Source: Paludibacteraceae bacterium
GTDB taxonomy: Bacteria; Bacteroidota; Bacteroidia; Bacteroidales; Paludibacteraceae
Assembly (NCBI GenBank): GCA_029974315.1
Contig: JARKSE010000054.1
Coordinates: 1 to 40,372 of the forward strand
DNA: 40,372 nt
Reading direction: 5' to 3'
In this document: positions 1 through 40,372 of the stretch, one piece after another
How the letters are laid out: each line of letters opens with the position of its first letter
Position numbering within the stretch: position 1 is the first letter of the stretch
Translations under genes and position numbers: made by a program
Notes under the pieces: model-generated
What the model was told of the DNA's origin: nothing
Seen by the model: the letters and a program-made list of their open reading frames with translations, nothing else
The model's database searches: none

Positions 1-1
1 T

Positions 2-1195
2 CAGACCTATACACTGAATAAAGTAAATCCTGTATCAAGCTTGCCAATTACATACACCTTTTCAGATGAATCAATTTTAAAATTAGATGCCAACAATAAA
101 TTAGTATTTTTACAAGTAGATACAGTTGTAACCATTACCGCCACTTGTGCTGGTAACGAAAATTACCTCGATGCAGAACCTATTATAAAAACCATTCGTA
201 TTTTTAAAGGATTACCAGTTCTCACACTGCCAACTGCTGGCGACACCATTTATTTTGGTCAAAAATTAGGTTTGATACCTTTAATTGGTGGCTGTGCAAA
301 AGACCTGAGTGGCGACACAATAAAAGGTGCATTTAGATGGAGAAACTATCTGGAAGTACCAAATGCAGGCAATCCTGTATTATGTGCCGTTACATTTATC
401 CCTGAAAATAGTGCGGTTTATGGAGATGTTTCAGATTTCATTCCAGTGATTATACTCAAATTGCCACAAACTTTAGAATGGACTATGCCCGACAGCATCG
501 GGATACTCGATAGCATTACACTCGACGCACGTGTACCATCGGGATTAAAAATTAGTTACAGCCTCACAGGTGATGGTACAAGCTACGCATCAATCGGTGC
601 GAATAACGAACTAAAATTAACTGCCACCACAGCAGCTCTAGGAAAATCGTTAACCATTACCGCTTGGCAAGTTGGCAACCATAATTATTTGCCATCCGAC
701 ACTGTTTCTTACACAGTCGTGATTCGCAAAACGATAGCCGACTTCTTCGCTGCCACAGAACCAACAGAATATGGCAAACAATTAAATGACATTGTCGTTT
801 ATGTTGATCATAATGTATCAGGAACTTGGAGTTACGACGACACAAGCATTACAATATTAGACGCTTGTCATTACAATCTGTCGGCTACGTTTAAGCCAAC
901 TAATCTGGAACTGTGCGATTCTAGTCACGTTGAAATTCCTGTAAACATCACCGCCATTCCAACTACGATTAACACGATACCTACAGCTAGTGCTTTAGTA
1001 GAAGGACAAGCACTCGCACAAGCAAACTTAACAGGCGGCAGTGCTAGTGTAGCTGGAACATTTATGTGGAAAAAAGCAACTATGGTTCCTCCAGTTGGTG
1101 AAAATCAAGAATTTGATGTAATATTTACGCCCGATTCGAAAAATTACGCAACAGCGACGTGTAAAGTGACTGTAACTGTCACAGCTAAACCGTAA
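2..1195 (+). CDS. 3' part of a large repeat protein with bacterial Ig-like/MBG-like beta-sandwich repeats; truncated by left window edge
   Basis: Frame is open to the window start (QTYTLNKVNPVSSLPITYTF...), so the TTG at 41 is not the true start. Repeated motifs such as 'ITATCAGNENYLDAEPIIKTI' and 'LTITAWQVGNHNYLPSDTVSYTVVI'. Stop at 1193-1195. Confidence 0.75.
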   Translation, partial: QTYTLNKVNPVSSLPITYTFSDESILKLDANNKLVFLQVDTVVTITATCAGNENYLDAEPIIKTIRIFKGLPVLTLPTAGDTIYFGQKLGLIPLIGGCAKDLSGDTIKGAFRWRNYLEVPNAGNPVLCAVTFIPENSAVYGDVSDFIPVIILKLPQTLEWTMPDSIGILDSITLDARVPSGLKISYSLTGDGTSYASIGANNELKLTATTAALGKSLTITAWQVGNHNYLPSDTVSYTVVIRKTIADFFAATEPTEYGKQLNDIVVYVDHNVSGTWSYDDTSITILDACHYNLSATFKPTNLELCDSSHVEIPVNITAIPTTINTIPTASALVEGQALAQANLTGGSASVAGTFMWKKATMVPPVGENQEFDVIFTPDSKNYATATCKVTVTVTAKP

Positions 1196-1237
1196 TAATC
1201 AGGCATTAATTAATTTACAGAACATTAAAAGACAAAA

Positions 1238-4200
1238 ATGAAAACAACTATATTTGGTCGTATGAATAGACAGAAAACAGTGATTGTGTCTTGTTTATTG
1301 GCGTTAAGTACCAGCCTATTTGCACAGCAACTACCAGATGCAGGTTTTGAGAATTGGAGTGGTTCATTCAACGGAGACGCTCAACTAGTCAATTGGAATG
1401 GATCCAACGTGACACAGGCAGGCTTTAAATTTACATTTTTATATCAAGATGCAGGACGCACTGGTGGCAAATGTGCGCGCATTGCAGATAAAGAAGTAGG
1501 TGCAGCGGGTATCACGGAACCAGCTCCTGGCTATATGGCACTCGGTCAACCATGGAGTTATTTGGAAAGTATCACTAAAATTGGTGAAGCAACTGCAGGA
1601 ACAGATGGTGGTATCAGCTTTACATTTCGTCCCGATACGATGGCTGTATGGATTAAACGTACAGGAAACAATACCGACAAAGAATATTACAACGTACTCT
1701 TCTATTCGTGGAAAGGCAATTCTATTGGAACGAGTTATACAGGGAAAAATGGAGGTTGTACGTCTACGATGCACACCAATGAAGAATCGGATATTCGACA
1801 AGCCTTGAATGGAAATACTTGTAATACCAGTACTTTCGCCACTCAAATTGCAGAAGGTTGGGTTAAAGAGAAAAAAACGTATGGCGATTGGACGCGCATT
1901 AAGGTGCCGATTTACTATATGGATGACGAAAAACCATCGATGTGTAACGTTATTTTATCAGCAGGTAACTACCCTAATTTCCGAGCAAATAGCGGACTTT
2001 ATCCAGGCAATACACTTTACGTAGATGATATAGAGTTAATATATAGTTCTGCTATTAACGAATTGTATGTTAACAATAAAAAGTGGGCGGGGTTTGATCC
2101 AAACTTAAATCACGGCGAAGAACAAACCTACGCATTAGGTCTGGGCGTTACCACTGTACCAACTATTTCAGGGAAACGTGGTTCAGGTTCTATAACCAAC
2201 GCGAAAGGAACATCAGCTAGTTTTACAGGACGCACGCTTTCTGGCAATGAAATCACCATCACCAACGCTACGGAAGTGGGCGGAACTGCTGGTAAAAATA
2301 TCACTACAATTGTGGTAAAAGCCGAAGATAACTCGTCTACTTCCACATACAAAATCAAATTTGTAGCAGAACAATCAACTAATTGCCGTCCATCTAACAT
2401 CACCTACAACGTAGCAGGAACCACTACGAGTGTTCCTAATTTCAGTGGATTTGTAACCAGTTACAATGTAGAGTTACCATACGGAACAGCAGCCATTCCA
2501 ACTATTGAAGCCATTAAAGGAGACGATGGACAAGAGTTTGTGTACACACAACCAGCCACATTACCAGGAACAGCCACTGTAAAAGTGACGGCAGCTGACA
2601 AAAATTATTCGGCCACATACACCATTAACTTCTCGGTTGGTCAACTAGATGACAATAAACTAACAGACATCAAAATTGGTGGTAATTCATTACCGGGCTT
2701 TTCACCTACCAAAACGAGTTACACAGTAGAAATGCCACTAGGCACTACAACCTTACCAACCATTGAGCCTATTTCGGCGTATGCTACAGGCATACAAACC
2801 ATTACAACCGAAAATACAGTAACAATTGCTGGTGAAACTTGTACGGGAACTTACAATATTTCGGTAAAAGCACCAGGCAACGCTACGGTTCGTATTTACA
2901 AATTATCATTCAAAATCACAGCATCTACCTACTCATATTTAAAAGACATAAAAATTGGCGGCACTTCTATGGAAGGATTTGATCCTACCACGCTGGCTTA
3001 TGCTTATGTTCTACCTCAAGGAACCACCGTATTACCAACCATTGAGGCCGTGAAAGGCGATGCGTACCAACAAACCCCAGTCATCGAAACTGGCGGTGTA
3101 GATGGTGTTACAAAAATTACGGTTACAGCAGCAAGTGGTGCTCAAAGCATTTATCGAATTACCTTTAGTGCTCCAAAATCATCCAATGCGCTGTTGCAGG
3201 ATTTGAAAGTAAATGGCACCACACTGCCTAATTTCGATCCTAATACACTCACCTACAACTACGAATTCCCTATTGGAACAACCAATTCACCAACAGTAAC
3301 TTATACAGCAGGCGATGCTTTCCAAACCATTACAAAAACGGATGGAGGATTGAACGGTTCCACGCGTATTATTGTACAAGCACAAAATGGTACTGTCAAA
3401 ACATACGTTATAAACTTTTCGGTAGCGCGTGCGGATAACACAACCTTGTTGGACATAAAAATTGGCGGTGTAAGTATTCCAAACTTCGATGCTAACACCT
3501 ACAACTATACCTATAAATTGGAACGTGGAACAACCACTCTTCCTGCCATCACATACACCGCACACGACGAATTCCAGACTATTACCGTGCGTAACGGTGG
3601 CATTGATGGCGAAACAAAAATTATCGTAAAATCACAAGTTGGCACATCCGCCACTTATGTCATCACATTCTCTGTTGACATATCGTCAAATGCTTCATTA
3701 CAAGGTATTTTTGTTGGTGGAACAGCACTAAACGGTTTTAATGCAAACGTTTTCAATTACAACTATGAGTTACCAATCGGTACAACCACGTTGCCCGCCA
3801 TTACTTGGACGGCAGGCGATGCCTACCAAACAATTACCAAAACAGATGGTGGACTCACTGGCACATCATCTATCGTAGTACGTTCGGAAGATGGGACAAA
3901 AACGAATACTTACCGTATCACATTTGCGGTGGCACAAGCTAACAACACCACACTTAACGACATTCAAATAGGTGGCGTAAGCATTGCAGGTTTTCAACCA
4001 AACACACTGGAATATAGTGTAATGCTTGAACGTGGAACAACTGTTTTACCACCAATAACCTACACACTACACGACGAATGGCAAAAAGTCCGTATAATTT
4101 CTGCAGGTGTTTCAGGTGATACACGTATCGTAGTTACGGCTCAAACTGGCGCAACTAATACGTATATTATCCATTTTTCAGTAGATAAATCTACTATTTG

Positions 4201-7200
4201 CCATTTATCAGACATTCAAATAGGAAACATTTCACTGATAGACTTCAATTCAACTGTATTGAATTATAATTACACATTAAAAAGTGGAACCACTACTCTG
4301 CCTGAAATTACTTATACCAAAGGTGACGAAGCACAAAAAGTAATTCTAACAAAAGGTGGTATAAACGGTGTTACTACTTTACGTGTTATAGCCGAAAGTG
4401 GCGCTGAAGCCACTTATACAATCAACTTTACCGTTGAAAAATCTGAAAATGCTTTCTTGAAAAACATTTTTATCAATGATGTTGCTATTAATAACTTTGA
4501 TAAAAACGTATTCAATTATACTTATCGTTTGAAACCAACGGAAACAAGCTGTCCTAAAATATCGGTAGAAAAAGATTTAGGACAAAGTGTTTCTATTTCT
4601 AAACCAATACTTACAGGCGATGTGCGTATTGTTGTAACACCTGAGAGCGGTGGTAGCAACACATACACCATCAAAATAATGTATGATTTATCGGATAATA
4701 CTGCACTTAATGCACTTCAAGTTGGCGGAGAATTAATCGCAGGATTTACAAGTGATAAATTCGAATACACTTACAATTTACCTACGGGTACACAAACGCT
4801 TCCTGCAATTACTTATACTGCAGGCGAAATGAGTCAAGAGATAGCCGTTACCAAAGGCGATACCACTTATGTACGTGTAGAAGCAGCCGATGGTTCTGAA
4901 AGTGTTTATACAATTTATTTCAACTATGAAAAATCTAATAACGCTCATTTGGCAGACATCAAAGTAGGTGGCATTTCATTATCTAGTTTTAATGCCAATA
5001 CGTTAGAATACGACTATGAATTAACTGATGGAACAACAAGTTGTCCAACAGTAGAAGCTGTTAAAGGCGATGTAACTCAACAAGTTTCCATTGTAAAACC
5101 CACTCTGACAGGGCATTGTGACATTAAAGTGCTTTCTGAAACAGGTATAGAAACACTTTATACCATTAATTTTTATTTTAACAAATCGACAGTAAGCACA
5201 TTAACTGCACTAAAAGTAGATGGTACTAATATACTTGAAAATGGTAAATTAGACTACAACTATCAATTAACGGCTGGTACAACTGTATTGCCAACCATCG
5301 AATATGAAAAAGGCAATGCAAAACAAACGGTAACTACTTTAACTAACGGAGTTAATGGTAAAACATCGGTTATTGTAAAAGCTGAAAATGGAAATGTAAC
5401 AACTTATACTATCAATTTTGCAGTCACTCAATCGAATGTAGCAAAACTGCAATCTATCCATTTAGATGGCGTAGCATTAGCAGGATTTGATCCAAATACA
5501 TTCGATTACCTTCACACATTAGCTTTTGGTGCAACACAGGCACCTATAATTACAGCTACTGGCGCAGAACCAACACAGCAAATCACAGTTATAGACGCTC
5601 CTTCATTAGAAGGAACAGCACATATCAAAGTTGTGGCACAAGATGGTACTGTTGGAACTTATAGTATTAAATTTACTAACACAATACAAACTAACGTCAC
5701 ACTCAAAAATATAGCTGCTAACAATACAACTATTACTGGTTTTGATCCAAACAAAACTGACTATACCATTGAGTTAGAATCAGGTACAGCAGCTCCTTCT
5801 ATCACATACGAAGCGTACGATTCTACGCAAGTAATTGCTGTGGCAGATGCAGGATTGAAAGGCACAACCATAGTTGTTACTGCACAAAATGGCGATCAAC
5901 GTCGATATACTATAAACTACACTGTGCTACCAAGCAGCAATGCTTTATTATCTAATTTACAGCTATATAACGGTAATGAATTTGAATCTTTAGCTGGTTT
6001 TACTACAAACACAGCAGAGTACACGCATTCATTAGAATGGCGTACAAAACACGTTCCTGCTATTCATCCAATATCGGCACATGCAGGACAAACTGTAACT
6101 ATCCACTACGGAGCGGTTAATGACACTACCCGAGTACATGTGGTTGCAGAAGATGGTACGTCTAAAGACTATGCCATCTATTTCCCTGTTGTAAAATCGA
6201 GTGTTGCAACGTTAAGTGATCTTTCTATTGATGATGCCGAATTGTATCCAGCCTTTGAAGCGACTGAATTTAACTATGTAGCTACATTGGATTATGGAAC
6301 AACAAGCATTCCTGCTATTCGCTGGACACAAGGCGAAGATTTTGGCAAACAACTTATTGAACAAAAAGTTCAAATTATCGCTCCAAGCTTACAAGATACA
6401 GCTCATGTGGTTGTAACTGCTGAAGACGGAACACAGAAAACTTACAACATTACCTTTGTGGTACGTGAAAGTGGGAAACCAAACGTATTACAATCTATTT
6501 TTGTAGATAAATATCATTTTGATGGAACTACTACTCAAACTGAATTCCAAGTAGAATTACCATTTGGTGCAACAACTATGAGTACTATCAATGTGGTAAA
6601 AACCTATCCTGAGCAAACTGTTTTAATCGACAATGGAGGCATTTATGCAAAAACTATTATCACGGTAAAATCGAACCAACAAGGCGTGGCTGATGCTGTT
6701 TATACACTTATTCCAACTATTGCTAAACCACAAGCTGCATTGGAAAATATCATTATAAATGGAACTCCGATTAGCGATTTTAATCCTTATAAATATCAAT
6801 ACATCGTTAATGTAGACAATGGCGAAGGCGAGGTTCCTACATTGGAATACACACATAACAGCACTACTTCAGTTATTGAAGATTTTGCGACAGGTGTTAA
6901 GAGTTCTACGATTACAGTAACAGGAAAAGATGACAGCAGTAGTAATACATACAAAATCGTCTATTACTACACCAATGACGTACTTCCTAACGGCGAATTT
7001 GTCAATTGGACCAATGCTGAAATTTACACAGCTGCTAAAAAACCAACAGGTTGGACAACCATTGCAGACGCAGTAGATGCTACAGATATCAAAAGTAATG
7101 CAACTATTTTTGGTCTGCCAATCGGTAGCTTGATTACGGTGGGAACTTACACGCCTGATGCTGCCATAACACAATCTGGCGATAGAGTTCGCTTAAGAAC

Positions 7201-10200
7201 TATCTATAATAGCTCGCTCAAAGGCTCAATTCCTGGTTTAATTACATTGGGCGAAATTGCTGCTAAATTAGGCATGGAATCTACCACAACCGACGTATCG
7301 GGCGGTATTTTATTCCGCAATACGCCTGATATGGTGTCGATGCGCTATCAACCTGTTTCAAAATCGAATGTTACAGGATCACACTTTGTCTATTCGCTCA
7401 ATAACGGCGCATACAAAAAAGAGTTTACCGATAACAATTTTAACAATAGTTGGAAAATTATCGATTTACCTTTATTAGATAATTTAGTAGAAGCACCAAC
7501 CATGATGAATATCATCATCAATAGCTGCGAGGCAGAAAACTCAAGTTCTTTGTCGAACAATGCTTCTTCTGAAATGTTTGTTGATTGGATTCGCTTGTCG
7601 TACAACAGTAAAATTGCTAAGATTTTAGTCAATGGTAAAGCAACTAAAGGCTTTAGAGGCAAATATGATGGTGGTTGGGTACAAGCCGTTAATGTTGATG
7701 CCGAATTACAAGGTGAACCAACCCTAACTTTTGTAGGTGAAGTGGCCGACCAAGAATACAGTTATTATTTTGATGAAGAAGTGGAAAACTGTAGTGGCTC
7801 GAAAACACGCGTTGCCTACATTACATCTAAAGCAGAAGATGGAACACTAAGTCAGTATATCGTCAACTTAAATCGTCCATATTCCACTAATGCCAACTTA
7901 ATGGGCATTATGGTAAATGACGAGACTGTAGCTGGTTTTACACCAACTACAACGACTTACACCATTGTAACAAACCCACTGTATGTACCTGACATCATGG
8001 CTATACGTGGCAACATGCATCAAACCATTACATACGATACTATTTCCAACAACTTAGCGGTAATCAAAGTAACCGCTGAAAATGGTACTGAAAAAACATA
8101 TACATTGCATTTTGTAAAAGCAATGAGTGCTGATGCAACATTGAAAAATATCACCATAGAAGGCGTTACTGATTTTGCATTCGTAGCAGATAAAATCAAT
8201 TATGTTGTACAATTACCAGCTGAAACAGGATTACCTAATGTAACGTTCGAAAAACAAAGCGACGGACAACTTGTGGATATGATGGTTGATACCGTTACTA
8301 CACTATTGACCACTGCCGAAAATGGAACAGATACAAAAACTTACACAATTACATTTGAATTTGGCAATTTACCAACTACATCAGGTAAATTAACAGAAAT
8401 AAAAATAGATGGAATTCCTGTAAGTGGTTTTAATAAAGATAATGCCAATTATGAAAGCACTAAGCGAGCTTCAGTCGATTTTGTACGAGAATTTGATGCT
8501 GATACTGTTACGCAAATTATCACCGCTGACTCCATCGTTTGGCACGTGTCAGGTGGAATACGTCATGATTATAAGCTAATCTTTACCAAAACATTATCAA
8601 ATTCTGTATTGTTAAAAACAATCCTTGTAGGTAATGACACATTAGACATATTCCATAGTTATGAAACTGATTATGAAATAACAAGTGATACTATAGACAA
8701 CATACAAGCTGTTTATGCCGAAGCAGGTCAAACCATTGAGGCAGAATTTGAATTAGGCGATACTGATTATCATGGTACATTCAAATTCTTAATTACAGCT
8801 CCCGATGGCATCACTAAAGACTCTACAATGGTACGTGTTAGACGTCAAAAATCAAATAGTGGAAAATTAAGCGCTATTTTACTGAATGATGAAGTTATAC
8901 GTATCAATGGAACTGGTTATAATTCTAACATAAATTTCAACGCCGACAGCACACAATACGTCATTACATTGCCATGTACGAATCCAAAACTGGTAAATCC
9001 TAAAATGCCAAATATCCAAGCGACAGCTGGTGCTAACGGACAACATATCACTATTGAACAAAATGGTATCAACGCCACATCATATATCGTAGTGAGACCA
9101 GAAAATGGTTCGGTAGCAAATGAAATGAGTTACGAATTGGTAGTGGTTGCAGCTAAATCCAACAACAATAACTTAGCGAACATCGTTGTCAATGGCGAAT
9201 CTGTAACAGGTTTCCAAGTTGATAATTTGAACTATAGTATTGATTTGGCTAATAACAGCTTGCCTACCGTAGAGTTTGTTACAGAAGATCAATTCTCAAC
9301 AGTAACGGCTCTCGTGTTACAAGACTCTGCTCTACTTATTGTAAAAGCAGAAGATGGAACCGAAAAAACCTATTGTGTGAAATTTAACATCACGCCTATC
9401 TCAAACGATGCAACATTGAGTGATTTGACTGTTAACGGAACAAGTGTATCAGGCTTCAGTGGTAATTTGTTAAATTACAACCTCACACTAGCACAAGGTA
9501 CAACTACACTTCCAAACATCGAGGCATTTAAAGCACACGATGGTCAAACGCTTAACATTATCAAAAATGGCGTAAGCGATACTACCTTCGTTCAAGTTAC
9601 CGCCGAAGATGGCGTAACTACCCAAACGTATAAAATAGCGTTTAATGTAACCAAATCGAATAATGCTGATTTGGTAGGGATTTCGGTAAACTACCAACCT
9701 ATTTCCACATTTGATGCTAACAACTTACGTTATCACGTGGTATTGCCAACTACAATGACACCAAATGTTATTGGCGTGAAAGCAGAAGGAGTACAACGTA
9801 TTGACAAAACGATTTACGGTGCCGATTCTGTTTATCTCAAAGTGACTGCCGAAGATGGAATAACTACCAAAACTTATGTGGTCACGTTTGAAGTACAGGC
9901 TGCCCAAAATGCTTATTTAGGAGGTTTACTATTAGATGACGTCAGCATCGAAGGCTTTGACGCTAACATCTTGAATTACGTAGTTACTTTGCCTGCAGGT
10001 TCTACGGTTACACCAGAAGTTACAGCTATTAGTGGTAGCAATGGACAAAACATCATTATCACCAACAACGGTGTACGCGATACAACTACCATTGTAGTAA
10101 CCGCACAAGATGGTATTACAACACTCACTTATACCGTATTCTTCGCTGTAGAATTGTCTGACATCGACACGTTGAGTATGATAAACTTGGACGGCGATCC

Positions 10201-12862
10201 GTTAGCTAATTTTGATGCGAACACTACGGTGTATAATATTTCACTACCTGTAGGAACTCGCACGTTCCCTGTTATCACCTGGGAAAAAGGCGAGCGCATG
10301 GAACATACTGTACTCGACACTGTGAATATCACCAAATATGAAGCCACGTTCAATATCCGTGTTGAATCTGAGAAATTCCACGCCACAGGAATCGGTAATT
10401 CACGTACCTACAGCGTTAAATTTACTATCGAAAAATCGTCTATTGATACCTTAGCAATGATTTATGTGAATGGTGATTCAATAGACAATTTCCAAGGTAA
10501 CACTTTGCGCTACAATATCGTATTATCTGTAGGTACACGTGTGTTGCCAACTATTGAACACAGCCTGGCCGATACATTACAAACAGCTGTTATAGAAATT
10601 GTTGACGCCAATCTTTCAGATTACACGGCACAAACAAATATCAAAGTAACAGCAGAAAACGGCAGCCAAAAAATATATGAAATACACTTTACAGTAGAAA
10701 AATCAACAATTGACACATTGAAAAACTTAACTATCAATGGTTTGAGTATTACTACAACAGGTGTAAATTATACTGCAGATAAAGCATTTAATGGAACTAC
10801 GTTTGAATATCACGTACAATGGGCTATCGGTTCGGCTAAAAATCCGTTACCTGAAATTACATACGAAGTGGGCGACAGTTTACAAACAGCCCAGCCTCAA
10901 ACCATAACCGTAAACTCTTTGAGCGACACCATTTCGATCGTAGTAACTGCCGAAAACGGCAATAGCAACACCTATATTATTTATCAAGAATTGCTCCATT
11001 CAGACGTTAATACATTGGCAATGATTTATGTAAACGATGCTCCATTAGCAACATTTAATGCCGATACGCTCACATACAACATAACTCTGCCAGTAGGAAC
11101 ACGCCATTTACCAAAAATCGAATTCGACAAAGGTGATGTTTGGCAAACAGCCGTATTGGACACTATGTTAACTGATAAATACACATCAAAATTTGCAATT
11201 AACGTAACAGCTGAAAGTGGAAAACAACGCACTTACACCCTGAATTTTACAGTAAAAAAATCAGCTGTCGACACATTGTCGATGATTACCATCGATGGTT
11301 TACCACTCGCTGGATTCAACTCGCAAGTAGGAGTGTACAACTACACGTTACCAATTGGTACAAGCGAACTTCCTGCTGTGGCTTATGAACTGGGCGATAC
11401 ATTACAAAAAGTTCAGGCAACCAGCCATGGTGTAAATGGTGCGTATAGCATAACAGTTACGGCTGAAAATGGAAAACAAAACGTGTATGTTATAAACTTT
11501 ACCGTTGCAAAATCAAATAATGCGTATTTGAGCAACATTTTCTACAACGCTACACAAGCAGTCGACAATTTCGATGAAGAGTTATTTAACTACATCATCA
11601 AATTGCCATACGGCACCGTAGAAATACCAAGTATCACAATTGAAAAAGGTGATCCTGGACAACGTGTAGAAATTACGCAAGCTACAACATTACAGGATAC
11701 AGTAGTCATCACTGTTAAGGCAGAAGACAACGTAACTACAGCAACGTACAAAGTTACGTTCGAACTCTTAAAATCCGATAATGCACTATTGAATATGATC
11801 TATTTGAATGGTGAAAAAATAGATAGTTTAGCAACTGGGTTCACAACCAATATCAATTTTGCTCCTGAAGCATTTGAATATAACATCGAATTACCATTTG
11901 GTACTACAACTCTACCAACTATCACTTGGGAAGGGCAAGTAACAGATTACAAATCGATTACATTAGTAACTAGTGGCATTAATGGAACTGCAATGATTAC
12001 TGTTGTGTCAGATGACGAATCTAACACCAATGAATACCATTTGACATTTAGTGTAGCCAAATCAAGCAACAATAAGTTAGCTAATCTATTAGTGAACGGT
12101 GTAACAATCGAAGGTTTCCATTCAGATTCTTTAAACTACACCATTGTTTACCCTATCGGAACAGATTCTGCGGCACTTATTACTGCTACTGATATAACTT
12201 ATATTGCGGGTGACTCTGTACAAACGGTAGTGGTATCACAATCGGAACCAACTACAATTTTAGTAACAGTTACAGCAGAAAATGGTGTTACACAGGTTTA
12301 CGTTATAAATCTTGAAATTGCACGTTCCAACTATCCACTTCTAAAAGATATCAAATTAGATGGCGTGTCATTGAAAGGATTTGAGCCCAACGTGTTTGAG
12401 TACACATTCTTACTATTCAATGGAAAACCAATTCCAGAAATAGAAGCTGTAAAAGGTCAAAAATCACAAACTGTACAGATTACAATTAATCCTGTAGGCG
12501 AATTAACTTACATTTTCGTAACCGCTGAAGATGGCACGGAAGCAGTTTACAAAATTGATTTCCGCTACTCTACACTTAATCCTGGAGATGCTCCAACCAA
12601 AGATGATGTGTACTGGATGCCACTTGGTAGCGGAACGTACAAAGCAAGTTCATCACGCAACAACGTAAAAGTTGCTATCTTTACACCTGCTGGTCAATTA
12701 GTTGAAATGCGTGACGTCCCCGTAGCCGATCCAAATGATAACATTAAAGAAGAAGGTTCGGCGGGTGCAGTATTCAATTTCTCACGCTTAGGTAAAGTAC
12801 TGATTTACGTATTCTACTTCAATGATAAAGAAATTGTAATTCAAGGTAAATTTATTTATTAA
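1238..12862 (+). CDS. Giant secreted/surface protein: signal peptide, PCMD-like domain, ~19 cadherin-like repeats, second PCMD-like domain, ~19 more repeats, T9SS-like C-terminal domain
   Basis: Single 3874-aa ORF. N-terminus 'MNRQKTVIVSCLLALSTSLFAQQLPDAGFENWSG' is signal peptide plus PCMD-like start. About 38 copies of an ~80-95 aa unit with consensus 'L..I.V.G..I.GF.pNt..Y.v.Lp.GTTtLP.I....gD..QtvtI...g..g.t.I.VtAEdGt..TYtI.F.V.kS.N'. Ends '...VKVAIFTPAGQLVEMRDVPV...GKVLIYVFYFNDKEIVIQGKFIY'. Confidence 0.9.
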   Translation: MKTTIFGRMNRQKTVIVSCLLALSTSLFAQQLPDAGFENWSGSFNGDAQLVNWNGSNVTQAGFKFTFLYQDAGRTGGKCARIADKEVGAAGITEPAPGYMALGQPWSYLESITKIGEATAGTDGGISFTFRPDTMAVWIKRTGNNTDKEYYNVLFYSWKGNSIGTSYTGKNGGCTSTMHTNEESDIRQALNGNTCNTSTFATQIAEGWVKEKKTYGDWTRIKVPIYYMDDEKPSMCNVILSAGNYPNFRANSGLYPGNTLYVDDIELIYSSAINELYVNNKKWAGFDPNLNHGEEQTYALGLGVTTVPTISGKRGSGSITNAKGTSASFTGRTLSGNEITITNATEVGGTAGKNITTIVVKAEDNSSTSTYKIKFVAEQSTNCRPSNITYNVAGTTTSVPNFSGFVTSYNVELPYGTAAIPTIEAIKGDDGQEFVYTQPATLPGTATVKVTAADKNYSATYTINFSVGQLDDNKLTDIKIGGNSLPGFSPTKTSYTVEMPLGTTTLPTIEPISAYATGIQTITTENTVTIAGETCTGTYNISVKAPGNATVRIYKLSFKITASTYSYLKDIKIGGTSMEGFDPTTLAYAYVLPQGTTVLPTIEAVKGDAYQQTPVIETGGVDGVTKITVTAASGAQSIYRITFSAPKSSNALLQDLKVNGTTLPNFDPNTLTYNYEFPIGTTNSPTVTYTAGDAFQTITKTDGGLNGSTRIIVQAQNGTVKTYVINFSVARADNTTLLDIKIGGVSIPNFDANTYNYTYKLERGTTTLPAITYTAHDEFQTITVRNGGIDGETKIIVKSQVGTSATYVITFSVDISSNASLQGIFVGGTALNGFNANVFNYNYELPIGTTTLPAITWTAGDAYQTITKTDGGLTGTSSIVVRSEDGTKTNTYRITFAVAQANNTTLNDIQIGGVSIAGFQPNTLEYSVMLERGTTVLPPITYTLHDEWQKVRIISAGVSGDTRIVVTAQTGATNTYIIHFSVDKSTICHLSDIQIGNISLIDFNSTVLNYNYTLKSGTTTLPEITYTKGDEAQKVILTKGGINGVTTLRVIAESGAEATYTINFTVEKSENAFLKNIFINDVAINNFDKNVFNYTYRLKPTETSCPKISVEKDLGQSVSISKPILTGDVRIVVTPESGGSNTYTIKIMYDLSDNTALNALQVGGELIAGFTSDKFEYTYNLPTGTQTLPAITYTAGEMSQEIAVTKGDTTYVRVEAADGSESVYTIYFNYEKSNNAHLADIKVGGISLSSFNANTLEYDYELTDGTTSCPTVEAVKGDVTQQVSIVKPTLTGHCDIKVLSETGIETLYTINFYFNKSTVSTLTALKVDGTNILENGKLDYNYQLTAGTTVLPTIEYEKGNAKQTVTTLTNGVNGKTSVIVKAENGNVTTYTINFAVTQSNVAKLQSIHLDGVALAGFDPNTFDYLHTLAFGATQAPIITATGAEPTQQITVIDAPSLEGTAHIKVVAQDGTVGTYSIKFTNTIQTNVTLKNIAANNTTITGFDPNKTDYTIELESGTAAPSITYEAYDSTQVIAVADAGLKGTTIVVTAQNGDQRRYTINYTVLPSSNALLSNLQLYNGNEFESLAGFTTNTAEYTHSLEWRTKHVPAIHPISAHAGQTVTIHYGAVNDTTRVHVVAEDGTSKDYAIYFPVVKSSVATLSDLSIDDAELYPAFEATEFNYVATLDYGTTSIPAIRWTQGEDFGKQLIEQKVQIIAPSLQDTAHVVVTAEDGTQKTYNITFVVRESGKPNVLQSIFVDKYHFDGTTTQTEFQVELPFGATTMSTINVVKTYPEQTVLIDNGGIYAKTIITVKSNQQGVADAVYTLIPTIAKPQAALENIIINGTPISDFNPYKYQYIVNVDNGEGEVPTLEYTHNSTTSVIEDFATGVKSSTITVTGKDDSSSNTYKIVYYYTNDVLPNGEFVNWTNAEIYTAAKKPTGWTTIADAVDATDIKSNATIFGLPIGSLITVGTYTPDAAITQSGDRVRLRTIYNSSLKGSIPGLITLGEIAAKLGMESTTTDVSGGILFRNTPDMVSMRYQPVSKSNVTGSHFVYSLNNGAYKKEFTDNNFNNSWKIIDLPLLDNLVEAPTMMNIIINSCEAENSSSLSNNASSEMFVDWIRLSYNSKIAKILVNGKATKGFRGKYDGGWVQAVNVDAELQGEPTLTFVGEVADQEYSYYFDEEVENCSGSKTRVAYITSKAEDGTLSQYIVNLNRPYSTNANLMGIMVNDETVAGFTPTTTTYTIVTNPLYVPDIMAIRGNMHQTITYDTISNNLAVIKVTAENGTEKTYTLHFVKAMSADATLKNITIEGVTDFAFVADKINYVVQLPAETGLPNVTFEKQSDGQLVDMMVDTVTTLLTTAENGTDTKTYTITFEFGNLPTTSGKLTEIKIDGIPVSGFNKDNANYESTKRASVDFVREFDADTVTQIITADSIVWHVSGGIRHDYKLIFTKTLSNSVLLKTILVGNDTLDIFHSYETDYEITSDTIDNIQAVYAEAGQTIEAEFELGDTDYHGTFKFLITAPDGITKDSTMVRVRRQKSNSGKLSAILLNDEVIRINGTGYNSNINFNADSTQYVITLPCTNPKLVNPKMPNIQATAGANGQHITIEQNGINATSYIVVRPENGSVANEMSYELVVVAAKSNNNNLANIVVNGESVTGFQVDNLNYSIDLANNSLPTVEFVTEDQFSTVTALVLQDSALLIVKAEDGTEKTYCVKFNITPISNDATLSDLTVNGTSVSGFSGNLLNYNLTLAQGTTTLPNIEAFKAHDGQTLNIIKNGVSDTTFVQVTAEDGVTTQTYKIAFNVTKSNNADLVGISVNYQPISTFDANNLRYHVVLPTTMTPNVIGVKAEGVQRIDKTIYGADSVYLKVTAEDGITTKTYVVTFEVQAAQNAYLGGLLLDDVSIEGFDANILNYVVTLPAGSTVTPEVTAISGSNGQNIIITNNGVRDTTTIVVTAQDGITTLTYTVFFAVELSDIDTLSMINLDGDPLANFDANTTVYNISLPVGTRTFPVITWEKGERMEHTVLDTVNITKYEATFNIRVESEKFHATGIGNSRTYSVKFTIEKSSIDTLAMIYVNGDSIDNFQGNTLRYNIVLSVGTRVLPTIEHSLADTLQTAVIEIVDANLSDYTAQTNIKVTAENGSQKIYEIHFTVEKSTIDTLKNLTINGLSITTTGVNYTADKAFNGTTFEYHVQWAIGSAKNPLPEITYEVGDSLQTAQPQTITVNSLSDTISIVVTAENGNSNTYIIYQELLHSDVNTLAMIYVNDAPLATFNADTLTYNITLPVGTRHLPKIEFDKGDVWQTAVLDTMLTDKYTSKFAINVTAESGKQRTYTLNFTVKKSAVDTLSMITIDGLPLAGFNSQVGVYNYTLPIGTSELPAVAYELGDTLQKVQATSHGVNGAYSITVTAENGKQNVYVINFTVAKSNNAYLSNIFYNATQAVDNFDEELFNYIIKLPYGTVEIPSITIEKGDPGQRVEITQATTLQDTVVITVKAEDNVTTATYKVTFELLKSDNALLNMIYLNGEKIDSLATGFTTNINFAPEAFEYNIELPFGTTTLPTITWEGQVTDYKSITLVTSGINGTAMITVVSDDESNTNEYHLTFSVAKSSNNKLANLLVNGVTIEGFHSDSLNYTIVYPIGTDSAALITATDITYIAGDSVQTVVVSQSEPTTILVTVTAENGVTQVYVINLEIARSNYPLLKDIKLDGVSLKGFEPNVFEYTFLLFNGKPIPEIEAVKGQKSQTVQITINPVGELTYIFVTAEDGTEAVYKIDFRYSTLNPGDAPTKDDVYWMPLGSGTYKASSSRNNVKVAIFTPAGQLVEMRDVPVADPNDNIKEEGSAGAVFNFSRLGKVLIYVFYFNDKEIVIQGKFIY

Positions 12863-12876
12863 TAAAATTCCATATT

Positions 12877-12912
12877 AAAAAAAAGGTCAGAACATACATT
12901 CTGACCTTTTTT
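12877..12912 (+). terminator. Rho-independent terminator after the giant gene
   Basis: Inverted repeat aaaaaaggtcagaa-catac..-ttctgacctttttt 15 nt downstream of the stop codon. Confidence 0.8.
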
Positions 12913-12946
12913 ATTATGCACCACAGATAAAGTCGTAACTTTTTGT

Positions 12947-12954
12947 TATCTTTG
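12947..12954 (+). promoter_or_regulatory. Bacteroidetes -7 box (TATCTTTG) upstream of ffh
   Basis: TTGTTATCTTTGCA ~37 nt before the ffh ATG; matches the TAnnTTTG consensus. Confidence 0.65.
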
Positions 12955-12990
12955 CAACCTTAAAAACTATATAAAAATAAGATTTATAAG

Positions 12991-14301
12991 ATGTTTGAAA
13001 GTTTAAGTGAACGCCTCGAACGCTCGTTCAAAATACTCAAAGGGCAAGGTAGAATTACCGAAATCAACGTAGCCGAAACGTTAAAAGATGTACGTAAAGC
13101 ACTTTTAGATGCTGACGTCAATTATAAAGTTGCAAAAACGTTTACCGACAATGTCAAAGCGAAAGCGCTTGGACAAAACGTATTACTTGCTGTTCGTCCT
13201 AACGAAATGATGGTCAAAATCGTACATGATGAGTTAGCACAACTCATGGGTGGCGAACACGTGGATATCAATATCAAAGGAAATCCTGCTGTTATTTTAA
13301 TGTCGGGATTACAAGGCTCTGGTAAAACTACATTCTCGGGCAAATTAGCCAATATGCTCAAAACTAAACGTGGTAAAAAACCTTTATTAGTTGCTTGCGA
13401 CGTCTATCGTCCTGCTGCAATTGAACAATTGCACGTAGTGGGCACACAAATTGGCGTACCTGTATATAGCAAAATCGATAATAAAAATCCTGTTGATATT
13501 GCACAAAACGCTATCAAACAAGCTAAAAAAGACGGTAACGATGTTGTGATTATTGACACCGCAGGTCGTTTGGCAGTAGATGAACAGATGATGAACGAAA
13601 TAGCTGCTATCAAAGCTGCTATTGAGCCACATGAAATTTTGTTTGTGGTCGATGCCATGACTGGACAAGATGCCGTAAACACAGCAAAAGAATTCAACGA
13701 CCGCTTAAACTTTGATGGTGTTGTGCTGACCAAACTTGATGGCGACACACGTGGTGGTGCTGCGCTCTCTATTCGTGCGGTGGTTGACAAACCAATTAAA
13801 TTTGTTGGTACGGGCGAAAAAATGGAAGCCATAGACCTCTTCCACCCTGCTCGTATGGCAGATCGTATTTTAGGCATGGGTGATATTGTATCGTTGGTAG
13901 AACGTGCACAAGAGCAGTTTGACGAAGAAGAAGCACGCAAACTTTCGAAGAAAATTGCCAAAAATCAATTTGACTTCAACGACTTTATGGGACAAATCCA
14001 ACAAATCAAGAAAATGGGTAATCTCAAAGATTTAGCTTCTATGATTCCCGGCGTTGGTAAAGCCATTAAAGATGTTGATTTAGACGATAAATCATTTGCT
14101 GGCATCGAAGCGATTATTCAGTCGATGACACCGTACGAACGTGAAAATCCAGCATCACTCAACAGTAGCCGTAAAAATCGCATCGTAAAAGGTTCTGGTC
14201 GAGATATTCAAGAGGTAAATCGTCTCTTGAAACAGTTCAACGAGATGCAAAAAATGATGCGTATGGTTCAAAAACAAAAAATGCCTAAACTTAAACGCTA
14301 A
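12991..14301 (+). CDS. ffh: Signal recognition particle protein Ffh (SRP54 GTPase)
   Basis: [16 protein letters not shown]-loop, [19 protein letters not shown], and a C-terminal M domain rich in Met/Lys. Confidence 0.97.
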
Positions 14302-14303
14302 CC

Positions 14304-15188
14304 ATGCAACTGATTGACGGGAGAAAAATAGCCTATGAACTTAAGCAAGAAATTGCTCTGGAAGTTCAACAAATGCGTGCCGAAGGCAAAAAAGTACCGC
14401 ATTTGGCTACTATTCTCGTAGGTCACGATGGCGGCAGCGAAACCTATGTAGCGGGCAAACTCAAAGATTGTGCCGAATGTGGTTTTAAATCGACGCTCAT
14501 TCGTTACGAAAACAATGTGACCGAAACGGAATTACTTGCTCAAATAGACGCACTAAATGAAGACGATGATGTAGACGGTTTTATTGTACAACTCCCTCTG
14601 CCTGAACACATTTCAGAAGCAAAAATAATTGAATCAATCGATTATCGTAAAGATGTAGACGGTTTTCATCCTGTCAACGTTGGACGCATGACTATTGGAT
14701 TACCTTGTTATATTCCAGCCACGCCAAACGGTATTTTAGAACTATTTAAACGTTATAAAATTGATACTTCTGGCAAAAAATGTGTGGTGCTAGGCCGCAG
14801 CAACATTGTGGGCAAACCAATGGCTATTTTGATGATGCAAAAAACCTACCCGGGCGATGCCACCGTAACCGTTTGCCACAGCCACTCGAACAACTTAGTA
14901 CAAGAGTGCCAATCAGCCGACATTATTATTTCGGCTATTGGACAACCGCACTTTATTACCGCCAATATGGTAAAAGAAGGCGCTGTAGTCATCGACGTGG
15001 GCACCACGCGCGTGCCTGCTACCGACACCAAATCGGGTTACAAACTGCTAGGCGACGTGAAGTTCGACGAAGTAGCACCTAAATGCGCTTACATTACGCC
15101 TGTGCCAGGCGGCGTAGGACTGATGACACGCGTAGCCCTGATGAAAAACACCTTGCTAGCTGGCAAAAAAGCCATTTACAAAGACTAA
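14304..15188 (+). CDS. folD: Bifunctional methylenetetrahydrofolate dehydrogenase/cyclohydrolase FolD
   Basis: [70 protein letters not shown]. Confidence 0.97.
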
Positions 15189-15216
15189 TTTTAAAAAAAC
15201 ATATACGTTTTCCACC

Positions 15217-15254
15217 AAAAAAACCTAACAAGAAAAAACTTGTTAGGTTTTTTT
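15217..15254 (+). terminator. Strong Rho-independent terminator after folD
   Basis: AAAAAACCTAACAAG-aaaaaa-CTTGTTAGGTTTTTTT perfect stem. Marks the left boundary of the accessory island. Confidence 0.85.
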
Positions 15255-15424
15255 ATAAAAAGTTGTTTTATTAAACATTAGTACGTACATTCGTGGTTGA
15301 ATTTGGTACTGATGAATAATACATCAATACCTGGGGGTTTTATTACAGAAAGATGTCTGACTCAAGGTCAAACACAGATGTATTATTTGTAGTTTTATCA
15401 TTATCAATTTGGAAATTATTTAAA

Positions 15425-15643
15425 ATGAAATTTATAGATTTATTTGCAGGACTTGGCGGATTTCATCTTGCTTTATCAAAATTGGGACATGAGTGTGTTT
15501 TTGCAAGTGAATTGTTACCCGAATTGCAAAGTCTTTACAAAAAAAATCACGGAATTGAGTGTGCAGGGGATATTAACCAAGTTGATATAAGTTCAATTAA
15601 ATCTCACGATATTTTATGTGCAGGATTCCCTATCAAAATATAA
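15425..15643 (+). pseudogene. Truncated C5-cytosine DNA methyltransferase (N-terminal SAM-binding motifs only)
   Basis: MKFIDLFAGLGGFHLALSKLGHECVFASELLPELQSLYKKNHG...HDILCAGFPIKI*. Motif I (DLFAGLGGF) is present, but the catalytic PCQ motif is interrupted exactly after 'CAGFP'. The rest of the MTase is missing. The ATG at 15425 is the likely start, not 15353. Confidence 0.85.
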
Positions 15644-15660
15644 ATAAATAGCATAAGAAT

Positions 15661-16176
15661 ATGGAATATCAATTAGTATATCAGCTTTTTCCTCGTTCAT
15701 TTGGTATAACAGATGAAGTAAGAGCAGTAATATCTTGTTTTGAGAAAAACTACGAGCAAATAAAATCGCCTGACAATAATTTGAGCAGCGATGGAGTATT
15801 GCGTGTTATTTCCGATGATTTAGAAATGCTGAATTTCAAAGTTGAGAAAAGCAAAGCAAGCATTGATAAAATAAAAGTCCCTGTTCTTTTCAGTATAAAT
15901 AATAAAATTGATAAGTTCTTTGATGCCGATGCGGTTAGTGCAGACGGAAAAATTGTAATTGAAGTAGAAGCAGGACGAGCATATCGAAATAATCAATTTC
16001 TAAAAGATATTTTTCAGGCTTGTATGATGCCAAATGTTGAATACTTGGTTATTGCAGTAAGAAATCATTATCACAACAGCGATGATTTTAAATCAATCTT
16101 TCAGTTTTTGGAAACGCTTTACATAAGTGGAAGATTGCAGTTACCATTGAAAGGAATTGTTTTAATTGGGTATTAA
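15661..16176 (+). CDS. Putative PD-(D/E)XK-like nuclease, possibly a type II restriction endonuclease (BglII/BamHI-like active site)
   Basis: 'IDKFFDADAVSADGKIVIEVEAGRAYRNNQFLKDIFQACMMPNVEYLVIAVRN': Asp, then ExE after a short beta hairpin, then a helix and hydrophobic strand. It also sits directly after an MTase remnant. Confidence 0.55.
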   Translation: MEYQLVYQLFPRSFGITDEVRAVISCFEKNYEQIKSPDNNLSSDGVLRVISDDLEMLNFKVEKSKASIDKIKVPVLFSINNKIDKFFDADAVSADGKIVIEVEAGRAYRNNQFLKDIFQACMMPNVEYLVIAVRNHYHNSDDFKSIFQFLETLYISGRLQLPLKGIVLIGY

Positions 16177-16192
16177 AAAAAATAAAAAAAGA

Positions 16193-18484
16193 ATGCAGTT
16201 AAATTACTTTCCCATAAATATTGAGTTTGATAAATTTCAAATTCTTACAGAACCATACAGCGAGGAACGCCTTGCAGAACTAAGAAATCTGCACAATTCA
16301 ACGCATTCTTTTTTCAGAAATGGAGATAGCATTTTTATTTCAAACAAAGATGCTAACGAAAATATTACAATCGGAAAAATTGCTGAACAAAGCACTTATG
16401 GCAATACCAACATAACGGCTTCGCTTATTAAGCATTTATTCTTTCGTACTTTTAAAGACCGATTTCCTAAGCATACGCCTGTTGATTTTTATCCGTTCCG
16501 TTTTTTTTCAGGGCAACAAAAAGACGATATTATTTTTGATGTTTTGCCTAACGAATTGAAAGGAAAAATTGCCTACAAAAAGCTAATTGAAGTACAACTA
16601 CGCCTAACTGAAATAAACGGTAAACAACAATTCGGTTTCTTAATCAACATAAAACGCAATTGGATTTTTAATAAAACGTGTGCCGAGTTACACTCTGAAA
16701 ATTATAACCTAATTGGCGTTGAAGTTATGTATGCCGAAACCTTGCCCGGATTTAGCAACATACTTGCTCCCAACGAAGAATTTGTTGGCGAGATAAAAGA
16801 AATTGTTGGCACAAAAGCCAATGTAAGCACCAACGCAGGTGAAAAAGAATATGAGTTGAGCGAATTGTTTATTCGCAAAACAAAATACAACATTGGCAAC
16901 TACTTAACTTTTGCCACTTCGCAACAAAAAAGTGATGAAGTGTTGCGTATTATTGAAAGTAAACGTGAAGACATTTACAATCCTAAAAAACTTTATGCTG
17001 AAATTTTAAAAACAGCCCAAGCGTTGTTTACCGATAAAGGAAATCCAATTTTGTTTCAGAACAAAGACGGTTTTTGTTTTACCGTAAACGCTACACCAAT
17101 AAGGGTTTCAAACAGCATAGAATTAAAAACACCAACTTTTATTTTTGACCCAGCAGCCACGCAAACAATCAATACTTATCCCGACAATGGCTTAAATAAT
17201 TTTGGACCTTATGATAGTGCGACATTTGATATAAAATCGCCCAACATACTTTGTGTTTGCAACAAAAATATAAGAGGAAATTTTACGCAGTTTCTTTCCA
17301 ACTTAAAAAACGGTTTGCCACAATCAAAGTATTTCAAGAAAGGTTTGCTCAAAAAGTACGATTTGCACAGCATTACGTTTGATGTAAAAGAAGTTCAAAG
17401 CAACACATTGAACGAATATCTAAACGTAATTCGAGATTATGACGACAACAAACCACATTTAGCGATTATAGAAATTCCTGAAAGTTTTAAACTTCAAAAC
17501 GACCAAAACAATCCGTATTATCAGATAAAGGCAAAACTCTTATCGCTTGAAATTCCCGTTCAGTTTGTTACGACACGAATTGTAAACAATCACAGCGAGT
17601 ACATTTTAAATTCTATGGCTTTGCAGATGTACGCCAAATTGGGCGGTACACCTTGGGTTTTGCCAACACAACGTTCCGTTGATAGAGAATTGGTAATTGG
17701 CATTGGACATAGTTGGCTTAGAAAAAATCAATACGCAGGTGCTGAAAGTAATCGTGTCGTTGGTATTACAACTTTTCTTTCAAGTGATGGACAATATTTA
17801 CTTGGCGACAAAGTAAAGGATGTAGATTTTGACAACTACTTTCAAGAGCTTTTAAAAAGTCTGAAACAATCCATTCAACGCCTTTCATCGGAACAAGGTT
17901 GGAGCGAAGGCGACACAGTGCGTTTGATTTTTCACATTTTCAAACCAATCAAAAATGTGGAATTTGAAGTAATCAGTCAATTGATTAAAGAAACTTCTCA
18001 ATACAAAATCAAATTCGCTTTTGTTACCATTGGAAATACACACCCGACAATGTTATTTGACCCAAACCAACAAGGCATAACATCATACGGAAGCAATATT
18101 CCAAAAGGCGAATACATACCAAACAGAGGAAGCAATATTTTTCTTGATGCGGAAACTTGCATTGTACAAATGTTAGGTGCAAGCGAATTAAAAACATCAA
18201 AACACGGAATGAGCAAGCCTGTTCAAATAAAAATCCGTACACCGAAAGGAAATTACAACAACAACGCATTGAACGATATGTTGTTTTATGATTTAAGCTA
18301 CATCACGCAACAAATATTTGCGTTCACTTATTTATCGTGGCGTAGTTTCTTGCCAGCCGAAGAACCAGCAACAATGAAATATTCAAACCTCATTTCAAAA
18401 TTGCTTGGCAAAATGCGAAACGTTCAAGGTTGGGACGCAGATAAATTGAACTATGGCTTAAAACGAAAAAAATGGTTTCTATAG
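16193..18484 (+). CDS. Long prokaryotic Argonaute (pAgo) with catalytically inactive PIWI domain
   Basis: MID/PIWI signature 'HLAIIEIPESFKLQNDQNNPYYQIKAKLLSLEIPVQFVTTRIV...YILNSMALQMYAKLGGTPWVL...RELVIGIGHSW...GITTFLSSDGQYLLG...VRLIFHIFKPIKNVEFEVI'. Expected PIWI acidic positions read Gly (IGIGHS) and His (IFHIFKP). The ORF track starts at a TTG (16166); ATG 16193 is the more plausible start. Confidence 0.85.
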   Translation: MQLNYFPINIEFDKFQILTEPYSEERLAELRNLHNSTHSFFRNGDSIFISNKDANENITIGKIAEQSTYGNTNITASLIKHLFFRTFKDRFPKHTPVDFYPFRFFSGQQKDDIIFDVLPNELKGKIAYKKLIEVQLRLTEINGKQQFGFLINIKRNWIFNKTCAELHSENYNLIGVEVMYAETLPGFSNILAPNEEFVGEIKEIVGTKANVSTNAGEKEYELSELFIRKTKYNIGNYLTFATSQQKSDEVLRIIESKREDIYNPKKLYAEILKTAQALFTDKGNPILFQNKDGFCFTVNATPIRVSNSIELKTPTFIFDPAATQTINTYPDNGLNNFGPYDSATFDIKSPNILCVCNKNIRGNFTQFLSNLKNGLPQSKYFKKGLLKKYDLHSITFDVKEVQSNTLNEYLNVIRDYDDNKPHLAIIEIPESFKLQNDQNNPYYQIKAKLLSLEIPVQFVTTRIVNNHSEYILNSMALQMYAKLGGTPWVLPTQRSVDRELVIGIGHSWLRKNQYAGAESNRVVGITTFLSSDGQYLLGDKVKDVDFDNYFQELLKSLKQSIQRLSSEQGWSEGDTVRLIFHIFKPIKNVEFEVISQLIKETSQYKIKFAFVTIGNTHPTMLFDPNQQGITSYGSNIPKGEYIPNRGSNIFLDAETCIVQMLGASELKTSKHGMSKPVQIKIRTPKGNYNNNALNDMLFYDLSYITQQIFAFTYLSWRSFLPAEEPATMKYSNLISKLLGKMRNVQGWDADKLNYGLKRKKWFL

Positions 18485-19347
18485 AAAATAGAGTATCATA
18501 TATAGAAAGAGTAAACGAAAGCCCGAAGTTAAAGGCATTTCATTATTTCCTATTGGGTAAAGAAATTAGTTCTTTGTCTAATAGTGATTTAGATAAACAG
18601 TTTTTCAAAATTGTTTCGGCTATTCAAACTGATAACAAAACAGCGTTTGAAGAAGTTTACGCAAAAAAGAGTAAAAGCAAACCAACCAAAGATTCGCCAG
18701 CACCTTTTGTAAGCGATGATTATTTGATTTTTTGTTTGATTATTGGCATTTGCAAATTCAGCATTGACAAAACTTGGATTAAAAATATCATTTCTATTCG
18801 TAACAGAAACATCACAACAATTACGTTCGAAAATATTTTAAACGAAAACTATTCAAGCACCAGCAATCAAGCGGAAATTGTATTAACTTTTTTGTCTTTG
18901 TATAAACAATCAAAAATCAACAATGATTTGCTAAACGCAGCATTAAAAAGCATTACAGAAAATACGACCTTACTTGAAAATAAAAATGATTTTCAAACCT
19001 TGTGTGCATTTAGAGCATACGATTTTATCATTTACCAAAAAGAAGCAAGTGAAGGAAACGAAATAACTTCACTAAAAAACTTCAATCAGAAATTCAAAAC
19101 ACGTATCAAAGTTTTGTCTTGGTTTTTGCAAGCAGCAATCTTTTTCGGCTTGATTTATGGTTTGTTCAAACTTCCAATCTATACACCCGAAGCAGTTGCG
19201 TTCATAGAAAAATACAATTTCGTATTCACACTTTTAGGAGTCTCAGGATTTACATTTTTAGGAAATCAAATTCCTATTATCAAAAACAAATCGCAAGAAT
19301 TTCTAATGAGATTATTTGGTTATCCCAAAAAGCTAATCAAAAAATAA
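18472..19347 (+). CDS. pAgo-associated membrane protein with two C-terminal transmembrane helices (candidate effector)
   Basis: Start overlaps the pAgo 3' end by 13 nt (translational coupling). Soluble N-terminal ~210 aa, then TM segments 'VLSWFLQAAIFFGLIYGLFKLPI' and 'FVFTLLGVSGFTFLGNQIPII' (about 19111-19281). Confidence 0.75.
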   Translation: MVSIENRVSYIERVNESPKLKAFHYFLLGKEISSLSNSDLDKQFFKIVSAIQTDNKTAFEEVYAKKSKSKPTKDSPAPFVSDDYLIFCLIIGICKFSIDKTWIKNIISIRNRNITTITFENILNENYSSTSNQAEIVLTFLSLYKQSKINNDLLNAALKSITENTTLLENKNDFQTLCAFRAYDFIIYQKEASEGNEITSLKNFNQKFKTRIKVLSWFLQAAIFFGLIYGLFKLPIYTPEAVAFIEKYNFVFTLLGVSGFTFLGNQIPIIKNKSQEFLMRLFGYPKKLIKK

Positions 19348-19351
19348 AATT

Positions 19352-20023
19352 ATGAAAATGCTCAATAAATTAGACGAGTTCAATTATGAAGATGGAAATC
19401 CGTTTTTAATCAAAAACGGAACAATGAAGTCTTACGTTTATGTAAAAAACTTGTCTTCTGCCTATTTCAAAGAACGTCCCGATACAACAAGAGCACAGTT
19501 GCCAATACGAGAAGAGTTTGACGAAATCAAAAAGTCAGATATTCCTTTTATCTTTTTAGGCTACGACCAGCAAAATGATGTTTTAGTGTGTTGGAATTTT
19601 TATAATGTCAAAGCACGTTTAAATGAAAAACGAAGTGTGTCATTTTATTCTCGACAGTTTTTTCAAGATGAGGTTTCATTAGGTACTTTTCTACGCAAAC
19701 GCTTAAAAAATGGCGATGAACCAATTCTTTTCAAGCGTAGAGATTTAGTTGAATTTTTCAATCAAATTGACACGTTCTTTCATATATCCCAAGATGAAAC
19801 GCCTAACGCTATTAAACCTACAGAAAAAGTTGATAATGAACAATTTGTTTCAAATGGAAAGTTATTAAGAATAACAGACAAAGAGTTAATAGAGCAATTG
19901 AAACCACTTATCGAAACAAAACGTACTTTGCAAGCATTAAAGGTCGTTGGCGATTTTTACAAAGGACAATTTCCAACTATGAAATTAGCAGATTGGAACA
20001 AATTAATTAAAGATATTCATTAA
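19352..20023 (+). CDS. Uncharacterised accessory protein of the pAgo cassette
   Basis: Starts 4 nt after the TM gene stop, same strand. 'IPFIFLGYDQQNDVLVCWNFYNVKARLNEKRSVSFYSRQFF' looks like a conserved alpha/beta domain, possibly a restriction-associated N-terminal-type domain. No family assigned with confidence. Confidence 0.6.
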   Translation: MKMLNKLDEFNYEDGNPFLIKNGTMKSYVYVKNLSSAYFKERPDTTRAQLPIREEFDEIKKSDIPFIFLGYDQQNDVLVCWNFYNVKARLNEKRSVSFYSRQFFQDEVSLGTFLRKRLKNGDEPILFKRRDLVEFFNQIDTFFHISQDETPNAIKPTEKVDNEQFVSNGKLLRITDKELIEQLKPLIETKRTLQALKVVGDFYKGQFPTMKLADWNKLIKDIH

Positions 20024-20079
20024 AACAATAAAACTTTAAAACCTAATCGACTTGAAATAAACAAAACTTTTATAAAACT

Positions 20080-20466
20080 ATGAAACTGACCCCATACAAA
20101 CAAGCCAGTCATCTAGTACTATTTACTGTAATCATTATGGCATTTTCGAGTTGTACCACCACGCGCATGACCGTTTCACCGCGTGCTTACAATGCCGCTG
20201 TGGATAATATAAGCGCAGACCTGTCGGCTATTGGCAATAAGTTTGAACTCACAGGTTCTGGCTCTGACGTTCACAGTGAATTAATTGCCACCGAACAGAC
20301 GTATTCTGAAGCTCGTGGTTATGACACGCGTTTGGAGAACGAAAAATCAACGTATGATAATTACACGTACACGGATTCCATTGGAAATCGGGTGGAATTT
20401 GAAGTAAAATACAAAGTAGCGGCCGACACAAAACGCGCTGATTATCTTACAATATGGAAGTCGTAA
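20080..20466 (+). CDS. Putative lipoprotein
   Basis: Signal II-like N-terminus 'LVLFTVIIMAFSSCTTTRM'; no recognised domain. Confidence 0.6.
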   Translation: MKLTPYKQASHLVLFTVIIMAFSSCTTTRMTVSPRAYNAAVDNISADLSAIGNKFELTGSGSDVHSELIATEQTYSEARGYDTRLENEKSTYDNYTYTDSIGNRVEFEVKYKVAADTKRADYLTIWKS

Positions 20467-20648
20467 GATGTAATTGTGAAGATAAAAAATTGTACGCCAC
20501 TATTTGTGGTAAAAATGGTATTGTCAGACAAATAACGCAAATAGAACCCGATCAAAAGTCAAAGATTTTTAACCCCGTCGGAACATATTTTGCAATTTCT
20601 GTAATACCATTATTGAGTGTATTAGTCATATTATTATCGTTGAATTGA
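20454..20648 (+). CDS. Small protein with C-terminal TM segment
   Basis: 64 aa, overlaps the previous gene by 13 nt; 'YFAISVIPLLSVLVILLSLN' hydrophobic tail. Confidence 0.4.
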   Translation: MEVVRCNCEDKKLYATICGKNGIVRQITQIEPDQKSKIFNPVGTYFAISVIPLLSVLVILLSLN

Positions 20649-20689
20649 GTGTAATTGGGAAAAAGATTACAACTTATGAGAACTAAATT

Positions 20690-21016
20690 ATGTACGTATT
20701 TCTCGTAATACTTTTTATAATAGCGGTACTCGTAATATTTTTTATAATCGCGGTATTTGATCTAAAGCATTTTTCCTTTGAACACCAGCGCAAGGAAAGA
20801 CGTGATTATTACAGAAATGAGTATCTAAAATCAGAGGCTTGGCAACGGAAAAGATATGTCGTATTTAAACGAGATAATTGGCGGTGTGTTTACTGTGGCG
20901 CTCGCGCCACGCAGGTTCACCACAAACGGTATGCAAAATGGAATATTGGTAAAGAACCGATTGATTGGCTTGTTTCCGTTTGCGATAACTGCCATACTAA
21001 ATTACACAATCGGTAA
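20690..21016 (+). CDS. Membrane-anchored HNH endonuclease domain protein
   Basis: N-terminal TM 'YVFLVILFIIAVLVIFFIIAVF', then HNH/zinc motif 'WRCVYCGARATQVHHKRYAKWNIGKEPIDWLVSVCDNCHTKLHNR'. Confidence 0.75.
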   Translation: MYVFLVILFIIAVLVIFFIIAVFDLKHFSFEHQRKERRDYYRNEYLKSEAWQRKRYVVFKRDNWRCVYCGARATQVHHKRYAKWNIGKEPIDWLVSVCDNCHTKLHNR

Positions 21017-21055
21017 TATAACTTTTGTAATCTATCTATTAAATAAATTATACAT

Positions 21056-21083
21056 AAAAAAGCTCCCAATTGGGAGCTTTTTT
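21056..21083. terminator. Bidirectional Rho-independent terminator between convergent HNH gene and hemW
   Basis: AAAAAAGCTCCCAATTGGGAGCTTTTTTT perfect palindrome with A/T tracts on both sides. Confidence 0.85.
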
Positions 21084-21087
21084 TGAT

Positions 21088-22218
21088 TTAATCCACATAG
21101 CACAAATCGCTCATAATGCCGTCGGACACAAAAATGCCGGCACGTGTCAAAGCCAACTGACCAGCGCGTAATTCTAGCTGACCGCCGTCGATATACGGTT
21201 GAGCTAGGCGCAAACAATACGCCAAACGGGCGTTGCCAAATCGCTGTTCTAAATCGGATAAATTAATGCCTGAACGAGTGCGTAAAGCGGTAAATACAAA
21301 TTCATTATAGCGTTCATCGTCGGTCAATTCTTCGCGTTCGACTTCCAACTGACCAGCCGCCACGCCAGCCATGTAACGCACCGTATTGGCCACATTCCAC
21401 TGACGCGAAACGCCATCGAACGAGTGAGCCGCCGCACCAACGCCTAAATAAGACACGCCGTGCCAATAACTGGAATTATGCCGCGAATGAAACGTTGGCA
21501 AACAGAAGTTAGAAATTTCGTACTGCTCAAAACCATACAACGCCACGGTATCAATTAACTGTTCGAACAGCGCCACCGAAGTAGCTTCATCAAGTTCCGT
21601 TGTTTTTCCAGCATTACGCAAGCGTGTCAAAGGCGAACCCTCTTCATACATCAAACTGTACGCCGACAAATGTTGCACGCCCAAACGCATTGCAACATCC
21701 AAAGTTTTTTGCCATGTTTCCGGTGTTTGATTAGGTAAACCATACATCAAATCGATACTAATATTCTCAAAACCGTTAGCCTGACATAAGGCTACAGCTT
21801 CTTGTGCTTTCTGCGCCGTATGACGACGTTTAAGAAATTTCAACTCCTCATCATCAAAACTTTGAATGCCAATACTAAGCCGATTAAACGGTAATGTTTT
21901 TAATTGTGCCATATAGTCAGCGGATAAATCATCAGGATTGCATTCAAGTGTAATTTCAGCAGATGGTGAAAGCATAAAATGCGTGTAAATTTCTTCAAAA
22001 AGGCGCTCAAAATCCTCTTTTTGCAATAAGGAAGGCGTACCGCCACCAAAGTAAATAGAATCCAGCACGCGCGTCGGGAGATACGTTGAGCGCAGTTTCA
22101 GTTCGTCACACAACGCCTGCACGTAGCTCGCACGCTGCGACGTATCGGTGCCCGAGTAAAAATCGCAGTAAATACAACGACTTTTGCAAAATGGAATATG
22201 TAGATAAAGTGACGCCAT
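21088..22218 (-). CDS. hemW: Radical SAM heme chaperone HemW (coproporphyrinogen III oxidase-like)
   Basis: 'MASLYLHIPFCKSRCIYCDFYS' CxxxCxxC radical SAM motif, 'YFGGGTPSLL', 'LSIGIQSFDDEELKFLKRRH'. Start revised to the internal Met at 22218 because a -7 box lies at 22244-22251, inside the longer ORF. Confidence 0.93.
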   Translation of the reverse strand: MASLYLHIPFCKSRCIYCDFYSGTDTSQRASYVQALCDELKLRSTYLPTRVLDSIYFGGGTPSLLQKEDFERLFEEIYTHFMLSPSAEITLECNPDDLSADYMAQLKTLPFNRLSIGIQSFDDEELKFLKRRHTAQKAQEAVALCQANGFENISIDLMYGLPNQTPETWQKTLDVAMRLGVQHLSAYSLMYEEGSPLTRLRNAGKTTELDEATSVALFEQLIDTVALYGFEQYEISNFCLPTFHSRHNSSYWHGVSYLGVGAAAHSFDGVSRQWNVANTVRYMAGVAAGQLEVEREELTDDERYNEFVFTALRTRSGINLSDLEQRFGNARLAYCLRLAQPYIDGGQLELRAGQLALTRAGIFVSDGIMSDLCYVD

Positions 22219-22243
22219 ACGAAAAATGATACTTTTAAGCAGA

Positions 22244-22251
22244 CAAAGATA
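22244..22251 (-). promoter_or_regulatory. -7 box (TATCTTTG on minus strand) for hemW
   Basis: CAAAGATA on plus strand, 26 nt upstream of the revised hemW ATG. Confidence 0.6.
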
Positions 22252-22273
22252 GCACAAAAAGCGAACTTTTCTG

Positions 22274-22281
22274 TATCTTTG
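22274..22281 (+). promoter_or_regulatory. -7 box (TATCTTTG) for dapL
   Basis: CTGTATCTTTGCAAGG ~33 nt before the dapL ATG. Confidence 0.65.
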
Positions 22282-22313
22282 CAAGGCTAAACAAACGATA
22301 AATTAGAACCAGC

Positions 22314-23492
22314 ATGGTAAAAATAAACTTAAACTACGAAAAACTAGAAGCAAACTATTTGTTTACGGAAATAGCCAATCGCACGTCGGCGTTTATCAAA
22401 GCAAATCCCGATGCGCCAGTCATTAAATTGGGCATTGGCGACGTCACTCGCCCACTCGCTCCCATCGCGGTTGACGCCATGGTAAAAGCCACCGAAGAGT
22501 TGAAACACGTGGAAACATTTCGCGGTTATGGGCCCGAATTAGGTTATAAATTTGCCAAAAAAGCGGTACAAGATTATTATTTGGCGTACGGCGTAGAAGT
22601 CGATTTTGAAGAGATGACTATTGGTGATGGTATTGGCGAAGATATTGCCAACATTACCGATTTATTCGCCTCTGGCAATACGGTGTTGATTCCCGATCCC
22701 GTTTATCCACTTTACAAAGCCACGTCGTTAATGGACGGACAACACATCAAATACATTCCTTGTACAGAATCGAATAACTTTTTACCAATTCCGCCCGATT
22801 TTGCTTCAGATATGATCTATTTATGCTCGCCCAACAATCCTACTGGGGCTACATTCACCTACGATGAACTTAAAGCGTGGGTAGATTACGCCAATAAACA
22901 CGAAGCAATTATTTTATATGACAATGCCTACGAACGTTTTATTACAGATAAAGATAAACCACACTCTATTTTTGAAATAGAGGGCGCACGCACTTGCGCT
23001 ATGGAGTTCAATAGTTTATCTAAAACAGCTGGATTTACCTGTGTCAGAAGCGGTTATACCGTAGTCCCAAAAGAGTTGATACGCGAAGGCGTAAGCCTTA
23101 ACCGCATGTGGCAACAGCGCCAAACTACGAAATACAACGGAGCTCCTTATGCCACACAACGTGGTTTAACCGCTGCGTTGTCACCAGACGGTTTAGCGCA
23201 AGCAGACGAAAACATTGCTTACTACAAACGAAATGTAAAATTGATTACCGATGTATTGGAAGAAAAAGGCATTTTCTACAGTGGCGGACATAATTCACCA
23301 TACATTTGGCTAAAATGTCCCAAAGGATTAACCTCATGGGAGTTTTTTGACTATTTACTGAATACCGTATACGTTGTAGGAACACCCGGTGTTGGTTTTG
23401 GTCCTTCTGGCGAATATTACTTCCGCCTTTCAACATTCAACACGTATAAAACCACTAAAGAGGCAATGGAACGCATTAGAACGATATTATAA
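22314..23492 (+). CDS. dapL: LL-diaminopimelate aminotransferase
   Basis: 'KLGIGDVTRPLAPIAVDAM', 'YLCSPNNPTGATF', 'EFNSLSKTAGFTCVRSGYTVVP'; class I/II PLP aminotransferase of DapL type. Confidence 0.93.
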   Translation: MVKINLNYEKLEANYLFTEIANRTSAFIKANPDAPVIKLGIGDVTRPLAPIAVDAMVKATEELKHVETFRGYGPELGYKFAKKAVQDYYLAYGVEVDFEEMTIGDGIGEDIANITDLFASGNTVLIPDPVYPLYKATSLMDGQHIKYIPCTESNNFLPIPPDFASDMIYLCSPNNPTGATFTYDELKAWVDYANKHEAIILYDNAYERFITDKDKPHSIFEIEGARTCAMEFNSLSKTAGFTCVRSGYTVVPKELIREGVSLNRMWQQRQTTKYNGAPYATQRGLTAALSPDGLAQADENIAYYKRNVKLITDVLEEKGIFYSGGHNSPYIWLKCPKGLTSWEFFDYLLNTVYVVGTPGVGFGPSGEYYFRLSTFNTYKTTKEAMERIRTIL

Positions 23493-23496
23493 AAAC

Positions 23497-23526
23497 AAAA
23501 AAGCGGATAGTTTTATCCGCTTTTTT
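23497..23526. terminator. Rho-independent terminator between convergent dapL and rfbC
   Basis: AAAAAAGCGGATAgttTTATCCGCTTTTTT. Confidence 0.85.
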
Positions 23527-23529
23527 ATA

Positions 23530-24078
23530 TTAAAAATTCACTTTTAAATCTTTCAATAAAGGATGTTTCAAATCCTTATCAGAAATAATGGCTTTATCTA
23601 ATGGAACTTTCCAATCTATATTCAAATCAGGATCGTTAAACATCAAACCGCCATCTACCTCGGGATGATACAAATTATCACATTTATAAGTGAAAAGAGC
23701 TGTTTCACTCAATACTGAAAAACCGTGAGCAAATCCACGTGGGATAAGATATTGAAGATGATTTTCTGCTGTCAACTCCACGCCATACCACTCTCCATAC
23801 GTTGGCGAATCACGACGTAAATCCACTGCCACATCCCACACTGTACCTACGCTGACTGAAACCAACTTGGCTTGGCTATAAGGTGCTAATTGAAAATGTA
23901 AACCACGTATCACACCATAACTGGATTGCGATTGATTATCTTGCACAAAACGCTGTGTAATACCTGCTGCATGATAACGCTCTTCATTATACGTTTCACA
24001 AAAAAAACCACGCGCATCTTTAAAAACACGCGGTTTAATAATCAGTAAATCTTTAATTGGCGTTTTTATAATTTCCAT
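23530..24078 (-). CDS. rfbC: dTDP-4-dehydrorhamnose 3,5-epimerase
   Basis: 'KDARGFFCETYNEERYHAAGITQRFVQDNQSQSSYGVIRGLHFQLAPYSQAKLVSV'. Confidence 0.95.
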   Translation of the reverse strand: MEIIKTPIKDLLIIKPRVFKDARGFFCETYNEERYHAAGITQRFVQDNQSQSSYGVIRGLHFQLAPYSQAKLVSVSVGTVWDVAVDLRRDSPTYGEWYGVELTAENHLQYLIPRGFAHGFSVLSETALFTYKCDNLYHPEVDGGLMFNDPDLNIDWKVPLDKAIISDKDLKHPLLKDLKVNF

Positions 24079-24110
24079 TCTAAACCTCTATTTAGTACAA
24101 AAAAAATCTT

Positions 24111-24974
24111 TTATTTAGCTAATTCAAGCAGATATTGTCCGTAATTGGTTTTGTCTAACGACTGACCTAATTTGCGCAACTGCTCTGTGGAGATCCAACC
24201 ATTGCGCCAAGCAATTTCCTCAATACAGCTCACGTAAAATCCTTGACGATTTTGAATGGTCTCCACAAAATTTGAAGCTTCTAATAAACTATCACAATTA
24301 CCAGTATCCAACCAAGCAAAGCCACGTCCAAACAATTCAACTTTCAACGTGCCCTCTTCCAAATAAAGTTTATTCAAGTCAGTAATTTCATATTCACCAC
24401 GAGCGGACGGTTTTAAATTTGCGGCTTTTTCTGTCACAGTTTCATCATAAAAATAGAGTCCTGGAACAGCATAATTACTTTTGGGTTGTGCTGGTTTTTC
24501 TTCTAACGAAACAACTTTACCCGTTTCGTCAAACTCTACTACGCCATATGCACGTGGATCTTTGACATAATAACCAAACACGCAGGCGCCTTTGTCGATG
24601 GCAGCGGCACGTTTCAACATACTCGAAAAGCCTTGTCCATAAAACATGTTATCACCTAAAATCAAACATCCTTTTTCACCATTCAAAAACTCAGCACCAA
24701 GTACAAATGCTTGCGCTAATCCGTTTGGAACGTGTTGAATTTTATATTCGAAACGCATACCCAACTCTTCGCCCGTACCAAGCAACTCTTGAAACATAGG
24801 TAAATCACGTGGTGTAGAAATAATCAACACTTCACGAATCCCAGCCAACATCAATGTTGATAATGGATAGTAAATCATAGGCTTATCATACACGGGCATA
24901 ATCTGTTTCGAAATCGCTTTCGATAATGGATACAAGCGTGTGGCACTACCGCCTGCTAAAATAATTCCTTTCAT
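24111..24974 (-). CDS. rfbA: Glucose-1-phosphate thymidylyltransferase
   Basis: '[46 protein letters not shown]', '[21 protein letters not shown]'. Confidence 0.95.
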
Positions 24975-24997
24975 ATCAATAGATTTTAATAAATAAT

Positions 24998-26449
24998 TTA
25001 CTTCTCCTGCTTAACACCCAAATAAAGATTGTAAGTGTTAAAAACATCATCAACATAGCGTACCGTATGTTTTGCTCTAAAATAACCAGCTTTACACACT
25101 TCGTCGTTATAATATTCTGGTTTGTTTTTCAAAAGTAGATACTTTTCGGCATTATGCCAAATTTGAGGATTTTCACCATATTTCGTAGCCAATGCCCGAG
25201 CGTCCAACACATGCGCAGGTCCAGCATTGTACGATGCTAATACAAATTTAATCCGTTCTTCCTGGTCTTCTACAGCATGATAAATCAAATTCAACGACTT
25301 GATGTATTGTACTGCTGCAGCAATTGCTGGTTCTGCCTGAAAAATTGAGATAGAATCCAATCCATATTTAGCTCCTGTTCCCGGCATCATCTGCATCAAA
25401 CCTAATGCACCAGAAGAGGAGACGGCGTTTGCATCAAAATGCGATTCGTTAAATGCTAAAGCCGCCAACAAACGCCAATCCCAATCAATCTGCTTGGCAT
25501 ATTGTTTAAAAAGCTCATCGTATGGCGAAATAGATCCTTTAGGAATAATCGCTTGGATATCTGAAAAATAACGGTTTTTTGAATAATATTTTGTGTACAG
25601 CTGTCTATAGAAACGCGACTTACTAATTTCATCACTCCACACATTGATAGAAGCCAACAAATCGGGTGAAGTTTTACGTACTACCCATGCCGTTTCTTGA
25701 GGCAATCCCACAGGTAAAGAGACATCAATATTGCGCAAATTACTACGTCCCAATATGGCTATTTCTTTATCCACCACAGTCATTGGTATTTTGTGCTGCG
25801 AAACCATCACCACCAATTGTTCAGTAGAAACACTATCTGGTACAGCTTTTATAATAATACCACCACCTATTTCCTTGTTCAAATTAATCAAACGGCGCCA
25901 ATATTTTGTACCTTTTTTTGCATAAACTTCTTTACCTACCAAATCGGTAACATCTTTTACCATTTTTTTAGAGCGTAATTGCACCAAAACAGGATATGAA
26001 TCGTAACGCCGATTTGTAAATACCATATTAGCTCTATTTTCTCGCGTTGATGGCACTCGGTATGCAATTACATCGCCTTGACCTGTGAGTAACAGAGTTT
26101 TCATCTCCTCAATAGACTGAGCAACAATTACTTTGATATCAACACGCAAATAATCGGCATAATTGAGTGCCAAATCATATTCATAACCCATTTCATTATC
26201 TTCATCTACAAAATAAGCAAACGGATTTTCCATGGTAATCACACGCAATTCGCCACGCTCTAAAATCTCTTTTAGATCGCCATCTACAACAGCCGTTTTA
26301 TAAGACTTTCCACAACCAAATAACGCAGCAACGACAAAAATTAAGACAAACCAACGCGAAAGAAAAAAGAGTGATATTCTTCCACGTTGAACGTCGGTAA
26401 CCAATTGTTTGATTGGTCTTAACTTATCAAAAACGTTGGTTCCTCCCAT
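24998..26449 (-). CDS. mltF: MltF-like membrane-bound lytic murein transglycosylase (SBP_bac_3 + SLT domains)
   Basis: Lipobox-like '[10 protein letters not shown]', periplasmic-binding-like domain '[15 protein letters not shown]...[15 protein letters not shown]', SLT domain '[35 protein letters not shown]'. Confidence 0.88.
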
Positions 26450-26478
26450 ACGTTAAGATGATTAAAACTGCAAAAACG

Positions 26479-27222
26479 CTAATCAGCGCGTTCAATATGT
26501 TCTAGTAAAATAGGTTGCTCACCGCACAAACGCAAATAAACTTGAGCAGTGGCCACCACATCTTTTTCACAATAGTGTGAAATGCGATTTATATCTTTAT
26601 CATTGTAATAAACTGACGCCACTTGCGAGCCGTCAATATCGTCTTTTGAAGTTGGTATGCCCAAGATTGCAGTCAACAATTTCAGCGATGTATAGTTTTT
26701 GAAATCACCGAATTTCCATAGTTCCAACGTATCAATAAAAGAGGTTTCCCAAGGCTTTTTACCGCTCACATTGAGTGATTCGGGAATAGTAATACCATTC
26801 ACAAGCATACGTCGGCAAATAAAAGGAATATCAAATTCTTTAATGTTATGACCACATACAAAATGTTGATTAGAATCAAGAAATTTAGACGTCATTTGGG
26901 CAAAATCACGTAACAGTTTCCCTTCATCATCACCTGTAAACGACTTAGTTCTAATATGTTTTTCGGAACCTTTAACGTAGATTATTCCTACCGAGATACA
27001 AACTATTTTTGCAAACTCAGCATAGATACCAGCACCATTTTGGTAACCTTCATCTGCGGTGGTTTCCTCCGCATATTTTTCAGGCATACGCGCTTTAATC
27101 AGGGTGAATTTTTCTTCCCAAAGCGTTTGCATTTCTGGAGTCAATTGCTCTAAAGAAGCTGTTTGTGGTACAGTTTCTATATCCAAAAATAAAATATTAG
27201 CCAATGCAGGTTTATTATCCAT
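26479..27222 (-). CDS. Predicted 3'-5' exonuclease, PolB-like DEDD family
   Basis: 'NILFLDIETVPQ', 'CGHNIKEFDIPFICRRMLVNGI', 'HYCEKDVVATAQVYLRL'. Confidence 0.85.
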   Translation of the reverse strand: MDNKPALANILFLDIETVPQTASLEQLTPEMQTLWEEKFTLIKARMPEKYAEETTADEGYQNGAGIYAEFAKIVCISVGIIYVKGSEKHIRTKSFTGDDEGKLLRDFAQMTSKFLDSNQHFVCGHNIKEFDIPFICRRMLVNGITIPESLNVSGKKPWETSFIDTLELWKFGDFKNYTSLKLLTAILGIPTSKDDIDGSQVASVYYNDKDINRISHYCEKDVVATAQVYLRLCGEQPILLEHIERAD

Positions 27223-27231
27223 GAATAAAAG

Positions 27232-27861
27232 TCAAACTATTATTTTTGTTTTAAAGCCAAATTTTTTTTCAATGTATTTTGTTAAAATATCAATAGCTAT
27301 TTTATTGTTTCCGCCTTGTGGTACAATGATATCCGCATAACGTTTTGTTGGTTCAATAAATTGCAAATGCATCGGTTTTACTGTATGTTCATAACGTTCC
27401 ATAACACGATTTACTGAACGCCCACGCTCCACAATATCACGATTGATAACACGTATTAAACGATCATCAGCATCAGCATCAACAAACACTTTCAAATCCA
27501 TCAGTTTTCGAAGTTGTGGATTAGTAAGTACTAAAATACCCTCTACAATAACCACTTCACAAGGTTTTACCAAAACAGTTTCCTCAGCACGTGTACAAGT
27601 CAAATAAGAGTAGATAGGTTGTTCTATACTTTTACCTGCTTTTAAATCTTTGATGTGCTGAATAAGTAACTCGAATTCAATAGAATCTGGGTGGTCAAAA
27701 TTGATATTTAAACGCTCTTCTAACGGCATATCAGAAGCATCACGGTAGTAAGAATCTTGTGGCAATACCGCCACTTCCCCTTCGGGTAGCTGTTCAATGA
27801 TTTTGCGCACCACAGTTGTTTTTCCCGAGCCAGTTCCTCCGGCAATTCCAATAATTAGCAT
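27232..27861 (-). CDS. udk: Uridine kinase
   Basis: 'IGIAGGTGSGKTTVVRKI', 'LPQDSYYRD', 'NFDHPDSIEFELL', 'RDIVERGRSVNRVMERYEHTVKPMHLQFIEPTKRYADIIVPQGGNN'. Confidence 0.95.
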   Translation of the reverse strand: MLIIGIAGGTGSGKTTVVRKIIEQLPEGEVAVLPQDSYYRDASDMPLEERLNINFDHPDSIEFELLIQHIKDLKAGKSIEQPIYSYLTCTRAEETVLVKPCEVVIVEGILVLTNPQLRKLMDLKVFVDADADDRLIRVINRDIVERGRSVNRVMERYEHTVKPMHLQFIEPTKRYADIIVPQGGNNKIAIDILTKYIEKKFGFKTKIIV

Positions 27862-27934
27862 TTTAGTATTGTTGTAATGTGTTATAAATAAAGAAGATAA
27901 ATGGCTATTTTTTATACTTCAAAAGATATTGCCA

Positions 27935-27942
27935 CAAAGATA
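27935..27942 (-). promoter_or_regulatory. -7 box (TATCTTTG on minus strand) for udk transcription unit
   Basis: CAAAGATA on plus strand ~74 nt upstream of udk ATG. Confidence 0.5.
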
Positions 27943-27997
27943 CGCTTTTAAATTTTATTTACCATAGATAAGTGTCTAAAAGTTTTTATACAACAGC

Positions 27998-28906
27998 TTA
28001 CAAACGGGCATCACAAGGATGACATTCTTCCTGCTCAGTTTCAAATTCGACCGTTGTATGTTCAATCTGCTCAGCAAGCATAAGCAATTTTATTTTCTGT
28101 TTTAATTGTGCCATTTGGTCTAACGTCATTTCCGGAGAAATAACCGCATGCAAACTGGCTATATTATACTGACTATCAAGACTCCAAACGTGTAAATCGT
28201 GTACAGAAATAACAGCTTCGAGTTGTTCTACTTTTTTCTGCAATTCAATTAGTTTTATGTCAGAAGGCACGCCTTGAAGTATGACATTAAACGTAGCTAT
28301 TAAATTACGAACGACGTTATACAAAACGAAGATAGAAATTCCGATGGACAAGATTGGATCTAAAATAGGCACCTCAACAAACATCATCACCACCGAAGCA
28401 ATGAGCACTGCTATCCAACCTAAAACATCTTCCAATAAATGCAGAGAAACTATTCGCTCATTAATCCCACTGCTTTTATGAGTACGCCAAACAGCTACGC
28501 CATTGATAATAACACCCAAAATAGCGAGCAAAAACATACCCTCCACTTTCACATATTGGGGTTGTAGAATACGCATAACGCTGGCATAAATAACAAACAC
28601 CGAGCCCAGCAATAATACCGTGGCATTAATCAGCGCACCCAACAATGCAAAGCGCTTATAACCATACGAATAACGCGCGCTTGGCGAATACCCAGACACT
28701 TTTTGAAAGTACCAAGCTAATGCGAGCGAAATAGAATCGCCCAAATCATGTAAAGCATCCGACAAAATGGCCACACTATTGGTGAGCAAACCACCGACAA
28801 GTTCGATGATAGTAAACGAAAAATTGAGCAAAAAAGCGATAGCTATATTTTTTCCACCTTCAGGCGAATGCACATGAGTATGATGATGTGAATGATGATT
28901 TTCCAT
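27998..28906 (-). CDS. Cation diffusion facilitator (CzcD/ZitB-type) transporter
   Basis: His-rich N-terminus 'MENHHSHHHTHVHSPEGGKN', 'SDALHDLGDSISLALAWY', multiple TM helices, C-terminal cytoplasmic 'VHDLHVWSLDS'. Confidence 0.93.
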   Translation of the reverse strand: MENHHSHHHTHVHSPEGGKNIAIAFLLNFSFTIIELVGGLLTNSVAILSDALHDLGDSISLALAWYFQKVSGYSPSARYSYGYKRFALLGALINATVLLLGSVFVIYASVMRILQPQYVKVEGMFLLAILGVIINGVAVWRTHKSSGINERIVSLHLLEDVLGWIAVLIASVVMMFVEVPILDPILSIGISIFVLYNVVRNLIATFNVILQGVPSDIKLIELQKKVEQLEAVISVHDLHVWSLDSQYNIASLHAVISPEMTLDQMAQLKQKIKLLMLAEQIEHTTVEFETEQEECHPCDARL

Positions 28907-29063
28907 CTCGTGAAAATTTTGACAATATACAAAAGTAATAGTTTTTATTCAGGCAACCACTGCTTTAGTTATATTTTTTTAGGTGATGATAAAATTAACC
29001 GAAAAAAGGAGGTTCATAAACAACTAGCACGACAAAATAATTGTACAAATTCTATTTTTTATC

Positions 29064-29071
29064 TATCTTTG
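29064..29071 (+). promoter_or_regulatory. -7 box (TATCTTTG) upstream of fucose-isomerase-like gene
   Basis: TTTTATCTATCTTTGGGC ~38 nt before the ATG at 29109. Confidence 0.6.
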
Positions 29072-29108
29072 GGCAATAAAACCAATTAACCTTACATGAC
29101 CAATTATT

Positions 29109-30347
29109 ATGAACAAACTGAACTTAATCACCTTTGCATCGGAGCTCAACAAACAAGGCTCTATTCGCGCTAGCCACCAAGAGTTGTTTACCACGTTAGA
29201 AAAAGAATACGTGGTAAATATCATTGAGCCTAAACAACTTGAGACATTACAAACAGACGATTTACAACTCGTATTTATTTCGAGTGGAGGTGTCGAATTT
29301 TCATTTAAAAGCCATTACGACAAACTTCCCAAACCACTCTTTTTACTCACCGACGGATTACAAAACTCTTTAGCAGCATCACTGGAGATCAATACATGGG
29401 CACGCCAGCAAGGTGAACCGTGTCACATTATTCACGGCAATAGCGAAACTATTTTAAAAGAAATAGGAGATTATCAAAACCTATATCGTTACAAACGCCA
29501 ACTTCACGGTAAAAGCGTAGGTGTGATAGGCGAACCTTCGGCTTGGCTTATCGCTAGTGGCGTGAACTACTTAGAAGCAAAAAATCGTTGGGGCGTAGAG
29601 TTTGTAGATATCTTACTCGACGACGTTAATCACGAATTTGACAAAATTACCAACCAAGAAGCCGAAAATGGTGCTGATATTTTTATCAAAGAAGCTCACC
29701 ATTGCAAAGAGCCTAATCGCGACGATGTAATCAAAGCTTATCGCCTCTACAAAGTCATTCGTAATATTTGCATTTTGCATAAACTGGACGCCATTACCAT
29801 TCAATGTTTTGGACTTATTCCAACTACGGGAACAACGGGTTGTTTAGCTCTCGCACTATTGAACGACGAAGGTTTTATTGCCGGCTGTGAAGGCGATTTG
29901 CAAACACTGTTTACTTTAATGGCAGTAAAAGCCATTACGGGACAAACAGGCTTTATGTGCAATCCATCGCAGATAGATAGCACCACCAACACTATGTTAA
30001 TAGCGCATTGTACAATTGGACTAAAACAAACCACAGAATACACTATTCGTACGCATTTCGAAAGTGAAAGTGGCGTTGCTGTTCAGGGGACTCTGCCCGC
30101 AGGTGAATTTACACTAATCAAATGTGGAGGCAACAAACTCGATGAATATTTTGTATCGTCGGCAAAACTTATCGAAAATACTGATTTTAATAATGTTTGT
30201 CGTACACAAGTGCGACTTCAACTAGATGAATCTGTGAATTATTTTCTGAACAATCCTATAGGAAATCACCACGTACTCATTCATGGTAATTACGCTGAAC
30301 AAATTGATCGTTTCTTTCACGAAAATCAGTTGACACGTATGCGTTAA
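29109..30347 (+). CDS. L-fucose/L-arabinose isomerase-fold family protein
   Basis: 'GKSVGVIGEPSAWLIASGV', 'AITIQCFGLIPTTGTTGCLALALLNDEGFIAGCEGDLQTLFTLMAVKAITGQTGFMCNPSQID'. Confidence 0.8.
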   Translation: MNKLNLITFASELNKQGSIRASHQELFTTLEKEYVVNIIEPKQLETLQTDDLQLVFISSGGVEFSFKSHYDKLPKPLFLLTDGLQNSLAASLEINTWARQQGEPCHIIHGNSETILKEIGDYQNLYRYKRQLHGKSVGVIGEPSAWLIASGVNYLEAKNRWGVEFVDILLDDVNHEFDKITNQEAENGADIFIKEAHHCKEPNRDDVIKAYRLYKVIRNICILHKLDAITIQCFGLIPTTGTTGCLALALLNDEGFIAGCEGDLQTLFTLMAVKAITGQTGFMCNPSQIDSTTNTMLIAHCTIGLKQTTEYTIRTHFESESGVAVQGTLPAGEFTLIKCGGNKLDEYFVSSAKLIENTDFNNVCRTQVRLQLDESVNYFLNNPIGNHHVLIHGNYAEQIDRFFHENQLTRMR

Positions 30348-30362
30348 TCCCTATAAACAGCA

Positions 30363-31739
30363 ATGAAAATTATGGATGTAAAACACTATATTACAGCGCA
30401 TGAATCACGTTTTTTAGAAGAACTCTTTTCTTTGATTCGAATTCCAAGCATTAGCGCAAAACCTGAACACAAAACAGACATGATGCGCTGCGCTAAACTT
30501 TGGCAAGCACTGCTTCTTGAAGCCGGTGCCGATTACGTCGACATTATGCCCACCAAAGGTAATCCGGTGGTGTATGGCGAAAAATTGGTCAATCCAAATT
30601 TTAAAACCGTACTTGTTTACGCACACTATGACGTAATGCCTGCCGAACCACTCGAACTGTGGAATTCCAATCCGTTTGAACCCGTTATCAGAGATAATCA
30701 TATATGGGGACGAGGCGTTGACGACGATAAAGGACAATCGTTTATTCAGGTAAAAGCATTCGAATATTTAGTTAAAAACGATTTGCTAAACTGCAATGTA
30801 AAGTTCCTTTTTGAAGGCGAAGAAGAGATTGGTTCACCCTCATTAGAAGCGTTTTGCACAGAACATAAAGAAATGCTGAAAGCCGATATTATACTTGTTT
30901 CTGATACTAGCATGTTGGGCGCCGACACGCCGAGTTTAACGACAGGTTTGCGTGGTTTGGCTTATTGGGAAATTGAAGTTACCGGACCTAATCGCGATTT
31001 ACATTCAGGGCACTTTGGCGGCGCAGTAGCTAATCCGATTAATACGCTTTGTGAGCTGTTAGCCAAAATGATAGACAGCAATCGACGCATCACTATTCCT
31101 CATTTTTACGATGATGTTTTACCTGTGCCACAAGCAGAGCGCGACATGATTGCTAAAATTCCTTTCGATTTGGGGACATATATGCAAAATATTGGCGTTG
31201 ATGCGGTACAAGGCGAAATTGGTTACAGCACATTGGAGCGCAACAGTTGTCGCCCATCGTTTGATGTATGCGGTATTTGGGGCGGTTACACAGGCGAAGG
31301 TAGTAAAACCGTACTGCCGTCAAAAGCGTATGCCAAAGTTTCGTGTCGGTTGGTGGCAAATCAAAATCACGAAACCATTTCGCAGTTATTCATCGATTAC
31401 ATGCACCAATTAGCACCCAAAAGTGTTCGCATAAAAGTAACACCAATGCATGGCGGTCAAGGTTACGTTTGTCCTATCGATTTACCAGCCTATAAAGCGG
31501 CAGAAAAAGGCTTTGAGAAAGCGTTTGGACAAAAGCCATTAGCCGTACGACGTGGAGGAAGTATTCCTATTATCAGCACGTTCGAGCAAGTGTTAGGCAT
31601 AAAAACTATACTCATGGGATTTGGCTTAGAATCAAACGCCATTCACTCGCCTAACGAAAATTTTGATTTAACAATTTTCCGTCAGGGAATTGAAGCTGTA
31701 GTCGAATTTTACAGGGAATATGGGAAACAGATTGACTAA
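30363..31739 (+). CDS. M20 family metallopeptidase/dipeptidase
   Basis: 'VLVYAHYDVMPAEPLELWNSNPFEPVIRDNHIWGRGVDDDKGQ', 'FLFEGEEEIGSPSLEAF', 'MGFGLESNAIHSPNENFDL'. Confidence 0.94.
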   Translation: MKIMDVKHYITAHESRFLEELFSLIRIPSISAKPEHKTDMMRCAKLWQALLLEAGADYVDIMPTKGNPVVYGEKLVNPNFKTVLVYAHYDVMPAEPLELWNSNPFEPVIRDNHIWGRGVDDDKGQSFIQVKAFEYLVKNDLLNCNVKFLFEGEEEIGSPSLEAFCTEHKEMLKADIILVSDTSMLGADTPSLTTGLRGLAYWEIEVTGPNRDLHSGHFGGAVANPINTLCELLAKMIDSNRRITIPHFYDDVLPVPQAERDMIAKIPFDLGTYMQNIGVDAVQGEIGYSTLERNSCRPSFDVCGIWGGYTGEGSKTVLPSKAYAKVSCRLVANQNHETISQLFIDYMHQLAPKSVRIKVTPMHGGQGYVCPIDLPAYKAAEKGFEKAFGQKPLAVRRGGSIPIISTFEQVLGIKTILMGFGLESNAIHSPNENFDLTIFRQGIEAVVEFYREYGKQID

Positions 31740-31751
31740 AAAAATCACTTC

Positions 31752-32387
31752 TTAGTGACAAAATATAAAGCCAAAGTAGACTCTTGGTCCTGTTGCAAAG
31801 TCATCCTGCCAATTAGTAAGATTCAGTAAATAATCGACCTTTAATACCAGGTGAACCTTTTCGGTCATGGCATATTCCACACCAACAAAGGGTGTCAACG
31901 CCATAAAAGTGTATTTACGATAAGAAGTACTATTGTTTTCGAGCGCAAAATCATCAGGCGTTGGTTCTAAAAGTGTTAAGTTTTTGACACTGCCACCACC
32001 AATAGTTCCTCCAACAAAAGGTGTCCACGAGTTGATATGCCAAGCACAATCAGCTAACAAACCACCCCAGCCCACCGACGAGTAACTGTGATTTCTGCCA
32101 TAAGTTAAAGTAGAAACATAACCCTCGGAACCTATACGTAAATGTTCTCCAAAATGAAAACGAATAGCCCCACCCAAGCCAAACGGAGCTCCTTGAAGTT
32201 GTGTGATTTCACGTATTGTTCCATCACTATTTAAAATAGTAACTTCACCACTTTGAACAAAGCCCGTATGCAACATCATACCTCCAGAAAAACCGCTATA
32301 AGCCAATTTTGATGCGTTCTTATTTTCAGCAAACGCATTACTAACTAGAGAGAACAATAGACACAACGAAAAAAATCTATATTTCAT
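31752..32387 (-). CDS. Outer-membrane beta-barrel protein
   Basis: Signal peptide 'MKYRFFSLCLLFSLVSNAFAENK', alternating amphipathic strands, ends '...GPRVYFGFIFCH'. Confidence 0.7.
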   Translation of the reverse strand: MKYRFFSLCLLFSLVSNAFAENKNASKLAYSGFSGGMMLHTGFVQSGEVTILNSDGTIREITQLQGAPFGLGGAIRFHFGEHLRIGSEGYVSTLTYGRNHSYSSVGWGGLLADCAWHINSWTPFVGGTIGGGSVKNLTLLEPTPDDFALENNSTSYRKYTFMALTPFVGVEYAMTEKVHLVLKVDYLLNLTNWQDDFATGPRVYFGFIFCH

Positions 32388-32422
32388 ATTTATTTTATCT
32401 TTACTTAAAACCTAAAAACTTA

Positions 32423-32430
32423 TAACTTTG
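32423..32430 (+). promoter_or_regulatory. -7 box (TAACTTTG)
   Basis: AACTTATAACTTTGCAGC 17 nt before ATG 32447. Confidence 0.5.
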
Positions 32431-32446
32431 CAGCAAAATTTTCAGC

Positions 32447-32752
32447 ATGTCAGAATTACTTGCCACATATAATCTCACTGGAATTGCCATTGGTATCACC
32501 ACATTTCTCATCATCGGTCTATTTCATCCCTTAGTAATTAAAGGAGAATATTACTTTGGCGTCAACTGTTGGTGGGCTTTTTTATTAGCTGGTTTACTGC
32601 TTTTAAGCGCTGCTTTTTACATAACCGACATCTTATATTCTGCGATTTTAGCCGTCACTGGATTTTCATCGTTATGGAGCATCATCGAAGTGTTTGAGCA
32701 ACAAAAACGTGTTCAAAAAGGTTGGTTCCCTAAAAATCCAAAACGCTCTTAA
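32447..32752 (+). CDS. DUF4491-like small integral membrane protein
   Basis: Three TM segments; 'IGLFHPLVIKGEYYFGVNCWWAFLLAGL...SIIEVFEQQKRVQKGWFPKNPKR'. Confidence 0.75.
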   Translation: MSELLATYNLTGIAIGITTFLIIGLFHPLVIKGEYYFGVNCWWAFLLAGLLLLSAAFYITDILYSAILAVTGFSSLWSIIEVFEQQKRVQKGWFPKNPKRS

Positions 32753-32759
32753 AATCGCT

Positions 32760-34463
32760 TTATAACAATTCAGAGGCGCGTTCTAATGCCACATTGATGT
32801 TTGGACAAATGTTTTCTGGACAAATCAACTTTTCAAATCCTGCTTTCACCAACGTCTCATGAACGGTTGGATTAACTCCAGATAAAACAACTTTAATGCC
32901 CTCTTTTGATGATGTTTTACACAGCGTACTCAAATTATGCAAGCCTGTTGAATCTATAAATGGTACTTTACGCATTCTAATAATACGCACTTTGGGTACA
33001 TCGCCAACTTCTTTCATCACTTCATCGAACTTATTGGCAATACCAAAAAAGTATGGACCATCAATTTCATAAACTTCAACTCCATCAGGAATTAAGAGTT
33101 TTTCTTGCTCTGTTGCCAAATCTGATTCTTGATTAGGATCTATTTCATCATGAAAAACTCTTATAGATACAGATTCACTCGTACGTTTTAAAAACAACAC
33201 TATCGCCAGCAACAAACCGACTTCGATAGCTACAATCAAATCGAAAATCACTGTCAATACGAACGTAACCAACATCACAGCAAAATCCGACTTTGGATTT
33301 TTTGACAACGCTCTAATAGCGCGCCACTCACTCATATTGTAAGAAACAACAATTAACACACCAGCCAAACAAGCCATTGGAATAAAACCAACCAATCTAC
33401 CAAAAAACAGTAAAACCAATAAAAGTACTACCGCGTGCACAATACCAGCAATAGGCGTTCGTCCACCATTGTTGATATTAGTCATAGTTCGTGCTATTGC
33501 ACCTGTAGCAGGAATTCCCCCAAAAAATGGCACTACCATATTAGCAATCCCCTGGCCTATCAATTCCGTATTTGAATTATGCTTATCACCAATAACACCA
33601 TCAGCTACCATGGCTGACAACAACGACTCAATAGCTCCCAACATAGCAATGGTAAATGCTGCGGGAAACAACTGTTGTATTAAACTAAAAACAGACTGTC
33701 CTTCGGCTAAATGGAGTGCCGGCATTTTAGGTGCTGGAATTCCTGAGGGTAGTTGATACAAATCGCCAATAGTTTGAATACCTTCTACACCAAAAAATCG
33801 CTTTAAAATCCAGACTACTAAAGTAACCACAACAATAGCTACTAAAGAACCCGGGATTTTTTTTGAAATTTTAGGAGTTAATACTATAATCAACAAACTA
33901 ACTATCCCTACCAATAAAGCCAACCAGTTGATATTTGACAAACTATTCGCATACAAAATCCATTTATCAATGAAGTTAGCTGGTACTTTGGTCAATCCCA
34001 AACCGAACAAATCATTCATTTGTGTTGAGAAAATTGTTAATGCGATACCTGCTGTAAATCCTACAATAACGGGATAAGGCACAAATTTGATAATGTTTCC
34101 CAGTTTAAAAACACCCATTAAAACCAACAATACCCCAGCCATCAATGTTGCAATAGTTAATCCTACAACACCATGCTGTTGAATAATGCCATACACAATA
34201 ACGATAAATGCGCCTGTGGGACCACCAATTTGGACTCTGGAACCGCCTAACAGCGATATGAGAAAACCTGCTATAATCGCAGTTACCAAACCTTCTATCG
34301 GACCTACACCAGAGGCTATACCAAACGCAATAGCCAAAGGAATAGCAACGATACCAACAATAACACCTGCCATCAAATCGGTAAAAAAACGTTCTTTGGT
34401 GTAATTTTTAAGACTTGGAATAATTTTAGGATAAAAAACCTCTTTAAGAGAAAAATTTGCCAT
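32760..34463 (-). CDS. SulP family anion transporter with STAS domain
   Basis: 'AGVIVGIVAIPLAIAFGIASGVGPIEGLVTAIIAGFLISLLGGSRVQIGGPTGAFIVIVY'; C-terminal STAS 'VRIIRMRKVPFIDSTGLHNL'. Confidence 0.94.
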   Translation of the reverse strand: MANFSLKEVFYPKIIPSLKNYTKERFFTDLMAGVIVGIVAIPLAIAFGIASGVGPIEGLVTAIIAGFLISLLGGSRVQIGGPTGAFIVIVYGIIQQHGVVGLTIATLMAGVLLVLMGVFKLGNIIKFVPYPVIVGFTAGIALTIFSTQMNDLFGLGLTKVPANFIDKWILYANSLSNINWLALLVGIVSLLIIVLTPKISKKIPGSLVAIVVVTLVVWILKRFFGVEGIQTIGDLYQLPSGIPAPKMPALHLAEGQSVFSLIQQLFPAAFTIAMLGAIESLLSAMVADGVIGDKHNSNTELIGQGIANMVVPFFGGIPATGAIARTMTNINNGGRTPIAGIVHAVVLLLVLLFFGRLVGFIPMACLAGVLIVVSYNMSEWRAIRALSKNPKSDFAVMLVTFVLTVIFDLIVAIEVGLLLAIVLFLKRTSESVSIRVFHDEIDPNQESDLATEQEKLLIPDGVEVYEIDGPYFFGIANKFDEVMKEVGDVPKVRIIRMRKVPFIDSTGLHNLSTLCKTSSKEGIKVVLSGVNPTVHETLVKAGFEKLICPENICPNINVALERASELL

Positions 34464-34561
34464 AAAAATATTTTTTATAATCGAAAAATAGAAAATTCAA
34501 AAATTATAAATAGCTAAAATAGAGCCAAAAACTAAACAAAACCTATCAAAAAAAATTTTTG

Positions 34562-34569
34562 CAAAGGTA
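34562..34569 (-). promoter_or_regulatory. -7 box (TACCTTTG on minus strand) for SulP gene
   Basis: CAAAGGTA on plus strand ~100 nt upstream of the SulP ATG. Confidence 0.45.
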
Positions 34570-34616
34570 CACATTTACTCCTATATCGCCAATTAAAACA
34601 AGCAGAAATATCGCAT

Positions 34617-34647
34617 AAAAAAAGCCCACCACAAAAGGAGGGCTTTT
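34617..34647 (-). terminator. Terminator downstream of small lipoprotein gene
   Basis: AAAAAGCCC...GGGCTTTT hairpin (imperfect inner stem). Confidence 0.6.
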
Positions 34648-34668
34648 ACACTACGAGCTGCAAGCTAA

Positions 34669-34899
34669 TTATTTGCAATCTGCTTCACTTTTTGCAACAG
34701 CTTTGTAAGTACATGTTGAAAAAGAAGTTGTCAAATTTGCTTTTGTTGCATCAGCTTCAGCTTTGGTCATGTAACCATAAGTTTTAACAGAGACACCACC
34801 ACTTACAGTAGTAAATTCATAACAACGTTCGGTGTTACTACACGCAGTCATAGCAAATGCGACAACTGCAACTGCTGCAATTAAGAATCCTTTCTTCAT
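34669..34899 (-). CDS. Small Cys-containing putative lipoprotein
   Basis: 'MKKGFLIAAVAVVAFAMTACSNTERCYEF...' lipobox TAC|S; 76 aa. Confidence 0.65.
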   Translation of the reverse strand: MKKGFLIAAVAVVAFAMTACSNTERCYEFTTVSGGVSVKTYGYMTKAEADATKANLTTSFSTCTYKAVAKSEADCK

Positions 34900-35090
34900 A
34901 AGAACATAAAATTAAAAAGTTTAAAAAATGAGGGGTATTTGTGTAAAGTAAGATGAAATAAGGTCATAAAACGTTGCACGTTTATTAAACTTTATCTCTC
35001 CAAAACATAAACTCTAAAAAAATAAGCATGCATTTTTTCTAACTTTCCAGAAAAAACATGCTATATCAGCTTATTCATCAAAAAAAATAG

Positions 35091-35098
35091 TATCTTTG
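35091..35098 (+). promoter_or_regulatory. -7 box (TATCTTTG)
   Basis: ATAGTATCTTTGCATACC 13 nt upstream of ATG 35112. Confidence 0.6.
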
Positions 35099-35111
35099 CA
35101 TACCTTAAATC

Positions 35112-35891
35112 ATGAATACACTCTTTAGAATTAGCGCTTTTGTACATTATTGGCGCCACGCAAAGCATCACAAGGGCTTTGGTGTGCACTCTCCTTTCGT
35201 ATTCCATTGGCTCAATCACGTGCTGTACGAAAAGGATTTTTTTTATGCTTATCAGCAACTACGTACCATACGCAAAGAACTACTATCTAATACAACAAAA
35301 ATACAACTATCAGGATTTGGCACTGCCGCTCTGCGTACAACTACAATCCGCAAAATCGCTAAAAAATCTACTACTAAACAAAAATATGCCGAATTAATTT
35401 TCCGTATCGCCAACAACATCAACGCTGAACAGATACTAGAACTAGGTACAAACCTTGGTTTAACCACAATGCACTTAGCTGCAGCCAACTCACAAGCTAA
35501 CATTACTACAATTGAAGGAGAAAAATCCCTTTGCCATGTTTCAACAGCATTATTCAATAAATATAATTTTAATAATATCGCATTGATTCAAGGCAATATT
35601 GACGTAGTTCTACCTAAATTATTGGATAATTTACCAAAACTTGATATCGTGTTTTTCGATGCAAACCACACTTACGAAGCTACTATCAACTATTTTCAAC
35701 TATGCTTACCAAAAATACACAGTAAAACAGTTTTTATTTTTGATGATATCCATTGGTCAAAGGCAATGGAACAGGCATGGCGTGAAATAAAAAAACATCC
35801 TCAAACACGAGTAGATATCGACATATTTCAAATGGGTATAGTGCTATTTAATCCCGATTTACAAAAAGAATCTTACATTGTTAAATTTTAG
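35112..35891 (+). CDS. SAM-dependent class I methyltransferase (O-methyltransferase-like)
   Basis: 'AEQILELGTNLGLTTMHLAAAN', 'ITTIEGEKSLCHVSTALFNKY', 'LDIVFFDANHTYEATINYF', 'FIFDDIHWSKAMEQAW'. Confidence 0.88.
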   Translation: MNTLFRISAFVHYWRHAKHHKGFGVHSPFVFHWLNHVLYEKDFFYAYQQLRTIRKELLSNTTKIQLSGFGTAALRTTTIRKIAKKSTTKQKYAELIFRIANNINAEQILELGTNLGLTTMHLAAANSQANITTIEGEKSLCHVSTALFNKYNFNNIALIQGNIDVVLPKLLDNLPKLDIVFFDANHTYEATINYFQLCLPKIHSKTVFIFDDIHWSKAMEQAWREIKKHPQTRVDIDIFQMGIVLFNPDLQKESYIVKF

Positions 35892-35899
35892 AAACTTTT

Positions 35900-36457
35900 A
35901 TGACAAAAATTTATACAAAAACGGGCGATAAAGGAACCACCTCTCTGATTGGTGGACAGCGCGTGTCAAAAACAGACATCCGTTTACAGGCCTATGGCAC
36001 AGTAGATGAACTAAATGCGTTTCTTGGCTTATTGAAATCCAAACTTTCAGGGAGCGAACATGAGATGATTCACACCATTCAAAATACACTCATGCGTATT
36101 GCTGCCAATCTCGCAACAGACCAAACCACGACAAAATTGCCTGATTCTGCGCAAATATTGTCAGAAAGCATTACGTTTTTAGAGGAAAATATTGATAAAA
36201 TGAACGAACAATTGCCTAAATTGACTAATTTTATCATTAGTGGCGATGAAGAAACCTCAGCATTAGCACATGTGTGTCGCACCATAACACGACGTGCCGA
36301 AAGAATTATTTTAGAAGCTAAAAATCAAGTGGTTATAGAAGACAATATAATTATTTACATGAATAGACTATCCGATTTTCTATTTGTTTTGGCGCGTTTT
36401 TTAACAAAAAAAATAACTCGAATGATTTTTTTGGGGAAAAATGATACATCTATTTAA
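35900..36457 (+). CDS. Cob(I)yrinic acid a,c-diamide adenosyltransferase, PduO type
   Basis: 'MTKIYTKTGDKGTTSLIGGQRVSKTDIRLQAYGTVDELNAFLGLL', 'VCRTITRRAERIIL', 'YMNRLSDFLFVLAR'. Confidence 0.95.
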   Translation: MTKIYTKTGDKGTTSLIGGQRVSKTDIRLQAYGTVDELNAFLGLLKSKLSGSEHEMIHTIQNTLMRIAANLATDQTTTKLPDSAQILSESITFLEENIDKMNEQLPKLTNFIISGDEETSALAHVCRTITRRAERIILEAKNQVVIEDNIIIYMNRLSDFLFVLARFLTKKITRMIFLGKNDTSI

Positions 36458-36465
36458 AAAAAAAG

Positions 36466-36473
36466 TATCTTTG
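36466..36473 (+). promoter_or_regulatory. -7 box (TATCTTTG)
   Basis: AAAAGTATCTTTGCGGATT upstream of the 36542 ORF. Confidence 0.55.
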
Positions 36474-36541
36474 CGGATTGAAAACCAATTTGCATTGGTA
36501 TAGTTTATAGTAAATTAAACATTTATTTAGGACTTACATTT

Positions 36542-36763
36542 ATGTATTGGACACTAGAACTCGCCTCAAAATTAGAAGATGCGCCCTGGCCTGCCTCAAA
36601 AGACGAGCTTATCGATTATGCGATGCGTTCGGGCGCTCCGTTAGAGGTTATAGAAAACTTACAAGAGATCGAAGATGAAGGCGATATTTACGAAAGTATA
36701 GAAGATATTTGGCCCGATTATCCGAGCAAAGAAGATTTCTTCTTTAACGAAGAAGAATATTAA
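36542..36763 (+). CDS. DUF2795-like small acidic protein
   Basis: 'MYWTLELASKLEDAPWPASKDELIDYAMRSGAPLEVIENLQEIEDEGDIYESIEDIWPDYPSKEDFFFNEEEY'. Confidence 0.85.
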   Translation: MYWTLELASKLEDAPWPASKDELIDYAMRSGAPLEVIENLQEIEDEGDIYESIEDIWPDYPSKEDFFFNEEEY

Positions 36764-36895
36764 AATTTTAAGTTTGTTACAAAAAAATAGCAAAAGAAAC
36801 TTTGCGATACACAATTTTTCGAAATGTTTTTAGTTGTATTAATGTAAAGCATTCAGTTTGTGTTTTAGAAAGAACATTGATTTGAGCGAATAATT

Positions 36896-37852
36896 GTGAA
36901 GCTTTTTAATAAATACAGTTCGTTAAGTTTACTGCTTTATTTCGTTATAAATACATCGGTATGGGGACAATTTGATGCGCAAGTTACCCAACATATGTAT
37001 AATAAAACTATAACAAACCCGTCTGCTGTTGGCGAACAGCAGATGATTGAAATATTTGGATTACAACGATTACAATGGATTGGGATTGACAACGCACCAC
37101 GTACTACGGTATTTTCAGTGCACTCACCATTTACAGTAGGAACAACTCAACATGGCGGAGGAGTTCAATTTATAAATGACGAATTTGGTATCTTTTCCAA
37201 CCAACGGTTTGCCTTACAATATGCTTACAAATTAAAGCTAGGAGAAGGGAAATTGAGTGTAGGAACATCGATTGGATTTTCAAATATTGTATTTAAAGGA
37301 GATAGTATCCATCTAGTAGAAAGTGATTATTTTACCCCAGCGCAAGATCCTGCACTACCAACAACGTCAGTATCTGGCATGGGCTTCGATTTAGCAGTTG
37401 GAGTTTATTACTCTACTAGAGATTGGTACGCTGGTATGTCGGTGCTACATTTACCTCAAACAAGTATTGAATTAGGTGATGTAGGCGATTTTTTTACAAA
37501 ACGTTTATACACTCTATCAGGGGGATATAACGTTACATTGTACAATCCTGACTACAAGTTAAAAACATCGGGGTTAATTATTACAGATTTAGTAAGTTGG
37601 AACCCCAATGTTGCTCTGTTGCTGGACTATAAAGACAAATATTGGGGTGGATTATCCGGACGACTAGATGCTATATCGTTTTTATTAGGTATAAAAGTAT
37701 TAAATGGCTTGACCATAGGTTATGCTTACGATTTACCAATAACAACCATAATCAAAGCCAGTCACGGATCACACGAAATTTGCTTAGGATATGAATTTAA
37801 TTTAGTATTCGACAAAAAGAATAAAAAATATAAAAGTGTAAGAATTCTATAA
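36896..37852 (+). CDS. porP: PorP/SprF family type IX secretion system membrane protein
   Basis: 'QFDAQVTQHMYNKTITNPSAVGEQQMIEIFGLQRLQWIGIDNAPRTTVFSVHSPF'; GTG start; directly upstream of gldK. Confidence 0.88.
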   Translation: MKLFNKYSSLSLLLYFVINTSVWGQFDAQVTQHMYNKTITNPSAVGEQQMIEIFGLQRLQWIGIDNAPRTTVFSVHSPFTVGTTQHGGGVQFINDEFGIFSNQRFALQYAYKLKLGEGKLSVGTSIGFSNIVFKGDSIHLVESDYFTPAQDPALPTTSVSGMGFDLAVGVYYSTRDWYAGMSVLHLPQTSIELGDVGDFFTKRLYTLSGGYNVTLYNPDYKLKTSGLIITDLVSWNPNVALLLDYKDKYWGGLSGRLDAISFLLGIKVLNGLTIGYAYDLPITTIIKASHGSHEICLGYEFNLVFDKKNKKYKSVRIL

Positions 37853-37872
37853 TTTCTATAATTGAGAGAGAT

Positions 37873-39264
37873 ATGAAAAAACTGTTGTTCTTCATCTTTA
37901 CCGCAGCTATTGTAATGTCAAGCTGTTCAAAACCAAAAGGTTTTTTAGTTGGCGTATATAGCAAATCGAAACCTGAAACAACTCCATACGGAATGGTATT
38001 CATTCCTCGCGGTTCGTTTAACATGGGACCAAACGACCAATCGGCCACTTGGACCATGCAACAAAAACAAAAAACTGTTTCGGTTGATGCCTTTTGGATG
38101 GACGAAACCGAAATTACCAATGGAGAGTATCGCCAGTTTGTACATTGGGTGCGTGACTCCATCGCTTTGGTGTTTCTCCGTCAAATGGATGATGAAAACG
38201 AAGCTGCCAAATATTTTAAAACAACGAAAGTATATGGACAGGAAGAATTAGACACTTTATTAAATTGGAAAGCAAAAATTCCATGGGGTGTAAAATGGAA
38301 AGAAGGTGATGATTTGAACGAAGCAAAATACAGCGCAGTTAACCAAATGTTTTTTTATGGTGTAGAAAAAACAAAAGGACGACAAATCAACTCGCACATC
38401 ATGAATTATTCTTACCAATGGATAAATTATGATCAAGCAGCTCTTCCTGGTAACGAATTCAACCCTTACACTGCTAGTTATGGTCCTAATGCAAAAGTGC
38501 GTATTGACAGTGCTTTTATGAGAAATGGTGCAATAGTAGATACTGTTATCGTAAAACGCCTCCGTCATCGTAGCGACCTCATCTCTCGAAAAATTATCAA
38601 TATTTATCCTGACACTATGTGTTGGATGCGTGAATTTACATACAGTTTCAACGAACCTGCTATGCAAAATTACTTCTCACATCCAAGTAATGGTAGATAT
38701 CCAGTAGTTGGCGTTTCTTGGGACCAAGCACAGGCGTTTTGTCATTGGAGAACAGCTTATTATGAGTCTGTTCCAGGATTACCAAAAACACAAGACTACC
38801 GTCTCCCTACAGAAGCAGAATGGGAATATGCTGCCCGTGGAGGACGTAATTCCGCTCAATATCCTTGGGGTGGTCCTTACATCCGCGATAACAAAGGATG
38901 TTTCATGGCAAACTTTAAACCTATGCGTGGTAACTATACAGAAGACGGTTTCTTAATTCCTTCTATGGTAGCGTCTTTTGATCCAAACGACTATGGTTTA
39001 TTTGACATGGCTGGCAACGTATCAGAATGGACATCAACCACTTACGATCAAACCGCACCAACATTTACGCATGATATGAATCCAAGTTATGATTACAAAT
39101 CAAAAGTAAATGACCCCAAAATCCTCAAACGTAAAGTCATTCGTGGAGGTTCTTGGAAAGATATTGGTGCTTACCTACAATGCGGTATTAGCGATTTTGA
39201 ATATCAAACAAAACGTAGTTCTACCATTGGCTTCCGTTGTGTAAGAAGTTATATAGGTGAATAA
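37873..39264 (+). CDS. gldK: T9SS ring lipoprotein PorK/GldK (FGE-sulfatase-like fold)
   Basis: Lipobox 'AIVMSSCSKPKG', 'GMVFIPRGSFNMGPNDQSATW', 'DETEITNGEYRQFVHWVRDS', 'RLPTEAEWEYAARGG', 'DMAGNVSEWTSTTYD'. Confidence 0.95.
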   Translation: MKKLLFFIFTAAIVMSSCSKPKGFLVGVYSKSKPETTPYGMVFIPRGSFNMGPNDQSATWTMQQKQKTVSVDAFWMDETEITNGEYRQFVHWVRDSIALVFLRQMDDENEAAKYFKTTKVYGQEELDTLLNWKAKIPWGVKWKEGDDLNEAKYSAVNQMFFYGVEKTKGRQINSHIMNYSYQWINYDQAALPGNEFNPYTASYGPNAKVRIDSAFMRNGAIVDTVIVKRLRHRSDLISRKIINIYPDTMCWMREFTYSFNEPAMQNYFSHPSNGRYPVVGVSWDQAQAFCHWRTAYYESVPGLPKTQDYRLPTEAEWEYAARGGRNSAQYPWGGPYIRDNKGCFMANFKPMRGNYTEDGFLIPSMVASFDPNDYGLFDMAGNVSEWTSTTYDQTAPTFTHDMNPSYDYKSKVNDPKILKRKVIRGGSWKDIGAYLQCGISDFEYQTKRSSTIGFRCVRSYIGE

Positions 39265-39320
39265 AAACAGACTTAAATCTAAAATCAAATAATTAAAAAA
39301 AACTTTTAAACATTATTTTT

Positions 39321-40199
39321 ATGGCAAAAGAGCGTACAGGGTTTATGAAATGGTACTTCAGCCCTCAAGGAAAAAAAGTAGTAGGAAGTGTTTATTCATT
39401 AGGTGCTGCAGTTGTAATTGTCGGTGCGTTATTTAAAATTTTGCACTGGCCAGGCGCAAGTATTATGTTGACGATTGGTATGTTTACCGAAGCTATTCTT
39501 TTCTCTCTAGGTATATTGGATGATCCTCATCCAGACTTACATTGGGATCATGTTTTCCCAGCCTTACTAGAAAAAGAGAAAGATCCACTAAAAAATTATT
39601 TAGGTGCCGGCGTCGGTGGCTCTAGCTCTGCAGGGGTTACAGGTGGTACTACTACCGCCACTGTAAATCCGTTAAACGATTCAGATGTAAAAGCTATGTC
39701 AGAAGGTTTGAAAAGCATTAGTGAAGCTGCAAACCAAATTGCTGGTATTTCTAAAGTTGCTGGTATTACAGACTCTTTTGCTAAAAATCTTGAAACAGCC
39801 TCTGTTGCAGCTGCTCAATTTGCGACAAAACAACAAAATCTTGACGCTGCTTCTAATGCGTTATTAGCTTCATATAGCGGTATTACTGAAAACATGACCT
39901 CTGTACAAGAAAGTACTAAAGTTTATGTTGAAAAAGCAGAAAGTATCAATAAAAATTTAGGTGCAATTCATTCTGTTTACGAAATACACCTAAAAAACAT
40001 TAAGAGCCAAACTGAAGCTGTTGAGCAACAAACTCTTAAAATTAGTGCTGTTGCTAGCGATGTAGACAAAGTTCAAAAAGCAATGGCTGTAAGCGCTGTA
40101 GATATTGAAAAATATAAAGACGAAACAAGTAAATTAGCTCAAAAAGTAGTAGATTTAAATGCCATTTATGGTAACATGTTGAATGCAATCAACGGTTAA
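39321..40199 (+). CDS. gldL: T9SS inner-membrane motor protein PorL/GldL
   Basis: 'KVVGSVYSLGAAVVIVGALFKILHWPGASIMLTIGMFTEAILFSLGILDDPHPDLHWDHVFPAL'. Confidence 0.96.
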   Translation: MAKERTGFMKWYFSPQGKKVVGSVYSLGAAVVIVGALFKILHWPGASIMLTIGMFTEAILFSLGILDDPHPDLHWDHVFPALLEKEKDPLKNYLGAGVGGSSSAGVTGGTTTATVNPLNDSDVKAMSEGLKSISEAANQIAGISKVAGITDSFAKNLETASVAAAQFATKQQNLDAASNALLASYSGITENMTSVQESTKVYVEKAESINKNLGAIHSVYEIHLKNIKSQTEAVEQQTLKISAVASDVDKVQKAMAVSAVDIEKYKDETSKLAQKVVDLNAIYGNMLNAING

Positions 40200-40254
40200 C
40201 TTTTTGACATTAAACTATTTACTTATAACTAACTATTAAATAAAGGATAATTAG

Positions 40255-40372
40255 ATGAGTGGTGCTAAGAATTGTCCGGAAACCCCGAGACAAAAAATGA
40301 TTGGTATGATGTATTTGGTGTTAACTGCCATGTTAGCACTGAACGTATCTGCAGATATTTTAAACGGTTTCA
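40255..40372 (+). CDS. gldM: T9SS protein PorM/GldM, N-terminal fragment truncated by right edge
   Basis: Translation MSGAKNCPETPRQKMIGMMYLVLTAMLALNVSADILNGF... open to the window end. Confidence 0.93.
   Translation, partial: MSGAKNCPETPRQKMIGMMYLVLTAMLALNVSADILNGF

Follow-up and report, generated by a model that had tools for sequence, protein, structure and literature searches.

Long-B prokaryotic Argonautes (pAgos), all of which lack the catalytic tetrad of the PIWI domain (PMC6299218), have been described with different partner proteins. In the systems named BPAM the partners are the og_100 proteins, which are transmembrane (TM) proteins (Song et al. 2023, PMC10620215). The member from Elizabethkingia anophelis, EaBPAM, cuts E. 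coli viability about 1000-fold only when the two proteins are present together, C-terminal TM region included; this killing was independent of an added invader plasmid, and no physical interaction between Ago and bAgaM was seen (PMC10620215). In BPAN, represented by EcAgo and EcbAgaN, the effector is a PD-(D/E)XK DNase, and the gene following RsAgo also encodes a predicted nuclease (PMC10620215).

Here we analyzed a 40,372-nt stretch of a Paludibacteraceae genome (the window), which belongs to an 82%-complete draft of 205 contigs. With a probability of about 0.8, it carries an intact two-gene BPAM system in which a catalytically dead long-B pAgo would serve as sensor and a bAgaM membrane protein as effector of abortive killing (Table 1). 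This kind of system is already known, while the member is new and its setting unusual. As in EaBPAM, an inactive long-B pAgo is followed by an og_100-type protein with a C-terminal TM region; compared with the published description of EaBPAM, the window pair differs in lying within a broken restriction-modification (RM) operon with a small gene, ORF171, upstream. The pAgo is homologous over its full length to that of BPAN and shares with RsAgo the long-B type, the dead PIWI domain and a YK-type MID pocket, whereas the next gene encodes a membrane protein and not a nuclease.

Table 1. Features of the locus and of related loci. Window positions are given as numbers only; other loci are named by their L identifiers.
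Feature	Position	Strand	Basis
C5 DNA methyltransferase remnant, 72 aa, broken at motif AGFP(CQ); outside BPAM	15425..15643	+	PF00145, profile positions 1-70 of 324
ORF171, small nuclease-like gene; probably outside BPAM	15661..16176	+	Homologue alignment, locus comparison
Long-B pAgo, 763 aa; predicted guide-directed sensor	16193..18484	+	Frame, profiles, alignments
MID 5'-phosphate pocket Y442, K446, Q457, K482	17516..17638	+	Alignment; motif from PMC6299218
Gly505, first catalytic (Asp) position of PIWI	17705..17707	+	Alignment
Phe583, probably in the column of the third catalytic Asp	17939..17941	+	Invariant in 18/18; putative column
bAgaM-type effector, 291 aa	18472..19347	+	PADLOC Aga_Unknown class II; conserved partner
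Two predicted TM segments of the effector, residues 214-232 and 252-270	19111..19281	+	Hydropathy, helical model
MTaX1 (methylase-associated X1), RM operon remnant	19352..20023	+	PF20296, 5.2e-25
ORF171 family at other loci	L003:5469-5984; L041:5420-5935; L042:6012-6527; L029:7829-8335; L043:2772-3278; also L070, L071, L072
Palindromic element of about 88 nt (TGCGTGAGGGATAG...GGGCACGCCC)	L041:5290-5379, 5936-6025; L029:8336-8423; L043:3279-3366; L072 (reversed) 4437-4522; L089:772-801

The Argonaute gene and its catalytic positions

Judged from its sequence, the product of this gene is a long-B prokaryotic Argonaute. Its reading frame is intact from the ATG start; a longer frame from a TTG at 16166 would overlap the upstream gene, and the alignment of its relatives begins at the ATG and not at this TTG. 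The first-pass annotation had called a long pAgo with MID and PIWI domains, and the profile searches agreed, since Pfam Piwi matched residues 434-740 (E=9.9e-18) and the PADLOC class II model pAgo_II (PDLC02379) matched over its whole length (profile positions 1-724 of 724; 2e-268, 890 bits). EcAgo (3.5e-79) and RsAgo (about 7e-66) are the closest solved structures by sequence matching to the PDB, and EcAgo could be aligned full-length, consistent with the N-PAZ*-MID-PIWI organization of long-B pAgos. Residues 209-234, which had been read as a possible PAZ-like/OB fold, correspond in the alignment to RsAgo and EcAgo to the reduced PAZ/L1 region, and an OB fold there is hypothetical.

Active PIWI domains carry an Asp at the first catalytic position. 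As had been proposed, this position is a Gly in the window pAgo (G505), invariant in all 18 aligned sequences and also found in those long-B pAgos with a nuclease or SIR2 partner that were compared. By itself this residue breaks the DEDX tetrad, and the PIWI domain is predicted to be inactive. The canonical strand around the third catalytic residue is xxFxRDG, and the His at 17933-17935 that had been taken for a catalytic position is correctly identified as a residue (H581) but probably not as the catalytic column, which in register with this strand would more likely be F583. The 18-sequence alignment included no active pAgo, and the third and fourth columns are therefore putative; at both of them the window pAgo has non-acidic residues. 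Furthermore, the strand RLIFHIFKP is devoid of acidic residues in the aligned BPAM sequences, and the fourth position (about residue 732) varies across the alignment between N, D, S and T.

The pocket for the 5'-phosphate of the guide is of the YK type. The RsAgo MID motif consists of Y463, K467, Q478 and K506 (PMC6299218), to which Y442, K446, Q457 and K482 of the window pAgo align, and these four residues are invariant in the 18 pAgos. Because the MID pocket is invariant and the first catalytic position is G505, the protein, as read from these residues, is one that keeps the binding of a 5'-phosphorylated guide and cannot cleave.

The membrane partner and the Argonaute tree

The first-pass annotation had expected an associated effector, which it left unnamed; this is the bAgaM-type gene downstream, which overlaps the pAgo gene by 13 nt. 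Its product matched the PADLOC Aga_Unknown class II model (1.5e-120, 400 bits), which from its description and the topology of the protein we infer to correspond to og_100. The gene directly follows pAgo in 20/20 relatives whose DNA extends that far (19 fetched loci with a long enough contig and a Hymenobacter plasmid, L009 and L022 being the same contig and counted once), with the gene overlap in nearly all of them. The pAgo of Winogradskyella psychrotolerans (L018:6001-8311) is apparently frame-shifted near its 3' end, with bAgaM intact.

Alignment of 16 effector homologues revealed few invariant residues, and by hydropathy nearly all of them have two hydrophobic segments, one around 212-241 and the other around 244-273. 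The AlphaFold model of the effector is all-helical, with a mean pLDDT of 82, and its C-terminal part contains the long helices 195-237 and 249-281, so that hydropathy and model together predict the C-terminal TM region that characterizes BPAM. Comparison of the model with the PDB gave no significant structural match, with TPR-like hits below significance. Additionally, the PADLOC search yielded no nuclease-effector (Helical-REase/bAgaN) match for either ORF171 or the gene after pAgo, which speaks against membership in BPAN.

A dead pAgo could also suppress plasmid or phage DNA simply by guide-directed binding, without abortive infection and with the membrane protein employed otherwise, since in a heterologous host the binding of RsAgo represses expression from the plasmid and/or leads to plasmid degradation (PMC10620215). 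However, the conservation of the membrane partner in all 20 relatives and the requirement of the TM region for the toxicity of the tested BPAM (PMC10620215) make this very unlikely, and both favour a membrane effector of abortive killing.

In a maximum-likelihood tree of pAgos, with partners assigned by PADLOC or by homology, the window pAgo falls in a branch of 18 rows with moderate support (84/97), all of whose members have a TM partner, and the Capnocytophaga canis pAgo is its sister (98/98). A separate branch (100/99) holds the Shewanella, Fibrella and Methylococcus pAgos, which are paired with Helical-REase proteins, and also the Roseomonas gilardii pAgo, which has no partner gene adjoining it within the stretch read; the Leptolyngbya pAgo, whose partner is a SIR2 protein, is placed outside. 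The place of the window pAgo itself is firm, and the depth of the tree is uncertain because its outer branches are long. The placement among long-B pAgos with TM partners, together with the profiles and alignments, fits the earlier proposal of a long-B-type sensor for a separate effector.

By identity, the closest relative of the pAgo comes from Flavobacterium (88%), which makes horizontal transfer likely. No other Piwi proteins were found in the host's own genome and no pAgo relatives in five other genomes of the family, and 4/393 genomes drawn from the order, its own included, contained one. The GC content of the island is 0.32-0.35, compared with 0.41-0.43 in the nearest flanks. The viral contigs searched held no relatives of pAgo or ORF171, and plasmids yielded no more than distantly related pAgos and, for ORF171, a weak fragment. 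A syntenic empty site was unreadable in the five genomes of the family that were searched, because folD and hemW are either on separate contigs or far from each other.

Restriction-modification surroundings and ORF171

By its flanking genes, the pAgo-effector pair sits inside a broken RM operon, whose MTaX1 remnant is without about 13-15 N-terminal residues. The order in C. canis (L003) is truncated methyltransferase, ORF171, pAgo, bAgaM, a 128-aa piece that matches a Z1-type gene of L041 at its C-terminal end, DUF4420 and MTaX1. The truncation of both the flanking methyltransferase and MTaX1 in the window would agree with a pair that is carried in a degraded operon and is no longer functional, but the pAgo and bAgaM frames are intact and their dN/dS with respect to C. 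canis is well below 1 (pAgo, about 0.09; effector, about 0.16). Both genes are thus under purifying selection, and loss of function is extremely unlikely.

Counting the window, RM genes accepted by Pfam or record annotation are found near the pair at 12/22 loci, on the same strand and mostly adjacent. At L011, L015, L019 and L031 the pair comes directly or a few genes after hsdS, and hsdR follows it at L015 and L019 (confirmed by Pfam) and at L031 (read from sequence). This association among 22 loci suggests that BPAM pairs often lie inside RM operons. In L019 (2842-12367), a CBASS-like SMODS/AGS_C gene, a SLATT_4 gene and the BPAM pair are nested between hsdS and hsdR of a type I RM operon. 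Promoter and terminator scans gave nothing beyond what shuffles give, and Rfam had no matches in 15-21.2 kb. Directly past the island, 20690-21016 encodes a small HNH protein (PF01844) that has a hydrophobic segment at its N-terminus and whose HNH part weakly matched the NCBIfam IscB model (1.1e-8). The product of 1238-12862 is a protein of 3874 aa that apparently carries a signal sequence and is made up of many repeats of about 80 aa (TLLDIKIGGVSIPNFDANTYNYTYKLERGTTTLPAITY type).

ORF171 is a protein of 171 aa in which D90, E101 and E103 (D90...E101xE103) are invariant across 10 homologues. These residues recall the active site of BamHI, D..ExE. The Pfam profile HSDR_N_2 matched it only at E=0.14. 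Relatives were detected in 5/396 genomes of the phylum at E<=0.001, two of them weak, and in 9/395 genomes of the class, with its own genome counted in both, and none were found in the phages searched. ORF171 could be the true effector or an additional one, a pAgo-activated nuclease of a three-gene ORF171-pAgo-bAgaM system: in both the window and C. canis it lies 17 nt upstream of pAgo on the same strand, its D...ExE residues resemble a PD-(D/E)XK site, and the synonymous divergence between the two loci is similar for the three genes (dS 0.99, 0.90 and 0.90 for ORF171, pAgo and bAgaM, respectively), of which ORF171 is the most conserved. However, it occurs at just these two of the BPAM loci examined, which makes such a role quite unlikely; moreover, it had no Helical-REase effector match, and its structure model (pLDDT 54) is too poor for a fold call.

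The relatives of ORF171 in other genomes also argue against it. A truncated or internally deleted C5-methyltransferase precedes the gene in L041, L042, L029, L043 and L070; at L071 and L072 the gene is found at an RM operon without a remaining methyltransferase. In two types of RM operon the family repeatedly adjoins truncated methyltransferases and next RM genes that are likewise truncated, and in other genomes it stands alone; these relatives have no pAgo beside them within the stretches read. Since ORF171 also occurs without an Argonaute beside truncated methyltransferases, it probably does not belong to the Argonaute system. In L047 (194-4140) a BRCT-like gene has a duplicated 5' fragment (82 aa) in addition to its full copy, and an ORF171 relative is located between the two. 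Additionally, inverted copies of the palindromic element flank ORF171 on both sides in L041, and one copy directly follows its stop codon in L029, L043 and L072. The element is also present elsewhere in some ORF171 genomes, with 8 matches in one of them (G829), and on a viral contig, where it comes after a SIR2-like gene.

Among its loci, ORF171 has dS values of 0.99-1.33 (1.65 to L042), close to the values that pAgo and bAgaM show when the window is compared with C. canis, whereas the methyltransferase dS between L003 and L041 is higher (2.8, near saturation). From this comparison and the placement across loci, ORF171 probably invades RM operons independently, and the BPAM pair probably joined it before the copies in the window and in C. 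canis diverged, as far as few loci and saturated distances can indicate. That the three genes form a single mobile unit targeting and replacing the middle of RM operons, with ORF171 as insertion or guide-processing enzyme, seems improbable to us.

Proposed mechanism and implications

In the two-gene BPAM system that we favour, the pAgo would load a 5'-phosphorylated small guide in its intact MID pocket, presumably RNA by analogy with RsAgo and EcAgo, and would find complementary invader DNA that it is unable to cut. Target-bound pAgo may then activate the bAgaM encoded by the overlapping gene, whose two C-terminal helices would damage the inner membrane and thereby make the cell die or stop growing before the invader spreads. 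BPAM systems lying inside RM operons would couple such DNA-guided suicide to restriction. Lastly, among the three named long-B systems BPAM is the one that is least understood, with a single tested member in the papers found, and this locus and its 20 relatives provide a conserved effector family for mutagenesis, with two predicted TM helices, a helical cytosolic domain and few invariant residues.
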